64,000 bases of DNA, taken from the NCBI RefSeq assembly GCF_000760695.4, contig NZ_JHEG04000001.1, forward strand, positions 6,578,204 through 6,642,203, written 5' to 3'. A model generated the notes under the pieces. That model searched no databases and was not told the DNA's origin. It saw only the letters and a list, made by a program, of their open reading frames with translations. Position 1 is the first letter of the stretch, and each line of letters begins with the position of its first letter. This document shows, one piece after another, positions 1 through 64,000 of the stretch. This DNA is from Tolypothrix bouteillei VB521301. GTDB taxonomy: Bacteria > Cyanobacteriota > Cyanobacteriia > Cyanobacteriales > Nostocaceae. Position numbers and translations under genes: made by a program.

Positions 1-64
1 AATTTATTATTAGCTGCAAGATGTAGCGATAACCGTAAAATATTGCGTCTGGAAAAAGTACACA

Positions 65-817
65 ATGGTAGACGAAAATCAACAGCAGAACAATACAAAT
101 CAGCAATCAGGTGAACTCACTGAGGAACAGCAAACAATGACCGACTCCACAGTTCAAATCAATGCCAATGACACCGGAAATGAGGTGAATCAGCAGTCAG
201 ACACTCAAACTGAGACCGTCTTAGAAACAACCGCTGCCAATCAAGACAGCAATGTGACTGCGACTGCTGAGACCACAAGCTATGAATCTAAAGCGAAAGA
301 CACTGAACTGACTCAACAAATTGAGTCTCTCAAAGCGCAGCTAGAAGAGCGCAGCACTCAGTATATGAGAATTGCGGCTGATTTTGAAAATTATCGCAAG
401 CGCAACCAAAAAGAGAAAGAAGACTTAGAACAGCAGCTCAAGCGCAATACAATTACGGAATTACTCCCAGTTGTCGATAATTTTGAACGGGCGCGGGCAC
501 AAATTAAACCTCAGAATGATGGTGAGATGACCATTCACAAGAGCTATCAAGGTGTTTATAAGCTCTTGGTCGATTGTCTCAAACGTCTCGGAGTTTCCCC
601 GATGCGTCCCGAGGGTCAACCCTTCGATCCAAATCTACATGAAGCAGTATTGCGGGAACCTACGGATGAATATCCTGAAGGAACAGTGTTAGAAGAGTTA
701 GTGCGCGGATATTACTTGGGCGAGCGAGTGCTGCGTCATGCTATGGTCAAAGTCGCTGCTCCAAAGGAAGATACCCCTTCTTCTGAGGACGATCTCTCAA
801 GTTCTGCAAATAGTTGA
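65..817 (+). CDS. grpE: GrpE, nucleotide exchange factor of DnaK
   Basis: GrpE releases ADP from DnaK in the cytoplasmic Hsp70 cycle. The 250-residue product has a Gln/Asn/Thr-rich, probably disordered N-terminal third (about residues 1-75). A long coiled coil follows (about 80-135, with [20 protein letters not shown]), then the beta-rich head with the family signature near the C-terminus ([30 protein letters not shown]). It lies 223 bp upstream of dnaK on the same strand, and dnaJ follows dnaK. No CIRCE operator is visible in the 64 bases before the start, and the window opens too close to exclude an upstream hrcA. Family assignment is secure. Confidence 0.97.
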
Positions 818-841
818 ACAGCTATCAGCTATTTGTCCGGT

Positions 842-885
842 GTCATTAGTCATTTAGTATTGGTTAACACCTCTTGACTAATGAC
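842..885. repeat. Inverted repeat between grpE and dnaK
   Basis: GTCATTAGTCA and TGACTAATGAC form an 11-bp perfect inverted repeat around a 22-base spacer, 25 bp after grpE. No T-run follows, so a classical terminator is not clear. It may be an STRR-derived hairpin or a processing/attenuation site between grpE and dnaK. Confidence 0.5.
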
Positions 886-1040
886 AGGATTGACATAATT
901 GACCGCAAATAGTGTATCCGCGTACATAATCAAGCCCGAAGTGCGTCAGCGCCTGACCGGTGGGAGCATATCTATAGCTAACACCGGGAATTGCTGCTCA
1001 ATCCCAGGGAAATAAATACTGTGTAAAGATACCGATATTT

Positions 1041-3002
1041 ATGAGCAAAGTTATTGGGATCGACTTAGGCACTACCAACAGTTGTGTCGCGGTTCTAGAA
1101 GGTGGTCAGCCGATTGTTATTTCTAATTCAGAAGGTGGGCGAACAACTCCCAGTATTGTGGGATTTGGAAAGGGTGGCGATCGCTTGATCGGTCAATTGG
1201 CAAAGCGTCAAGCTGTGACAAATGCTGAGAATACGATTTTTAGTATTAAGCGTTTTATTGGGCGTCGTTGGGAAGATACTGTTGCAGAACGAGAGCGTGT
1301 CCCATACAACTGTGTCAAAGGTAGAGACGAGACTGTCGATGTTCAGATTCGCGGGAGCAATTATACGCCCCAAGAAATTTCTGCCATGATCTTGCAAAAA
1401 CTCAAGCAAGATGCAGAAAGCTTTTTGGGTGAATCTGTGACCCAGGCAGTAATTACAGTACCGGCGTATTTCACAGACGCTCAAAGACAAGCCACAAAAG
1501 ATGCAGGTACTATCGCCGGACTTGAAGTCTTGCGGATTATCAACGAGCCGACGGCAGCTGCCTTAGCCTTTGGGTTGGACAAGCAAGACCAAGAACAATT
1601 GATTCTGGTGTTTGACTTGGGAGGTGGAACCTTCGATGTATCTATTCTACAACTTGGAGATGGGGTATTTGAAGTCAAAGCCACTTGTGGTAACAACCAT
1701 TTGGGAGGCGATGATTTTGACAACTGCATAGTGCTCTGGATGGTAGAACGCTTCAAGCAGCAGGAAAGAATCGATTTGACCCAAGATAAAATGGCGTTGC
1801 AACGCCTGCGAGAAGCGGCTGAAAAGGCAAAAATTGAACTTTCAAGCATGGGTTCCACTTCCATTAATTTGCCGTTTATCACTGCTAACGAAACGGGTCC
1901 CAAGCATCTGGAAATGGAACTCACCCGCGCCAAATTTGAAGAGATGGCAACAAGTCTTATTGAAGCCACCATTGAACCAATGCTTCAGGCGCTTAAAGAT
2001 GCCGAACTCAAACCTCAAGATATTGACAGAATTATTTTGGTGGGCGGTTCCACCCGCATTCCTGCGGTTCAAAACGCCCTCATGAAATTTTTTAACGGCA
2101 AAACTCCCGATCGCTCTATTAACCCCGATGAAGCAGTCGCGCTAGGGGCTGCTATCCAAGCGGGTGTTTTGGGTGGCGAAGTTGACAATCTACTTTTGCT
2201 GGATGTAACACCCCTGTCACTTGGAATTGAAACTTTGGGAGAAGTGTTTACAAAAATTATTGAACGTAACACCACAATTCCCACAAGCAAGTCTCAGATC
2301 TTTTCTACCGCAGTGGATGGACAAACCTCTGTAGAAATCCACGTCCTCCAAGGCGAACGGGCAATGGCGCGGGATAACAAGAGTTTGGGGAAATTCCTTT
2401 TGACAGGAATTCCACCTGCACCCCGTGGCGTACCCCAAATAGAGGTTGCCTTTGAAATTGATGTCAATGGTATTCTCAAAGTTTTGGCACAAGACAAAGG
2501 CACGGGGCGAGAACAAAGTATTCGGATTACCAATACAGGTGGCTTGAGTGCCAACGAAGTCGAAAGAATGCGGCAACAAGCGGAAATGTTTGCCGAAGAA
2601 GACAAAAGACGCATACAGTTGGTCGAACTTAAAAACCAAGCGGACAATTTGGTCTACAGTTATGAATCGACCATTAAAAGCAATGGCACGGTTGTTAGCG
2701 ACCAAATAAAAGCCTTAGCTGATGAAAAATTGCTCCGCCTAAAAGCATTGGCTACTGACGAGAACATCTCGGTAGCGGAATTCAAAGAGTGTTTGGAAGA
2801 CTTCCAGCAAACTTTGTTTAATCTTGGTGCTGAAGTATACAACCGTGCTGGGACTCCAAGTGATGACGCCTCTGAAGAATCAGAAGCGACATTGAAGTTA
2901 GAAGAACCTGTCGCCTCGGTCAGTGGAACAGCAACCCCGCAATTTAATTTTGATTTTGAAGACGAGAATACCATGCAGGCTGATTATGAAGCGATAGACT
3001 AG
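1041..3002 (+). CDS. dnaK: Hsp70 chaperone DnaK (DnaK2-like)
   Basis: ATP-driven Hsp70 chaperone that folds nascent and stress-damaged proteins with DnaJ and GrpE. The 653-residue protein opens with the phosphate-1 loop [14 protein letters not shown] and contains [15 protein letters not shown] (phosphate-2) and [13 protein letters not shown] (adenosine motif). The linker [17 protein letters not shown] leads to the substrate-binding domain (about 395-510) and helical lid. The tail (about 600-653) is acidic and ends in aromatic/acidic residues (FNFDFEDEN) rather than the EEVK-type end of E. coli DnaK. From memory of the families, the sequence resembles cyanobacterial DnaK2, the housekeeping paralogue. 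It has an 895-bp repeat-filled gap before dnaJ, so dnaJ may have its own promoter. Confidence 0.98.
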
Positions 3003-3005
3003 TAG

Positions 3006-3410
3006 GCGGCTAATGGCTAATGGCTAATGGCTAATTGCTGATGGCTAATTGCTACAAACCACTAGCCCTATCTCCTTACGGAGAGCTAGTTGCTGTGAGT
3101 TCGGGCTAACCCTCTTATGGCAATGAGCTTGCTAGGCACAAGGGAACTTACTGGTCTCACCGTTCGTAGCGATGAACTCACCATTAGCCCTCCGGGTATC
3201 TCCTTACGGAGACGCTATGTGCAAGGCACACGCTTCGCGATGCCGCAGGCTATGCCCGTAAGGGCTGTACGCGTTGCGAAGCTATGCCCGCAGGGCTATA
3301 CGCCAGTCGCCAGGGCGCGGGAAACCCGCCTATGGCACCTTCGTGCCACGCTGCGCTATCAGCGCTGGACTCACCATTAGCCATTAGCAATTAGCCATTA
3401 GCCATTAGCT
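3006..3410. repeat. STRR-flanked cluster of small palindromes
   Basis: The left edge (about 3008-3052) is a tandem of GGCTAAT heptamers. The right edge (about 3376-3410) is the same heptamer inverted (ATTAGCC). Between them lie closely packed palindromes, including CTCCTTACGGAG, GCCCTTACGGGC-like, GCCCGCAGGGC and GGCACCTTCGTGCC. The whole block could fold back on itself. An open frame over 3117-3380 is made of these palindromes and is not a credible gene. This is the STRR/REP type of repeat known from heterocystous cyanobacteria. Confidence 0.8.
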
Positions 3411-5281
<1,871 letters not shown>

Positions 5282-5285
<4 letters not shown>

Positions 5286-6415
5286 GAGGGGAAGACCTAG
5301 AAACTACTGGGCAGTTATGGGGTACGGTTTTAGCCGTACAGGCTAATTTTTATCGAGTTCAGTTAGATTTGGAAGACAAGGGAGACAAGGAAGATACAGG
5401 TAACCCCTCTCCCCATCCCCCCCTCTCCCCATCCCCCCCTCTTTCCTCTCCCCATCCCCCCCTCCTCCTGTGTACCCGCAGAACTCGTTTGAAAAAAATC
5501 GGGCAACAGGTTATGGTAGGCGATCGCGTGGTTGTTGAAGAACCTGACTGGGCGGGTGGTAGAGGAGCAATTTCAGAAGTTTTACCCCGTAGAAGTGAAT
5601 TAGATCGTCCGGCAATTGCTAATGTGGATAGAATTTTGTTAGTCTTTGCCGTGGCAGATCCGCCTTTAGAACCTTACCAATTGAGCCGTTTTTTGTTAAA
5701 AGCTGAGTCCACAGGTTTAGACGTGGTTTTATGCTTGAATAAGAGCGATTTGATTTCCACCGAACAGCAAAGAGAAATTAGCGATCGCTTAGCCAGTTGG
5801 GGTTACGAACCACTGTTTGTCAGTGTCAATCAAAGTATAAATATTAACAAAATAGCAACTAGTCTTAAAGAAAAAATTACCGTTATAGCCGGACCATCAG
5901 GTGTTGGAAAGTCTAGCTTAATCAATGCACTCATTCCCAATGCCAACCTACGAGTAGGAGAAATTTCCGGCAAACTAGCAAGAGGTCGCCATACCACCCG
6001 TCATGTAGAACTATTTGAAATGCCAGATGGTGGTTTGCTTGCGGATACTCCTGGTTTTAATCAACCCGACCTTGATATTGCGCCTGAAGAATTAGCAAGT
6101 TTATTTCCAGAAGCAAGGCAGAGACTAGCTGTAGAAAGTTGCCGTTTTAGTGATTGCTTGCATAGAGAGGAACCGGAGTGTGTAGTGCGTGGAGATTGGG
6201 AAAGATACCAGCACTACTTAGATTTTCTAGAAGAAGCCATCCTGCGTCAAACTCATCTCAATCAACAAGCAGATCCTGAATCAACTGTCAAGGCAAAAAC
6301 CAAAGGAAAGGGACAGACTAAGTACGAGCCAAAGCTCGAAAGTAAAAAATATCGCCGTGTCTCTCGCAAGACTCAGTTGCAAGAGTTACAAGAGTTATAT
6401 CGGGACGAGGAATAA
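5282..6415 (+). CDS. rsgA: Ribosome small-subunit GTPase RsgA (YjeQ)
   Basis: RsgA is a circularly permuted GTPase that checks late 30S maturation. The motif order confirms the permutation: G4 (CLNKSD, about residue 155) precedes G1 (GPSGVGKSSL, about 203) and G3 (DTPG, about 257). A C-terminal zinc-binding segment (CRFSDCLHREEPEC) and a basic tail (about 330-377) follow. The N-terminal OB domain is interrupted at about residues 29-62 by a Pro/Ser/Leu low-complexity insert coded by C/T-rich repeats. Flanking OB strands (YRVQLDLE and LLLCTRRTRLKK) resume normally and the frame is kept. The start overlaps the TusA-like stop. Confidence 0.95.
5375..5470 (+). repeat. C/T-rich minisatellite inside rsgA
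   Basis: GGGAGACAAGG-type sequence followed by repeated CCCCATCCCCCCCTCTC units. It is translated in frame as DKGDKEDTG then PSPHPPLSPSPPLSSPHPPL. The same sequence class occurs inside rnpA, in the STAND/WD40 gene, ahead of the VWA gene, and in intergenic DNA near 44300 and 45490. Confidence 0.8.
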
Positions 6416-6583
6416 GGGGCTTCCAAATCAACTCCCGAACAGCCCTTTATTACTTAAAAACGTAGGGTGAGTGTGGAGTGTCCACCAATAGTGCCAATGC
6501 GAATAGCGCTAGCAGCAAGCGGTTTTAAACCGATAACATATTTGATTTAAAAGGATAACATATAAATAAAAGCAAGGTCTTGT

Positions 6584-7282
6584 ATGTCTCAGCCGCTTGC
6601 CACCACCTCTGTCGTAAAGGATGATACTCAAGGTATAATTTTTCCACCTGGTGACCTTTATAGCGACGAACCCCCCTTGGAAAGCGATCTACACCGCGAA
6701 CAAATTGAATTGCTTGTCCGCCTAATCAAGTGGTATTGGCGAGAACGTCAGGATTTTTATGCCACGGGTAACCTAACTGTATATTTTAGCCCCAATCAAA
6801 AAAAGTCGGAAGATTTCAGGGGACCAGATTTCTTGGTAGTTTTAGATACAGAAAAGAAAGACCGCAAAAGTTGGGTGGTATGGCAAGAAGACGGTAAATA
6901 TCCCAACATCATCATAGAGTTGTTATCAGATTCCACTGCGGCTGTTGATAGAGGACTGAAAAAGCAAATATACCAAAATACATTTCGGACTCCTGATTAC
7001 TTCTGGTTTGACCCAGTGAGTCTGGAATTTCAAGGATTTCACATACTAGATGGGCAGTATCAAGAACTGATACCAACTCCAGAAGGTTGGTTGTGGAGCC
7101 AGCAGTTAGGGCTGTATTTGGGAGTGGTGGAGCGAAAATTGCGCTTTTTCACCCCAGATGGACAGCTAGTACTGCTACCGGAAGAGGACGCAAACCAACA
7201 ACTGGAGCAGGAAAGGCAAAAGGTTGAAAGATTAGCACAAAGGTTGCGAGCCGCAGGAATTGACCCAGATGAACTGGTATAA
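6584..7282 (+). CDS. Uma2-family (DUF820) putative endonuclease, tandem copy 1
   Basis: Uma2/DUF820 proteins have a PD-(D/E)XK nuclease fold, are greatly expanded in cyanobacteria, and have no settled role. In this 232-residue copy the likely catalytic residues sit in GPDFLVV (Asp), NIIIELLSDST (Glu) and RGLKKQIYQ (Lys). The product ends with one coiled-coil unit (NQQLEQE) and the basic tail QKVERLAQRLRAAGIDPDELV. The same IDP-D-(L/I) ending recurs in other Uma2 genes of the window. It is the first of three head-to-tail copies with nearly identical proteins. Confidence 0.9.
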   Translation: MSQPLATTSVVKDDTQGIIFPPGDLYSDEPPLESDLHREQIELLVRLIKWYWRERQDFYATGNLTVYFSPNQKKSEDFRGPDFLVVLDTEKKDRKSWVVWQEDGKYPNIIIELLSDSTAAVDRGLKKQIYQNTFRTPDYFWFDPVSLEFQGFHILDGQYQELIPTPEGWLWSQQLGLYLGVVERKLRFFTPDGQLVLLPEEDANQQLEQERQKVERLAQRLRAAGIDPDELV

Positions 7283-7397
7283 AACGCGTTCTTGATGACC
7301 CTTGTAACGCTTGTATTGGTTTCATTTGCGGTATCAGACAACCTACAAGCAAATGAGTCACGATAGCATACATTTAAACAAAACTAGAATTTTTCTT

Positions 7398-8138
7398 ATG
7401 TCTCAGCCGCTTGCCACCACCTCTGTTGTCAAGGATGATACTCAAGGTATAATTTTTCCACCTGGTGACCTTTATAGCGACGAACCCCCCTTGGAAAGCG
7501 ATCTACACCGCGAACAAATTGAATTGCTCGTCCGCCTGATAAAGTGGTACTGGCGAGAACGTCAGGATTTTTATGCCACGGGGAACCTAACTGTATATTT
7601 TAGCCCCAATCAAAAAAAGTCGGAAGATTTCAGGGGACCAGATTTCTTGGTAGTTTTAGATACAGAAAAGAAAGACCGTAAAAGTTGGGTTGTATGGCAA
7701 GAAGACGGTAAATATCCCAACATCATCATAGAGTTGTTATCAGATTCCACTGCGGCTGTTGATAGAGGACTGAAAAAGCAAATATATCAAAACACATTTC
7801 GGACTCCTGATTACTTTTGGTTTGACCCAGTGAGTCTGGAATTTCAAGGATTTCACATACTAGATGGGCAGTATCAAGAACTGATACCAACTCCAGAAGG
7901 TTGGTTGTGGAGCCAGCAGTTGGGGCTGTATTTGGGAGTGGTGGAGCGGAAATTGCGCTTTTTTACCCCAGATGGACAGCTAGTACTGCTACCAGAAGAG
8001 GACGCAAACCAACAACTAGAGCAAACAAATCAACAACTGGAGCAAACAAACCAACAGTTAGAGCAGGAACGGCAAAAGGTTGAAAGATTAGCACAAAGAT
8101 TGCGAGCCGCAGGAATTGACCCAGATGAACTGGTATAA
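7398..8138 (+). CDS. Uma2-family putative endonuclease, tandem copy 2
   Basis: Duplicate of the preceding gene. The start at MSQPLATTSVV matches copy 1; an earlier in-frame ATG would translate the duplicated intergenic spacer. The catalytic domain is residue-for-residue the same as copy 1 apart from the tail, while DNA differences are silent (for example GTC-GTA becomes GTT-GTC early in the gene). The C-terminal coiled coil has three QQLEQ units where copy 1 has one: two extra 21-bp units were added without disturbing the frame. The 115-bp spacer downstream is almost the same as the spacer upstream. Confidence 0.9.
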   Translation: MSQPLATTSVVKDDTQGIIFPPGDLYSDEPPLESDLHREQIELLVRLIKWYWRERQDFYATGNLTVYFSPNQKKSEDFRGPDFLVVLDTEKKDRKSWVVWQEDGKYPNIIIELLSDSTAAVDRGLKKQIYQNTFRTPDYFWFDPVSLEFQGFHILDGQYQELIPTPEGWLWSQQLGLYLGVVERKLRFFTPDGQLVLLPEEDANQQLEQTNQQLEQTNQQLEQERQKVERLAQRLRAAGIDPDELV

Positions 8139-8253
8139 AACGCGTTCTTGATGACCCTTGTAACTCTTGCATTGGGTTTAATAGCGATGTCAGACAACCT
8201 ACAAGCAAGTGAGTCACGATAGCATAGATTTAAACAAAACCAAAATTTTTCTT

Positions 8254-9012
8254 ATGTCTCAGCCGCTTGCCACCACCTCTGTCGTAAAGGATGATACTCA
8301 AGGTATAATTTTTCCACCTGGTGACCTTTATAGCGACGAACCCCCCTTGGAAAGCGATCTACACCGCGAACAAATTGAATTGCTCGTCCGCCTGATAAAG
8401 TGGTACTGGCGAGAACGTCAGGATTTTTATGCCACGGGGAACCTAACTGTATATTTTAGCCCCAATCAAAAAAAGTCGGAAGATTTCAGGGGACCAGATT
8501 TCTTGGTAGTTTTAGATACAGAAAAGAAAGACCGCAAAAGTTGGGTGGTGTGGCAAGAAGACGGTAAATATCCCAACATCATCATAGAGTTGTTATCAGA
8601 TTCCACTGCATCTGTCGATAGAGGACTGAAAAAGCAAATATACCAAAACACATTTCGGACTCCTGATTACTTTTGGTTTGACCCAGTGAGTTTGGAATTT
8701 CAAGGATTTCACATACTAGATGGACAGTATCAAGAACTGATACCAACTCCAGAAGGTTGGTTGTGGAGCCAGCAGTTGGGGCTGTATTTGGGAGTGGTGG
8801 AGCGAAAATTGCGCTTTTTCACCCCAGATGGACAGCTAGTACTGCTACCAGAAGAGGACGCAAATCAACAACTAGAGCAAACAAATCAACAACTAGAGCA
8901 AACAAATCAACAACTAGAGCAAACAAATCAACAACTAGAGCAGGAACGGCAGAAAGTTGAAAGATTAGCACAAAGATTGCGAGCCGCAGGAATTGATCCA
9001 GATGAACTGTAA
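8254..9012 (+). CDS. Uma2-family putative endonuclease, tandem copy 3
   Basis: Third copy, again starting at MSQPLATTSVV. The protein differs from copy 2 by one Ala-to-Ser change in the DSTASVDRG segment next to the presumed catalytic Glu. It also has a fourth QQLEQTN heptad and loses the last Val, ending DPDEL. Four consecutive 21-bp repeats are nearly identical in DNA, which points to recent slippage expansion. Glutamine-rich heptads suggest self-association or partner choice through a coiled coil of variable length. That is an inference. Confidence 0.9.
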   Translation: MSQPLATTSVVKDDTQGIIFPPGDLYSDEPPLESDLHREQIELLVRLIKWYWRERQDFYATGNLTVYFSPNQKKSEDFRGPDFLVVLDTEKKDRKSWVVWQEDGKYPNIIIELLSDSTASVDRGLKKQIYQNTFRTPDYFWFDPVSLEFQGFHILDGQYQELIPTPEGWLWSQQLGLYLGVVERKLRFFTPDGQLVLLPEEDANQQLEQTNQQLEQTNQQLEQTNQQLEQERQKVERLAQRLRAAGIDPDEL

Positions 9013-9065
9013 AAATATGATTTTTCCTAGCTAACCCAAACTATACGTGGGAGAGTGAAGCAAGA

Positions 9066-9635
9066 ATGAGTCAAAGAATCACCGAACAAATACGCTGGAC
9101 AACATCTGATTTAGAATTATTGGCACGTGATGAGTGGAAGCGCTATGAAATTATTGATGGAGAATTATTTGTGACTAGAGCACCTCACTGGGGACATCAA
9201 CGTGCGACTGGTAATATTCATTTAGAATTACAAAGTTGGTCTAGAACCAGTGGATTGGGTGAAGCTATTCCAACTCCGGGCATAATTTTTACAGATGCTG
9301 ATAACGTTATTCCTGACGTGGTTTGGATCTCTAACGAGCGCTTGTCCCAATTATTGGATGAAGAGGGGCATTTGACAGGCGCACCAGAATTGATTGTAGA
9401 AGTTCTTTCACCAGGAGCTACGAACGAGCGTAGAGATCGAGAAGCTAAATTAAAGCTGTACTCATTAAAAGGAGTTCAGGAATATTGGATTGCGGATTGG
9501 CGGTTGCAGCAGATAGAGATCTATCGTAGAGACGCTGCTCAATTGAGACAAATCGCAACTTTGCTCCCAAATGACGAAATTACTTCCCCGCTATTGCCCG
9601 GTTTTAGCACTCAAGTCCAGCGCTTTTTTACTTGA
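9066..9635 (+). CDS. Uma2-family putative endonuclease (divergent)
   Basis: A 189-residue Uma2 protein of a different subfamily from the tandem copies. It has the short form ITEQIRWTTSDLELLARDEWKRYEIIDGELF, the presumed active-site residues in NVIPDVVWI, ELIVEVLSPG and DREAKLKLY, and the typical ending VQEYWIADW. There is no coiled-coil tail. It lies 53 bp after the third tandem copy, so it may be cotranscribed, but low sequence similarity shows it is not part of that duplication. Substrate unknown. Confidence 0.9.
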   Translation: MSQRITEQIRWTTSDLELLARDEWKRYEIIDGELFVTRAPHWGHQRATGNIHLELQSWSRTSGLGEAIPTPGIIFTDADNVIPDVVWISNERLSQLLDEEGHLTGAPELIVEVLSPGATNERRDREAKLKLYSLKGVQEYWIADWRLQQIEIYRRDAAQLRQIATLLPNDEITSPLLPGFSTQVQRFFT

Positions 9636-9811
9636 TCGTATAACTTTTTGAAGTATTAGGAACTAACTGGTCACCAGTTACCGATCGCGGTCGCAGTATT
9701 TTGAAGAGTTGGGCGAAAAACTGATACGATCCCCAGAAAGTCTTAAAATACTCTTAAATCTTCCAAATCCCCAACCTTCAATCTACACGTACCACCTCGG
9801 AACTATTTATT

Positions 9812-11404
9812 ATGGCTATCGGCTACGTTGCGCTCGTACTCCATGCACATCTGCCCTTCGTTCGTCACCCTGAAAGTGACTATGTGTTGGAAGAAGAATG
9901 GCTCTATGAAGCCATTACAGAAACTTATGTACCCTTGCTGAGAGTATTTGAAGGCTTAAAGCGAGATGGCGTTGACTTTAAAATCACGATGAGCATGACA
10001 CCACCACTTGTGTCCATGCTGCGAGATCCTCTACTACAAGAACGGTACGATGACCACTTAGCTAAACTAGAAGAACTTATAGAACTAGAAATCGAACATA
10101 ATGCACAGAACGGTCATGTTCGTTATTTAGCGGAGCATTATGCGAGTGAGTTTAACGCAACGCGAGAACTTTGGGAACGCTATAAGGGGGACTTGGTAAC
10201 AGCTTTTAAGCAGTTCCAGGATACAAATAACTTAGAAATCATTACCTGTGGTGCCACTCACGGCTACTTACCACTCATGAAGATGTACCCACAAGCCGTG
10301 TGGGCGCAAATTAAAGTAGCTTGCGAACACTACGAAGAAAATTTTGGACGCCCCCCCAAAGGTATTTGGTTACCAGAGTGCGCCTATTTTGAAGGTTTGG
10401 AGCGGATGTTAGCTGATTCAGGGTTGCGCTACTTCCTCACGGATGGACATGGCATTCTTTATGCTCGTCCTCGCCCTCGATTTGGGACTTATGCCCCAAT
10501 TTTTACAGAAACTGGTGTTGCTGCTTTTGGTCGAGACCATGAATCTTCTCAACAAGTTTGGTCTTCTGAGGTAGGTTATCCCGGAGCACCAGAATATCGG
10601 GAGTTTTACAAAGACTTGGGTTGGGAAGCAGAATATGAGTATATCAAGCCCTACATTATGCCCAACGGTCAGCGTAAGAATACGGGCATCAAATATCATA
10701 AAATTACCGGTCGCGGTTTGGGGTTGGGTGATAAAGCTCTCTACGATCCTTACTGGGCAAGGGAAAAAGCTGCAGAACACGCTGCTAACTTCATGTACAA
10801 TCGAGAGCGGCAAGCAGAGCATCTTTATGGTATAATGCAGCGACCTCCAGTGATTGTTTCTCCCTATGATGCAGAATTATTCGGGCATTGGTGGTATGAG
10901 GGACCGTGGTTTATTGATTACCTCTTCCGTAAGTCGTGGTTTGACCAACAGACTTACGCCATGACTCACTTAGCGGATTATTTAAAAGCACATCCAACCC
11001 AACAAGTTTGCCGTCCCTCTCAGTCGAGTTGGGGTTACAAAGGATTCCACGAGTATTGGTTGAACGAGACAAATACTTGGATTTACCCCCATTTGCATAA
11101 AGCAGCAGAACGGATGATTGAAATATCAACTCGCGAACCTGAAGATGAGTTGGAATGGAGAGCGTTAAATCAAGCCGCACGAGAACTGCTATTGGCACAA
11201 TCCTCAGACTGGGCGTTTATTATGCGGACGGGAACAATGGTACCCTATGCAGTGAGACGCACGCGATCGCACCTCATGCGTTTTAACAAGCTTTATGAAG
11301 ACGTTAAAATTGGCAAAATCGACAGCGGTTGGTTGGAAAAAGTTGAATTGATGGATAATATCTTCCCCAGTATCAACTACCGCGTTTACCGTCCCTTGTC
11401 ATAA
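9812..11404 (+). CDS. GH57 1,4-alpha-glucan branching enzyme
   Basis: Glycoside hydrolase family 57 protein of 530 residues, of the DUF1957-containing branching enzyme type that makes alpha-1,6 branches in glycogen. The N-terminus GYVALVLHAHLPFVRHPE is the first GH57 motif. The presumed nucleophile is Glu189 in GIWLPECAYF and the acid/base is Asp353 in SPYDAELFGHWWYEGP. The C-terminal helical domain (about 420-530) carries WAFIMRTGTMVPYA. It is complete. Its neighbours are unrelated Uma2 genes, so it appears to stand alone. An amylopullulanase-like GH57 is less likely because the length and the HLPFVRHPE start match branching enzymes. Confidence 0.92.
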   Translation: MAIGYVALVLHAHLPFVRHPESDYVLEEEWLYEAITETYVPLLRVFEGLKRDGVDFKITMSMTPPLVSMLRDPLLQERYDDHLAKLEELIELEIEHNAQNGHVRYLAEHYASEFNATRELWERYKGDLVTAFKQFQDTNNLEIITCGATHGYLPLMKMYPQAVWAQIKVACEHYEENFGRPPKGIWLPECAYFEGLERMLADSGLRYFLTDGHGILYARPRPRFGTYAPIFTETGVAAFGRDHESSQQVWSSEVGYPGAPEYREFYKDLGWEAEYEYIKPYIMPNGQRKNTGIKYHKITGRGLGLGDKALYDPYWAREKAAEHAANFMYNRERQAEHLYGIMQRPPVIVSPYDAELFGHWWYEGPWFIDYLFRKSWFDQQTYAMTHLADYLKAHPTQQVCRPSQSSWGYKGFHEYWLNETNTWIYPHLHKAAERMIEISTREPEDELEWRALNQAARELLLAQSSDWAFIMRTGTMVPYAVRRTRSHLMRFNKLYEDVKIGKIDSGWLEKVELMDNIFPSINYRVYRPLS

Positions 11405-11423
11405 AAGCAACGCCTGTTATTAT

Positions 11424-11478
11424 GCCCCCTCAGAATGGAATTCTGGGGCTATACAAACAAAGCCCGCCTGCGCGGGCT
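11424..11478. repeat. Two-hairpin dispersed element (copy A)
   Basis: Hairpin 1 is AGCCCGC-CTGC-GCGGGCT (11461-11478). Hairpin 2 is CAGAAT-GGA-ATTCTG with flanking CCC/GGG pairs (about 11426-11448). They are joined by CTATACAAACAAA. A related copy in inverted arrangement is at 57356-57465. It follows the GH57 gene and may also end transcription from either side. Confidence 0.75.
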
Positions 11479-11513
11479 ATTTGATAAAGGATTTTCAAGT
11501 ATCTGAGGGGGAT

Positions 11514-11705
11514 TTACTGCTGTGACTGATTTATGCGCTTTCGCAATTCAGCCTCAAATTCGTCATCTGTACTCACAGTCACTCGCCCAGATCGAGAACG
11601 AATTATGCTTAGATAGTGCTGAAATGCGTCTTCATCTTGAGGATTTAGTCGCACGTACTCGCGTAACTGCTTTTCTGTCATTGCTTCATAATTTGATTGA
11701 GTCAT
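11514..11705 (-). CDS. Small conserved-looking protein (possibly DUF6887)
   Basis: A 63-residue protein beginning MTQSNYEAMTEKQLREYVRLN and containing DEDAFQHYLSIIRSR. A good Shine-Dalgarno (GGAGG) ends 10 bases before the ATG, which supports translation. The pattern of a Met-Thr-x-x-Glu-Leu-Arg-x-Tyr start followed by an Asp-Glu-Ala-Phe segment recalls small cyanobacterial proteins I know as DUF6887, but that link is from memory and tentative. Function unknown. An overlapping plus-strand frame has no such ribosome site. Confidence 0.65.
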   Translation of the reverse strand: MTQSNYEAMTEKQLREYVRLNPQDEDAFQHYLSIIRSRSGRVTVSTDDEFEAELRKRINQSQQ

Positions 11706-11824
11706 CCGATTATGACCTCCCCGTTTTCCAGAACTTCTAGAAGCACAGACCGATTATCAATGCATTTAGTTGTCTACCTCTTTGCGATCGCTACTCACTC
11801 TATTGGTTTTCCCTAAAACTAACA

Positions 11825-11856
11825 ATAAACAAAGCCTCCAGCTTTACACTGGAGGC
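11825..11856 (-). terminator. Rho-independent terminator after the Psb35-like gene
   Basis: On the minus strand, GCCTCCAG-TGTAAAG-CTGGAGGC (8-bp perfect stem) is followed by TTTGTTTATTGTT. It lies about 55 bp beyond the stop of the Psb35-like gene. Confidence 0.8.
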
Positions 11857-11909
11857 TGCAATATGCAAAAAACAAACCGTATTTTCTCTGTAAAACCCAA
11901 TTCAACAAT

Positions 11910-12140
11910 CTATCGAGGCAGATTGTTGCTCGCATAAGCATCCATGCTATAAGCCGGAGTGCGATCGCTATAATCAATATCTTGACCTGTAATGGACTTA
12001 GCTAGTCTTTCAAAAGAGCCAGAACGCCAGTTACGTTCGTGGATGGGCTTTCTTTGTTCGCCTAAGAAGTAAGCTTGAGTACCAATTAAGGCAGCTGCTG
12101 CCCAACCTACAACAAATAGTGCAATCAATAGAGTCATCAT
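11910..12140 (-). CDS. Psb35-like small thylakoid membrane protein
   Basis: About 76 residues: an N-terminal membrane helix (MTLLIALFVVGWAAAALIGTQ) followed by a soluble tail (YFLGEQRKPIHERNW, ITGQDIDYSDRTPAYSMDAY). From memory it matches the conserved cyanobacterial family named Psb35 (Synechocystis Ssl2148), linked to CP47 and high-light-inducible proteins in photosystem II assembly. The adjacent ATG-ATG pair at 12140/12137 is the probable start. A GTG 12 bp upstream would add four residues and is less attractive. It is monocistronic, with a strong terminator after it. Confidence 0.65.
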   Translation of the reverse strand: MMTLLIALFVVGWAAAALIGTQAYFLGEQRKPIHERNWRSGSFERLAKSITGQDIDYSDRTPAYSMDAYASNNLPR

Positions 12141-12271
12141 AGTTATCACCACGTCTTTTATTTAAGATTTATATTTATCTGTAAATAAATGTAACAAATT
12201 AGAAATAAAATTAACAACATAGGCTATAGTCGCGTTGACCGATAAACGAGGTACGGGCTTCCGCACTATAC

Positions 12272-12298
12272 AAAAATCCCTCGTTTTTACGGAGGGAT
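12272..12298 (-). terminator. Terminator after the Uma2 pseudogene
   Basis: On the minus strand, ATCCCTC-CGTAAAAAC-GAGGGAT is followed by TTTTG, about 20 bp past the remnant's last codon. Confidence 0.75.
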
Positions 12299-12316
12299 AA
12301 CGTGCTTGGGTGAGAA

Positions 12317-13023
12317 TTAGATATTGTCGGGGTCAATATTTAATTCTTTCAGTTTGGCTGCTAAACGCTGTGCTTTCTCTTCAGCTGCTTGTTGTGCTTG
12401 TTCAGCCGCTTGTTGTGCAGAGGCTTGTTCTTCAAAACTTAGAAGTGTTTGGCTTGTTGCTAGATCGTAAAAGCGCATTTCCCCTTCTTTAAGTCGCAAC
12501 TCTAAACCTAGGACTTCACTTGCTAACGATACTGTACCGTCTGCTAAGGTAGTGGTGGTGACAGGGAGATAATTGCCATCCACTAACCGTAAACCCTGAA
12601 GTGGAGGGTTGAGATAATCTCCTGTGGGGTCATATTGATAGTACTCCCGTACTCCTAAAAAAGCGTAAATTCCTTTTTTTGCACCTTGGTCTTTGCTTCA
12701 GTGGTTTTTGAAGTAACTTATAGCACAAAATCGGGCGTTTTCTCGTTCTCCTCCCAAGTTTTGTAGCTGCGACGTTGACGATTTTCTACACCAAAAATGA
12801 CAAAGACATCTGGTGAGACAACCGATTCCGGGACTCCTTGTTCGTAGTAAATAAATAGATTTCCAGAAACATAAACATCAGGACGGTTTTGGAAATAAAT
12901 TCCCAGGGATTTTACTGAATAGAGTAAATATTCGCGTGTTTGGTCGCTTTCAGCCACAGGCTTACCGTCCTCATCTGGATATTCAATTGGAGTAATGGGG
13001 AAATACTCAGCAGAAACTGCCAT
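12317..13023 (-). pseudogene. Uma2-family gene inactivated by a stop and a frameshift
   Basis: The 5' part (12718-13023) codes MAVSAEYFPITPIEY through EENEKTPDFVL, then meets TAA where the family has a Glu codon (expected FVLEVTSK). The frame then runs VTSKTTEA before losing one base near 12692. In the shifted frame KDQGAKKGIYAFLGVREYYQ continues through LRLVDGNYLPV to the coiled-coil tail and LNIDPDNI. Repairing one nonsense change and one missing A restores a full Uma2 protein of about 235 residues. Because the rest is clean, inactivation looks recent. A sequencing error could explain the missing base but not easily both lesions. Confidence 0.88.
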
Positions 13024-13383
13024 TGGTTGTCCCTCCTCGGAGCGCGGATTAGTTTTTATGGTATCGCTTAAACCATCACATCTTCTGATGTATCTCTAAC
13101 TTTGAAATAGTAATAAAGATTAGCGATCGCTATATCTGATGCCTGCTTTAAATTAGATGTAACTAACCCTCTACTAATGATAAATCGCGATCTAAATGGA
13201 CATACATATAATCCACAATTTGCGTTTGGGCAATCTTATATCAATTACTCCCTTTCCGCCATAAGACTACCGATCTTCTTCTCCTCTTTCCTCTGTGTCC
13301 TCTGCGCCTCTGCGGTTCATTTAATTAAGAAATCTTCGAGCGGGAAGGGAGTAACTTCATTTTTTACAGAGCAATCATTATGC
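13024..13383. other. Intergenic region between Uma2 remnant and petA terminator
   Basis: No gene is supported. A plus-strand frame at 13177-13443 lacks family character and runs over a sequence common in cyanobacterial spacers (CTCTGTGTCCTCTGCGCCTC near 13290-13310). One GCGATCGC octamer lies at about 13124. Confidence 0.5.
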
Positions 13384-13412
13384 AAACAAAAAAGACAGGC
13401 AAAAGCCTGTCT
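13384..13412 (-). terminator. Terminator of the petC-petA operon
   Basis: On the minus strand, AGACAGGC-TTTT-GCCTGTCT is followed by TTTTTTGTTTG, 28 bp beyond the petA stop. This is a textbook intrinsic terminator. Confidence 0.9.
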
Positions 13413-13439
13413 CATAACTGATGATTTAGCTCTAAAAAT

Positions 13440-14441
13440 TTAGAAGTTCATTTCAGCAGCTTGGACTTTTTCCACTTGCTTCTTCTTGAGAACAAGCATA
13501 GCTTGAGCCAACATAACAAGTGCGATGAAAGCAATCAACCACTGAACTCTTGTAGCATCTTGCAACACAATTTCAGCATCATCTTGACCAAATCCACCTA
13601 CATTGGGGTTATTTGTCAAAGAATCACCAGATTGAACTGCTTGTCCTTCAGAAACAATCAATTCGGGTCCGAGGGGAACTTTATCTACCACTGTTTCCCC
13701 AGATTCACTTTGGATGCTAACTTCAAACTTCGTGTTTCCGTCTTCATCTTCTACTCTGGCAATTTTGCTCACCGTACCAGTCGCAGAAGCTGTGTAAACA
13801 GCATTGTTGCTCTTTTCTCCAGTTGGGTAAACTTGTCCGCGTCCTCGGTTAGCACCTAGGTGAACGGCAAACTTTCCAAACTGTATGTTCTTATCTGTTG
13901 CAGGGTTAGGGGAAAGAACGGGGAAAACAACTTCTTGATACTGTTCGCCGGGTAAGGGTCCAACAATAACAACGTTTTCCGAATCTTCTTTATACGGTTG
14001 GAAGTAAACGTCGCCGATTTCTTCTTTCCACTCTTCAGGAATGCGATCTTCAGGCGCAATCTTAAAGCCTTCTGGAAGCATCAGCACAGCACCAACGTTT
14101 AAGCCAGTTTTGGAACCGTCAGCACCCACCTGTTGCACACTTGTATCGTAGGGAATTTTTACCACGGCTTTAAATACCGTGTCAGGGAGAACAGATTGGG
14201 GAACTTCTACTTCTGCTGGCTTCGCCGCTAAGTGACAGTTAGCACATACAATCCGCCCTGTTGGTTCGCGAGGAGTTTCGGGGTAGGTTTGCTGCGCCCA
14301 GAAAGGATATGCTGAAGCTGCTTGAGGAAGGGCTAGATCGCTTGTGAAGAACAATGTCACTGTTGCGATCGCTACGAGCAATGTTTTGACGATTACTCTA
14401 GCACTGCGAGTCAAACTCGCTGTTGTAGAAGCATTTCTCAT
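13440..14441 (-). CDS. petA: Cytochrome f
   Basis: The c-type cytochrome of the b6f complex, passing electrons from the Rieske centre to plastocyanin or cytochrome c6 in the thylakoid lumen. The 333-residue precursor has a signal peptide cut after AASA, giving the mature start YPFWAQ whose Tyr45 is the known axial haem ligand. The haem-binding motif CANCH is at residues 66-70. A single C-terminal membrane helix ([20 protein letters not shown]) anchors it, ending [15 protein letters not shown]. It lies 185 bp downstream of petC, the usual petC-petA order. Confidence 0.99.
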
Positions 14442-14626
14442 CTCTATAAGGACAACAAAGAGGACGATTAAAGGTTAAAGAGTATTTTGGACTTTGGATG
14501 AGTGGATTTTGGATTGGGATTTTGGATTTGATTCCAAAAGTCGCCACTACAATCTAAAGAATAATTTTTCATTTTTAGATTGCTTTAAATTTGAACCCAA
14601 AATTATCAATCTAAAATCTAAAATTT

Positions 14627-15166
14627 TTATGCCCACCAGGGGTTTTCGCCGGTGCGGAAGTCTGTTTCAGTCCAAGGAGTTAGAACAATTTTGTCCTCTT
14701 CCACTTTTGCATGACTGAGAGCTAAAGATAGTGGGGCGGGACCGCGCACTACCTTACCAGTAGCATCATACTGGGAACCGTGACAGGGACACTTAAACTT
14801 GTTCTCTGCTGTATTCCAAGGCACAACACAACCCAGGTGAGTACATACGGCGTTAATACCGTAATCGCCTATCGCCTCTTTGCTGTCTACCACAATATAG
14901 GTAGGATCTCCTTTTAGTCCCTGAACCAGAACGCGATCGCCTACATTATGGCTGTCTAAAAACTTGTTCACGCTGACATTGTTCCCCAGCTCGTCTTTTG
15001 CGGTTGTACCACCACCTGCACCACCCGCTGCTGGGGGAATAAAATACTTGACAACGGGATACAAGACTCCCAAAGCGACTCCGGTTACAGTTCCAAAAGT
15101 CAAAAGATTCATGAATTGACGACGCCCCATATCGGGAACGTCCACTGATTCAGAAAATTGAGCCAT
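14627..15166 (-). CDS. petC: Rieske iron-sulfur protein of cytochrome b6f
   Basis: The 179-residue [2Fe-2S] subunit that takes electrons from plastoquinol. The cluster ligands are in CTHLGC (Cys108, His110, disulfide Cys113) and CPCHGS (Cys126, disulfide Cys128, His129). The N-terminus has a twin arginine ([11 protein letters not shown]) ahead of the single membrane helix, the uncleaved Tat-type anchor seen in cyanobacterial and plant Rieske proteins. A Gly-rich hinge (AAGGAGGGTT) follows. A tatC gene lies 1 kb upstream on the same strand. The complete PetC starts the petC-petA transcription unit. Confidence 0.99.
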
Positions 15167-15390
15167 AACCTACGCGTTCTTCGTGTATTTTGTTAACAAA
15201 TGTGACGTTTTTACTCAAAAGGTAACCCAATCGAGTAAAGATTTAATGCCCATAATTGATGCTGAAACTTGCTTCTCTAAAGATGTTTTCAGCATCTTTC
15301 TTAGTAGCATTACATTTCTTTATAGTCCTATCATACTGGAGTAATGGAACTTAACATCATAACTAAATGTAAAAATATTTGAGAAGAACT

Positions 15391-15699
15391 ATGACAGGAC
15401 AGGAATTACGTCAACTGTTGCTTGAGAAGTGGGGACATTCATATGATGTTCAGTTACGTCGGACACAGGGTAAAATATTTCTTCAAATTATGTGGAAATA
15501 CTTAGAACAAGCTTCTTTTCCCTTGAGTGAAGCCGAGTATGAGGAGCATCTAGAGAGCGTTGCTAGCTATTTAGATAACTTAGGTGGAGCTATACAGGTA
15601 CAAATGTTTATTAGAGAAACGCGAGAGCGTCCCCGACTCGGTAAAGCGGTCAGCATTCCTTTAGACTTGGGCGAGCGTGCTACAGAATGGCTCGTGTAA
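15391..15699 (+). CDS. DUF3067 family protein
   Basis: A 102-residue protein beginning MTGQELRQLLLEKWGHSYDVQLRR, typical of DUF3067, a family restricted to cyanobacteria and plastids. Plant homologues have been linked to thylakoid or Fe-S-related functions, but I do not claim a role here. A conserved core (LQIMWKYLEQASFPLSEAEYEEHLE) and the end RPRLGKAVSIPLDLG are visible. A TTG 12 bp upstream is a possible alternative start. It is divergent from petC across 224 bp, so they may share a regulatory region. Confidence 0.88.
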   Translation: MTGQELRQLLLEKWGHSYDVQLRRTQGKIFLQIMWKYLEQASFPLSEAEYEEHLESVASYLDNLGGAIQVQMFIRETRERPRLGKAVSIPLDLGERATEWLV

Positions 15700-15757
15700 T
15701 TCTGCACGCACGCATACATCCTCAATCCCTTCTAAAGTAACACATTATACATTCTAG

Positions 15758-16093
15758 TTATGAGATTTTTTTTCCTAAAGGCACACTTCGGTCGGGCTGT
15801 ATCAGTACGACTTCACCATTTTCTATGACTACGCCTAAAACCAGAACCTCAGACATAAAATCAGCAACTTGTCGGGGAGGAAAGTTAGTTACTGATAACA
15901 CCAATTTATCTATTAAATCTTCTTTTTGATAAATTTTGGTGATTTGAGCACTAGATTTTTTTATGCCCAGATCGCCAAAATCTATCCAAAGCTTATAAGC
16001 TGGTTTTCGTGCTTTGGGAAAATCTTCTACTCTGATGATTTTGCCAACGCGAATGTCTACTTTTTCAAAGTCCTCGAATGTAATTTGGGTCAT
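15758..16093 (-). CDS. CsaA-like tRNA-binding-domain protein
   Basis: A 111-residue protein made of a single EMAP/Trbp OB-fold, as in CsaA chaperones. Signature segments are [38 protein letters not shown] and the ending [11 protein letters not shown]. CsaA is proposed to assist secretion, and the family also binds tRNA-like RNA. Its start overlaps the end of tatC by 4 bp (ATGA), which couples it to a protein-export gene and favours a CsaA-type role over a free tRNA-binding fragment. Confidence 0.88.
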
Positions 16094-16932
16094 TTTCCAG
16101 TCAGCTTAACCAGACCTATACCACCAAAGTAAAGCCCCAAAACGGCTCCTGCTAGAAGACTTTGAGTTAATGGATCTGTGGAAGGTGTAAGAACAGCTCC
16201 TAAAACTACTGCTCCCAGAATAACGTAACGCCAACCGGAAAGCATTCGCTCAGAAGAAACAATTCCTAGATTTCCAAGCAGTATTTGAATGACAGGAATT
16301 TGAAATGCCAATCCAGTGCTAAATAACAGCAACAAGACAAATTCAAAATATTTATCAATAGACCAGAGCTGTTCTACAACATCTGCACCATAACTGATAA
16401 AGAATTTTAAGGCAGCTGGTATAAGTAAAAAATAAGCAAATACTAAACCCCCTCCAAAAAGAACACTGGAACCAAGAACCACAGGTGCTAACAACCGTCG
16501 TTCGCGACGTGTCAGCCCTGGAAGCACAAACTGGATAATTTGGTAGAGCACAAAGGGGCTAGCAAGTAGTATCCCTGTATAACCTGCAACTTTGACAGAG
16601 ACGAAGAAATATTCTCCTGGCGCAAGTTGGAGGAATTTTACTCCCTGTGCTGGGACTTCTAGTAACCGGACAATGGGTTTAACTGCAACAAAGCAACCAA
16701 CAGCACTGACGGCTAGAACTGCTAGAGAGTAAAAAATGCGCTGTCGCAACTCCTCCAAGTGGTCGAACAGAGACATCTCAACCTCTCCGGGCAATTCATC
16801 AAGAGGATCGAGATCGGAATTGCCATCGTCTTCTTGGAGGTTAACACGAGGGGAAGTTGAAGCAGTTTCCCGGTCCGAGTCCCAGGGTTCGTCAAACTGC
16901 TGTTGGGTTTCTACGTCTTGAGAAGGCGTCAT
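16090..16932 (-). CDS. tatC: Sec-independent translocase TatC
   Basis: The 280-residue polytopic receptor for twin-arginine signal peptides in the thylakoid and cytoplasmic membrane. It contains the motif [18 protein letters not shown] before the first of six helices, then [17 protein letters not shown], and the conserved Glu/Pro region of the first lumenal loop. An acidic N-terminal extension of about 50 residues ([24 protein letters not shown]) is longer than in E. coli. tatA is not adjacent. A probable substrate, the Rieske protein, is about 1 kb away. Confidence 0.96.
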
Positions 16933-17110
16933 GAATCAACAATTTAGGGCATTACCTGTTAACTATTGTATCTGGGGAAGTCACTAACGAGGGTTTTTTG
17001 TTACCTTTGCTATCTTTTTCCGGTTGCTTGGGAATTTTCTTGGAATCGTTAATGTAGGGAGTTGTATGCTGGGCTGTAGCACCTTTAAAAAATGGAACTA
17101 ACTGTTGACA

Positions 17111-17145
17111 ATTAAGTCAATAGCTTTAAGAAGTATTGACTTAAT
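17111..17145. promoter_or_regulatory. Perfect 12-bp palindrome in the tatC / small-peptide divergent region
   Basis: ATTAAGTCAATA and TATTGACTTAAT pair perfectly around an 11-base spacer. The element lies about 180 bp upstream of tatC and about 90 bp upstream of a small plus-strand gene. It could be an operator for a dimeric repressor or a transcribed hairpin. The lack of a T-run argues against a terminator. Confidence 0.5.
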
Positions 17146-17237
17146 TCGTTAGAGAGTAACAAAAACTCCTTTTACTTAAATTTTATAAAAAATTGCATCT
17201 GCTTTAACGTAATTAAACATTTCTCGCCGAGGTTTGT

Positions 17238-17471
17238 ATGAGTAAAACAATTTGTGTAGGATTCATTTCATTTTCTGTTTTTTTAGGCAATATAGGTCAA
17301 GGTTTTGCTAGCAGTCATGCTGAGAACCAATCCTCCAAATATCAAAGTTTTACCCGGACGAATTCCATTATGAGTAGCATAAAATCTTATAAGAGTGATA
17401 TAAATTTCTTATTTTCTGCTAGAGATGAGCAGAAAGGTGATTGTCTTCGCTATGGTGACTGCAAGCGTTAA
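17238..17471 (+). CDS. Small putative secreted peptide
   Basis: A 77-residue frame starting MSKTICVGFISFSVFLGNIGQGFA. The hydrophobic N-terminus resembles a signal peptide with possible cleavage near GFASS. The rest is polar, Ser/Lys-rich, and ends in a short two-cysteine segment (GDCLRYGDCKR). A weak ribosome site (GAGG) lies 9 bases before the ATG. No family is recognised. The terminal CxxxxxC pair in a small secreted peptide is suggestive but not diagnostic. Confidence 0.4.
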   Translation: MSKTICVGFISFSVFLGNIGQGFASSHAENQSSKYQSFTRTNSIMSSIKSYKSDINFLFSARDEQKGDCLRYGDCKR

Positions 17472-17565
17472 GATGTCATTTTTTATTATTGATTGACCGG
17501 AGTTGTGCATATTTCGATCGATTTTTATATGAACTATTTTTTTGCATATTTCTAACGCATGAGAG

Positions 17566-17729
17566 TATAGAAATCATAATTTCATTTTGGAAAAATTTGG
17601 ATGGCTAATGGCTAATAGCTAATGGCTAATGGCTAATGGCTTTTCGAGCGTTAGTAATTAGGAATTATCAGTCTTTACTCTTATTTTTATATTTCATTTA
17701 TGACTGCTATAGAAATCATAATTTCATTT
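17566..17729. repeat. 22-bp direct repeat flanking an STRR block
   Basis: TATAGAAATCATAATTTCAT followed by TT occurs exactly at 17566-17587 and again at 17708-17729. Between them are about six GGCTAAT-type heptamers (about 17600-17641). The 22-mer is itself partly palindromic (GAAATCATAATTTC). It may mark a duplication made during insertion of the block. Confidence 0.7.
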
Positions 17730-17806
17730 GAAAAATCTACGTAAGGCGGGCAATAACCAAGCTACAGTAACGAAAATTTTTTATAAATTATTTAGGGCTG
17801 CTACCT

Positions 17807-18520
17807 TTATACTGAAAAACCATAATTTTCAGGAAATGGCATGGAACCGAGATGTGGATGACTTAAGGCTAAAAGCCCATTACCTTCCTTGAAAACAGTA
17901 TAAAAACAGGAGAGAATCAAAGATTGCAGGCTTTCTACATATTGTTCGTTACCGTTTCCTCGCGTTCCAATTGCGGAAACTCCTTGAATAAATTCATGAC
18001 TTGGCACCTCTTGAAAAACTTCCTCAAGAGTGCCTAAAACAACAGCAATATCTTCGGGCGGTACAAACATATTCCCTAAATATCCTGGAAGTCTACCTGC
18101 GCGTTCCCAACCTAAACCACCCCACAACATTTCAGGCGCACCCACACGATTGGTCCTGACTAGCTCTAATAAAGCTTGACTCATTGGTACGGAAATAATT
18201 GGAGCTTCACCTATAAAGAGATTATCAAAAATTTCTGCAAAAGCACGTGGGAAGAAAAGATGGTAAGCATGATGCAAATCATCCCAATCAAAGGCATCTG
18301 GAGTTTGCTGTTTGTCAACAAAAGCCTTGGGAATATAATAATTGAATATCTCTTTGTCTCGGGCATGAAATTTGCTCTCATATTCAGTTCTCTTCTGGAG
18401 AAAATTTTGTAACTTATAAGAGATTTGCGATCGCTCAACAGCTTGCTCAAATACTTGTTTGACATTGAAAACATCTGTTGGCGGTACTTTGAACAAACAC
18501 CAAACTGGTTCTGCACCCAT
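17807..18520 (-). CDS. Conserved-looking protein of unknown function
   Basis: A 237-residue soluble protein I do not recognise. It has no membrane segment. Notable segments are WDDLHHAYHLFFPRAFAEIFDN, APEMLWGGLGWERAGRLPGYLGNMF and HEFIQGVSAIGTRGNGNEQYVE, which look like a structured globular fold with aromatic clusters. It stands alone, divergent from the ATPase gene that starts 300 bp away. Whether it shares regulation with that module is open. Confidence 0.75.
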   Translation of the reverse strand: MGAEPVWCLFKVPPTDVFNVKQVFEQAVERSQISYKLQNFLQKRTEYESKFHARDKEIFNYYIPKAFVDKQQTPDAFDWDDLHHAYHLFFPRAFAEIFDNLFIGEAPIISVPMSQALLELVRTNRVGAPEMLWGGLGWERAGRLPGYLGNMFVPPEDIAVVLGTLEEVFQEVPSHEFIQGVSAIGTRGNGNEQYVESLQSLILSCFYTVFKEGNGLLALSHPHLGSMPFPENYGFSV

Positions 18521-18819
18521 AATTCAGTTACTTTTACTACATAAATTATTTTTTTACTACTAGAGTTTAAATCATCCCCCTACTGACCGATAAATATATC
18601 TAAGGGAATATCCGGAAGACCTGAGAGAAATTTTGTATCTTAAAGTTAAATTGCAGCAACAGTTAAGTACAAATTATCACAAGCTAGTGGTGGAAGCTCT
18701 CCGACTTCCATAAGGATACAGGTGGTCAACAAGCAGTGACACCCCTTATTCACCATTCTGTAGTCGGGGAGGTGACAGCTATAAAATTACCCGTATTTAT
18801 TAAACGAAATGGATAAATT

Positions 18820-20151
18820 ATGCTTCTAGATTTAGAACGATTTTATCAAGCCTGCAATCCAAGCCGACCTCTGGTGATGGGAAACGCTAGCGATCGCCAG
18901 TATTATATTGATTTTACTTCTGTGCGAGGCGGCAAGATTATAGAAGCGCTACAACGCACAATTACTAAAATATCTCCGGATACACGAACCTGTCAGCTTT
19001 TTACAGGTCACATTGGCTGTGGGAAGTCAACGGAGTTGCTGCGGCTAAAAACTGAGTTAGAGCAAGAAAAATTTCATGTTGTGTATTTTGAGTCTACCCA
19101 TGTTTTGGAAATGGTAGATCTGGATGTGACAGATATTTTTCTAGCAATTGTCGGTCAGGTGAGCGAAAGCCTTGAAGCGATGAATCTTCACGTAAAACCT
19201 GGCTACTTTGCTAAGTTATTTGCGGAAATTGTGGATTTTCTGCAAACTCCAATGGATTTAGAGGTGCAAGGAGAGCTATCTGTCGGTATTGCCAAAATTA
19301 CAGCTAAGACAAAAGAAAGCCCCAAGTTACGGCGTCGGTTGCGGGACTATTTAGAACCAAGAACTGAAAACATTTTGCAATCCATTAATGAGGAATTGCT
19401 TGCTCGTGCTAAGAAAGAACTAAAAGCTCAAGGTAAAAAAGGGCTAGTTGTTATTGTTGATAACTTGGATCGGGTAGCTATCAGACCTCTACCATCTGGA
19501 CGGTCTTTACCAGAGTACTTATTTATTGACCGAGGCGAACAGTTACGCAAACTTGATTGCCACTTAGTATACACTATTCCTCTTGCCTTAACTTTCTCTA
19601 ACGACAGCGCCGAACTTCAGCACCGTTTGGGGGGTGGGGTAGCTCCTAAAGTCTTACCTATGATACCTGTAAGGCTGCGTTCTGGAGAAATTTATACTCA
19701 AGGACTGGCGCTCATGAGACAGATGGTGCTAGCTAGAGCTTTTCCTGACGTTCATCCTTCAGATAGGTTAAATTTGATCGCAGAAGTGTTTGATTCTGTC
19801 GAAACTTTAGATAGGCTGTGTTTGATTAGCGGTGGTCACGTGCGGGATTTACTGGGACTGCTATATGACTGTTTGAGAGAACAAGACCCTCCCTTTGAAC
19901 GGGAATGCTTGGAACTGGTGATTCAAAGACACCGAGATTTCCGCGCTAACCCAATTGACTCCGACGAGTGGGAGTTACTCTTTCAGGTGGTACAACAGCA
20001 AAGAGTCAGAGGTGATATAGAATATTACACTTTGTTGCGAAGTCTTTTTGTCTTTGAATACCGCGACCATCAAGGAGTCTGGTTTGCTCTCAACCCAGTT
20101 TTAGCAGAAACGCCAAAATTTCAATCATGGCTGAACAGTACCCTCTCATAA
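18820..20151 (+). CDS. P-loop ATPase paired with a STAND/WD40 protein
   Basis: A 443-residue AAA-type P-loop protein. Walker A is GHIGCGKSTEL (from residue 63) and Walker B is GLVVIVDNLDRV (from about 208). A C-terminal half (about 270-443) with LISGGHVRDLLGLLYDC resembles the helical and winged-helix regions of ATPases that couple to receptor proteins. No nuclease or membrane segment is seen. It overlaps the next gene by 25 bp in another frame, so translation is coupled and the two proteins probably act together. I infer a signalling or defence ATPase; the substrate is unknown. Confidence 0.85.
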   Translation: MLLDLERFYQACNPSRPLVMGNASDRQYYIDFTSVRGGKIIEALQRTITKISPDTRTCQLFTGHIGCGKSTELLRLKTELEQEKFHVVYFESTHVLEMVDLDVTDIFLAIVGQVSESLEAMNLHVKPGYFAKLFAEIVDFLQTPMDLEVQGELSVGIAKITAKTKESPKLRRRLRDYLEPRTENILQSINEELLARAKKELKAQGKKGLVVIVDNLDRVAIRPLPSGRSLPEYLFIDRGEQLRKLDCHLVYTIPLALTFSNDSAELQHRLGGGVAPKVLPMIPVRLRSGEIYTQGLALMRQMVLARAFPDVHPSDRLNLIAEVFDSVETLDRLCLISGGHVRDLLGLLYDCLREQDPPFERECLELVIQRHRDFRANPIDSDEWELLFQVVQQQRVRGDIEYYTLLRSLFVFEYRDHQGVWFALNPVLAETPKFQSWLNSTLS

Positions 20152-23100
20152 ATTTCATTGCGACTAACGAGCGTTCCTTAACAAATTTAAGGCGAGCTAT
20201 TGTTTTCTCTCAAGGTCAATTCTCGCTAGTTTTGGCTTGCTGTAACTATGAAGCTTTGCGAGAGCAAATGCTGCAAAGACTGTCAGAAATTTCTTCGGAA
20301 GCATACCAGATTGAGAAGCTAGTGGTTCCGCCCAACACCATCAGCCTTTATACTAAACTTCACTTACAACCTACTCCCGAGCACTCATTAGTCTTGATGG
20401 TTTTAGGTTTGGAGTCAGTATCTGCACTTGATGACCTCCTAACTACCATCAATCACGTGCGGGATGAGTTCCGCAAACGCCACCATTTTCCTATGGTTTT
20501 TTGGGTAAATGACAAGGTACTGCAAAAAATAGTACGCTTGGCTCCAGATTTTGCAAGTTGGGCTGCTACTCCTATTAGATTTGAACTGACAACTGAAGAG
20601 TTGCTCGCATTTCTACAACAAAAAACCGATTCTCTGTTTGCAGAAATTTTAAACACCAACGCTACACAGCACGCAGAATCTTTAGTGAGTTGTGGTAATA
20701 AGACTTTGGGTTTGGTTTCTAAATATAGCAGTTATGAATTCCTCTGTGCTGTTAAAGATCTGCAAAATCGCGGTATTAAGCTAAACCCTGAATTGAACGC
20801 CAGTTTGGAATTTGTTTTTGGTTTGGATGATTATGTGAGCGATCGCATAGATTTGGCTTTGGAACATTTTCAGCAAAGCTTGCAGTTTTGGCAAAAGCAA
20901 ATCAGGGGAGAGGGGGGAGACAAGGAAGAAAATTCTACCTTGTCCTCCATGTCCCCCTATCTTCTTCGCCAGGGAGTCGTTCTGTTTTATATTGGGCTGT
21001 GTTATTTCCGTTTTGCCGAACGTCACTATTCAGAAAACCCTTTGCCATGGCAAGAAGCTAAATCTTATTTCCAGCAATGCCTTGATATTTTTGAAGTGGT
21101 TGGGCGTGACGATATCGTGGCTCAATGTATTGCTCAACTCAGTGAGGTGTTGCAAATTTTGCACGATTGGGAGGAGTTACAAAAAGTTGCTACAAAATCT
21201 CTAGAGTTACACAGAATCTACGGGACTCAAATTCAACTCGCTTGTGACTATAGTTTTTTGGCTGAGGTCGCTCTAGAGCAGTCAAATTGGGAAAAAGCAA
21301 CTCAGCTTGCACAAGCATCCTTGTCTTGCTTGGCAAAAGCAAGACAAGATTGCGATCGCTACCCAAGTTTGTTTCCCGTGCTGTTAAAGCAAATATCTCA
21401 ATTAGTATTAGCTCAAGCACTCTTGCATTTGGGTGAGAAAAAAAAGGCTCTCAAACGTTTGAAAACGGCGAATCGCCAATTAGAAACTGCTTTAGAAAGC
21501 AGCGACCATCGATACGATGCTCATCGTTATATTCGCCTTCTGCGGAAAATGCGATCGCTCTACTTTGACTCGGGTCGGTATTTAGAAGCCTTTTGCATCC
21601 GTCAAAAACGGCGTTCTGTCGAGCAGCAGTATGGTTTGCGTGCTTTTATTGGCGCAGGTCGCCTGCAACCCCAACAACCAAAGACAAAACCTACTTTGGA
21701 TTTGCGTGCAGCAAGCACCAGTATTGCTTTGGAAATTGATGCTTCCGGGCGCAAGCGCGATATTGATAGCTTAATTGGCAGAATTAGCCGTCCCGACCAA
21801 AAACTGACGGTGATTCACGGTCAATCTGGCGTGGGTAAAAGTTCTACCGTGGCTGCGGGACTGGTTCCTGCACTGCAAAACACAGCGATTGGCGACCAGA
21901 TTGCTGTACCTGTTGTATTGCGAATTTACACTCAATGGGTTCGGGAATTAGGAAAATCTTTAACAGAGGCGCAACTTCAAATTCAACAGAGTGCAAGTGC
22001 TGCTTTAGCCGAGCCGAACATACTTGAATCTGAACATTATATTCTGGAACAGTTACAAAGAAATGCTAAGAATCATTTCATTACCGTCTTAATTTTTGAC
22101 CAGTTTGAAGAGTTTTTCTTTAGCTGTCCCGAACACAATAGCTTGCAACATTTTGATAAATTTATTTGCCATTGCCTCAATATATCTTTTGTCAAAATAA
22201 TATTTTCTATACGAGAAGATTATTTACATCGTTTATTAGAATTTAGGCATCTGGCTAAACAGGAGCAGATTAACGATAATATTTTAGACAAAAATATCCG
22301 CTATCAGTTAAAAAACTTTGCCCAAGAGGATGCTAAAAATTTTATCTTAAAGTTAACAGAGCGATCGCATTTTTATTTAGAGCCTGCTTTAATTGATGCC
22401 GTCGTACAAGATTTATCGACAGAATTAGGAGAAGTTCGTCCAATAGAGTTACAAGTTGTGGGAGCACAACTGCAAGATGAGAGGATTTCAACGCTGACAG
22501 ACTACCAGCAATTTAAATCTGGCAAACTCATTGAGCGATATATCAAACAACTCATCAAAGAATGCGGTCCCGAAAATGAAAGAGCAGCATTACTGGTTTT
22601 ATATTTATTAACAGATGAAAACAAAAAGCGCCCTTACAAAACTTATGGTGAATTAGCATCCCAATTAGCAGAATTAGAACATCAAGAAAAATTAGAATTA
22701 GTCTTAGAAATTTTAGTGCGTTCTGGATTAGTCGTGCTCTTTCCCGACCAACCCGAACGCCGCTATCAATTAATTCATGATTATTTAGTAGATTTGATTC
22801 GTTACCTGCAACAAGCAGAATTGAACTTACAAACCCAACTACAAAAGTTACGCAACCAAGTACAGCAAAGGGAAACAGAAATTTACCAGTTAAAAAGCCA
22901 ACTAAAGAAAAAACAGCAGCAATTTCAACAGGTCAACAGCCAACCCCAACAAGGTCGGGATTTACTGACAGAATTAAAAGAATTACGCAAACGAGAAACA
23001 CAAAGTCAGATTGAAATTGAACAACTCAATGTAGAATTGCAACAGCAAAAGTTACAAGCAGAACTGGCAAATAGCAATCGTTCGCTAACAATAGCGCTTG

Positions 23101-25169
23101 CTGGTTCAGTCATTCTTATAGTGGCGTTTGCAGCCTCTTTTATTTCAGCTTTTCAATGGAGACAAGCGCTCATTAGCGAAATTCGAGCTATTAGTGCAAC
23201 GAGTGAAGTACTCCTCAGCTCGGGAAGAGATACGGATGCTTTGAAAGAAGGTTTAAAAGCAGGTAGAAAACAGCAAAATGCTATATTTCCAGATGCAGAT
23301 ACGCGCTTGCAGGTATTGGGGACGCTTTATCAACTGGTTTTTTCTGGAGGTGAAAGAGCAAGCCAACGCTTACAAGGGCATAGTTTCGGCGTGAATAGCG
23401 TCAATTTTAGCCCCGATGGTAAGGTCTTAGCCTCAGCAAGTGCTGATAATAATATTATACTTTGGAATACCAATGGTAAAAAGTATAAAACTTTACCCAT
23501 ACACTCTGATGTTGTTAACAACGTGAGTTTTAGCCATGATGGTAGAACTGTAGCTTCAGCCAGTCAGGACAAAACTGTAAAACTTTGGAATTCAAACACC
23601 GAGCAGGTAACAACCTTAGTAGGGCATAAAGGAGTTGTCAATAGTGTCAGTTTCACTCCTGATGATGAAATCATTGCCTCCGGTAGTAGCGATAACACTA
23701 TCAAACTTTGGTATCGAGATGGTAAGCTTTTTAAGACTCTGTTAGGTCATAAGGCTGCTGTCTTAAGTGTCGCTTGGTCGCCTAATGGTCAAACCCTTGC
23801 TTCAGCCAGTACGGATAAAACAATAAACCTTTGGAATCGAAACGGAAAATTGTTAAAAACTATACCTGGCCATACTGATGCGGTGAGGAGTGTCGCTTGG
23901 TCTGGAGACGGAAGGGCGATCGCTTCAGCAAGTTTGGACAAAAGTGTCAAACTTTGGAGTCGCGAGGGTAAATTGCTAAGAACTTTAACCGGGCATAATG
24001 ATAAGGTCACAAGTGTTAGCTTCAGCCCGGATGGTCAGATCGTCGCTTCAGCAAGTACCAACAAGACAATCAAGTTTTGGAGTCGCGATCGCGGAATTCT
24101 ATTAGCAACCTTAAAGGGTCATGGAGATTGGGTCAATAGTGTCAGTTTCAGCCCTGATGGAAAGATGTTCGCTTCTGGAAGTCGGGACACAACGGTCAAA
24201 CTTTGGAAATTGCAGGATGTGTTAAAGTCCAAGTTTGGAGATCATTCTGGGGACGTGAATAGTGTCAGTTTTTCACCTCAAGGTGATTTGATTGCTTCTG
24301 CTAGTCTTGATAAAACAGTTAGAATCTGGAATTCAGAAGGAAAACTACTTCATATTTTGAAGGGTCATAAGGATGGAGTTTGGGGCGTCAGTTTTAGCCC
24401 AAAAGGGGATAGGCTTGTCTCAGCTAGCACGGATGCTACGCTCAAGTTGTGGAAACGCGACGGTCAGCTGCTCGAAACACTGTCAGGACATCAAGGTAGG
24501 GTTTTAAGCGTGTCTTGGAGTTCTCAAAATATTATCGCTTCAGGCAGTAAGGATAAAACTATCAAATTGTGGAGTCAGAACGGTAAGCTGTTAAAAACTT
24601 TGTTGGGACACAAAGGTGTTGTTAATTGGGTGAGTTTCAGTCCGAACGGGGAGTTATTAGCATCAGCTAGCGATGATAAAACAGTGAAGCTTTGGACTGC
24701 TGATGGTAAGTTCCTGAAAACTTTGTCGGGGCACAGAGATGCAGTTTTTAGTGTAGCTTGGTCTCCTGATGGCAGTAAAATTGCTTCGGCTAGCGATGAC
24801 AACACGGTAAAGCTTTGGACTGGTGATGGTAAGTTCCTGAAAACTTTGTGGGGACACAGAGGTGCAGTCACTGGAGTCAGTTTTAGCCGAGATGGGGAAG
24901 TACTGGCGTCAGTAAGCGATGACAATACGGTAAAGCTTTGGAACCGCGATGGTGTCTTACAAATCAGTCTTAAGGAAAAGGATAAGCTCACCAGCGTTAG
25001 TTTAAGTTCTCACAAGAACTTGATGACTTTTGGTAGTGCCAGTGGTTCTGTGTTTCTACGCAATTTAGAAGACATAACACTGGAAAATTTACTACTTCGG
25101 GGGTGCGATTTGCTCAAGGATTCTTCGTCGCAACTGATAAATAGCGATCGCAAGCTGTGCCCTAATTGA
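20127..25169 (+). CDS. Giant TPR / STAND NTPase / transmembrane / 14-WD40 protein
   Basis: A 1680-residue multidomain protein. Residues 1-180 resemble the N-terminal domain of STAND-type signalling ATPases. Residues about 185-520 are TPR-like helices. An nSTAND1-type NTPase follows, with Walker A GQSGVGKSS (from 565) and Walker B VLIFDQFEEFFF (from 654), then a winged-helix region ending LIHDYLVDLIR. A glutamine-rich coiled coil spans about 885-965 and one membrane helix about 988-1008. From about 1082 there are 14 WD40 repeats (GH...SPDG..ASAS.D.T.KLW), enough for two seven-bladed propellers. A short minisatellite-derived insert lies near residue 262. STAND proteins switch to oligomeric signalling on sensing a ligand. 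Here the propellers would be the sensor. Confidence 0.9.
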   Translation: MAEQYPLINFIATNERSLTNLRRAIVFSQGQFSLVLACCNYEALREQMLQRLSEISSEAYQIEKLVVPPNTISLYTKLHLQPTPEHSLVLMVLGLESVSALDDLLTTINHVRDEFRKRHHFPMVFWVNDKVLQKIVRLAPDFASWAATPIRFELTTEELLAFLQQKTDSLFAEILNTNATQHAESLVSCGNKTLGLVSKYSSYEFLCAVKDLQNRGIKLNPELNASLEFVFGLDDYVSDRIDLALEHFQQSLQFWQKQIRGEGGDKEENSTLSSMSPYLLRQGVVLFYIGLCYFRFAERHYSENPLPWQEAKSYFQQCLDIFEVVGRDDIVAQCIAQLSEVLQILHDWEELQKVATKSLELHRIYGTQIQLACDYSFLAEVALEQSNWEKATQLAQASLSCLAKARQDCDRYPSLFPVLLKQISQLVLAQALLHLGEKKKALKRLKTANRQLETALESSDHRYDAHRYIRLLRKMRSLYFDSGRYLEAFCIRQKRRSVEQQYGLRAFIGAGRLQPQQPKTKPTLDLRAASTSIALEIDASGRKRDIDSLIGRISRPDQKLTVIHGQSGVGKSSTVAAGLVPALQNTAIGDQIAVPVVLRIYTQWVRELGKSLTEAQLQIQQSASAALAEPNILESEHYILEQLQRNAKNHFITVLIFDQFEEFFFSCPEHNSLQHFDKFICHCLNISFVKIIFSIREDYLHRLLEFRHLAKQEQINDNILDKNIRYQLKNFAQEDAKNFILKLTERSHFYLEPALIDAVVQDLSTELGEVRPIELQVVGAQLQDERISTLTDYQQFKSGKLIERYIKQLIKECGPENERAALLVLYLLTDENKKRPYKTYGELASQLAELEHQEKLELVLEILVRSGLVVLFPDQPERRYQLIHDYLVDLIRYLQQAELNLQTQLQKLRNQVQQRETEIYQLKSQLKKKQQQFQQVNSQPQQGRDLLTELKELRKRETQSQIEIEQLNVELQQQKLQAELANSNRSLTIALAGSVILIVAFAASFISAFQWRQALISEIRAISATSEVLLSSGRDTDALKEGLKAGRKQQNAIFPDADTRLQVLGTLYQLVFSGGERASQRLQGHSFGVNSVNFSPDGKVLASASADNNIILWNTNGKKYKTLPIHSDVVNNVSFSHDGRTVASASQDKTVKLWNSNTEQVTTLVGHKGVVNSVSFTPDDEIIASGSSDNTIKLWYRDGKLFKTLLGHKAAVLSVAWSPNGQTLASASTDKTINLWNRNGKLLKTIPGHTDAVRSVAWSGDGRAIASASLDKSVKLWSREGKLLRTLTGHNDKVTSVSFSPDGQIVASASTNKTIKFWSRDRGILLATLKGHGDWVNSVSFSPDGKMFASGSRDTTVKLWKLQDVLKSKFGDHSGDVNSVSFSPQGDLIASASLDKTVRIWNSEGKLLHILKGHKDGVWGVSFSPKGDRLVSASTDATLKLWKRDGQLLETLSGHQGRVLSVSWSSQNIIASGSKDKTIKLWSQNGKLLKTLLGHKGVVNWVSFSPNGELLASASDDKTVKLWTADGKFLKTLSGHRDAVFSVAWSPDGSKIASASDDNTVKLWTGDGKFLKTLWGHRGAVTGVSFSRDGEVLASVSDDNTVKLWNRDGVLQISLKEKDKLTSVSLSSHKNLMTFGSASGSVFLRNLEDITLENLLLRGCDLLKDSSSQLINSDRKLCPN
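20905..20960 (+). repeat. Short minisatellite insert in the STAND/WD40 gene
   Basis: GGGGAGAGGGGGGAGACAAGG and, after about 15 bases, CCTTGTCCTCCATGTCCCC. The two halves are rough inverted copies. Translated in frame as GEGGDKEENSTLSSMSP inside the TPR region. Confidence 0.6.
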
Positions 25170-25223
25170 ACGCATCTCCGCCTCGGGGGATCTCACAGAG
25201 GAGGCGGATCTGTCCGCGATTCA

Positions 25224-25249
25224 TTCCCAGGCGAAGCCTGGGAACGAGG
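25224..25249. repeat. CCCAGGC hairpin repeat, copy 1
   Basis: TTCCCAGGC-GAA-GCCTGGGAA followed by CGAGG, between the STAND gene and the transglycosylase. A second copy with a changed loop (CCCAGGC-GGA-ACCTGGG) is at 41407-41432. It could act as a bidirectional stop between these convergent genes. Confidence 0.7.
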
Positions 25250-25259
25250 GGGGGGTTGC

Positions 25260-27452
25260 TTACCGTGCTGATAGCTGAGCATGCTCTGATGAATATTTTG
25301 CAACTAACTGGGACATTTCAGGGTTGTAAAGCCGCAGATAATTCCAGTAGTTACCAAATACCTGACGTACATAATTTTTTGTTTCATCAAAGGGAATTGC
25401 TTCGACAAACTCATCTGGATCTTGTTTTGGAAGAGCTTGCAGCCACTTAGAAACGTTACCCGGACCAGCATTGTAACTGGCGATCGCGAGCATGGAATTA
25501 TCTTTATATTGCTCGTGGGTATGATCTAAATACCAAGTTCCCAACATAATATTGTCATTGGGATTTTCCAAGTTAATTTTTTTGCTATCGACTTTAATTT
25601 GTGGAGCAATCCATTTAGCTGTGTCTGGCATCACCTGCATTAAACCAGTAGCACCAGCTACCGAACGGGCTTTTGCCTCAAATCGAGATTCTTGACGCAT
25701 TAAAGCAGTGACCAGCACGGGATTGATCTCGTTCTTTGCCGACCACTTTTCAATTTCCTTCAGATATGGTAATGGGTAACGAGCTTGCCAGTAAGTGATT
25801 TGCTTGCTGAGATCCTCATATTCAGCTTTTTCTTGTGGTTTTTCCCTGTCTTCCAGCCTGGAAATCTTGTCAATACCGATTAAATATTCGCCTTTTGCCA
25901 ACCGCATCAAACCTTCAGTGTATTGTTCTGCCACTGTTGGCTGCATTTTATTAACAAATTCTGTTTGCCACTGCAACCAAGCATCGCGATCTTGACCGAG
26001 TAAATACAATTCCTTAAAAGTTTCCGAACCTGCAGTTGGTACAGTACGCTGATAGGGGACAACTTTCGGGTCGAGACTCCGTACATTATTAAAGTTGCCA
26101 ACATTAAGACCTAGAACTGCAGCCGCACGCCATGCATAGTAAGAGTAAGGGAAGCGGTTAATAACATACTCATAAGCTTTTTTCGCTTCCTGGGTTTTCC
26201 CTATTTTTGTTGCCCATTTCCCTACCCAAAAACCAGCCCTGGGAGCCAGAATGCTGTTAGGGTTATTAGTAGGTATTGGACCTGCCCACTGCCAAGCACC
26301 ATTAAAGTCTTTGGCTTTGGCTTTTTCTTGGGCAATTGTCCAACGATATTCTGCTGCTTCTTCAGTGTTACCAAATTTGGTAATTAGCAACTGCAATGCT
26401 TGATTGGCTCCCTTTGGATCTTGAGCCTGTAGAATTTTGGCTTTTTCCGCGAGTGCTTCACCTGCTTTTTCAGGGAATTTGCTGACAACTTTGTCAAGAT
26501 ACGGTATAGCATCCTTACGGACTTGTGCCATTTCTGCCAGACGCAGTAAGCCATTTCCCGTTTCTTCAGCATCAGGGAATGCTTTCACAAGTTGTTGATA
26601 AGCCGCAATTGCTTCCGGACGTTTTCCACTCACCTGATATCCCCGTGCTATACGGTAGAGATTGCGGGGTGTCCGAGAAGCTTTGGTATAAGCTTCTGTG
26701 GCTTTGGAAAATTCACTATTTTCCCAGTACGCTGTACCTACGATTTCCCATTCTTCAGGCTTGAGGGTGGGGTCATTTGCCAGCTGGTCTAATATGGGAA
26801 GGATACCTGATTGGTCGTAGGCGTGTTTTGCCAAAATCAGCTGCAATTGTGGCTGAAGTGGATTTTCTTGCAACTGCTGGCGGATAATTTCCCAAGTTAA
26901 AGGATTTGAGGGAAATTGCTCAATGGCTTGCGCTTGATAGTCTGGAGTTGCTATCAAGTATAGGGCTTTAACAGCAGCAGGTTCTTTAGAATATTTTTTC
27001 ACCACCTTTTGCCGCAAATCTGAGGCTTTGCCTTCTTCCCCAAGAATATCCTGTGCTTGTGCTTGTTTGAGCAAAACATAGGGTGCTAGACGTGGATAAT
27101 CGTCCTCTAGCCCTGTTAGTAACTCTAGCGCTGGTTTGGCTTGCTTCTTTTCAATCAAATCGCTAGCCAAAAGATAACGGGCGCGATTTCGGTCTTGCAA
27201 GTCCCGCCCCTTTGCCAGAGCCGCTAGTTTTGTACTGCGTTCATGTGGGGACTGTGACACCAGTGGAAGCACGGCGGAGTTAGCTGTGCTCACTTTTGAA
27301 AGCTGCTCAGTTGAATTGTTAGTAAACCGCAGCCAATGCCCAAAGGATTTACTAAACTGAGGCGCGGACACCATTGCACCTGCTAGGAAGGCACACAATC
27401 CAGCACCTGCAATGAGAGGTATATATTTTTTCTTTTGTCGTTGCTTCAGCAT
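25260..27452 (-). CDS. Soluble lytic transglycosylase (Slt70-like)
   Basis: A 730-residue periplasmic enzyme that cleaves peptidoglycan with formation of 1,6-anhydromuramic acid. It has an N-terminal membrane anchor or signal (KKYIPLIAGAGLCAFLAGAM), then about 500 residues of TPR/superhelical domain (repeated A..Y..A motifs). The SLT catalytic domain (about 570-700) has ALMRQESRFEAKARS, where the Glu is catalytic, followed by GATGLMQVMPDTAKW and MLAIASYNAGPGNVSKWL. Order and length match Slt70-type proteins of cyanobacteria. It is convergent with the STAND gene and apparently transcribed alone. Confidence 0.94.
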   Translation of the reverse strand: MLKQRQKKKYIPLIAGAGLCAFLAGAMVSAPQFSKSFGHWLRFTNNSTEQLSKVSTANSAVLPLVSQSPHERSTKLAALAKGRDLQDRNRARYLLASDLIEKKQAKPALELLTGLEDDYPRLAPYVLLKQAQAQDILGEEGKASDLRQKVVKKYSKEPAAVKALYLIATPDYQAQAIEQFPSNPLTWEIIRQQLQENPLQPQLQLILAKHAYDQSGILPILDQLANDPTLKPEEWEIVGTAYWENSEFSKATEAYTKASRTPRNLYRIARGYQVSGKRPEAIAAYQQLVKAFPDAEETGNGLLRLAEMAQVRKDAIPYLDKVVSKFPEKAGEALAEKAKILQAQDPKGANQALQLLITKFGNTEEAAEYRWTIAQEKAKAKDFNGAWQWAGPIPTNNPNSILAPRAGFWVGKWATKIGKTQEAKKAYEYVINRFPYSYYAWRAAAVLGLNVGNFNNVRSLDPKVVPYQRTVPTAGSETFKELYLLGQDRDAWLQWQTEFVNKMQPTVAEQYTEGLMRLAKGEYLIGIDKISRLEDREKPQEKAEYEDLSKQITYWQARYPLPYLKEIEKWSAKNEINPVLVTALMRQESRFEAKARSVAGATGLMQVMPDTAKWIAPQIKVDSKKINLENPNDNIMLGTWYLDHTHEQYKDNSMLAIASYNAGPGNVSKWLQALPKQDPDEFVEAIPFDETKNYVRQVFGNYWNYLRLYNPEMSQLVAKYSSEHAQLSAR

Positions 27453-28176
27453 TGATACCCGCTGAAAATTTCACATGAATTTCTTGCAACTCTAGCATCA
27501 CTTGCGGACAATGTCGCTACTTTTAACTTTTGTATTCCTAATTTGGGGATCGTTATAGATGTTTCTCTTTTCTGGATGCGAATTCCAGCCATTTAAGTTA
27601 AAAATTTTGCATTTTTGTTTTTCTCTTTGCTTGTACAGTAAGGATTTAGCAATCTGCTGTAGAAGCAAAGATTGCCAGATTGTTTGCTACAAACTCTCAC
27701 CTGTATATCTCTTTCTTCCTTATATAATGGTCAAAATCCTTCCCTAGGGGGAAGAAAAGGTATGTTGCCATTTCAGTCAAAAAAGTTTCTATTTTCTATT
27801 TCCCTCGGGTCTCGATCGGAGCTTGTTACATGACTCCATATTGTCATCTTGCGATCGCTAAGTTTTAAATTTTTCTAAACCATAGAGAAAATTGATGTAT
27901 CTACATATACTAGCTTGGAAAATCGAATATTTAGTTTATCCTAATTAAATGTTGCAATTATTGCATTCTAAGAAAGAAATTAACCGCAGATAAACGCAGA
28001 CGAAAGCAGATAAATTTGTACCTCAGTAGGTTGGGTTGAGGAACGAAACCCAACTATATTAATTATGTTTGGCGATTTTAAATTGGCTTGATAAATGACC
28101 TCGTAATGATAATTTTGCTAAGATTATTGGTACAAATTATGATAAGAAGATAAACCTACAGACTTGTGGAGGAAAA
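27453..28176. other. Long intergenic region
   Basis: No gene is supported over 724 bp. It is AT-rich. It contains a hairpin (GTTGGGTT-GAGGAACGA-AACCCAAC, 28030-28054) of a type common in cyanobacterial spacers; a related copy sits inside the 58872-59006 element. The phrase AACCGCAGATAAACGCAGAC (about 27982) is another dispersed spacer motif. A Shine-Dalgarno (GGAGG) at 28168-28172 serves the antitoxin gene. Confidence 0.6.
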
Positions 28177-28416
28177 ATGAGAGCGCAAGAAGTAATGGGA
28201 AGCGTTGATGATAAAGGTTTTCTGTGTTTGGATGAACCTCTTACGGTTCAAAAGCATAGCCGTGTTAAAGTAATTGTTCTATTTGTGGAAGACCAGGTAG
28301 AAGATGATGAATCAAAAGAGTCTATATTAGAAAGTCTTCGTATTTCATTACAAGAAGCAAAAGCTGGAAAAACTAGACCTGTTTCAGAACTGTGGGACGA
28401 TATTGATGCAGAATGA
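28177..28416 (+). CDS. Antitoxin-like protein of a type II toxin-antitoxin pair
   Basis: A 79-residue protein with a beta-rich N-terminal half (GSVDDKGFLCLDEPLTVQKHSRVKVIVLF) and an acidic/amphipathic C-terminal half (ILESLRISLQEAKAGKTRPVSELWDDID). This is the layout of small cyanobacterial antitoxins, with a DNA-binding N-terminus and a toxin-wrapping tail. It has a strong GGAGG before the ATG. The following gene overlaps by 11 bp and codes a RelE/ParE-type toxin that is broken, so this antitoxin seems to survive without an active partner. Confidence 0.8.
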   Translation: MRAQEVMGSVDDKGFLCLDEPLTVQKHSRVKVIVLFVEDQVEDDESKESILESLRISLQEAKAGKTRPVSELWDDIDAE

Positions 28417-28739
28417 AACACCATTCGTTCAAGTTCAATTTACAGAGCAATTTCAGAGCCGATTACGCACGTTGTCTAAAAAATATCCTCATATTCGGTC
28501 TGACATTCAACCAATAATTGGACAACTACAAGTAGGAGATTTTATTGGCGACCAAATATCTGGAACAGGGAATACTGTTTTCAAGGTACGAGTCCGAAAC
28601 AGCGATATCCAGAAAGGTTATTCTCCTACTCATCTACTCTAAAAGCGAACAAGCAGATGTTGCAGCAGAGGAGATTAAGTTAGTTATAAAAGATTTTCAA
28701 AAAGACAGTAGTACTTTGCCAGAAACAAACCAGGAGTAA
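28406..28739 (+). pseudogene. RelE/ParE-family toxin, inactivated by internal deletion
   Basis: The N-terminal part reads MQNETPFVQVQFTEQFQSRL through GNTVFKVRVRNSDIQKG, the usual RelE/ParE start, then shifts and stops at 28642 after YSPTHLL. The missing C-terminal part continues in the +1 frame as KVILLLIYSKSEQADVAAEE to the stop at 28739. Intact relatives carry about 20 more residues (typically KSAGYRVIYxxx) between these parts, including core strand residues. An out-of-frame deletion of several dozen bases therefore seems to have occurred at about 28617, removing the active fold. Confidence 0.82.
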
Positions 28740-28761
28740 CATTTAGATTATAGTTAGGACT

Positions 28762-28800
28762 AAGTAGGTGGGATCTGACTTTTTTCGTGCCCACCTACTT
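28762..28800. terminator. Bidirectional terminator hairpin
   Basis: AAGTAGGTGGG (28762-28772) pairs perfectly with CCCACCTACTT (28790-28800) around 17 bases. It sits between the toxin remnant and the convergent hydroxylase gene. Confidence 0.65.
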
Positions 28801-28828
28801 ATGTAATCGTGCTTCAACGCCAAGAAGT

Positions 28829-30088
28829 TCATCGCAAAGCAAGTTTGGGAGTTTTCCCCTTCAAGCCAATCATCAACTTTAGAGCAAAGATTTTCAGGAA
28901 AGGAACTTGTCGCATGACTCGCAAACCAATGCGACGAACGATAGCGACTGGCAAAATGTTATTAGAAAAAACTCTATCTAACAAATCGGTAAAACCTAAG
29001 ATGGTTAAGTTTTCTGGTTTGCGCCAGCGTTCGTATCTTTTGAGAGTTTTGATATTGCCAATATCTTCACCTTTCTCATGGGCTTCTTGCAGGACTTGCG
29101 CCAAAGCAGCTACATCTCGAATCCCTAAATTTAATCCCTGTCCGCCTACAGGATGGCAATTGTGTGCTGCATCCCCCACTAAAGCTAATCGATGGAGGAC
29201 ATAGCGATCGCTTTGCATGAGTTGAACTTGGAAAATAAAGCGATCGCCGAGTAATTCCAACCGACCCATGTGATTGCCAAATCGTGTTTGTAATTCTGCT
29301 AAAAACTGTTTGTCATCCAAAGCACACAAAGCTTTTGCTTCTTCGTGAGGAGCAGTCCATACAATCCGGCAACGGTTTCCTGGCAGTGGTAATATTGCAA
29401 AGGGACCGCTGTACCAGAATTTTTCATAAGCTGTGTTGTTGTGAGATTTTTCTGGCTTAACAAAAGCCACGATACAAGATTGCCAATACTTCCAACCTTT
29501 AGTTGTAATACCAGCAGCTTGACGAATGGGAGAACGGGAACCATCCGCAGCGACTACCAATTTGCTGCGGACTGTCCGCATTTCACCAGCCACTTTGATA
29601 TCTACCATCACCATCTCTGGTTGGTAGTGGATCTTCACAACTTCTGCAGGGCACAGATACGTAACATTGTGGCAATCTTTCACAAATTCTTGTAAAGGGT
29701 GTAACAGTGCTTGATGTTCTGCCACGTAACCCAAATCTTTTGTACCGATATCTGATGTTTGCCATTCTACAACGGTAGGATGATCCGCATCGGAAAGGCG
29801 AACTTGGCGATAAATTTCGATCTTGGGCAATATTTTGTCCCAAACACCAATTCCTTGATATATCAGCGCCGAAAGCATATGTACGGCATAGGCTTGTCCT
29901 TTGGCGACAGCTGCTGATTCCACTTTTGCCTCAATCAGCAGCACGCTCAACCCAGAATCTTTCAGCGCAGAGGCTAGGGTTAAGCCAACAATTCCGCCGC
30001 CAACAATAACCAAATCGTAGTCGTACCCCCGCTTATGTGTCGAGGTTTGGGGGAGAGAAAGGGTTGGAGAAAGCTGTGCTTGCGCCAT
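28829..30088 (-). CDS. UbiH/COQ6-family FAD-dependent hydroxylase
   Basis: A 419-residue flavoprotein monooxygenase. The FAD-binding Rossmann motif is YDLVIVGGGIVGLTLASAL (about residues 24-42). The second FAD motif is LVGDAAHNCHPVGGQGLNLGIRD (about 315-337), and VVAADGSRSPIRQAAG supplies the middle motif. The family hydroxylates aromatic rings of quinone precursors. Cyanobacteria make plastoquinone rather than ubiquinone, so the substrate may be a plastoquinone- or tocopherol-related compound; that is inference. It appears monocistronic, 83 bp downstream of the SH3 gene on the same strand. Confidence 0.9.
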   Translation of the reverse strand: MAQAQLSPTLSLPQTSTHKRGYDYDLVIVGGGIVGLTLASALKDSGLSVLLIEAKVESAAVAKGQAYAVHMLSALIYQGIGVWDKILPKIEIYRQVRLSDADHPTVVEWQTSDIGTKDLGYVAEHQALLHPLQEFVKDCHNVTYLCPAEVVKIHYQPEMVMVDIKVAGEMRTVRSKLVVAADGSRSPIRQAAGITTKGWKYWQSCIVAFVKPEKSHNNTAYEKFWYSGPFAILPLPGNRCRIVWTAPHEEAKALCALDDKQFLAELQTRFGNHMGRLELLGDRFIFQVQLMQSDRYVLHRLALVGDAAHNCHPVGGQGLNLGIRDVAALAQVLQEAHEKGEDIGNIKTLKRYERWRKPENLTILGFTDLLDRVFSNNILPVAIVRRIGLRVMRQVPFLKIFALKLMIGLKGKTPKLALR

Positions 30089-30171
30089 TGTTAAGATAAA
30101 TTACAGCGTTTTAATTTATATTTTGACGCAAACAGGCAGTGAAGGGCAACAGTGACTGGTGACACCTTAGT

Positions 30172-30720
30172 TTACTGCTCTGGTGTTTGTTCTGCTTGTT
30201 CGGAATCTTCCTGTTCGTTCACTTTTTGTGTATTACCAGTTTTGACCCAACCTTCTTGGTCGCTACCTACGATCCGTATCCTTTGCCAGCCTCCATTTTC
30301 TTGCAGAACGATCACTCGAGAATTAAAGCCAACTCCACCAATACGTTCGGCTTCTGTTTGCGCTTCTGCTCGTAAACTTAAACCTTGTGGCCAAGTCACG
30401 CGTGCTCGGTAAGCTCCTGGTGGTAGTTTTTTTGGTGCTTCTTCTTTAGCCTTAGGTGATTCCGTAGGATCTGGAGTTGAGTCAGCAGAAGTTTCAGCTT
30501 TTGTCTCTGGTTGAGAATTTGATTTTTTTGCCGTGCTTTTAGAAACTACAGCTTTTGGATTTTTCCCTTTCACTGTGGGTAAATCGTTGGCAAAGATGGG
30601 TTTTGGAGGTGGAGTGGAAGTTCTATTCATAAAATATAGAGCTGTAGCAACACCACCTCCTACAAGAATGGCAAGCGCTAAGGAAATCCCAAGTATAAAT
30701 TTAAATATGTTACCAATCAT
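30172..30720 (-). CDS. Membrane-anchored SH3-domain protein
   Basis: A 182-residue protein starting MIGNIFKFILGISLALAILV, an N-terminal membrane helix. A Pro/Ser/Thr/Lys-rich spacer follows (about 35-100), then a bacterial SH3 domain (about 105-165: GLSLRAEAQTEAERIGGVGFNSRVIVLQ, WQRIRIVG, EGWVKTGNT). The tail is Glu/Gln-rich. SH3b domains often bind peptidoglycan, so a cell-wall role is plausible. The start is chosen because GAGGGTG lies 5 bases before this ATG; a frame opening 27 bp earlier has no such site. Confidence 0.85.
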   Translation of the reverse strand: MIGNIFKFILGISLALAILVGGGVATALYFMNRTSTPPPKPIFANDLPTVKGKNPKAVVSKSTAKKSNSQPETKAETSADSTPDPTESPKAKEEAPKKLPPGAYRARVTWPQGLSLRAEAQTEAERIGGVGFNSRVIVLQENGGWQRIRIVGSDQEGWVKTGNTQKVNEQEDSEQAEQTPEQ

Positions 30721-30747
30721 ACTGACACCCTCAAGGTTAATCGTCAC

Positions 30748-30838
30748 TAGTCAATAGTTAACAGTCAATAGTCAATAGTCAATAGTAATTATCGCTAAAA
30801 TTATTATTTACAGACGCGCCATAGCGCGTCTCTATAGG
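30748..30838. repeat. GTCAATA heptamer tandem and GACGCGC hairpin
   Basis: About 30757-30787 holds several GTCAATA units, a 7-bp STRR different in sequence from the GGCTAAT type. It is followed by AGACGCGC-CATA-GCGCGTCT (30812-30831), an 8-bp perfect stem just beyond the stop of the Ycf46-like gene that may aid its termination. Confidence 0.7.
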
Positions 30839-32353
30839 TTACTGCAGTTGTCGTTGAATGCGATTGCTGAGAGAACTGTGTTTGGAAGCCAACCTAGCTC
30901 TACCTGCAGCCGCCCACTCTTGCAGTTTCTGAATTTGCTCGGTAGCAGTTCTTGCCAGAGGGATGATTTGACTGGCGGCTTCTAAAATATCATCTGTTGT
31001 GAAATCCCGGTTTTGGCTGAATCCAATATGCATGGCTTCAATCAAAGTTTGCTCAATTTCCGCTCCAGAAAAATCAGGAGTTTCATAAGCAAGTCTTTCA
31101 AGATCGTAATTTTTTATATTATGGGGACGCAACCGAGTTAAATGCACGGTAAAGATTGCTTTTCTCTCTTCTTGGGTCGGTAACCCAACAAAGAAAATTT
31201 CATCAAAGCGCCCTTTTCTCAGCATTTCTGGTGGTAGTGCTTGGATATCGTTAGCTGTAGCAACGACAAACACGGGTGAAGTTTTCTCAGCTAACCAGGT
31301 AATAAATGTCCCAAATACACGGCTTGTGGTTCCTGCGTCTCCTTTACTACCAAGCCCGGAGAATGCTTTATCTATCTCGTCTATCCATAAAATGCAAGGT
31401 GCAAGGGCTTCTGCAACTTGTATCATTTGTCGGGTCCGAGATTCAGATTCACCCACCAAACCACCAAATAATCTTCCTACGTCTAAACGTAATAAAGGTA
31501 AATGCCAGTGATGTGCGATCGCTTTTGCAGTCAGAGATTTCCCCGTTCCCTGAATCCCTATAAGTAGCAAACCTCTCGGGTGCGGTAAACCGTATTGTCG
31601 TGCTTTGTCTGTAAACGAACCACCACGTCGAAGCAGCCAATCTTTGAGGTTATCGAGTCCGCCAATATCGGAAATTTGTTCTGTCGCTGGGTAAAAGTCG
31701 AGAATTTGAGTTTGACGAATGGTCTGACGCTTTTCTTCTAGAACCAAGTCTACATCTTCTGGTAAGAGTTCGCCATGAGTTGCGATCGCCCTTGCCAAAA
31801 CTCGGCGAATCCTTTCCATAGATAGCCCTTGGCAAGAGCGCACTAAGTCATCCATCACCTTAGTAGAAAGGGAGTTCCCAGTTGCTCCCAACAAGCGTTC
31901 TATTTCCCCTCTAATTTCCGATCCTGAAGGTAAAGGGAACTCCAAAACAGTTAAAACTTCCGTTAGGTCATCAGGAATGGCAATTCTGGGAGACAGCAAG
32001 ACGATATTTTTTGGTTGCGACTTCAGAAGTCGGGCGAGGTTGCGAAGTTTGCGAGAAATCGCCACATCATCTAAAAATCGATGGTAATCGCGAAGAATAA
32101 ACACAGCAGGTGCAGACGCAGGGACTTTTTCCACAAATTCCAAAGCCTGCAAGGGATTGCGACGACCAAAACCTGCATCATTTGGATTACCTTGGTAACC
32201 ATCCACAAAATCCCAAGTATAAACTGGACGATTACCCTGATTTGCTGCTTCTTCCCGGATAGAGGCTTCCAAGCGTTCCTCTTCATAGGTGGGAATGTAG
32301 ATCAAAGGGTAGCGGGCGCGGAGCAGCAATTTAAACTCATCACGAAAAGTCAT
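30839..32353 (-). CDS. Ycf46-like AAA ATPase
   Basis: A 504-residue AAA+ protein of the Ycf46/FtsH-like family found in cyanobacteria and algal plastids. The N-terminal about 230 residues (FKLLLRARYPLIYIPTYEEERL) are family-specific. The AAA domain has Walker A GIQGTGKSLTAKAIA, Walker B CILWIDEIDKAF and sensor TSPVFVVATANDIQALPPEMLRKGRFDE. There is no protease motif. A role in inorganic carbon use has been reported for slr0374-type relatives, and I cannot confirm that here. The gene stands alone, with STRR-like sequence on both sides. Confidence 0.92.
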   Translation of the reverse strand: MTFRDEFKLLLRARYPLIYIPTYEEERLEASIREEAANQGNRPVYTWDFVDGYQGNPNDAGFGRRNPLQALEFVEKVPASAPAVFILRDYHRFLDDVAISRKLRNLARLLKSQPKNIVLLSPRIAIPDDLTEVLTVLEFPLPSGSEIRGEIERLLGATGNSLSTKVMDDLVRSCQGLSMERIRRVLARAIATHGELLPEDVDLVLEEKRQTIRQTQILDFYPATEQISDIGGLDNLKDWLLRRGGSFTDKARQYGLPHPRGLLLIGIQGTGKSLTAKAIAHHWHLPLLRLDVGRLFGGLVGESESRTRQMIQVAEALAPCILWIDEIDKAFSGLGSKGDAGTTSRVFGTFITWLAEKTSPVFVVATANDIQALPPEMLRKGRFDEIFFVGLPTQEERKAIFTVHLTRLRPHNIKNYDLERLAYETPDFSGAEIEQTLIEAMHIGFSQNRDFTTDDILEAASQIIPLARTATEQIQKLQEWAAAGRARLASKHSSLSNRIQRQLQ

Positions 32354-32479
32354 AGGTAACAGTCATGAGTCATTGGTTATGTAGTCATTAGCCATTAGTT
32401 GAGAGCCAAAAGTCAAGACTCTAGAGGCAAGAATATAATTTGCTATGTTAGCCTCCAAAAACTCGTAAATCATAACAGC

Positions 32480-32620
32480 ATGAGAGTAATTCTGGATATT
32501 CCTCAAGAGTTAGCGATACAAAACAGTTCCTTGGAAATTCCCCAGACCAGTTTGTTAACAACCATGGATAAGTATTTACTATATGCGATCGCTCTTTCGT
32601 TCATCGTCATTGTCGCCTGA
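32480..32620 (+). CDS. Short hypothetical ORF
   Basis: A 46-residue frame starting MRVILDIPQELAIQNSS and ending in a hydrophobic stretch (YLLYAIALSFIVIV). The first ten residues resemble the start of small antitoxins (ILDIPQEL), but the rest does not. It could be a remnant fused by chance to other sequence. No clear ribosome site is seen. Weakly supported. Confidence 0.25.
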   Translation: MRVILDIPQELAIQNSSLEIPQTSLLTTMDKYLLYAIALSFIVIVA

Positions 32621-32662
32621 GACATATAATTGAAGTAATACCTTCAATCGCTTTGATTCAAT

Positions 32663-32977
32663 ATGGCTCAGCTATCCCAGCCACGTCGAACACGGATACT
32701 GCCACAGACTATGGTAAAATCTGAAGAATTACATTACCGTACAACGCAACGTCGTGAACTTGGTACGCAGTGTCGTACTATTTTTGAACGCATTCGTCCC
32801 CAACTCATTGAAAAGCATTACAACTGGTTTATCGCCATTGATGCGGATAGTGAAAACTACCTTTTGGACTTGAAACTAGAAGGTTTGCTACAACAAGTTC
32901 GCGATCAATATCCTAATCCAGATGCCAAACTCACTATTTTTCGCCTGAATGAAACTGGAGCCTGTGGTAGGATATGA
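32663..32977 (+). CDS. Unknown partner of the retropepsin-like gene
   Basis: A 104-residue protein without recognised domain. The core IRPQLIEKHYNWFIAIDADSENYLLD followed by YPNPDAKLTIFRLNETG looks like a small alpha/beta fold. Its last 4 bases overlap the next start (ATGA), so it is translationally coupled to the aspartic protease-like gene. From memory, such pairs recur in filamentous cyanobacteria. A regulatory or substrate role for this partner is inference only. Confidence 0.75.
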   Translation: MAQLSQPRRTRILPQTMVKSEELHYRTTQRRELGTQCRTIFERIRPQLIEKHYNWFIAIDADSENYLLDLKLEGLLQQVRDQYPNPDAKLTIFRLNETGACGRI

Positions 32978-33357
32978 TTGCAGGCAGGTTTGGTGACAAC
33001 GGAGAATTATTCTTTGAAATACAACTGGTAGCAGCTAATAACGAACAGTTTGAAGTTGAAGCGCTGTTTGATACAGGATTTACAACAGGGTGGCTGGGGA
33101 TAAATTTTCAAGACCTAGAAGCTCTTGAGTGGTCAATAATTACACCAAAAATAGAAATGCAGACCGCGAGAGGGTCAGAATATTTTGATTTATACGAAGG
33201 AAAAGTCATTTTTGATAACAAAGAATTTATAATTCCCGTTCATGTAGGAGAGGAACTTTCTGATACTTTGATGGGTTTGCTCTGGTTAGATATCATGCAG
33301 CTAGTTGTGAATAAACCAAGAGGGATTTTGACACTAGAAGCAATGGAAATAGATTAA
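32974..33357 (+). CDS. Retropepsin-like (clan AA) aspartic protease
   Basis: A 127-residue single-lobe aspartic protease homologue. The catalytic motif is VEALFDTGFTTGW, with Asp-Thr-Gly at residues 33-35. The C-terminal GLLWLDIMQLVVNKPRGILTLE fits the conserved hydrophobic-Gly strand near the end of the fold. One DTG per chain means it must dimerise, as retroviral proteases do. There is no signal peptide, so it acts in the cytoplasm. It follows the 104-residue partner with a 4-bp overlap and lies 250 bp upstream of the MoxR gene. Confidence 0.85.
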   Translation: MIAGRFGDNGELFFEIQLVAANNEQFEVEALFDTGFTTGWLGINFQDLEALEWSIITPKIEMQTARGSEYFDLYEGKVIFDNKEFIIPVHVGEELSDTLMGLLWLDIMQLVVNKPRGILTLEAMEID

Positions 33358-33607
33358 TTTGATTAGTAATTTTTGATCGCTGCTACTACCATTTTTTCAA
33401 CTTTGTTGGACATGATTACGAATTGGTAAGCCAAATTCTGCTGCAATGATTGGGTGGGGGTGGGTAATCAATGCTTAAAGCATATAGACTATTCTTCTAC
33501 CAATTCTACAAACCAAGCGCTAGCGTAAAGCGTGTGATGGAAACTACCTGTATTTTTCATTCCTTAAAAAGGGAACACTAAGGGGAGAATTGTGCGGCTA
33601 AAATTCT

Positions 33608-34609
33608 ATGACCCCCAGTGAACTCAAAGCTTATTTAGGCAACCTAATCCGTAAAAACTTGCATATCAGCACAATGATCTGGGGAGCACCCGGTATTGGT
33701 AAATCAAGTATTGTAGGACAACTTGCCCAAGAACACGATATTGATTTTGTAGATGTGCGCCTCAGCCAACTTGCTCCTACAGATCTGCGTGGATTACCCG
33801 TGGCTGAAGATGGTATTTCTAAATGGTATCCGCCAGAATTTCTTCCCCGTAGCGGTAAGGGCATACTGTTTTTAGATGAACTGAATATGGCTCCTCCCGC
33901 AATGCAAGGAGTTGCCCAACAATTGATATTAGACCGTCGCGTCGGTTCTTACATAGTTCCCCATGGTTGGTTTGTGTGGGCTGCAGGTAACCGCAAAGAA
34001 GACCGTGCTGCCGTATTTGATATGCCTGCGCCTTTAGCCAACAGGTTTTTACATCTTGAAGTACAAGCAGATTTCGACAGTTTCAAAGCTTTCGCCTTAG
34101 AAACAGGAGTACACGAACAGATTATTGCCTTTCTCTCCTTTCGTTCAACCTTATTACACAAACTCGACCCGCAACAACCTGCTTGGCCCTCTCCCCGTTC
34201 TTGGGTAATGGCAAGCCAACTGCGTCATGCTGGCTTGGATATTTCTCCTGCTGTCGGTACGAGTGCGGCGGCTGAGTTTGTAGCATTTATCATTCTTTAC
34301 GAAACCCTACCAAACCTAACCCCCATTTTAGAAGGCAAAGGAAACAATATTCCCTTTCCCACAGAACCAAGTGCAAGATACGCAACTGCCATTGGCTTAA
34401 CAGTACGTGCGACTGATGCCAACCAAGCTTACAATGCCTTTACTTGGTTAAACAAAGTTGCAACAGCAGAGTGGGTGCAGTTATTTGCTGTGGATTTATT
34501 TCGAGTCATGCGGAGTAAAGGACAAATGGGAATGTTAGCAAACTTTGTTAAAAAAGATCCCGATTTGCAAAAGTTTTTACAAGATTTCCAGCAACTCGTA
34601 GCACTGTAA
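33608..34609 (+). CDS. MoxR-family AAA+ ATPase
   Basis: A 333-residue AAA+ ATPase of the MoxR class. Walker A is WGAPGIGKSSIVGQLA (from about residue 23), Walker B is ILFLDELNMAPPA (about 88) and sensor 1 is WAAGNRKEDRA. Pre-sensor helix insertions and the short C-terminal lid match the class. MoxR proteins remodel or activate partner proteins, almost always with a VWA-domain protein coded next door, as here. The VWA-like gene starts 110 bp downstream. It is the first gene of the proposed MoxR-VWA-LRV module. Confidence 0.93.
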   Translation: MTPSELKAYLGNLIRKNLHISTMIWGAPGIGKSSIVGQLAQEHDIDFVDVRLSQLAPTDLRGLPVAEDGISKWYPPEFLPRSGKGILFLDELNMAPPAMQGVAQQLILDRRVGSYIVPHGWFVWAAGNRKEDRAAVFDMPAPLANRFLHLEVQADFDSFKAFALETGVHEQIIAFLSFRSTLLHKLDPQQPAWPSPRSWVMASQLRHAGLDISPAVGTSAAAEFVAFIILYETLPNLTPILEGKGNNIPFPTEPSARYATAIGLTVRATDANQAYNAFTWLNKVATAEWVQLFAVDLFRVMRSKGQMGMLANFVKKDPDLQKFLQDFQQLVAL

Positions 34610-34654
34610 TGCAAAATTGAGAATTTTAGATTTTGGATTGGGAATTGGAGATAA

Positions 34655-34719
34655 GGTTTTCCCCCTCATCTCCCTCATCTCCCTCATCTCCCTTGTCCCC
34701 GTGTCCCCCTTGTCCCCTC
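34655..34719 (+). repeat. C/T-rich minisatellite ahead of the VWA gene
   Basis: CCCTCATCT units repeat three times, then CCCTTGTCCCCGTGTCCC and CCTTGTCCCC run right up to the ATG. The repeat fills the ribosome-binding position, and no Shine-Dalgarno is visible. It stays open in frame with the gene and would add 29 Pro/Ser-rich residues if an upstream ATG were used. Confidence 0.75.
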
Positions 34720-35874
34720 ATGACAGATACCCAAAAAATTATCAGCGCCTCCATACTCCGCGTGCGGATGAAGTCGCCCTTTTTTGCGACTTTAGCAATG
34801 TTCGCCCGGTTTGTTCCCACCCAACAACTATCAACAGCAGCAACGGATGGTAAAGACATTTTTTTTAATCCAGATTATTTACTCTCTTTACCTCCATCTC
34901 AACAGGATGGGCTCTTACTCCACGAGGTTTTACACGCCGCATTGCTTCACGTCCTGCGTCGGGGTGTGCGCGATGCTACCTTATGGAATATTGCTGCTGA
35001 TATTGTTGTCAATGGAATCATTTCTCAGCAAGATAAATTTGATCTTCCTTCAGGTGGTTTGCGAGATCCCGAGCTAGAAAATCTTAGCGTTGAAGAGGTT
35101 TACGAATTGTTACTCAAAGATGCTCATCTTTGTCTGCATTTACCGGAACTGGATTTACTCTCGCAAGCACCGGGGATGGGATCGGGTGACTCTGGAATAT
35201 TTTCGCCTGGGGATAGTCTTTCGGAAGCAAGAAAAGCTGCTATGGAAGCAAACTGGCGAAATGCTTTACAGCAAGCCTCTGTTATTGCTCGTACAACTCA
35301 ACATGGCAACTTACCCGGTGGTATGGAGCGGGAATTAGGAGCATTAACTTCTGCTCAGATTGATTGGCGTGCTTACCTTTGGCGCTATTTAGTACAGACA
35401 CCTACAGATTTTTCGGGTTTTGACCGCCGCTTTATTGGACGCAAGCTGTACCTAGAAACCTTACAAGGTGAATCGGTTTATGTTTATGTAGCTATTGATA
35501 CTAGCGGTTCTATTGACAACCAGCAACTGCAAATGTTTTTCAATGAAGTTCGAGGAATTTTAAATGCTTATCCCCATCTTCAGTGCGAGTTGTACTACGC
35601 AGATGCTGAGGCTTACGGACCCTATGAACTGAATTCCGATAGCACCATACCAAAACCTAAAGGTGGAGGTGGTACATCATTCGTGCCATTTTTTGAGAAA
35701 GTTGCCACAAGTTGGGATCGGCAAACTCAAGGTGTGTGTGTTTATTTAACAGATGGTTATGGTGATTTTCCGGAGGAAAAACCCGAATTACCCGTATTGT
35801 GGGTGGTAACGCCCGGAGGATTGGCTTTAGAGGAGTTTCCTTTTGGCGAAGCTGTACGGTTGCTATCTGTTTGA
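34720..35874 (+). CDS. VWA-like / DUF2201-type putative metallopeptidase
   Basis: A 384-residue protein. The N-terminal half (about 1-230) has the zinc-binding pattern LLLHEVLHAALLH (His68, Glu69, His72) of DUF2201 metallopeptidase-like domains. The C-terminal half (about 250-384) is a VWA-like domain with the metal-ion adhesion motif AIDTSGSID near residue 262 and GGGGTSFVPFF later. The start is taken at MTDTQKIISASIL; upstream in frame there is only Pro/Ser repeat coded by a C/T minisatellite (34660-34719). It is the usual partner of the preceding MoxR ATPase. Confidence 0.88.
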   Translation: MTDTQKIISASILRVRMKSPFFATLAMFARFVPTQQLSTAATDGKDIFFNPDYLLSLPPSQQDGLLLHEVLHAALLHVLRRGVRDATLWNIAADIVVNGIISQQDKFDLPSGGLRDPELENLSVEEVYELLLKDAHLCLHLPELDLLSQAPGMGSGDSGIFSPGDSLSEARKAAMEANWRNALQQASVIARTTQHGNLPGGMERELGALTSAQIDWRAYLWRYLVQTPTDFSGFDRRFIGRKLYLETLQGESVYVYVAIDTSGSIDNQQLQMFFNEVRGILNAYPHLQCELYYADAEAYGPYELNSDSTIPKPKGGGGTSFVPFFEKVATSWDRQTQGVCVYLTDGYGDFPEEKPELPVLWVVTPGGLALEEFPFGEAVRLLSV

Positions 35875-35987
35875 AAAGAGTTCAGTAAAAATATCAAAGT
35901 AATTTTGGCAATAGCTATGACAAATTAGTAACCAAGCACTCTTGGAGTGAAATTCAGTTTAAATAAAATCTTTTTCTATATATATAG

Positions 35988-38900
35988 ATGCTTGATAGTC
36001 CCCAATCTTCAAAATCTCTCTCACTTGAACAAGAAGCAGCTAGTGAAGAAACTTCACAACTCCGGTTGGAGGAATTGGCTAGAAGCAGTACTGAACTATG
36101 TAGGATTGTCGCTACAAATCCCAGTGCTGCTCCAGAATTATTACGGGAGTTAGGTTATAGTGCTGATGAAATAACACGTCGGTCTATCACTTCCAATCCC
36201 AATACTCCGGTAGAGGATTTATTGGAATTAGGGACAGAGTTTCCAGAAGAATTTTTAAATAATCCAATTTTACCGCTAGTCGTGTTAGAAAATCCTAATT
36301 TTCTGGCAGATATCTCACAAGAAAGTTTACTGATTTTGCTAAAACACGATGCAGTCCCAAGTTGGTTTCTTGAATGGGTAACAAATCTAGATTCTGAAGA
36401 ATATGAGGAAGTTTTTCTAGCACTGCTCGTAAAACCCGATGTTCCTCAAAACGCTTTGTCCAAACTAACTCGCAGTCAGAATTTGGTTATTGCTCAAGCA
36501 GCGAAACTTCATGTTAATTTGGCAGGAGAGATGGATGAAGGATGGGAGGAAGCAGCAAAGGCTGCCATACAAACGACTCTATTGTACCTTTCTGGAGAAG
36601 AGTCATTCTTACACAGTATCGGTATAGTTCCTGAGTTTTTAGTATCTGCTTTACCCGGTTTTAAAGACCGATATTTGTCCGTTGCGAAAAATCCCGATAC
36701 GTCTCCACAAATTCTACAAAGTTTAGTAGAAAACACAGAATTTAGAGATAGTGTAGCTGCCCATATTGCTGAAAATCCGAACGCTCCTGCTGCAGCATTA
36801 AAAATATTGTTAGGAGATGAAAACGATCGCATTCGTGATGCTGTTGCTTGCCATCCCAACACACCTCTGTCAGTTTTGCAAGAGTATCAACAGCAACTGG
36901 CTAATATCAAAAATCCCGTGACTTCAGCAGAAACGCTGAGTGAATTAGCAACAAGTCCTTGGGTAGAAATCCGCAAAGGAGTTGCTTTTCACCCCAACAC
37001 ACCACAAGTCATTTTAGAGCGACTGGCGCAAGATGAATCTTGGCGAGTCAAGACAGCTGTGGCTCTTAATATAAATACCCCCAGTTGGGTGTTAGAACAA
37101 CTGGCGCAAAATGAAACCGAGCCCGTTTGTGAAGCTGTCGCTTGTAACCCCCACACGCCAGGAATAGTTTTGGAAAAATTGTGTGAGGTTGGATATTGCA
37201 CTCATTGCAGTCTTATTGCCGAACACCCCAATACAAGTGCAAATATTTTAGAAAAACTAGCAACAAATTTTCAGGGAATACGTGAAGGAGTGGCAAGAAA
37301 CAGCAACACACCAGTCTCTCTTTTACTGAAACTTGCTCAAGATGCTTGTGAAGGTATTCGAGTGGCTGTAGTTGGAAATCCCAAGACTCCCCACGATGCG
37401 ATCGCATCTCTCAAAATAGATCCCGACTATGATGTGCGTTTTGCTGCAGTCAGACGCAGCCATCAAGACGCCGAGTATCGCATCAAACCACCTATTCCAA
37501 AATGGTTTTCTGAGTATCCCATAACACTAAGAACAAAAGCCAAGGATCTGGCACTTTATATTCGCGTACCCGTACTATTTACAGATAGTTGGATGAACGA
37601 TGATAGACCACTTTTGCCATTGAGTACGCATCAGTTGCAAAAAATTTCTCTAGAGCAGTTAGTGGAAGATGCAAAATCTCAAGATAATGAAGTTCGTATC
37701 CGCGTAGCTATTAACCCCAATACCCCCATCGATCTTTTGGAAAAATTGGCAAACGACGAAGATGATTATGTCCGTCGCGCTGCGGTCACTAACTCAAACG
37801 CGTCTGTGAATATCTTGGAAAAATTAGGTTTAGATACCAATTCTGATGTACGAGAAGTTGTAGCATATCATCCCCATACTCCTGTTACGACTCTCACGCA
37901 GCTAGCAGAGGATAGAGGTTGGCATATCCGTAAAGCAGTGGCATCACACCCAAACGCCCCTGCAAGCGTCTTGAATAAACTAGCAGAAGATCCAACAGAA
38001 GAAGTTAAACGCGCTGTCTTTGAGAACGTAATACGATTTTTTAACAATTTAGAGTTTGTCAGTATTTTTCAAAAATTGGCAGAAGATCAATCAATTTTTT
38101 CTCATTTTTCCAGTATAATTGCTTCTCACCCCAACACGCCAAAAAGCATTTTAGAAAGACTGGCAAAGGGGAAATGCGGTCAATTCATTGCTGCTAATTC
38201 CAATACTCCCATCAATGTTTTATTGCAACTTGCAAGAAATGTAGATGGCTCAATTCAAAGAGAAGCGATCGCTAATTTGTGGGTACATCTGACGACCAAT
38301 TCCGATATTTCTAGCACCGATTTAGAACAAATCACAGCAATCAACGATATAAAATTAAAAACAGCTATAGCCCGTTACCCAAAAACTTCTAACGAGATTT
38401 TAGAACAACTTGCTCGGGATTCATCTTGTAACATTCGTACAGTTGTTGCTCAAAATCCCAATCTTTCTCTTCATACTTTGAAACAACTGCTAAAAGATGA
38501 AGATAGTTATGTGAGCAAAGCTGCACTTGCTACCTATCTGCAAAATTTTTCGGAAAATCAAAATACCCCAAACAGTATTTTAGAACAGTGGCAAGTCGTG
38601 CAAAATCCAAAAGCACCACCAAAGGTTCTTGTAAAATTAGCAAAGAGTCCATGCTTAATCGTTCGCGAAAATGTTGCCTCTCACCCCCAAGCTTCTACAA
38701 AGCTTCTCCATCAACTTGCATTAGATAATTGCAGTCGAGTCCGCTTTCAGGTGGCACAAAATCCCAAGACTCCTGCCAATCTTTTACAGCAGCTCTCTCA
38801 AGATCGAACGGAGCGGGTCAGGATGGCTATCGCACAAAACCCCAACACACCTACTAACGTTCTCGAAGAACTAGCCTGCGACTATGAATGGCATAGCAAC

Positions 38901-39182
38901 ATCCACCAAGCAGCAGTGAAAAATTTGATACAACGTCGCTCTCTCAAGGTTGGCTCAATTTTGGAAAGTTACATTACCTCTGATGAGCCGCCTCTCACAC
39001 GCTTTTTGGTTTTCTTACACCCTCTTGCTCCAAGCTCTTTGTTAATGAGGAACTTTCGCTCATTGTTTTGGCATGAAAGGTATGCGATCGCGCAAAATCC
39101 CAATACCCCAACAACAATTCGCCAACAACTCGCTCAAGATAGTAACTGTTTGGTTCGTGCAGCCGCCAAAGCTAATTTGTAG
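35988..39182 (+). CDS. Giant leucine-rich-repeat-variant (LRV) protein
   Basis: A 1064-residue protein built almost entirely of about 25 LRV-type repeats of about 22-24 residues. The consensus is close to NPNTPxxxLExLAxDxxxxVRxAVA (for example FHPNTPQVILERLAQDESWRV). LRV repeats form alternating alpha and 3-10 helices in a right-handed superhelix, a peptide- or protein-binding scaffold. A non-repeat break lies at about residues 485-555. There is no signal peptide, membrane segment or enzymatic motif. It starts 113 bp after the VWA-like gene on the same strand, so it may be the target or adaptor of the MoxR-VWA pair. Its end overlaps the convergent kinase gene by 11 bp. Confidence 0.88.
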   Translation: MLDSPQSSKSLSLEQEAASEETSQLRLEELARSSTELCRIVATNPSAAPELLRELGYSADEITRRSITSNPNTPVEDLLELGTEFPEEFLNNPILPLVVLENPNFLADISQESLLILLKHDAVPSWFLEWVTNLDSEEYEEVFLALLVKPDVPQNALSKLTRSQNLVIAQAAKLHVNLAGEMDEGWEEAAKAAIQTTLLYLSGEESFLHSIGIVPEFLVSALPGFKDRYLSVAKNPDTSPQILQSLVENTEFRDSVAAHIAENPNAPAAALKILLGDENDRIRDAVACHPNTPLSVLQEYQQQLANIKNPVTSAETLSELATSPWVEIRKGVAFHPNTPQVILERLAQDESWRVKTAVALNINTPSWVLEQLAQNETEPVCEAVACNPHTPGIVLEKLCEVGYCTHCSLIAEHPNTSANILEKLATNFQGIREGVARNSNTPVSLLLKLAQDACEGIRVAVVGNPKTPHDAIASLKIDPDYDVRFAAVRRSHQDAEYRIKPPIPKWFSEYPITLRTKAKDLALYIRVPVLFTDSWMNDDRPLLPLSTHQLQKISLEQLVEDAKSQDNEVRIRVAINPNTPIDLLEKLANDEDDYVRRAAVTNSNASVNILEKLGLDTNSDVREVVAYHPHTPVTTLTQLAEDRGWHIRKAVASHPNAPASVLNKLAEDPTEEVKRAVFENVIRFFNNLEFVSIFQKLAEDQSIFSHFSSIIASHPNTPKSILERLAKGKCGQFIAANSNTPINVLLQLARNVDGSIQREAIANLWVHLTTNSDISSTDLEQITAINDIKLKTAIARYPKTSNEILEQLARDSSCNIRTVVAQNPNLSLHTLKQLLKDEDSYVSKAALATYLQNFSENQNTPNSILEQWQVVQNPKAPPKVLVKLAKSPCLIVRENVASHPQASTKLLHQLALDNCSRVRFQVAQNPKTPANLLQQLSQDRTERVRMAIAQNPNTPTNVLEELACDYEWHSNIHQAAVKNLIQRRSLKVGSILESYITSDEPPLTRFLVFLHPLAPSSLLMRNFRSLFWHERYAIAQNPNTPTTIRQQLAQDSNCLVRAAAKANL

Positions 39183-41223
39183 CTGTAAGTTGAGGAATTG
39201 TAAAGTAAAAAGTTGTTCCCACTCCCGGTTCTGACTCAGCCCAAATGTGTCCGTGATGTCTTTCAACTATTTTTTTACAAATTGCCAAACCAATCCCAGT
39301 TCCCGGTACTTCTTTACGGCTGTGCAGTCTTTGAAATATTTGGAAAATACGCTCGAGATACTGTGACTTAATCCCTATTCCATTATCTTTGACACCAAAA
39401 AGCCATCCCTCATCTTTTAATTCTGCTTTAATTTGAATTTTGGGTGGTTCTTCACGGCGAAACTTAATAGCATTACTCACTAAGTTCTGAAATAGCTGTA
39501 CCATTTGCGTGCTATCAGCCATAACCGTCGGTAGGCGATCGCTATCCACACTAGCATTGTTCTCTCCAATCAGCACTAAAAGATTGTTGAGTGCTTGACG
39601 CACAACTGTATTGCAATCACAAGAAGCAAAAGCTTTTCCTTTAGTCCCTACACGAGAATAGGCAAGCAAGTCTTGAATTAACTGGCGCATTCGTGCTGCC
39701 CCATCTATGATGTAGGCAATATACTCTGTAGCAGTTTCGTCCAGACAATTTTGATACTCATCTGCCAATAGTTGAGTATAACCTGCTACTGCCCGTAATG
39801 GTTCTTGTAAATCGTGAGATGCTACATAAGCAAACTGTTCTAACTCTTGATTGGAACGTTGTAATTCAGTATTAAGCTCTTGTAATGTATTATTTGCTTC
39901 ATAAAGTTCTTGCGTTCTCTGTTGAACTCGAATTTCTAATTGATTTTTTGCTTGTCTGAGTGTTTGCTCTGCTTGTTTTTGCAAGGTAATATTTTGAGAC
40001 ATCGACATACCAGCAAAAATTTCTCCTTGCTCGTTTCGCACGGGTACGACATGAAAACGGTAAATGCGATCGCTATAGGGAATATCAACAACGATCGTCG
40101 TTCCCATCAATGCAGAACGATAGCAAGGTTCTAACATCGCGCTAATTTCTGCTGGCAAAACTTCCCAGAGAGCTTTTCCCTCTGTTGTTTCGCGACTCAG
40201 TCCAACTTCTATTAACTCCGTTCCTTCAACTAATGTATAACGCAGTTGGCGATCGAATAGGGTCACGAAACCATTAGGAAAATTCTGCACAAGGGTACGA
40301 TAAAGCTCTTCACTGCGTCTGAGGCATTCTTCTGCTTGTTTGCGAGCGGTAATATCCCGACAGGTAATAACCCGTCCCACAATTTGCCCGTTCAAAAACT
40401 GAGGCTTGGAGTAACGTTCGCAAATTTTGCCGTTCTTAAGTTCAAAAATGCCATATCCTTGAAAATCTGGTTGAGCCAGTTCTTGTTCAATTTGAACGCG
40501 AAGATTCTCTGGATTTTTTAATTGCTTGTAGACACAGAGTAATACTTTGCTATGGTCGTCCTTGTAAGGAACCAAGTCCTCAATTTTCCATAAGTCGATA
40601 TATTTTTGGTTAAAAGTGATAATTTTATCGGTCAAATCTAGCGCCAGAATTGCATCTGCGGTTGATTCTAAAGTTGTTTGTAGCAAAGAAAGAGAATGTT
40701 CAACTTCTGTAGTGCGTTCCCGAACACGTTGCTCTAACAGTTCGTTAGTCTGTTTTAAAGAAATTTCTGCCTGTTTCAGTGCTTCTTCTGCTTGCTTGCG
40801 TTCCTGATTTTCTTTTTGTAGTGCTAAATTTGCTGCTTCTATTTGCGTTGGGCTTGGCAAAGCTAAAGCCAAAGAAACTAACGGTCCTAATTGCAAAGCA
40901 GTATATACAGAAATAATAGCTGTTCCGGCTTTCACCAAACCAGTGAGCCAGTAAGCTGGATACCAAAGAGTCCAAATTGCAAGTAAGTGAGTTGTGCCAC
41001 AGAATATGATAAAGGCTCCGAATAGACGGAATATCCAACGAAAGGGTAAATCTTGACGCTTGCGGGCAAAGTAAATTAACCAAGCTGGAATAGAATAATA
41101 GGAAAGCCCGATCGCTAAATCTGAAAGCAAATGCAACCAGACCAGTTCTGGTTTCCACAGATAACAGTGTCCGTGAGGAATAAAATTATTTGGTGATATC
41201 AAATTATTAAGAAATTCCCACAT
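39172..41223 (-). CDS. Histidine kinase with ethylene-receptor-type membrane domain
   Basis: A 683-residue sensor kinase. Residues about 25-130 are three membrane helices of the ETR1 type. Asp35, Tyr42, Cys75 (FIIFCGTTHL) and His79 keep the spacing of ETR1 Asp25, Tyr32, Cys65 and His69, which bind copper and ethylene. Two PAS domains follow (about 185-300 and 310-425), with a coiled coil between domains. The phosphoacceptor His is in FAYVASHDLQEPLRAVAGY (about residue 470). The ATPase domain has NLVSNAIKFR, DNGIGI and GTGIGLAICKKIVERH. There is no GAF or receiver domain and no adjacent response regulator. The phytochrome-like kinase core fits the cyanobacterial SynEtr1 family. Confidence 0.92.
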   Translation of the reverse strand: MWEFLNNLISPNNFIPHGHCYLWKPELVWLHLLSDLAIGLSYYSIPAWLIYFARKRQDLPFRWIFRLFGAFIIFCGTTHLLAIWTLWYPAYWLTGLVKAGTAIISVYTALQLGPLVSLALALPSPTQIEAANLALQKENQERKQAEEALKQAEISLKQTNELLEQRVRERTTEVEHSLSLLQTTLESTADAILALDLTDKIITFNQKYIDLWKIEDLVPYKDDHSKVLLCVYKQLKNPENLRVQIEQELAQPDFQGYGIFELKNGKICERYSKPQFLNGQIVGRVITCRDITARKQAEECLRRSEELYRTLVQNFPNGFVTLFDRQLRYTLVEGTELIEVGLSRETTEGKALWEVLPAEISAMLEPCYRSALMGTTIVVDIPYSDRIYRFHVVPVRNEQGEIFAGMSMSQNITLQKQAEQTLRQAKNQLEIRVQQRTQELYEANNTLQELNTELQRSNQELEQFAYVASHDLQEPLRAVAGYTQLLADEYQNCLDETATEYIAYIIDGAARMRQLIQDLLAYSRVGTKGKAFASCDCNTVVRQALNNLLVLIGENNASVDSDRLPTVMADSTQMVQLFQNLVSNAIKFRREEPPKIQIKAELKDEGWLFGVKDNGIGIKSQYLERIFQIFQRLHSRKEVPGTGIGLAICKKIVERHHGHIWAESEPGVGTTFYFTIPQLTATN

Positions 41224-41527
41224 ATGACTGTTCTTTAATTTTAATTTGCTCTAGATCCCCTACTTCTTTAAGGATACAGCTAGTCAATAGGTGGTGGCTT
41301 CCCTCATTCGCCTGCTCGTCTCTCGATCCGGTGTCAAAGTCAAGGGCTGATGAATGCAGACTGCGAGGTACAGCATCGTTATAGAGGTAAAACCTCTGAA
41401 ACAGCTATTCCCAGGCGGAACCTGGGAACGAGTTGAGGGAGCCGTCCCATCATTTGCAAACAGCAACCTTGCAAGAAGTTGGGGCTGTAACGGGCTTTAA
41501 CTATTTGTAATAGCAAGCAAGCGTCAG
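41224..41527. other. Intergenic region with a dispersed hairpin (CCCAGGC copy 2)
   Basis: No gene. TTCCCAGGC-GGA-ACCTGGGAA with CGAG after it (41407-41432) is the second copy of the element at 25224-25249. AAGGATACAGCTAGTCAATA (41270-41289) resembles AAGGATACAGGTGGTCAACA at 18713-18732. Both sit upstream of large signalling genes, but on opposite sides relative to transcription. Confidence 0.55.
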
Positions 41528-42034
41528 TTAATTCGGTAGTTCCTTTTTCAAAGCCTCCAATGAAGCCCAACGTCGATCGACAGGTGTATCTAACTTACTA
41601 ACAGCATTGGGTACAATACCGGGACAGTTGGCGTCACACAATTGCCTTTGTGGAAACTCCAAAGACATTTGCTCGTATAACCATTCACTCGGATAAAAAT
41701 ATCCTTGAGGTGACAAAGTTTCTACTAGATCGTCAAAGGCAACTTCTCGTTCTAATGGGAGGTCATCTGCTTGGGGATCTGTTTCTTCTAACCAAATGAT
41801 TTCTTTGGTCTTAATTGCCAAACGATGATTGTAATTCTGCAAGCACCGATTGCAAGTACAAGTAACGATCGCTTCTGCCTGACTTGAAACTTCTAAGTAA
41901 TTTCCTTGATGCTGTACGCGGATGAAACCGCGAACTGGTGTCAGGGTTTCTAGACCGGGCAAAAACTCTTTGACCTGAATTTCTTCCGTCCGCTCGGGCG
42001 CTTTAGTTAGTTGCGGAATGTAAATCGCGTCCAT
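41528..42034 (-). CDS. YceD-family (DUF177) protein
   Basis: A 168-residue DUF177/YceD protein. The family is linked to 23S rRNA accumulation and often sits with rpmF. The conserved core is visible as EVSSQAEAIVTCTCNRCLQNYNHRL, with clustered cysteines, then EREVAFDDLVETLSPQGYFYPSEWLYEQMSLEFPQRQLCDANCPG. The Cys pairs (CTCNRC and CDANC) suggest zinc binding, as in many members. It is the last gene of the rpmH-rnpA-PH-yidC-jag-yceD series, 262 bp after jag. Confidence 0.9.
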   Translation of the reverse strand: MDAIYIPQLTKAPERTEEIQVKEFLPGLETLTPVRGFIRVQHQGNYLEVSSQAEAIVTCTCNRCLQNYNHRLAIKTKEIIWLEETDPQADDLPLEREVAFDDLVETLSPQGYFYPSEWLYEQMSLEFPQRQLCDANCPGIVPNAVSKLDTPVDRRWASLEALKKELPN

Positions 42035-42296
42035 GACACTTGTGAGACATCCTCACTTGATAGCAAAATTTATGCACGTCTCTAAGTTTAGCTTTTCTAC
42101 AAATGAGTTTAATCACTTTTTAATTCGGATTTCCGAAATTTTTTGAGAAAATTCAAACGATTTGAGATTATAGATTATAAGCCTGAGTTGCGATCGCTCC
42201 GCCTACAGTTTTTTTGTATAAAAACATACGAAAAGCAAGGGGCAATAAATTATTTCTAACTACGCCCCTTGCCCAATTCTCAACGCCCAATGCCCG

Positions 42297-42818
42297 TCAT
42301 GCCAGTGAAGCAAGACGTACAACAAGGTGACGATGTGGCTCTTTTCCTCGGCTAAAAGTTTCCAAATCACCAAATTCCTTTAACAAGGTGTGAACTTGAC
42401 GGCGTTCGGCGGAACTGAGGGATTTTATTTCCACTTCTAGCCCTGAAGCACGGGCTTGCTCTGCTGCAATTTCTGCCATTGAACGAATTTCTGCATATCT
42501 CCTGACACGATAGCCATTTAATTCCACGGTGTAAGAAGCTTGCAAATCCGGTGATTGATTCAAGTTGAGAACAGTGTTTGCCAAATACTGAACTGCATCT
42601 AGCACTGAACCATCAGGACCGATAAAAGTCGCTATTTGTTCTGGTGTTAACTTACTCTCATCAATTGTCAGCCAGTAGCTGTCCGATTCCGGGGAATCCT
42701 CAAAATCATCAGATGCGGGAGTTGTTTCTATCTCACCTGTCACTTCAACAGACAATCCACTTAGTTGCAGGAGTGTTTTTAACCACTCCTGACCCCGTTC
42801 TATTCGATTATCGGTCAT
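42297..42818 (-). CDS. Jag/KhpB RNA-binding protein (KH + R3H)
   Basis: A 173-residue RNA-binding protein. An acidic segment (about 30-48) separates the N-terminus from the KH domain (FIGPDGSVLDAVQYLANTVLNL, with the GxxG-type loop altered to GPDG). The R3H domain (EIKSLSSAERRQVHTLLKEFGDLETFSRGKEPHRHLVV) carries the Arg-x3-His motif in RRQVH. The Jag-N domain of Firmicutes is absent, as usual in cyanobacteria. It acts in sRNA/mRNA regulation in other bacteria. It follows yidC, its near-universal neighbour. Confidence 0.93.
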   Translation of the reverse strand: MTDNRIERGQEWLKTLLQLSGLSVEVTGEIETTPASDDFEDSPESDSYWLTIDESKLTPEQIATFIGPDGSVLDAVQYLANTVLNLNQSPDLQASYTVELNGYRVRRYAEIRSMAEIAAEQARASGLEVEIKSLSSAERRQVHTLLKEFGDLETFSRGKEPHRHLVVRLASLA

Positions 42819-42839
42819 CGAAAAATTGGGTCTGAAACC

Positions 42840-42865
42840 CCGTCCTTTAGCGAAGCGAAGGACGG
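42840..42865. repeat. CCGTCCTT hairpin upstream of jag
   Basis: CCGTCCTT-TAGCGAAGCG-AAGGACGG, an 8-bp perfect stem, lies just ahead of the jag start on the minus strand. Similar CCCCGTCCTTT/AAGGACGGGG hairpins are often seen at ends of IS605-type elements in cyanobacteria, so it may be an element remnant. This is recollection, not a search. Confidence 0.55.
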
Positions 42866-42880
42866 CTTTACAAATATCTT

Positions 42881-43022
42881 CTAAGCAACAATTAGTCCGT
42901 TTGAACGACGAATTAATTGTATTTTGCTAGAAGCAATCTGCCCCAACCGTTTCCAGTTAGCATCGCTGACAGATACTTGTTTTTCGGTGTCGCCACTGAC
43001 GTGACCAATCCCTTTTGGGGAG
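42881..43022 (-). other. Open frame between yidC and jag, uncertain
   Basis: After the yidC stop a frame stays open for 47 codons and reads KGIGHVSGDTEKQVSVSDANWKR through SSKIQLIRRSNGLIVA. It has no convincing start codon within the gap; its only upstream ATG lies inside yidC. The composition looks protein-like, but I recognise no family. It may be a decayed small gene or chance. Confidence 0.25.
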
Positions 43023-44171
43023 TTAACCTGTAGTCTTTTTCTTAGAACTTTTTGGCTCAAAAGGTAGCGCTTTTTGCTGTGTACCTTCTGCCTGTTTTTC
43101 CTGAGCATCTACAACTTTTTGCAGTTCCTCTGGTAGAGGTTCGCGCATCAGTATATAGGTTTGCAGAGTCTGGAAGATATTACCAATCACCATATACATT
43201 AATACCCCTGCAGGTAGTGGGAAGAACAAGAACATCCCAGAGAAAATAACAGGAGTAATTTTGTTTACTGTATCCTGCTGCGGATTGGCACTAGCAGTAT
43301 TCTGTGACCCGGATAAAATTTGGCTGACGTAAAGGGTAATACCAAATAGAATGACCATCGCTACAACGTCCCAATGGATTGTACCATCTGGGTCTTGTGC
43401 GCCCACTCTGCCTAAAGCGTCAATAAAGAGAAATCCTTGATTGGCGGCTAATCCAGGAATAGTTCCTTGAATTGTTACATCTCCTGGCTGCAGTGCTTCT
43501 ATATTACCCTCAGCATCAATTGTTACCCGGTCTTCCCCTTTAATAATTTTCCATTCGGGGATGAGGTTGGTGTTAGGGTGTTCTGCTAAAAGTGCATCAA
43601 ATGGTTTGCCTTCAGGTGTTTGATACACTATTTTAGTGTGTTCTCCCACCGCTAACTTGCTACCTCCAGGCAAGATAGCACTTACCTTTAGGTGTTCCCC
43701 TTCAGCGACATAAATATTTTGGGGAGGGGTTGCAAAGGCTTGAGGTTGAATTCTTTCAATTTGTTCGGCAGGAAAAATTTGTAAGTTAATGCTGTAGTTA
43801 ACTCCAGCAAAAGGAGAACCCCTTAAAGTCGCAAACAACGCTAGTAAAACCGGCATCTGCAAGAGCAATGGCAAACAACCTGCAAGTGGATTGCCAAATT
43901 CCTTTTGGGCGTTAAGCATTTCCTCCTGTTGCTTTTGCGGATCGTCCTTATAACGTTCTTTAATTTCTTGCATCCGCTTGTTCATCAGAGGCTGTACAAT
44001 CCGCATTCGTCGCATATTGCGAATTGAACCAGCACTTAGGGGATAAAGTGCGAAGCGGATAATCAATGTTAATGCTACAATCGCCAATCCATAGCTAGGC
44101 ACAATCCCATAGAACAAGTCTATGATTGGCAGCATTACGTTATTCGAGAGAAACCCGATACCAAAATCCAT
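43023..44171 (-). CDS. yidC: Membrane protein insertase YidC/Alb3
   Basis: A 382-residue Oxa1/YidC/Alb3 insertase that places photosynthetic and other proteins into membranes. It has an early helix ([31 protein letters not shown]), the cytoplasmic helical hairpin ([30 protein letters not shown]) and [18 protein letters not shown] roughly 100-residue lumenal/periplasmic insert (about 150-255) has Ig-like strands ([23 protein letters not shown]). The final helices contain [20 protein letters not shown]. The tail is Lys-rich, as in ribosome-interacting YidCs. The Ig-like insert between TM1 and TM2 is typical of cyanobacterial forms. Confidence 0.96.
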
Positions 44172-44341
44172 TATTCTGAATTCAACCTGAGGTACTGTGA
44201 AATTGACTTAATCTAATTTATCTAAATTATCTTATCGGTGATGGGGCATCGGGTGTTGGGAATGGGGCATTGGGAATGGGACATGCGTTGTTCTTCTCTC
44301 CCTTGTCCCCCTTGTCTCCCTTGTCTTTAGCCCCTGACTCA
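44172..44341. other. yidC/PH-gene spacer with G/C repeat
   Basis: It holds GGGCATTGGGAATGGGAC-type units (44240-44285) and CCCTTGTCCCCCTTGTC units (44295-44325), the intergenic form of the minisatellite found within rnpA, rsgA and other genes. Confidence 0.6.
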
Positions 44342-44734
44342 CTACTTCCTGTTCGCCGCAATATAATTGGGGTTTTTGGCGATAACTCTTTCTTCAATGT
44401 AGTCGTAGATTTCGCGAAATTTGGGAATAGCTCTCAATTCCAAACGACTGCCATCCTTCATGGTGATCACCATATCTCCCCACAAGCCAATCCCACGGGG
44501 TACCTTGACAATTTTAGCCACTTCAGAGTAAATCACGTCGCTGCGTACTCGGCCCATCCAACCTCCTGTTACGGAAACTCGGCGATCGGTGATCCGAAAC
44601 CGCAGCCATAATGCCCTAACAATTGCGCCAACTGTCAATGGTATACCAACCACAGTTAGCCCAATCAGTATGTTGATGATTAGATCCCCAATATGAGGAC
44701 CACCCTCAAAATAAACTTCCTCACGAATTCCCAT
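44342..44734 (-). CDS. Bacterial PH-domain membrane protein
   Basis: A 130-residue protein: one membrane segment (IGDLIINILIGLTVVGIPLTVGAIV, about 15-40), then a bPH2-type domain (RFRITDRRVSVTGGWMGRVRSDVIYSEVAKI, GDMVITMKDGSRLELRAIPKFREIYDYIEERV). Function is unproven. The gene is a regular member of the cyanobacterial rnpA-yidC interval, which suggests a link with membrane insertion or envelope biogenesis. It overlaps the end of rnpA by 14 bp. Confidence 0.9.
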   Translation of the reverse strand: MGIREEVYFEGGPHIGDLIINILIGLTVVGIPLTVGAIVRALWLRFRITDRRVSVTGGWMGRVRSDVIYSEVAKIVKVPRGIGLWGDMVITMKDGSRLELRAIPKFREIYDYIEERVIAKNPNYIAANRK

Positions 44735-45209
44735 TGAACACCTCGGCTTGTGCTAACAACTGCTCTAATTCTTGCAGAAATTGTTGGGTTACGCACTCTT
44801 GTTCTGCGGCTGTTGGTTTAACAACAACAACAAGTCGCCAACCTGGTGATATTCTGGGCAACAACTGATGCATCGCTGCTGCTATTTGCCGCTTAATGCG
44901 GTTGCGAACAACTGCTCGTTTGCTAACTTTTGTGCTAATTGAGATACCAATTTGGGTTGGAGGAAGCGAAGGAGAGAGGGTGAGGGGGTGAGGGGGTGAG
45001 GGGGTGAGGGGGGAATGTTCCCCTTGTTCTCCTTGTCTCCCCTGTCCCCCTTGTCTTGCTTCAGGGGGAGCATCCAAAGAAGGCTTTACAGAAGGCAACG
45101 ATCGCAAGGCTCTCAGCGTAAAATATCGACTGTGACGCCGGATACCTTCGCGAAAAACTGCCTGGAAATCTTTTCGAGATTTTAGTCTATGCGCTTTGTG
45201 CAATGCCAC
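44721..45209 (-). CDS. rnpA: RNase P protein component with low-complexity insert
   Basis: The protein subunit of RNase P, which matures tRNA 5' ends. Family segments are HRLKSRKDFQAVFREGIRR at the N-terminus and the RNR motif SKRAVVRNRIKRQIAAAM. Normal length is about 110-130 residues; this one is 162. The excess is a Pro/Gly/Gln/Ser stretch at about residues 40-87 (EARQGGQGRQGEQGEHSPL, then PSPPHPLTLSPSLPP) between the first beta strands, coded by C/T-rich repeats. The flanks FTLRALRSLP and TQIGISISTKVSKR resume the fold. Because rnpA is essential, the insert must be tolerated. Confidence 0.95.
   Translation of the reverse strand: MALHKAHRLKSRKDFQAVFREGIRRHSRYFTLRALRSLPSVKPSLDAPPEARQGGQGRQGEQGEHSPLTPSPPHPLTLSPSLPPTQIGISISTKVSKRAVVRNRIKRQIAAAMHQLLPRISPGWRLVVVVKPTAAEQECVTQQFLQELEQLLAQAEVFNGNS
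44962..45070 (-). repeat. C/T-rich minisatellite inside rnpA
   Basis: On the plus strand, four to five GTGAGGGG units (about 44978-45010) are followed by CCCCTTGTTCTCCTTGTCTC and CCCCTTGTC units. The array is a multiple of three overall, so rnpA stays in frame. Confidence 0.8.
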
Positions 45210-45240
45210 AACTTATGACAGGGTATTGCTTTGCAGAACT

Positions 45241-45375
45241 CTAAACGCTCAAACGATAACGTCCCTTTCTTCTTCTTGCTTTAATGACGTTTCTACCGTC
45301 TGGTGTCCGCATTCTTGCTCGAAAACCAGAGGTTCTTTTTCTCTTTCGGTTGGTTCCCTCTAGGGTTCTTTTCAT
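45241..45375 (-). CDS. rpmH: 50S ribosomal protein L34
   Basis: A 44-residue, highly basic protein starting [20 protein letters not shown] and ending [11 protein letters not shown], the canonical L34 with [15 protein letters not shown] in the middle. GAGGG lies about 10 bases before the ATG. It is 31 bp upstream of rnpA on the same strand, the near-universal rpmH-rnpA order. Confidence 0.98.
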
Positions 45376-45513
45376 ACTTGTGCCCTCTCTAGATGATTTT
45401 TATAAAAAAAAGTCACAATTTACAATTTTATCATAATCAATAAAGAATGGGAATGAGAGGGATTGGGGGTTAGGGAGACAACGTATAACTTTCTCCCTTG
45501 TCCCCAGACGTCC

Positions 45514-46026
45514 CTAACTAATGCTGAGAATCCACGTCCCAAGGTACTGGGAGAGCGGTACATCTCCAGAGGATTGAATGAGGCAATTGAAGTAAAACAT
45601 TCCGCCTGATGCTGGGTTTTTTACGTTAGAGAGAACCAATTCTACATTGCTACCTGCTGGTACTGGCTCTTGGGGATACATTGTAATCACGTGATTGTCT
45701 TTGTCCCACTTGACCTCAGAGAGGGGAACTGCTTTACCTTTAACCCGTATTTCCATCTTCTTGGTATCGAACGATCCTTTGTAATACTCCGGGTAACTGA
45801 TTACAAATTGAGCAACCGCTTTTTTGAGCTTTTTATTGGGGATTTTTAATCGATAGCGATCCCAGCCATTCGTTTGACCGCCAAAGTCCAATCGGAAGGG
45901 GAGTTGGTTTTCACCTTTAACACCACTAAATAATGTGAATCCGGGTAAGCCTTCCGCCAAAGCGATCGCTGGAACACTTGCCAGCAAACAGCTAGTTATG
46001 GCTAAAGCAGAAAGTAAACGTCGCAT
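45514..46026 (-). CDS. DUF2808 secreted protein
   Basis: A 170-residue protein with a clear signal peptide (MRRLLSALAITSCLLASVPAIALA) and the DUF2808 domain (YRLKIPNKKLKKAVAQFVISYPEYYKGSFD, VKWDKDNHVITMYPQEPVPAGSNVELVLSNVKNP). The family is common in cyanobacteria and of unknown function. The start is at this ATG because AGGAG lies 7 bases before it. Well conserved VPAGSNVEL and MFYFNCLIQSSGDV segments are consistent with a small periplasmic beta-sandwich. Confidence 0.9.
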   Translation of the reverse strand: MRRLLSALAITSCLLASVPAIALAEGLPGFTLFSGVKGENQLPFRLDFGGQTNGWDRYRLKIPNKKLKKAVAQFVISYPEYYKGSFDTKKMEIRVKGKAVPLSEVKWDKDNHVITMYPQEPVPAGSNVELVLSNVKNPASGGMFYFNCLIQSSGDVPLSQYLGTWILSIS

Positions 46027-46032
46027 GGTCAA

Positions 46033-46842
46033 GCTCCTGAGGCAGAAAATTACTCTTGGTTAATAGTTAGTAGATAAGCAATGATTAACTACTAACGGCT
46101 ACACAACACTGTAACTAAACTTTACTACTGATTATCAACAATGGACGTAACATAAGTTGGAAATGTGCCATATAAGTATATTTATGGTTATTTTATGTAA
46201 TAGAGTAATTTTTCTAACTTGTTATTGAAAGCCATTGCTACCCCTAGTAAAAATACTGTTTTTACTAGATTTTATTAATAAATATATAAAAGTGTATCGA
46301 AATATATTAATTCTGTTATAAAAATTCAGTCAGTTATTAAAGACATTAAGATTTAACTTGAACTAGATTGAGTAGAATGATCTTTACTCAAAGCAAAAGT
46401 TTTTTCAATTTTTGCTAATAACTTTTAGAGAAGAATTTGACTAGTATTGCGGTATGTAAAAAAAAGGCAACAAAATTTTTCAATCCCTAAAAGAAGTTGA
46501 AGACAACGAGGCAAAATTTGGGGATCAAACTAGGATGAGCAATAGAGGACCCAAGAAAGTGTGAAGGGTAAGGTGAAATTAGATTGTATAAGGCAGAAGT
46601 ACGCTGGTCAGAAGGCACAGGGGCATAACTTAAAAATTTTTCTCTCCTTCTGCTTCATACCCTCTGCCTTCTGCCTTACCTGAAGGGCTAATAAATTCAA
46701 GAGTGCGGAAGCGAAGGTTAAGTTATACTAGCTAGCTAATTGCTGAGAGCCAACGCTCATGCACCACAGACGCGCTTGTTGCCTCATCAGAAAATTTTCA
46801 GAGATGGCAGAAGATATAAGTATTTATTCGCAAGGAGATTGC
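46033..46842. other. Long upstream region of pntA
   Basis: No gene is supported. The first 450 bases are AT-rich with no strong repeat. Around 46640-46680 there is CTTCTGCTTCATACCCTCTGCCTTCTGCC-type imperfect repeat. The pntA promoter probably lies here. Upstream in-frame ATG codons (46759, 46804) are not used as the start because AAGGAGA directly precedes the chosen ATG. Confidence 0.5.
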
Positions 46843-48003
46843 ATGAGAATAGCTGTCGCTAAAGAAATAGAAGTTTGTGAGCGTCGAGTTGCCTTAATTC
46901 CTGACACCGTTGCTAAATTGGTAAAACAAGGTTTGGAGGTATGGGTAGAAGCGGGTGCAGGTGAGCGGGCTTTCTTTTCTGATGCTGCTTATGAAGCAGC
47001 AGGAGCTAAAGTTATATTTGATACTTCTACGTTGTGGAGTGAAGCAGATATTCTGGTCAAAGTCAGCCCACCGCAAGAAAGAGAAAACGGACGTTCTGAA
47101 ATTGACTTGCTAAGAGAAGGCTCTATTCTCATCAGCTTTCTGAATCCGTTGGGCAATCCATTGACAGCGCAACAACTTGCAGAGCGCAAAATTACTGCTC
47201 TAAGTATGGAGATGATTCCCCGGACGACAAGAGCCCAAAGTATGGATGCTTTATCGTCGCAAGCATCAATAGCCGGTTATAAAGCTGTTTTGATTGGTGC
47301 AGCAGCATTACCGAAATATTTTCCCATGTTGACAACTGCAGCAGGAACCATAGCTCCTGCAAAAGTTTTTGTCATGGGTGCTGGTGTAGCAGGCTTGCAA
47401 GCCATTGCAACAGCAAGACGTTTGGGAGCGATCGTAGAAGCGTTTGATATCCGCCCTGCTGTTAAAGAAGAAGTACAAAGCTTGGGGGCAAAATTTGTTG
47501 AAATCAAGCTAGAAGAAGAAACAACTGCGGCTGGAGGCTACGCTAAAGAAATCTCCGAAGCCAGCAAAAAGCGGACTCAAGAAGTTGTAGCCGAACACGT
47601 CAAAAACGCCGATGTTGTGATTACTACAGCGCAAGTTCCTGGTAAAAAAGCACCAATTCTAGTCACTGAAGAAATGGTGGCGCAAATGAAACCAGGTTCA
47701 GTTGTTGTAGATATTGCAGCCGAACAAGGTGGGAACTGTGCTTGTACCGATCCGGGCAAAGACATTATCTGGAACGGAGTGACTGTAATTGGTCCCATCA
47801 ACTTACCATCATCCATGCCAGTCCACTCCAGCCAGTTGTACTCCAAGAACATAGCATCATTGATGCAACTTTTGATTAAAGACAAAGGCGTACAGGTGAA
47901 TTTTGGTGACGACATTGTTGATGCAGCTTGCATTACCCATGCAGGCGCAATTCGCAACCAGCGAGTCAGCGACGCCTTAAAAGCCTTAAGCAGCGTAGCA
48001 TGA
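46843..48003 (+). CDS. pntA: Proton-translocating transhydrogenase, NAD-binding subunit PntA1
   Basis: The peripheral NAD(H)-binding subunit of the Re/Si-specific transhydrogenase, which couples hydride transfer from NADH to NADP+ to proton movement. The 386-residue protein starts MRIAVAKEIEVCERRVALIP. It has the NAD-binding Rossmann motif KVFVMGAGVAGLQAIATARRLGA, the RQD-loop region as RTTRAQSMDALSSQ, and VVVDIAAEQGGNCACTDPGK. It lacks the membrane segment of E. coli PntA, which here is a separate gene (PntA2), the split form typical of cyanobacteria. A strong AAGGAGA ribosome site lies 6 bases upstream. Confidence 0.97.
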   Translation: MRIAVAKEIEVCERRVALIPDTVAKLVKQGLEVWVEAGAGERAFFSDAAYEAAGAKVIFDTSTLWSEADILVKVSPPQERENGRSEIDLLREGSILISFLNPLGNPLTAQQLAERKITALSMEMIPRTTRAQSMDALSSQASIAGYKAVLIGAAALPKYFPMLTTAAGTIAPAKVFVMGAGVAGLQAIATARRLGAIVEAFDIRPAVKEEVQSLGAKFVEIKLEEETTAAGGYAKEISEASKKRTQEVVAEHVKNADVVITTAQVPGKKAPILVTEEMVAQMKPGSVVVDIAAEQGGNCACTDPGKDIIWNGVTVIGPINLPSSMPVHSSQLYSKNIASLMQLLIKDKGVQVNFGDDIVDAACITHAGAIRNQRVSDALKALSSVA

Positions 48004-48007
48004 CAAA

Positions 48008-48095
48008 AAAGGAATTGCTAATGGCTAATAGAGAAAATTAGCCCTTAGCAATTAGCCATTAGCAGTTAGCAATTAGCCATTAGCAACTAGGAATT
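48008..48095. repeat. Inverted STRR pair between pntA1 and pntA2
   Basis: GCTAATGGCTAAT (about 48016-48028) is followed, after a short AT spacer, by ATTAGCAATTAGCCATTAGC-type units in the inverse sense (about 48046-48090). The transcript could form a long hairpin between two subunits of one complex. Confidence 0.75.
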
Positions 48096-48100
48096 TATCA

Positions 48101-48391
48101 ATGTCAGAAGCATTACTTGCAGCTTTGTTTGTCTTTGTATTAGCATCTTTTACGGGATTTGAAGTCATTAACAAAGTACCCCCAACTCTCCACACTCCCC
48201 TGATGTCCGGTTCAAACGCGATTTCTGGAATCGCAGTCCTTGGAGCGATAGTCGCTTCCGGTGCAAAAGAGTGGAATCTTTCAGTCATTCTTGGTTTGAT
48301 TGCTATTGTACTAGCAACCGTAAACGTAGTGGGTGGGTTTCTAGTCACAGATCGGATGCTGCAAATGTTTAAGAAGAAGGCTAATACCTGA
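48101..48391 (+). CDS. Transhydrogenase membrane subunit PntA2
   Basis: A 96-residue hydrophobic protein corresponding to the C-terminal membrane part of fused PntA. Three helices are visible: LLAALFVFVLASFTGFEVI, SNAISGIAVLGAIVAS and LSVILGLIAIVLATVNVVGGFLV, ending DRMLQMFKKK. The motif NKVPPTLHTPLMSGSNAISG is diagnostic. AGGA lies about 10 bases before the ATG. It is expected to form the proton channel with PntB. Confidence 0.96.
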   Translation: MSEALLAALFVFVLASFTGFEVINKVPPTLHTPLMSGSNAISGIAVLGAIVASGAKEWNLSVILGLIAIVLATVNVVGGFLVTDRMLQMFKKKANT

Positions 48392-48560
48392 TGGCTAATG
48401 GCTAATAGCTAACAGCTAATGGTAAGTAAGTCGGTGTTAAAAATTGTCGTCATGACAAGGCAGATGGCAGAGGGTAGATGGCAGAAGGGAAGAGGTTTTT
48501 AGGTAACTTTACTTTTCGTTACATACTTCGGTTTTTTTGCGCCTCTCTACTTAATTAACA
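48392..48560. other. pntA2-pntB spacer
   Basis: STRR units (GATGGCTAATGGCTAATAGC, about 48390-48410) and purine-rich repeats (GGCAGATGGCAGAGGGTAGAT near 48462) precede the heptamer array that abuts pntB. Confidence 0.5.
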
Positions 48561-48637
48561 ATTAGCAATTAGCAATTAGCAATTAGCAATTAGCAATTAG
48601 CAATTAGCAATTAGCAATTAGCAACTAGCAATTAGCA
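48561..48637 (+). repeat. Eleven tandem ATTAGCA heptamers abutting the pntB start
   Basis: Eleven consecutive 7-bp units. The tenth is the only variant (ACTAGCA). Only three bases separate the array from the pntB ATG at 48641. The array fills the ribosome-binding position, and no Shine-Dalgarno is present. Confidence 0.9.
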
Positions 48638-48640
48638 ATT

Positions 48641-50050
48641 ATGAACAATTTTCTTCCTACAGGGATTCAGCTTGCGTACTTAGTCGCTGCATCCTTATTC
48701 ATTCTGGGCTTGAAAAAGTTGGGTTCACCCGCAACAGCACGCCAAGGTAATGTTGTTGCAGCAGTGGGTATGCTTTTAGCAATTGTGGCAACACTGCTAG
48801 ACCAACACGTACTGAACTATGAAATGATTTTGTTGGGCTTGGCGATTGGCTCGGTGTTGGGTGCGATCGCAGCTTACAAAGTCCAAATGACAGATATGCC
48901 CCAAATGGTGGGTTTGCTAAACGGCTTGGGAGGTGCGGCTTCAGCCCTCGTCGCCGTTGCAGAGTTTTGGCGGTTGTTAAGCACTTCTGGTGGAGTCACC
49001 CTTGATGCCAATATCTCGATGCTTCTGGATGTGTTGATTGGTGGTGTCACCTTTACGGGTAGCACCATTGCCTTTGCAAAACTGCAAGGCATTATGAGTG
49101 GTGCTCCAATTACATTCCCCTTCCAAAAAGCTTTTAATGCTTTCCTCCTGTTTGCGTATTTGGCAGGTAGTGCCTATATGCTAGTCGCACCAAATAACTT
49201 ACCTGTATTCTTAGGAATCGTTTTCGTTTCCCTGGTATTGGGTGTGATGTTTGTCATTCCCATTGGTGGTGGCGATATGCCTGTGGTGATTTCATTATTG
49301 AACTCATTTTCAGGATTAGCTGCTGCTGCTGCTGGATTTGTGGTGATGAACAATATGCTCATCATTTCTGGTGCTTTGGTTGGAGCATCCGGTATTATCC
49401 TTACCGAAATTATGTGTAAGGCAATGAACCGTTCTCTCATCAGCGTACTGTTTGATGCGTTTGGAACGGGTGGAGCAACAGGTGCTGGTAGTGCTGCTGG
49501 TACGGCGACAACTGATAAAACTGTCCGCAGCATAGATCCAGAAGAAGGCGCGATGATGTTGGGTTATGCTCGTTCTGTCGTTATTGTTCCCGGTTACGGG
49601 ATGGCGGTAGCGCAAGCACAGCACAGCGTTCGCGAGTTAGCCGATCAACTAGAGCGTATGGGTGTTGATGTGAAGTATGCAATTCACCCTGTTGCTGGTA
49701 GAATGCCCGGTCACATGAACGTGTTGCTGGCAGAGGCGAATGTGCCTTACGAGCAACTCCACGATATGGATGACATCAATCCCCAGTTCGAGCAAACAGA
49801 TGTAGCGTTAGTGATTGGGGCAAATGATGTAGTTAACCCAGCAGCACAAAGTGATGTCAACAGTCCTATCTATGGGATGCCGATTTTAGAGGTAGATAGG
49901 GCAAAGCATGCGATTGTAATCAAGCGCGGTATGAGTGCTGGTTTCGCTGGCGTGGATAATGATTTATTCTACAAGGATAAAACTACGATGCTTTTCGGTA
50001 GTGCTAAAGATATGGTGTCGAAGTTGGTTAGTGAAGTGAAACAATTGTAA
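48641..50050 (+). CDS. pntB: Transhydrogenase NADP-binding subunit PntB
   Basis: A 469-residue subunit: nine or so membrane helices (residues 1-260, including LGSPATARQGNVVAAVGMLLAIVATLL and LLNGLGGAASALVAVAEFW). The soluble NADP(H)-binding domain (about 290-469) has the motif VVIVPGYGMAVAQAQHSVRELADQLE, and VALVIGANDVVNPAAQSD, IYGMPILEVDRAKH and IKRGMSAGFAGVDN. All are standard. The start ATG is directly preceded by heptamer repeats, so initiation probably depends on an unstructured A/T-rich leader rather than on a Shine-Dalgarno. Confidence 0.98.
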   Translation: MNNFLPTGIQLAYLVAASLFILGLKKLGSPATARQGNVVAAVGMLLAIVATLLDQHVLNYEMILLGLAIGSVLGAIAAYKVQMTDMPQMVGLLNGLGGAASALVAVAEFWRLLSTSGGVTLDANISMLLDVLIGGVTFTGSTIAFAKLQGIMSGAPITFPFQKAFNAFLLFAYLAGSAYMLVAPNNLPVFLGIVFVSLVLGVMFVIPIGGGDMPVVISLLNSFSGLAAAAAGFVVMNNMLIISGALVGASGIILTEIMCKAMNRSLISVLFDAFGTGGATGAGSAAGTATTDKTVRSIDPEEGAMMLGYARSVVIVPGYGMAVAQAQHSVRELADQLERMGVDVKYAIHPVAGRMPGHMNVLLAEANVPYEQLHDMDDINPQFEQTDVALVIGANDVVNPAAQSDVNSPIYGMPILEVDRAKHAIVIKRGMSAGFAGVDNDLFYKDKTTMLFGSAKDMVSKLVSEVKQL

Positions 50051-50069
50051 GGACTTATTAACCACACCT

Positions 50070-50126
50070 AAACGCAGATGGACGCTGATATTTTTTCGTT
50101 CATCTGCGTTTATTTGTATTTATTTT
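50070..50126 (+). terminator. Terminator after pntB
   Basis: AAACGCAGATG (50070-50080) pairs with CATCTGCGTTT (50101-50111), followed by ATTTGTATTTATTTTT. It is an intrinsic terminator-like hairpin with a 20-base loop, formed from a spacer sequence common in cyanobacteria. Confidence 0.75.
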
Positions 50127-50150
50127 TATCGAAATAAAAACAGGGAATTG

Positions 50151-51086
50151 TTATGGGAGTAATTGCTGAAAATCCGTTACTGAGTTGATGCTGACTGTCT
50201 CTAAAAGCAGTCTTTGCAATTCTGAAATATCGTCGATGTCATTGATGGATTTACTTAATTCATCCGGTACTACTTTAAATCGCTTCTGTAAGAGACTAAT
50301 AATATTTGATTGCAAGGTTTGTCTAGTTCCCTTTTCAATTCCTCTCAATTCCATATTGCTAAGTAAGGGCATTTTTCTTTCCTCTTCGTAACGAGTTAAC
50401 TTTTGTTCAAAGCTTTGCTGTAACTCTTGTGGTAAATTCATCATAGAGTCGATTGCTTGAAAGAGTTTGATAATATCTTTCCTCTCAAAACCCCGCTCAT
50501 ATAGTCCGCGCACTAAATTCCACTTCCACTGTTCTCTTTGTTGTGAGTTACCTGTAGTAGCTTTGGTTTTTAAATGAGCCATGACAATGACTGCAAAAGG
50601 GTTTGTACTTTTCTCTAAATCTTGCCACTGTGCTTCATAATCTAATAGTTTAGCAATGGGAAACTTCAGGCTGATTTCACAACCACCTAAATTATAACCA
50701 TATGATGAGGGTCGCCAATTATGAACCTCATCTCCCAATACTGCAAGGCTAATCACGGGCTGCTCGTAAAGATCGAAGGCTCGGTAATTATAAATGTACA
50801 TCCGTTTGGCGAATTCTGACTCATCTTGGCTTTGTACCTCGATATGAACTAATATCCTAGTTTCTCGATTGTCGGCTCGCCACACTTGAAATAATTTATC
50901 CACAATCCGTAAACCAGAATCAGATGATGCGGTAATCTGTTGGAGTTCTTTGTCTAGTGATTGCGGCTGTTTGCTCCAATCTATTAAGCTATGAACTTTA
51001 GGGAAAAATAACTGCAAAAAAGGCTCGAAGTATTCTCCCAATGCTTCTTTCCACGGTTCATCATAATTGGCTTTGACCTCGTTCAT
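50151..51086 (-). CDS. Rpn-family PD-(D/E)XK nuclease / transposase-like protein
   Basis: A 311-residue protein of the Rpn/YhgA-type family (PD-(D/E)XK fold), related to proteins that promote recA-independent recombination. The catalytic core is seen in SGLRIVDKLFQVWRADN (Asp), ILVHIEVQSQDESEFAKRMYIYNYRAFD (Glu-x-Gln and downstream residues) and LYEQPVISLAVLGDE. The C-terminal part is helical, with EKGTRQTLQSNIISLLQKRFK typical of DUF4351-type tails. The start is taken at MNEVKANYDEPWKEALG; a TTG 30 bp upstream is an unlikely alternative. Its role may be defence or mobile DNA, unproven. Confidence 0.88.
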   Translation of the reverse strand: MNEVKANYDEPWKEALGEYFEPFLQLFFPKVHSLIDWSKQPQSLDKELQQITASSDSGLRIVDKLFQVWRADNRETRILVHIEVQSQDESEFAKRMYIYNYRAFDLYEQPVISLAVLGDEVHNWRPSSYGYNLGGCEISLKFPIAKLLDYEAQWQDLEKSTNPFAVIVMAHLKTKATTGNSQQREQWKWNLVRGLYERGFERKDIIKLFQAIDSMMNLPQELQQSFEQKLTRYEEERKMPLLSNMELRGIEKGTRQTLQSNIISLLQKRFKVVPDELSKSINDIDDISELQRLLLETVSINSVTDFQQLLP

Positions 51087-51215
51087 AATATTTATTAACA
51101 GAGAAAAGGGAGACAAAAACGAATTGTCTCATAATATACTGCTGTAAATACATGAGAAAAAACAAATTCAGAAAAAAACTTACATTTTTTATTTTTATTT
51201 CTACGTAATTAAACT

Positions 51216-51554
51216 ATGACACTCGCACTTGGAATGATTGAAGTCTATGGCGTTCCTACAGCGTTGGAAGCAGCAGACGCAATGTGTAAAGCAGCTCGTG
51301 TAACTCTAGTAGGCTACGAAAATACCGATTTAGGACGCATTACAGTATTGATACGGGGAGAAATAGGTGAGGTCAATGTTGCTGTTGGTGCAGGATTAAA
51401 GGCAGTTCCGCGAGTTAATGGCGGCGAGGTACTCTCCTATCACACGATCGCTCGTCCCCATGAAAATCTCGAATATGCTTTACCAATTTATCGCACGGCA
51501 AACGTCGAGCAGTTTCATTCAGAAATCCGGTTTCCCCCTCCGCTCTCCGTTTAA
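51216..51554 (+). CDS. CcmK-family carboxysome shell protein (satellite paralogue)
   Basis: A 112-residue single BMC-domain protein forming hexagonal facets of the carboxysome shell. It starts [22 protein letters not shown] and contains [10 protein letters not shown] and [16 protein letters not shown]. It aligns gap-free with CcmK2 over the core. The pore loop differs: CcmK1/2 have KIGS at residues 36-39, whereas this protein has NTDL. It also has a short extra tail ([13 protein letters not shown]). No other ccm gene is nearby. It may correspond to the CcmK5/K6-type paralogues of filamentous strains, but the number cannot be fixed here. Confidence 0.9.
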
Positions 51555-51726
51555 TATTTCTCCAACTATATATAATGTCCTCTGCATCTAGTGCAGTTGA
51601 GCGAAAATTTTTTTTAAAGAGTCAAGATCGCACGCCAAAACAGTGTAGGGACACGACAAATCGTGTCCCCGGTAAGACACAATCGAACTCAGAAAACAGA
51701 TCTTCTCCCCCAGCAAAGCCAAAGAT

Positions 51727-51897
51727 TCATTTCCGCTTTTTAGGATTGGGAGCAGAACGTCGTAATTCGCGTTTTTCTTGTTCTTGCAAACGGCGATCGC
51801 GCCAACTTGCCAGTGTCAGATAGCCAATCCCTCCGGTAACTGTAACGAGCAGTACCGCAGCAACTAAAGCCAAAATACTTAGAAATGGACTTTCCAC
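51727..51897 (-). CDS. Small single-helix membrane protein downstream of petN
   Basis: A 56-residue protein starting at GTG, (M)ESPFLSILALVAAVLLVTVTG, with one membrane helix followed by a basic tail (SWRDRRLQEQEKRELRR, ending NPKKRK). It begins 7 bases after the petN stop, with GGGA in the gap. The two genes are therefore one transcript and probably act in the same membrane. No family name is recognised. A plus-strand frame over the same DNA lacks protein character. Confidence 0.7.
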   Translation of the reverse strand: MESPFLSILALVAAVLLVTVTGGIGYLTLASWRDRRLQEQEKRELRRSAPNPKKRK

Positions 51898-51904
51898 GAT
51901 TCCC

Positions 51905-51994
51905 TTAGAGTCCGTTGCGACCCCAAACTACCATTGCAATTGACCAAGTGAAAACAACCAGTAGAGAAACCCAGCCTAGTGTCAAAATGTCCAT
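51905..51994 (-). CDS. petN: Cytochrome b6f subunit PetN
   Basis: A 29-residue protein starting [20 protein letters not shown] and ending VVWGRNGL, an almost exact match to cyanobacterial and chloroplast PetN. It is a single membrane helix stabilising the b6f dimer. It is about 37 kb from petC-petA in this window. It is the first gene of a two-gene unit with the small membrane protein. Confidence 0.95.
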
Positions 51995-52098
51995 AGCGGT
52001 ACTTTTAAACAAATTTACGAAACAACTTCAATCTTAATGATACTGGAACCGTGGACTGAACTGAAGTTTGTGGCTCAAAGCTTTATGATTGATGTGCA

Positions 52099-52611
52099 AT
52101 GCCTACCCAATCATTTAGAACGAAAACGGTGAACAAAGTTTTAGATCCTCAACTGATGGCAGAACGCATCGAATCCTTAAAAGCTGGGTTACTGGGTTGT
52201 TTGTGCCTTGCGATCGCTTTTTTGATAACAACTTTAGTGAATGACTGGCTCCCCATAGAGGACTTCAAGATACTCAGTACCTTCCCCTCAAGTAAACTAG
52301 ATTTGCGTTGGTTCACGAGCGCTGGTATTGCTGCTTTTTGTGGCTTGCTATTTGGCGTAACGTATCGCTACATTATACGTTCAGAGCGAAATTTCCAACT
52401 AAAGTCTGGAGGTGTGTTAGCGTTTGGCTTAGTTAGAGGTTTAACTCAAGTAGACAGTGGGCTTTCTTGTTCTAACAGTCTTTTACCTTTGGTTATTATG
52501 GGTATTGAGAGTATATTGTGGTTTGGATTAGCTGCATTTGCGATCGATACTGCCTTCCGCTCAGGCTGGATTAAAACTTTTCAATCCAATGACCTTTTCT
52601 ATGACAACTAA
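52099..52611 (+). CDS. Unknown membrane protein
   Basis: A 170-residue integral membrane protein not recognised by name. Four hydrophobic segments are visible: AGLLGCLCLAIAFLITTLV, FTSAGIAAFCGLLFGVTYRYI, GGVLAFGLVRGL (weaker) and LLPLVIMGIESILWFGLAAFAI. It has no catalytic motif. The C-terminus (SGWIKTFQSNDLFYDN) overlaps the exonuclease start by 11 bp, suggesting translational coupling. Such proteins are common in cyanobacteria without known role. Confidence 0.8.
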   Translation: MPTQSFRTKTVNKVLDPQLMAERIESLKAGLLGCLCLAIAFLITTLVNDWLPIEDFKILSTFPSSKLDLRWFTSAGIAAFCGLLFGVTYRYIIRSERNFQLKSGGVLAFGLVRGLTQVDSGLSCSNSLLPLVIMGIESILWFGLAAFAIDTAFRSGWIKTFQSNDLFYDN

Positions 52612-53164
52612 TCGAGCCAGTTATTTTTTAATAGTCGATTTAGAAGCCACGTGTTCTGATGATGGTTTTATTCCCAGTGGGGAAATGGAAATTATTGAGA
52701 TTGGTGCAGTGATGCTTAACAGTTCCACTTGGGAAATAGACTCAGAGTTTCAGCAATTTGTCAAACCTGTAAGACACCCGCAACTGACAAAGTTTTGTAC
52801 AGAACTCACAACGATTCGACAGGAAGATGTTGATAAAGCTTCTGGTTTTCCTGAAGTAATTTCTCAGTTTAAAGAATGGATAGAGCTATTTCCCAGAAAT
52901 ATATTTTGCTCTTGGGGAAATTATGATAAAAAACAATTTCTCCAAGATTGTGAGTTTCATAAAGTTCCCTATCCTTTTGGTTCGGAACACAGAAATATAA
53001 AAAATGAATTTTCAGAATATCTTGGGGTTTCCAAAGGCTTTGGCATGGCAAAAGCACTTCAACATCTTGGTATAGAATTGCAAGGAACACACCATCGTGG
53101 AATCGATGATGCTCGTAATATTGCAGCTATATATCGATATATGAAAACTCAGAAACCAAAATAA
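52601..53164 (+). CDS. DEDDh 3'-5' exonuclease (ERI1/KapD-like)
   Basis: A 187-residue exonuclease of the RNase T/DnaQ superfamily. Motif I is LIVDLEATC (Asp and Glu), motif II is IFCSWGNYDKKQFLQDC (Asp) and motif III is HHRGIDDARNIA (His and Asp). The layout MEIIEIGAVML and FCTELTTIRQEDV fits the ERI1/KapD branch, which trims RNA. The start is placed at MTTNRASYFLIVDLE; an upstream in-frame ATG lies inside the membrane-protein gene and adds no domain. Its substrate (RNA or DNA) is not determined by sequence. Confidence 0.92.
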   Translation: MTTNRASYFLIVDLEATCSDDGFIPSGEMEIIEIGAVMLNSSTWEIDSEFQQFVKPVRHPQLTKFCTELTTIRQEDVDKASGFPEVISQFKEWIELFPRNIFCSWGNYDKKQFLQDCEFHKVPYPFGSEHRNIKNEFSEYLGVSKGFGMAKALQHLGIELQGTHHRGIDDARNIAAIYRYMKTQKPK

Positions 53165-53355
53165 AAGAGTCGCGCTCGTAAAGCTAAACTAGTTAGTAAT
53201 AGAGCAATTCTATTTGATTTGTGAAATACACCTATAGTAGGCATTGCATGCTTTAGAGTGTTTCTGAAAATTTTTCATGAATATTATAAGATTGCTATAT
53301 AGGGATTTGTGCTTTTAACAGGACAAATTAAAAATTTATTTGGCAAAGTTTTGTT

Positions 53356-54759
53356 ATGAAAAATCAGATACCATTACCCAATCGACTCAAAACTCCACCT
53401 TTATTGCAAAAAATACAATGGGTGGTTAACCCTGTAGGATATATGGAAAGTGCTGTTCAGCAATATCCCGATATTTTTACAGGTGAGGTAGTTGGTTTTG
53501 GGGACACTTTAGTATTTGTAAACCATCCTCAAGCAATTCAGGAAATTTTAACTAACGCTAGAAAGAAGTATACAAGCCCAGGCAAGGAAAACAAGATTTT
53601 AGTACCTTTAGTTGGAGAAAACTCAGTCCTGATTTTGGACGGACAACATCACAGACAGCAACGGCAGCTCATGATGCCTCCGTTTCATGGCGATCGCATG
53701 CGAGCCTATGCACAGACAATCCGCTCTCTTGCTAAAAAAGTTTACGATCTCATCCCTCAGAACACACCCTTTTCAATTCGTGATGCAATGCAGGACATAT
53801 CGCTGCAAGTCATGTTACAGACTGTTTTTGGTGTTTCTGAAGGAGAACGTTACCAACAACTCAAGCATTTACTCGGGCAGTTAACAGATGTTTTTCAATC
53901 TCCTCTAACTTCTAGTTTATTGTTCTTTCCCTTTCTACAAAAGGATTTAGGCTCTTGGAGCCTTTGGGGAAAGTTTCTACGTTGGAGGGAGCAAATTGAT
54001 GAAATACTTTATACAGAGATTGCTGAATGCCGTGCAAAAGCAGATCCAAATCGCGTTGATATTCTCTCATTGCTGATTTCAGCAAAAGATGAACAGGGTC
54101 AATCAATGACAGATCGAGAGTTGCGAGATGAATTAATAACTCTGCTGTTAGCGGGAAATGAAACTACTGCATCAGCTATGGCTTGGGGATTGTACTGGAT
54201 TCACCGTTTACCAGAAGTCCGTGAAAAACTCCTTCACGAACTCAGCTTGCTTGGCGATTCACCCGATCCAATGAGCATCGTTAAACTACCTTATCTCACA
54301 GCTGTTTGTCATGAAACCTTACGGATTCATCCGGTAGTCATGTTAACTTTCGCCCGAAAAGTTCAAGAACCCGTAGAATTGCTCGGACACCAGCTGTATC
54401 CCAACACTTTACTTTTCGGTTGCATTTATCTGTTGCATCAACGAGAAGATTTGTATCCGCAGCCCAACGAGTTTAGACCGGAACGCTTTTTGGAACGTCA
54501 ATTTTCTCCTTATGAGTTCATGCCTTTCGGTAGCGGTACGCGTCGCTGCATTGGTGAAGCTTTAGCGCAGTTTGAATTGAAGCTAGTCTTGGCAACTCTT
54601 CTTTCACGCTATCAGTTTGAGCTAGCCAGCCATCAATTAGAAAAACCTCAACGACGGGGCGTTACCCTTGCTCCTGGGGATAAAGTGAAGATGATAGTGA
54701 GAGGAAAACGTCAATTAGAAAAGTCTTCACAAGCTACTGCACTATCAGTTAAAAGTTAG
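53356..54759 (+). CDS. Cytochrome P450, CYP110-like
   Basis: A 467-residue P450 monooxygenase. The haem-binding loop FGSGTRRCIGEALAQFELK has the ligand Cys398. The oxygen-activation helix has LLLAGNETTASAM, and the K helix has CHETLRIHP. The N-terminus (PLPNRLKTPPLLQKIQWVVNPVGYME) fits CYP110, a family largely confined to filamentous cyanobacteria and acting on fatty acids or terpenes. There is no N-terminal membrane anchor. No terpene synthase or ferredoxin gene is adjacent, so the substrate is open. Confidence 0.94.
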   Translation: MKNQIPLPNRLKTPPLLQKIQWVVNPVGYMESAVQQYPDIFTGEVVGFGDTLVFVNHPQAIQEILTNARKKYTSPGKENKILVPLVGENSVLILDGQHHRQQRQLMMPPFHGDRMRAYAQTIRSLAKKVYDLIPQNTPFSIRDAMQDISLQVMLQTVFGVSEGERYQQLKHLLGQLTDVFQSPLTSSLLFFPFLQKDLGSWSLWGKFLRWREQIDEILYTEIAECRAKADPNRVDILSLLISAKDEQGQSMTDRELRDELITLLLAGNETTASAMAWGLYWIHRLPEVREKLLHELSLLGDSPDPMSIVKLPYLTAVCHETLRIHPVVMLTFARKVQEPVELLGHQLYPNTLLFGCIYLLHQREDLYPQPNEFRPERFLERQFSPYEFMPFGSGTRRCIGEALAQFELKLVLATLLSRYQFELASHQLEKPQRRGVTLAPGDKVKMIVRGKRQLEKSSQATALSVKS

Positions 54760-54763
54760 AACA

Positions 54764-55342
54764 TTACTGCCAAATGCTTTCCAAATTTAGGACAAAGCCA
54801 GGTAAAATATCTTCCCCTGATAGTTCTGTTGGAGATTCTAAAATTTCTACTTCTTTGCCCAATCGGTAGATTTCTACTCGGCGTTTTTTTCTATCAATCA
54901 ACCAGCCGAGTTTCACTTGATTCTCCATATATTCCTGCATTTTCTCTTGCACTTGTTCTAAAGTATCGGATGGGGACATTAACTCTAAAACAAAATCGGG
55001 AGAGATGGGTGGAAATTTTTCTCTTTGTTCGGGAGTGAGGGAATCCCATCTTTCTTTTTTTATCCAAGTGACATCAGGAGAACGGTCAGCACCATTAGGA
55101 AGTTTAAAGCCAGTTGAAGAATCAAAAACTTTGCCTAGTTTAGTTTGTCGATTCCAAAAGACAAAATCAGCTGCCATTTCTACGTTGTAATTTCCTGTTT
55201 CTCCTCCTGTTGGAGCCATAATAATGAGTTCTCCCCGAGTATTACGTTCAAATTTTACATCAGGATTTTTTCTACATAGGAGATAAAATTGCTCATCGGT
55301 GAGTTCAATGACAGGTTTAAGCTGAAGGGTAATAGAGTCCAT
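54764..55342 (-). CDS. Uma2-family putative endonuclease
   Basis: A 192-residue Uma2 protein of the common short type. The presumed catalytic residues lie in RSPDVTWIKKERW (Asp), DFVLELMSPSDTLEQ (Glu) and QEKMQEYMENQ (Lys). It ends EDILPGFVLNLESIW, the family C-terminal pattern. It converges with the P450 gene; the stops are only 4 bp apart. It is not related closely to the tandem Uma2 copies at 6.6-9 kb. Confidence 0.92.
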   Translation of the reverse strand: MDSITLQLKPVIELTDEQFYLLCRKNPDVKFERNTRGELIIMAPTGGETGNYNVEMAADFVFWNRQTKLGKVFDSSTGFKLPNGADRSPDVTWIKKERWDSLTPEQREKFPPISPDFVLELMSPSDTLEQVQEKMQEYMENQVKLGWLIDRKKRRVEIYRLGKEVEILESPTELSGEDILPGFVLNLESIWQ

Positions 55343-55410
55343 GATGAGTTAAGACTTAATCAACAACTATATATATTGCATTTTGACACTTCTTTGACTA
55401 AAGGTACTCA

Positions 55411-55563
55411 GAATTTTGGCGAAAGTCTTACATCGGTGATAAATCCACCTTCTTAGTCGCACCTAACAGCACATTGTTAAACTCCCAGTTCCGCAATGCA
55501 CTACAAGCTCAAGGAATTCTTAAACTAAACACTCACTTGAATACACCAAGACAATGCTTCTGA
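55411..55563 (+). pseudogene. Possible remnant of an unrecognised gene
   Basis: The otherwise empty spacer 55343-55699 contains an open stretch that reads EFWRKSYIGDKSTFLVAPN, then STLLNSQFRNALQAQGILK and LNTHLNTPRQCF before a stop. It has no start codon. It has a protein-like composition but matches no family I know. The rest of the spacer shows nothing beyond a probable promoter for the aminotransferase. Confidence 0.25.
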
Positions 55564-55699
55564 TAATCCACTTTGACCTTGTTTAAGCTGAGGTAATTAC
55601 TTTTGGTACGATCGCAACCCCCACTCTCTAACCAAAATTGCTGCCTCTGTGTATCGCACTTTTGAGAGAAAATAAAGGTTGACTCAAATATGACCTCGC

Positions 55700-56869
55700 A
55701 TGGAATCTCTCATCTCACGCATGCAGGCGGTACAGTCGCCTATCATTCCTGTAATTGGTGAACTCATTCGGAACAATCCCGGAACTATCTCTCTCGGACA
55801 GGGTGTTGTTTCCTATAGCCCACCTCCTGAAGCAATAGAGCTTTTGCCTAAATTTTTATCTGAACCAACCAATCATTTATACCAGCCAGTAGAGGGAATT
55901 CCGCTATTGCTAACTGCTTTAAAGGCAAAATTAGAGGCTTTTAATGGTATTGAAATTAATGGAGACAACAGTATTGTTGTAACCGCAGGTAGCAATATGG
56001 CGTTTATGAATGTCGTGCTTGCTATTACTTCGGTAGGGGATGAAATTATTCTCAATACGCCATATTATTTCAATCATGAAATGGCTATTGTGATGGCGGG
56101 TTGTCGTCCAGTCCTCGTCAAAACAGATGAAAATTACCAACTGCGCCCAGATGCGATCGCCCAAGCCATCACTTCCAAAACACGGGCTGTGCTGACGGTT
56201 TCTCCAAATAATCCCACCGGAGCCGTGTATTCAGAAGAAGCATTGCGCCAAGTCAATCAAATTTGTCGCGATCGCGGAATTTACCATATCAGCGATGAAG
56301 CTTACGAGTACTTCACCTATAACGGAGTCCAGCACGTTTCTCCGGGTGCATTCATTGGAAGTCGCAACTACACAATTTCTCTTTACAGTTTTTCTAAAGC
56401 TTATGGCTTTGCTAGTTGGCGCATTGGCTATATGGTGATTCCCAAACACCTGTTGGTTGCTGTTAAAAAAGTTCAGGATACAATTCTCATTTGTCCGCCC
56501 GTCGTTTCTCAGTATGCAGCTTTTGGAGCACTACAGGCAAAAGAAGATTTCTTGAAAAATCATATTGAAGCGATCGCAAAAGTGAGAGAAGTTGTACTCA
56601 AATCCCTGAATCGATTGCAAGACATATGTACAATTGTTCCTGCTGATGGAGCTTTTTACTTTTTCCTCAAAGTTCATACCGATCTTAACGATTTTGAGTT
56701 AACCAAACGCCTCATTCAAGAACATCAAGTAGCAGTGATTCCAGGGCACACATTTGGGATGGAAGATGGATGTTACCTCCGCGTTGCTTGCGGTGCGTTG
56801 CAAAAAGACACAGCAGAAGAAGGTATTGAGCGATTGGTTAAGGGCTTGCAAACTCTAGTTAAGAGATAG
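55700..56869 (+). CDS. PLP-dependent aminotransferase (class I/II)
   Basis: A 389-residue fold-type I aminotransferase. The PLP-binding lysine is Lys233 in SLYSFSKAYGFASWRIGY. Other family marks are VTAGSNMAFMNVVLAI, VSPNNPTGAVYSEEAL and SDEAYEYFTYNG, and the end has CYLRVACGA. Aspartate or aromatic aminotransferase-type activity is expected; the substrate cannot be read from the sequence. It is followed 7 bp later by yjbQ, so they probably share a transcript. Confidence 0.92.
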   Translation: MESLISRMQAVQSPIIPVIGELIRNNPGTISLGQGVVSYSPPPEAIELLPKFLSEPTNHLYQPVEGIPLLLTALKAKLEAFNGIEINGDNSIVVTAGSNMAFMNVVLAITSVGDEIILNTPYYFNHEMAIVMAGCRPVLVKTDENYQLRPDAIAQAITSKTRAVLTVSPNNPTGAVYSEEALRQVNQICRDRGIYHISDEAYEYFTYNGVQHVSPGAFIGSRNYTISLYSFSKAYGFASWRIGYMVIPKHLLVAVKKVQDTILICPPVVSQYAAFGALQAKEDFLKNHIEAIAKVREVVLKSLNRLQDICTIVPADGAFYFFLKVHTDLNDFELTKRLIQEHQVAVIPGHTFGMEDGCYLRVACGALQKDTAEEGIERLVKGLQTLVKR

Positions 56870-56876
56870 AAATTAT

Positions 56877-57317
56877 ATGCCAATAGTTAATCAATTCATC
56901 GAAATTGAAACAGATAAGGGAATTAACATTCACAACATCACACCACAACTTGAGGCGATTCTGGTTTCAACTTCTATTCAAAACGGTCAGCTGTTAGTCT
57001 TTTCTCGTCATACAACTACAGCGTTAGCTATTAATGAATATGAAGAGAGGTTATTAGCAGACATCAAAGTTTACTTGCAGAAGTTGGCACCAGAATCTGA
57101 CCGCTACTTACACAATGACCTGCATTTAAGACCAAACATACCTCCCGATGAACCGATGAATGCTCATTCTCATTTAATGGCAATGACTTTAAGTACAAGT
57201 GAAATTGTTCCTATTGTAGATGGTAAACTTGCTTTAGGAACTTATCAATCTGTCTTACTTTTCGAGTTAGATGGACCTCGGAAAAGGACGGTGTTTTGCC
57301 AAATTTCTGGAGAGTGA
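56877..57317 (+). CDS. YjbQ family protein (UPF0047)
   Basis: A 146-residue YjbQ protein with the family motifs LVFSRHTTTALAINEYEERLLADI, HNDLHLRPNIPPDEPMNAHSHL and KLALGTYQSVLLFELDGPRKR. The His-rich segments are the proposed metal/active site. Thiamine-phosphate synthase side activity was reported for E. coli YjbQ, while the true role is unclear. It sits directly behind an aminotransferase gene, which may point to a shared PLP- or vitamin-related pathway, but that is speculative. Confidence 0.93.
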   Translation: MPIVNQFIEIETDKGINIHNITPQLEAILVSTSIQNGQLLVFSRHTTTALAINEYEERLLADIKVYLQKLAPESDRYLHNDLHLRPNIPPDEPMNAHSHLMAMTLSTSEIVPIVDGKLALGTYQSVLLFELDGPRKRTVFCQISGE

Positions 57318-57355
57318 AAATATTTAACTCTATAGAGAATGTTTGGAAAGTGACT

Positions 57356-57465
57356 GGAATTCGCATCTACACAAAAGAAGTCTGCCTGCGCGGACAAATT
57401 GGAAAGTTAGGTTTCTTAAACCCGCGCAGGCGGGTTTTGTCTGTATAGCCGCGAATTCTATTCGC
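57356..57465. repeat. Two-hairpin dispersed element (copy B, inverted pair)
   Basis: Left arm: GGAATTCGCATCTACACAAA, then GTCTGC-CTGC-GCGGAC (about 57356-57394). Right arm, inverted: AACCCGC-GCAG-GCGGGTT (57419-57436), TTGTCTGTATAGCC, GCGAAT-TCT-ATTCGC (57451-57465). Both arms match the element at 11424-11478. Stem bases differ between copies but remain paired. It lies between the convergent yjbQ and SDR genes. Confidence 0.75.
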
Positions 57466-57506
57466 ATGGGTGTTATACCATCGCCAACATTTTTTCAATC
57501 GGTATT

Positions 57507-58187
57507 CTATTCATCTAAGCTAAACTTCTCAAATATTAGGTTTCCAAACAACATATTTTCATCCACTGCTGACAAGATTTTATTGTTAGCCCTTTCAGAA
57601 TTTAAACAGCGACAAACTAATTGAGCAACATCTGCACGATGGATAGTACCTGCAATATTTGGGTTTTCAGTTAAAACTCCATTTCCTGTTGCTGGTTCTG
57701 ACTTTAAACCACCAGGACGAATAATTGTGTATGTTAATCCACTTTCAATAAGATACTTTTCAGCTTTTTCTTTCTCTATTAAAACCGGTCTTAATGTTTC
57801 AAGAGCTTGGGGTGATAAAGCAACGATACTGTTACCACTACCAATGGAAGAAACGAGAATAAACTTTTTGACTCCTGCTTTGACTGCCACATCAATGAGA
57901 TTTTTATTACCTATATAATCTGCTTTTTCTTCATCTTGAGGTAAACTACCAATTGTACTGATGACTGCATCAATCGGTTCTTCAGTCAATATAGCATTTT
58001 CTATATCTCCTATATTTAAAGCGTCTCCTAGAACGACCTTAATACCTATAGCTTCCAGTTCGGTACGAGCCACTTCCGTTCTCAAAAGTGACTTTATTTT
58101 TAGTTGTTGCTCACTCAAACACTTAGCAATTTCTCGACCAACGCCACGACTTGCGCCTGCTAGAAAAATGTAGGATGTAGTTGTCAT
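57507..58187 (-). CDS. Atypical short-chain dehydrogenase / NmrA-like NAD(P)-binding protein
   Basis: A 226-residue Rossmann protein with the N-terminal motif IFLAGASRGVGREIAKCLSE. VISTIGSLPQDEEKADYIGNKNLID, FILVSSIGSGNS and LTYTIIRPGGLKS are typical of the SDR_a5/NAD(P)H-binding family. The usual catalytic YxxxK is replaced, as in many atypical members, so it may be a reductase or just a nucleotide sensor. It is convergent with yjbQ and seems monocistronic. Confidence 0.88.
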   Translation of the reverse strand: MTTTSYIFLAGASRGVGREIAKCLSEQQLKIKSLLRTEVARTELEAIGIKVVLGDALNIGDIENAILTEEPIDAVISTIGSLPQDEEKADYIGNKNLIDVAVKAGVKKFILVSSIGSGNSIVALSPQALETLRPVLIEKEKAEKYLIESGLTYTIIRPGGLKSEPATGNGVLTENPNIAGTIHRADVAQLVCRCLNSERANNKILSAVDENMLFGNLIFEKFSLDE

Positions 58188-58463
58188 AAATCTAAGTTCA
58201 AGTAGCTGTTGTAGAACAAATTACAATCTATAAATATATCTTTTTTATGTCGTTGCCATACATAAAATTTCATAATTTATATTTATCAAAAATTTTAATG
58301 ATGGATCTATTACCTAAAGCAGAGTTATTTAATTCTCACGAAGGAGTAAAAGTGAATACCAGTCAAGATAATTTAATAGGAAATCCAATACTTGACTTTA
58401 CAAGTCGGGCGTCACAGTCATAATTGACACTTTTAAAGCAACCTAAAAGGAAGGAAATATTTT

Positions 58464-58769
58464 ATGAATAATCCAGAAAAGCAAGCATTGCCAGAAGATC
58501 CAGCACAAGCAGAAATTGGTAGAGGCGCTCCTGGTGACGACCACTACGGGGTACAACTAGCACAGACAGTAGGAGTCAATGCACCAGATGAAAGAATTCC
58601 CGCCAATACCCCAACAGAATTGAACAAAGAACAACTTGAGGCTTTTGAAGAGCAAGAAGAAGGTACATTACATACCACAGATGGATATGTAATTGATGAA
58701 GCAGGTCAGTTGAATAATTTTGCAATTGAGCCACCAATGTATGTTGAGGGCGAAGAACCTAGAGCTTAA
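58464..58769 (+). CDS. Small acidic protein, unknown
   Basis: A 101-residue, strongly acidic, probably disordered protein starting MNNPEKQALPEDPAQAEIGRG and rich in Glu, Asp, Pro and Gln. No membrane segment or Cys is present. An AGGAAGGA-type ribosome site lies about 11 bases before the ATG, supporting expression. Similar short acidic proteins are found in filamentous cyanobacteria without assigned role; stress-related hydrophilin behaviour is possible but unproven. Confidence 0.7.
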   Translation: MNNPEKQALPEDPAQAEIGRGAPGDDHYGVQLAQTVGVNAPDERIPANTPTELNKEQLEAFEEQEEGTLHTTDGYVIDEAGQLNNFAIEPPMYVEGEEPRA

Positions 58770-58871
58770 CGTTTATTTGTTGCAAAATTAGTTTTTTATC
58801 TGCGATATAAAGTATCGAAGAAACCCGGTTTTTCTTAAAATCGGGTTTCTTGGTAAATAAGAATCGGAAGC

Positions 58872-59006
58872 AATACTACTCGGTTAAGCTAAAAACACAA
58901 ATTCAAGGTGGGTTGGGTTGAGGAAAGAAACCGAACATTTATCAGCATTTGTTGGGTTTCGCTTAAGCTCTACCCAACCTACAATTTCTCTTAACCGAGC
59001 AGTATT
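58872..59006. mobile_element. 135-bp MITE-like element with 17-bp terminal inverted repeats
   Basis: The ends AATACTACTCGGTTAAG and CTTAACCGAGCAGTATT are inverted copies with one mismatch in 17. The inside has a second palindromic layer (GGTGGGTTGGGTTGAGG and CTCTACCCAACC). It codes for nothing credible. It sits 4 bp beyond the stop of the receiver-kinase gene. No clear target-site duplication was seen. It is non-autonomous by size. Confidence 0.7.
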
Positions 59007-59010
59007 TATG

Positions 59011-60162
59011 CTAATTATTGGAGTGTGGAATGTGGGAAAAATTAAAACTTTGCTTGGAGTAGAGCGTGACAGTAAATATACTTCCAGTGCTGAGTTCACT
59101 GACAACGCCGATCTTTCCTCCATGAGCATCCACACACTTTTTGACGATAGATAATCCCAAACCCGTTCCGCGAATTTTACCGACATTGCTACCGCGATGG
59201 AAAGGGGTGAATAACTTTTCCCGATCTGCTTTTGTTAATCCAATGCCCCGATCTTGAATTTGAAATTGAACAAAATCTAGCTCACACTGTAAATCGAATA
59301 TTATCTTACTGCCAGCTGGGGAATATTTTATGGCATTCTCCAGAAGGTTGCTCAAGATATGGTGCAACAATTTGGGATCGAGTTCATAAAAAGGATGCTC
59401 GGTTTCGTTGCATCCTCGAACGGTAATTACTAGATCGTGTTTGGTTTTGGGAAGAGATTGCAGTTCCTCTACCAGATTAGAGCAGAACTCGATAATATCG
59501 ATGGGTGCTGATTCACACTGAAATTGCCCTCGTTCTACTTCGCCTACCACTAACACATCTGTAATCAATTGTGACATTTGGTGGATTGTATTTTTAGCCC
59601 GTTGAATGTGGGCAGCTCGCTTTTCGGGGGTGAGGGCAGTTTGTTCCAATAGTTCTAGCGTCAAAAGTATGGAGCTTAACGGATTGCGAAATTCATGGGA
59701 AACAATGGAAACGAATTGGGACTTTAGTTCGTTCAATTGCTTTTCTTGCTCTAGCGCCTGCTGTACCCCTCTTTCGGCTCGATGATTTGCCAAAGCAACT
59801 TGGATGGCAACACTGAGATCCTGCTCTTCAAAAGGCTTGACAACGTAGCCTTGGGGACGGGTGGCGATCGCTTCTGTTAAAGTTGCTTCATCAGCATGGG
59901 CAGTCAGAAATACGATTGGTAAATGAAACTGCTGACGAATCAACTCAGATGTCTCAATCCCCGTTGTTTCACCTTGCAGGTAAATATCCATCAACACCAA
60001 ATCAGGCTGAGTTTTTGCGACTAATTCTAGGGCTTTCTCCGCACAATTAGCCGTCCCCGCCACCCCATAACCCAGCTTGCTCAGATGGCGCTTAATATCC
60101 AAGGCAATGATCCATTCATCTTCTACAATGAGTATATTTACAGGGGATGACGGCTGTGACAT
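59011..60162 (-). CDS. Receiver-histidine kinase (REC + HisKA + HATPase)
   Basis: A 383-residue protein. The receiver domain (1-125) has acidic residues in VEDE, phosphoacceptor Asp59 in DLVLMDIYLQ and Lys109 in GYVVKPFEE. A short coiled coil leads to HisKA (FVSIVSHEFRNPLSSILLTLE, His156) and the ATPase domain (ILSNLLENAIKYSPAGSK, DRGIGLTKADREKLF, GTGLGLSIVKKCVDAHGG). A receiver at the N-terminus of a kinase suggests it takes phosphate from another kinase and passes it on. The gene for such a kinase begins 1 bp upstream, in the same operon. Confidence 0.94.
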   Translation of the reverse strand: MSQPSSPVNILIVEDEWIIALDIKRHLSKLGYGVAGTANCAEKALELVAKTQPDLVLMDIYLQGETTGIETSELIRQQFHLPIVFLTAHADEATLTEAIATRPQGYVVKPFEEQDLSVAIQVALANHRAERGVQQALEQEKQLNELKSQFVSIVSHEFRNPLSSILLTLELLEQTALTPEKRAAHIQRAKNTIHQMSQLITDVLVVGEVERGQFQCESAPIDIIEFCSNLVEELQSLPKTKHDLVITVRGCNETEHPFYELDPKLLHHILSNLLENAIKYSPAGSKIIFDLQCELDFVQFQIQDRGIGLTKADREKLFTPFHRGSNVGKIRGTGLGLSIVKKCVDAHGGKIGVVSELSTGSIFTVTLYSKQSFNFSHIPHSNN

Positions 60163-60163
60163 A

Positions 60164-63100
60164 TTACGACCTTTTTCTAAAGGTTATTGTAAACTTGCTC
60201 CCCCCCTGTCTGTCTAGTTCAATTGCTCCTCCAAGTTGTTCGGTTAACCCGTAGACTAGTTGCATTCCCAGAGATTCAGTATTTTGCGGAGCGATGCGAG
60301 CTGGAATACCTACCCCGTCGTCTTTGACAACTAAACAATAATTGCTGTTATCTGCCAACCAAAATGCTAGGTTAATTTCACCCTGTTTTTTGGGGAAGGC
60401 GTATTTGAGAGCATTAGAAACCAACTCATTAATGATTAAGCCACAGGGAACTGCCGCATCTAAATCTAGCTCTAGGTTAGCTAGTTCGAGGTTGACACGA
60501 ATGGATGAATCAGACGTGCTATAGGAGCGAACTAAGTTATTCACCAAATCTTGAATATAGGTAGCTACGTTAATGCGGGCAAGATTTTCGGAACGATAGA
60601 GGCGTTCGTGAATCAGTGCCATTGTTTTCACGCGCTGCTGGCTTTCATTGAGTAACTTTAATACAGAGGGGTTGTCAGTACTTGTAGCTTGCAGGCGTAG
60701 CAGGCTCGAAACCAGTTGCATATTGTTTTTAACTCGGTGATAGACCTCTCGCAGTAAGACTTCTTTTTCCTGGAGTGATGTCCGCAGTTGGCGTTCAATT
60801 TGTTTGCGGCTGCTAATATCTCCCAAAGAACCGACCATGCGAACCGGATTACCCTGCTCATCCCAAACTGCGATCGCCCGATCCAGAACCCATTTATACG
60901 TGCGCTCTTGACATTGCATTCGGTATTCCACAGCAAAGGCGGGAATTTTCCGGTTCAGGTAGTCCTGTTTTGCCGTCGTCACTCGCTCTACATCTTCTGG
61001 GTGAATCAAGTTGACCCAGCTTTGCTCATCAGACCCAAATTCCTGCTTGGAAAAGCCCAGGATCTCGTAGAATCGGTCTGAACGAAAAGCTTCATTAGTT
61101 TTGATGTTCCAGTCCCAAATGCCGTCATTGCTGCCCTGAATAGCTAGTTGCCAGCGTTCTTCGCTTTGCCGTAAAGCTTCCTCCACTTGTTTGCGATCGC
61201 TCACATCCAGAACGATGCCGTACCAAAAAATTTCGTCGTTCTCTCGCCGTTCCGGGCGAGAACTGACTCGCACCCACTTCAGCTGTCCTGATGGGGGAAC
61301 GATACGATATTCATGAAAGAACGGTGCCATCGTTTTCAGGCTATAATTCAGTGCTGTAAAATAATTAGCGCGATCGTCTGGGTGAATCTGGTCGTAAATG
61401 GGGGCAGGATCTTGCAAAAGTTGCTCTGGTGATATTTCTCTGAGTTCCCAAACTGCCGGACTGACGTATTCAAAACGGATGAGAGAACCATCGAGATGAG
61501 TGACTAGAATGTAAATTTGAGCAGGTGAAGCTGCTGCAATTTTTTGAAAGCGGGCTTCACTTTGCCGCAGTGCTTCTTCTGCTTGCTGGCGTTCTGTAAT
61601 GTCATTGCCAACGATGAGAAAACAGGAAAGACGATCGATATCAATGAATTCGGCTGAGGCGATCGCGGTATGGGCTTCTCCTGTTTTTGTACGGATAACA
61701 CATTCCAGATTCCGCACACTTCCCAGTTCCAGTAGATATCGCTGAATCATTCCTTGATGGGCAGGATTGATGAATAGCTGAAACTCATCTGCACGATGAC
61801 CGAGCATTTCCTCACGCTCATAGCCAAACAATTGACAAAAGGCATCATTGATTTCTACGATGCGCCGATCTTGCAGAGAAGTAATGGCGATGGCGTGGGG
61901 TGAAATGTGAAAAATCTGCTGAAACTTTAATTCTGCTTGCAGTCGAGTGTGAATTTCTTGCTGGAGTTGCTGGCTTCGCTCTTGAACGCGCTGTTCTAGT
62001 TTCCGGTTGAGTTGCTGCAATTCGGCTTCCGCCTGCTGACGACGATCTAGTTCTTGTTGTGCTTGCTGATAGAGTTGGGCTTGTTGAATGGCGATCGCTA
62101 ATTGATCGGCAACTTTACAGGCAAGCTCTACTTCTTCATCCTTCCAAGGAGCCTTTTGTTGGGTATTTGCCAGCGATAGGGTGCCCCAAATCTTACCGTT
62201 GACTGCAATCGGGATAATCAACCAGATGTAAGGAAAGATTTTGGTGATTTCTCGGTTTACTGGATCGTTTACCCGATCTATGCTATCGATCCGCACGATT
62301 TGAAATTGCTTGATTTGAGCAGCATAAAGATTGCCCTCATCAGGAATTTCAAACCCTGTAATATCAGGTAGTGATTCATCTATGCGGTGACAGGCAACCA
62401 CGCGCCAACATGAGTCATCATGAAAATACTTGACAATTGTTGTCCGATGAATGCCCAAAAGCTGAGCCACTTCAGCCATTGTGGTGGAAAAGATGGTAGA
62501 TAAATCCAGAGAGTTACGAATACTTTGCACAACTCGATTTAGGGCTTGCGCTTGTTGTGCCTGTTGTTGCAAGACACTCTCAACGTTTTTGCGATCGCTG
62601 ATATCCATCAGCAAGCCATCCCAAATCACATCACCATTAACTTGCAGCTCTGGTTGAGCCGCACCTTGCACCCATTTCAACAAACCAGAGGGGGTAATAA
62701 TCCGCCATTCCCAAAACCAAGGTTGTAAAGTCCTGGCAGATGTCACAATCGAGGCTCGCATGGCGGCTGCGTCATCTGGATGCACTAAATTCCAAATTAA
62801 GGAAATATCCTGCTCAATTGCCGCCGCCTCAATTTCCCAAAGACTTCGACTCCCCGGACTCATATAGAATACCTCATCCGAGGCATCGGGATGAAGCACA
62901 TAACGGTAAATCACTCCCGGCACATTCGCTGCTAGATGGCGAAATCGGGTTTCAGCCAGTTTACTTTCTGTAATATCCTGAGCTACACCAGCTCGACGAA
63001 TCACTCTTCCGCTTGCATCAAACACGGGGAATCCACGATCGCAAACCCAACGTATTGTTCCATCAGGTCGAACAACCCGATACTCAATTTCAAATGGTCT

Positions 63101-63709
63101 GCTGATATGACTTTGCAGGTGATTAATGACACGTTGCCGATCGCCCGGATGAATGGTATCAATAAACGATTGGGGATTCTCATACAAACTCTCGCAGCTT
63201 TTTCCCCAAATCTTTTCATATATAGGGCTGACAAAGAGCATTTGCTCTATTTCTACATCTGCCAGCCAGAAAACTTCTTGAATGTTGTCTGCCAGTTGCC
63301 GAAACTTTTCTTCACTTTGGCATAAGTTGGCAAAGGATGCTTGAAGTTGCTGTGCCATTTGGTTAAAGGACTCAGCTAGGGCATTTATTTCTTTGATACT
63401 GTGTTGCTGCTTGATGCGATAATCCAGATTGCCTTCTGCTAGAGCTTCTACAGCTTGGCTCAGGCGGTGAATTGACAGAGCCAGCCAACGCGCAGTTAAA
63501 AACCCCAAGCCTGCTCCCCATAGCAGTGCTACCAGGCAAAACCAGAGTGTGGCTTGAGTATGAGCATGAATTTGCTCTGCAAACAATGCAAAGTATCCTG
63601 TCAGTCCTGCTATCACTAAAATTTGTAGAGTAACCGAACCAATTAGAACAGCCTGCAAAGAAATGTAACGGCGAATTTTGCCTGAATCGTTTAAATTTTT
63701 AGCTGGCAT
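60164..63709 (-). CDS. Multi-PAS/GAF HisKA_2 sensor kinase
   Basis: A 1181-residue membrane sensor kinase. Two helices (about 14-36 and 53-75) flank only about 17 residues, so the periplasmic part is minimal. A HAMP domain follows (LSQAVEALAEGNLDYRIKQ), then PAS domains at about 135-255 and 255-375, GAF at about 395-555, PAS at about 600-715, 720-850 and 850-975. HisKA_2 has EVYHRVKNNMQLVSSLLRLQ (His near 990), and the HATPase (NELVSNALKYAFP, DDGVGIPA) ends the protein. The HisKA_2 type acts with a separate receiver. The downstream receiver-kinase is the obvious candidate. Confidence 0.94.
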   Translation of the reverse strand: MPAKNLNDSGKIRRYISLQAVLIGSVTLQILVIAGLTGYFALFAEQIHAHTQATLWFCLVALLWGAGLGFLTARWLALSIHRLSQAVEALAEGNLDYRIKQQHSIKEINALAESFNQMAQQLQASFANLCQSEEKFRQLADNIQEVFWLADVEIEQMLFVSPIYEKIWGKSCESLYENPQSFIDTIHPGDRQRVINHLQSHISRPFEIEYRVVRPDGTIRWVCDRGFPVFDASGRVIRRAGVAQDITESKLAETRFRHLAANVPGVIYRYVLHPDASDEVFYMSPGSRSLWEIEAAAIEQDISLIWNLVHPDDAAAMRASIVTSARTLQPWFWEWRIITPSGLLKWVQGAAQPELQVNGDVIWDGLLMDISDRKNVESVLQQQAQQAQALNRVVQSIRNSLDLSTIFSTTMAEVAQLLGIHRTTIVKYFHDDSCWRVVACHRIDESLPDITGFEIPDEGNLYAAQIKQFQIVRIDSIDRVNDPVNREITKIFPYIWLIIPIAVNGKIWGTLSLANTQQKAPWKDEEVELACKVADQLAIAIQQAQLYQQAQQELDRRQQAEAELQQLNRKLEQRVQERSQQLQQEIHTRLQAELKFQQIFHISPHAIAITSLQDRRIVEINDAFCQLFGYEREEMLGHRADEFQLFINPAHQGMIQRYLLELGSVRNLECVIRTKTGEAHTAIASAEFIDIDRLSCFLIVGNDITERQQAEEALRQSEARFQKIAAASPAQIYILVTHLDGSLIRFEYVSPAVWELREISPEQLLQDPAPIYDQIHPDDRANYFTALNYSLKTMAPFFHEYRIVPPSGQLKWVRVSSRPERRENDEIFWYGIVLDVSDRKQVEEALRQSEERWQLAIQGSNDGIWDWNIKTNEAFRSDRFYEILGFSKQEFGSDEQSWVNLIHPEDVERVTTAKQDYLNRKIPAFAVEYRMQCQERTYKWVLDRAIAVWDEQGNPVRMVGSLGDISSRKQIERQLRTSLQEKEVLLREVYHRVKNNMQLVSSLLRLQATSTDNPSVLKLLNESQQRVKTMALIHERLYRSENLARINVATYIQDLVNNLVRSYSTSDSSIRVNLELANLELDLDAAVPCGLIINELVSNALKYAFPKKQGEINLAFWLADNSNYCLVVKDDGVGIPARIAPQNTESLGMQLVYGLTEQLGGAIELDRQGGSKFTITFRKRS

Positions 63710-63914
63710 GGTCTAAAAGCTCTTTTAGCAAGGTGTCTCTTTTCTGCACGTATTCAAATGTTTCCTTAATAATAGGGCGATCGCATGGATAAATGAGCAA
63801 TTTAGGGGCAGAATGATGTTGATTTCTCCCATTTGCCCCTGCTAAAAATATTGTATCCCACATTCCGCACTTCAATAAGTAGCACAAACACACTGCGTTA
63901 ACAGCAAATTTCAA
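63699..63914 (-). CDS. Possible small ORF upstream of the sensor kinase
   Basis: A 71-residue frame that ends 11 bp inside the kinase gene. The C-terminal 25 residues (IKETFEYVQKRDTLLKELLDH) look like an amphipathic helix, but the N-terminal part (CLCYLLKCGMWDTIFLAG) is not family-like and there is no good ribosome site. It may be chance or a remnant. The final 86 bases of the window show nothing else. Confidence 0.25.
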   Translation of the reverse strand: MKFAVNAVCLCYLLKCGMWDTIFLAGANGRNQHHSAPKLLIYPCDRPIIKETFEYVQKRDTLLKELLDHAS

Positions 63915-64000
63915 ATTAGAATTTTAACAATCAACTAACCATCCAAAAAATAAATTACCAAGTCAAAATTCCAGCTTTTTTATCGTATCGAATTAAAATA

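Follow-up and report, generated by a model that had tools for sequence, protein, structure and literature searches.

MoxR-VWA motors are widespread, and we know of few whose targets have been established. The mechanism of one such pair is given by NorQ/NorD, a chaperone for nitric oxide reductase (PMC9976466, PMC13036017), and published MoxR subfamilies are listed in PMC9964418. The MoxR-vWA ternary conflict systems, with their VMAP, iSTAND, FtsH and beta-propeller classes, were described by Kaur et al. (2020; PMC7159879), who find repeat and scaffold domains common in them and in whose main text neither 'DUF2201' nor 'LRV' occurs. A MoxR-like ATPase is also paired with a DUF2201 protein in phages such as cyanophage S-TIM5.

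The locus described here lies in the Tolypothrix bouteillei genome, within a stretch of 64,000 nucleotides (the window), and comprises genes for a MoxR-type ATPase, a DUF2201-VWA protein and an LRV solenoid protein (Table 1). An initial annotation of this DNA had placed all three on one strand and had measured the spacing between the second and third, and both statements proved correct. The four terminator-like sites returned by a terminator scan are all intragenic, and a promoter scan, with 15 sites against a mean of 13.3 in shuffles, is uninformative.

Table 1. The three genes and their intergenic regions, in window coordinates
Feature	Position	Strand	Evidence
MoxR-type AAA+ ATPase, 333 aa	33608..34609	+	Pfam AAA_5, Walker A/B, sensor 1
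DUF2201 protein, 384 aa, metallopeptidase-like domain fused to VWA	34720..35874	+	Pfam, HEVLHAALLH, complete MIDAS
LRV solenoid protein, 1064 aa, 25-26 LRV repeats, LRV_2 segments	35988..39182	+	Pfam, home-made HMMs
MoxR-to-VWA intergenic, 110 bp	34610..34719	+	terminator scan: no terminator-like site
VWA-to-LRV intergenic, 113 bp	35875..35987	+	terminator scan: no terminator-like site

Like NorQ/NorD, the set combines a MoxR protein, hexameric in NorQ, with a VWA protein bearing an N-terminal domain, a linker and a MIDAS (PMC9976466, PMC13036017), but unlike in NorD this N-terminal domain is the metallopeptidase-like DUF2201, and next to the pair stands an LRV solenoid rather than a known enzyme. 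With the ternary conflict systems (PMC7159879) it shares a MoxR-vWA core and a third locus-encoded protein, whereas here that protein is an LRV array and the VWA protein carries DUF2201_N. A Pfam-level test at E 0.1 found no VMAP, inactive STAND, FtsH or beta-propeller core in the window LRV protein; as far as Pfam shows, the set would stand outside these published classes. The phage pair has the same two engine parts, whereas the bacterial set adds an LRV protein and the phage records are without an LRV match. Searches of the open-licence literature found no published description of a MoxR-VWA-LRV pairing, which fits the earlier judgement that it was uncharacterised, and no relevant publication on LRV proteins in cyanobacteria.

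We propose, with slightly better than even confidence, that the three genes encode one ATP-driven, three-part protein-remodelling machine. We infer a physical complex in which MoxR would be the ring motor and the DUF2201 protein its VWA adaptor, contributing a MIDAS face together with a zincin-like domain that binds metal, while the LRV superhelix would act as a long recognition or scaffold subunit that recognizes the target and brings the engine to it. The common output of such a machine would be remodelling rather than cleavage.

The MoxR ATPase and the DUF2201-VWA protein

The window MoxR matches Pfam AAA_5 at 5.4e-6 and carries intact GAPGIGKS, FLDELN and AAGN, which we take to be the Walker A, Walker B and sensor-1 motifs, respectively; its recognition as an AAA+ protein from GAPGIGKSS is borne out. 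The 44 related loci yielded 42 MoxR-like genes, 38 of which have all three patterns, and a Walker A of GSAGIGKS, read by eye in L012, raises the intact cores to 39. The MoxR genes of L019 and L099 display none of the three patterns, and that of L098 sensor 1 only.

The second protein matches PF13203 (DUF2201_N, 'Putative metallopeptidase domain') at 1e-34, with 120.9 bits against a curated cut-off of 23.2, and its second domain matches PF09967 (VWA-like) at 1.3e-17. Together with HEVLHAALLH and the MIDAS residues DTSGS...T...D, these matches agree with the fusion of an HEVLH segment to a DTSGS-bearing VWA domain seen in the initial annotation. The reading frame can be followed back to a TTG at 34633, and the start was put at 34720 because the database copy (P0001) has 384 aa; this start agrees with the gap of 34609-34720 previously given between the first two genes.

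The MIDAS columns are invariant across 24 aligned VWA relatives, and DTSGS is found at 43 of the 44 loci, the exception (L020) being a gene split into two open frames of which the larger alone was read; besides L020, the T-site pattern was missed at five loci and the D-site pattern at two. All 44 loci keep the three DUF2201 histidines. The glutamate of HExxH is present at 38, Ala replacing it in L019 and Gln at five Chloroflexota loci (L114, L115, L116, L119 and L120), at four of which an LRV gene is directly adjacent. Since loci with an adjacent LRV gene can replace the catalytic glutamate, proteolysis was rejected as a universal mechanism and is unlikely to be common to all loci. The combination of invariant histidines with a replaceable glutamate puts the 'metallopeptidase' label of DUF2201 itself in question.

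The LRV protein and its recurrence beside the pair

The third protein matches PF01816 at 6.8e-75 (242.9 bits against a curated cut-off of 21.6) and PF25591 LRV_2 at 2.6e-40, with 25 repeats according to one home-made HMM, 26 according to another, and a spacing of mostly 26 aa. The length of 1064 residues and the count of about 25 repeats first reported for it therefore stand, but its description as a pure LRV array does not, given the LRV_2 match and stretches in which a simple pattern finds no clear repeat (residues ~92 to 263) or one doubtful repeat (~464 to 576). A C-terminal cap spans residues 1012-1064; as a mark of engine-linked LRV proteins it was rejected, being present in engine-less genomes (L090-L092) and absent from several linked LRVs. 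The protein shares its repeat family with 1lrv, presumably the Azotobacter vinelandii LRV protein with an Fe-S cluster, to which it has a weak sequence match (E 0.0016), and differs from it in its 25-26 repeats and its adjoining engine. LRV iron-sulphur proteins of the Azotobacter type bear an N-terminal cysteine cluster. No such cluster was found in the window LRV, whose first 100 residues hold one cysteine by eye, absent from the consensus of 38 relatives (A4).

At 32 of the 44 distinct related loci the MoxR-VWA pair has an LRV gene within 10 kb, counting L019 despite its decayed LRV and MoxR genes and leaving out L075 and L076 (duplicates of L013 and L015) and L128 and L129 (about 200 bits). 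The three-gene loci occur in Cyanobacteria, including plasmid pSYSA of Synechocystis PCC 6803, in Chloroflexota and on one Thermus plasmid. The Synechocystis genes are SGL_RS00750 for MoxR, SGL_RS00745 for VWA and SGL_RS00715 for LRV. The LRV gene is on the strand of the pair with a gap of at most 850 bp to MoxR or VWA at 23 of the 32 (decayed L019 aside) and on the opposite strand at six; at the remaining 12 of the 44 no LRV gene was found within 10 kb, contig ends being close by at two (L118, L125). The MoxR-VWA gap is short at most loci, but in L083 it reaches 3.5 kb and encloses LRV genes. In L114, L119 and L120 the LRV gene shares 4 bp with the MoxR gene, and the annotated LRV, MoxR and VWA genes of Thermus oshimai pTHEOS01 overlap as well.

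The association was also seen in two draws of genomes, in which, as in Ktedonosporobacter, part of each genome's first-look candidates was scored for LRV and absences are soft: among 386 cyanobacterial genomes the LRV gene adjoins the pair in seven of the 10 with a DUF2201_N match above 100 bits (a threshold of our choosing, the next lower value being 70.9), LRV being present in 8/10 of these against 19/376 others (p 8e-9), and among 201 Chloroflexota genomes 16 have a strong VWA match (>300 bits, likewise our choice, which leaves out G432 at about 200 bits) and in 10 of these the LRV gene adjoins the pair, with LRV in 11/16 against 2/185 others (p 8e-13), or 10/16 against 1/185 on a stricter count, 11 of the 13 LRV_2 genomes lying above the family cut-off. 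In the 11.3 Mb of Ktedonosporobacter, where 150 of 181 first-look candidates were scored, the two PF01816 matches found are both immediately upstream of MoxR. Among 60 relatives, 50 had no real VWA match, and LRV was found in five of these; dropped from the count were G033's seven low-complexity matches, one in G059:C323, a second, short piece in G059:C163 and a 31% match in G022. The 14 control stretches, of which 13 come from genomes where an LRV-bearing locus was mapped, gave no LRV match, and neither did five stretches around distant DUF2201 matches. That the LRV gene belongs with the MoxR-VWA pair, as the initial annotation had supposed, is well supported; far from being rare beside the pair in relatives, it adjoined it repeatedly in both draws.

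Intact LRV genes are near the pair at none of the five loci where MoxR is absent or coreless, against 31 of the 39 with an intact core (p 0.0012, related loci being counted as independent). Between L098 and its close relative L097, the LRV stretch and the MoxR P-loop are gone through two separate gaps while the VWA gene is kept, and in L099 a single gap takes parts of both the LRV and MoxR genes. Some relatives without both the LRV partner and the MoxR core are, to judge from these comparisons, cases in which the two were lost together. The three genes might also be mere co-moving neighbours, with the LRV protein in an unrelated scaffold role. The 12 loci without a nearby LRV gene would suit this, as would the other LRV genes of the T. 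bouteillei genome, which lie apart from any DUF2201 gene; the association in two separate phylum draws, the gene overlaps and the joint absence of LRV and MoxR core make it very improbable. On the VWA tree, LRV adjacency takes nine changes against a shuffle mean of 10.8 (59 of 500 as low), from which it would have been gained or lost often.

More weight falls to the LRV protein being a client, the MoxR-VWA pair acting as a dedicated chaperone that folds, metal-loads or assembles the superhelix, as NorQD does for nitric oxide reductase. The NorQD pair matures one specific enzyme (PMC9976466, PMC13036017), and in the 201 Chloroflexota genomes LRV is almost restricted to places beside the pair (11 of the 14 loci found). 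This role is nonetheless unlikely: the surroundings of the pair in L010-L012, L017, L079 and L080 include repeat proteins of other folds (pentapeptide and/or WD40), some genomes have LRV proteins but no engine, and the A4 consensus shows no prominent conserved cysteine at the LRV N-terminus.

The three-part machine that we favour has counts against it too: the 12 loci without a nearby LRV gene, the six on the opposite strand, the LRV genes of engine-less genomes and the cap that some of their products share, the frequent gain or loss of LRV adjacency on the VWA tree, and the wide MoxR-VWA gap of L083. The pentapeptide and WD40 neighbours speak for it. Mean column identity falls from 74% in MoxR (alignment of 21) through 57% in VWA to 29% in LRV, in alignments that differ in composition, and in L081 seven tandem LRV genes adjoin one pair. 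The T. bouteillei genome has at least seven LRV places and one DUF2201 gene. Because the engine hardly changes and the LRV protein differs in length, copy number and sequence, a single engine may work with several LRV receptors, among them products of genes at other sites in the genome. Diversifying selection at surface positions of the LRV protein was considered and rejected: dN/dS at variable positions was not consistently above 1, five of the six paralogue pairs giving 0.40-0.75 and the other 2.0.

Phage copies and a possible defence role

Of 50,697 phage records, 393 contain distant VWA relatives, and none gave an LRV match. In the three phages aligned, VWA identity is 34-36%, with HExxHxxxxH and the MIDAS residues kept, and MoxR identity is 49% (S-TIM5), 38% (phiFa) and 35% (phage G). 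When viral contigs were scanned with the MoxR alignment, not one of 43 candidates was confirmed, despite the existence of distant phage copies, and a 57-base query gave no plasmid match.

A defence role of the MoxR-VWA-LRV set is possible, the support for a defence or stress role being circumstantial. The set might be an invader-response system, the LRV protein sensing a phage or plasmid component and the engine activating or destroying a target, which would limit spread. The pSYSA copy of Synechocystis has type I-D cas genes, several toxin-antitoxin pairs and a GmrSD gene in its vicinity; in L096, which has two LRV genes, a DpnII-type restriction pair separates one of them from VWA; the Thermus operon ends with a UvrD gene; an exonuclease-STAND gene adjoins L097, with homologous DNA in L098 and L099; and a NACHT-FGE gene adjoins L115. 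We hold this response distinctly doubtful, since the genes around the module in the window look like housekeeping genes, going by what we take their names to be, and dN/dS in LRV is as given above. Of the window proteins, VWA and LRV match no PADLOC 2023 model at E 0.1, and MoxR matches IetA alone (E 0.017-0.062). Of 25 module loci chosen, L100 yielded no flanking protein and the other 24 gave 123, at most the six closest to each locus and of 100-900 aa. These matched 163 families against 27 for a control set of 123 of the 143 proteins listed from the 14 stretches, but this tallies families, of which one protein can match many, and is not readable as defence-island enrichment; the control set has strong matches too, such as AbiL and MzaA.

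Implications for MoxR-VWA systems

In three phyla, the third represented by one plasmid, one branch of MoxR-VWA motors repeatedly has a specific, long partner of recognition type beside it, and this recurrence in distantly related bacteria suggests a three-part machine. A wider and rather doubtful proposal is that the MoxR-DUF2201 engine is common to lytic phages and bacteria, and that exchangeable LRV receptor arrays make the bacterial version a ternary recognition machine, possibly targeting phage proteins or the phage engine, beyond all described MoxR-VWA ternary classes. The distant engine of phages, which lacks LRV, offers a natural comparison, and because the full set of three genes is present in a model organism, Synechocystis PCC 6803, the hunt for targets of such a machine is directly possible.

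The three genes and their products

The three genes of the module share the + strand across 33608-39182, as the initial annotation proposed, and are separated by gaps of 110 bp (MoxR-VWA) and the 113 bp (VWA-LRV) that it reported, with no terminator-like site detected in either gap by scanning.

Coordinates of the three module genes in the window
Gene	Position	Strand	Product length
MoxR	33608-34609	+	333 aa
DUF2201 protein	34720-35874	+	384 aa
LRV protein	35988-39182	+	1064 aa

The frame of the DUF2201 gene is open already from a TTG at 34633. Profile searches identify its product as a PF13203 'putative metallopeptidase' (1e-34) fused to a VWA-like PF09967 domain (1.3e-17), and the LRV protein as PF01816 (6.8e-75) and LRV_2 (2.6e-40). 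The expected number of about 25 repeats agrees with the 25 or 26 counted with our own profiles; these are spaced mostly by 26 aa, and clear repeats are sparse at residues ~92-263 and 464-576. None of the three proteins has an NCBIfam match above cut-off, and a PADLOC search with them returned only weak IetA matches, all to MoxR. Sequence comparison with solved structures places midasin closest to MoxR (7e-7) and 1lrv closest to LRV (0.0016), with none found in this way for the VWA protein (best E 0.43). Upstream of MoxR, two small overlapping genes (32663-33357) are without Pfam or PHROGs match; the second bears a DTG motif that is, by eye, suggestive of a retropepsin-like protease.

Association of LRV genes with the MoxR-VWA pair

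The proposed link of LRV to MoxR-VWA was supported among 386 evenly drawn cyanobacterial genomes. DUF2201_N matches were found in 18 of these (10 above 100 bits) and LRV in 27. Eight of the 10 strong-DUF2201_N genomes have LRV, against 19 of the other 376 (Fisher 8e-9); it adjoins the pair in 7 of the 10. Among 201 Chloroflexota genomes, the VWA profile matched in 26 (16 above 300 bits, with 17 loci) and LRV_2 in 13 (11 over the family cut-off), distributed as 11 of 16 strong-VWA genomes versus 2 of 185 others (Fisher 8e-13), with 11 of 14 LRV places adjoining the pair. In one of these genomes (G550), LRV and VWA lie on separate contigs, the latter beginning 145 bases before MoxR; two LRV-bearing genomes, G472 and G595, are without a VWA match. 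Within 60 near relatives, own genome included, VWA matched in 11, reduced to 10 by a low-complexity match in G033, and LRV lies within 10 kb in six of these (G000, G019, G022, G030, G039, G050) and not in four (G006, G020, G032, G059). Such absences are soft, since the searches scored part of each genome's candidates.

LRV and MoxR genes overlap by 4 bp at three loci (L114, L119, L120), and on Thermus oshimai pTHEOS01 the annotated genes for LRV, MoxR, VWA, a 746-aa unknown and UvrD form an overlapping series. Ktedonosporobacter yielded two PF01816 matches among the 150 of 181 candidates scored, both within the gene upstream of MoxR. The control genome of Deinobacterium chartae holds matches to both families, a result of presence only.

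Removal of two duplicates and two weak copies from 48 mapped locus rows left 44 loci. LRV occurs within 10 kb of the pair at 32, including the decayed L019: besides L019, 23 have a same-strand LRV with a gap of ≤850 bp to MoxR or VWA, 6 have it on the opposite strand and 2 on the same strand 2.3-2.4 kb away. The remaining 12 have none within 10 kb, a contig end being near at two (L118, L125), and no LRV match at E 0.001 was returned from 14 control stretches or five around distant DUF2201 matches. Distant DUF2201-VWA genes of ~30% identity (L109, L111) reside on plasmids of Burkholderia and Cupriavidus; a gene for an ATP-binding protein lies two genes upstream of them, and T4SS genes follow downstream in L109. 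The adjacency is considered labile because the LRV label changes nine times on the VWA tree against a shuffle mean of 10.8 (59 of 500 shuffles as low).

Joint absence of LRV and the MoxR core

MoxR retains its core at 39 of 44 loci, 38 of them recognised by pattern and L012 read by eye; at L014, L019, L082, L098 and L099 MoxR is truncated or not found. An intact LRV is near 31 of the 39 core-keeping loci versus none of the five others (Fisher 0.0012; loci not independent). Relative to its close relative L097, L098 is missing the LRV-holding stretch and, by a second separate gap, the first 84 MoxR residues including the P-loop. From the stretch separating these gaps to the end of the VWA gene, the DNA of the two loci remains 91-95% identical. 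In L099, which also retains the VWA gene, one larger gap removes LRV and more of MoxR. We infer that these missing stretches are losses rather than insertions. No LRV match was found elsewhere in the corresponding genomes, G152 and G227, among the part of candidates scored; the genome of L082 (G020) has one elsewhere. In L019 (6339-9170; Chloroflexales bacterium ZM16-3), LRV-like sequence is spread over two frames that overlap, MoxR has lost its ATPase core, and the VWA protein bears HAVLH for HEVLH, without the catalytic glutamate.

Proposed mechanism, possible conflict role and novelty

All 44 loci encode the three histidines of HxxxHxxxxH and 38 of them the glutamate, with HQVLH replacing HEVLH at five Chloroflexota loci (L114, L115, L116, L119, L120), four of them with LRV directly adjacent. 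Because the histidines are invariant and the glutamate is replaced at LRV-adjacent loci, a metal-binding, remodelling role would suit all members better than proteolysis, judging from sequence. Mean column identity, in alignments of differing composition, is 74% for MoxR, 57% for VWA and 29% for LRV, by which measure LRV is the fastest-changing component. Its C-terminal cap is conserved across cyanobacterial and Chloroflexota LRVs, is absent from several pair-linked ones and occurs in engine-less genomes.

LRV genes are also present in multiple copies, with at least seven places in the own genome versus one DUF2201 gene, and seven in tandem at L081 (two 99.6% identical). Pentapeptide and/or WD40 proteins are near the pair in L010-L012, L017, L079 and L080. 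On contig 2 of the own genome (L088, 6824-11329), LRV neighbours a 760-aa pentapeptide-WD40 protein with MoxR absent; a comparable pairing is found near MoxR-VWA in Nostoc and Acaryochloris (L011, L012, L017). Other LRV genes lie beside NuiA-like (L091) or PD-(D/E)XK (L092) genes in relatives without a VWA match, and precomputed annotations assign a WGR domain (PF05406) to LRV proteins P0168, P0179, P0182, P0194, P0208 and P0232.

VWA relatives occur in 393 of 50,697 phage records, each below 60% identity (34-36% in three aligned), and none of the 50,697 records gave an LRV match. In the three phages whose neighbours were viewed, a MoxR-like ATPase directly precedes the VWA relative (S-TIM5), or an AAA ATPase lies ~1.0 kb (phiFa) or 4.4 kb (phage G) away. 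The label 'HNH endonuclease' given to this family by PHROGs (phrog_1314) and several phage records is contradicted by its domains.

A conflict-related role is possible. In Synechocystis PCC 6803, the three genes are on pSYSA, with LRV 4.2 kb from MoxR-VWA on the opposite strand and beside GmrSD; the plasmid also carries cas genes of type I-D as well as several toxin-antitoxin pairs, and a title cited by PMC8272380 calls it 'the large defense plasmid'. L096 has two LRV genes, one of which is separated from VWA by a DpnII-type restriction pair. UvrD terminates the pTHEOS01 operon, a NACHT-FGE gene adjoins L115, and an exonuclease-STAND gene adjoins L097; L098 and L099 contain homologous DNA. However, this window looks like a housekeeping region, the module-versus-control comparison of PADLOC families in flanks is unreadable as enrichment, and LRV gives no consistent signal of diversifying selection.

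In NorQD, as described in PMC9976466 and PMC13036017, the VWA protein inserts a 'finger' into the pore of MoxR, and the target is proposed to be remodelled as ATP drives the twisting of a linker in NorD. The DUF2201/LRV set likewise combines MoxR and VWA, with conserved motor motifs and MIDAS. A search of an open-licence literature library, in which four papers mention DUF2201, found none joining MoxR with LRV or DUF2201, or pSYSA with MoxR, consistent with the initial view of the pairing as uncharacterised; Kaur et al. 2020, whose main text lacks the word DUF2201, set out four ternary classes of MoxR-vWA systems. By analogy with NorQD, DUF2201-VWA would remodel a target via the MoxR pore. LRV would be the recognition or scaffold arm of the engine. 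We rate the LRV-bearing set as a probably new form of MoxR-VWA system.
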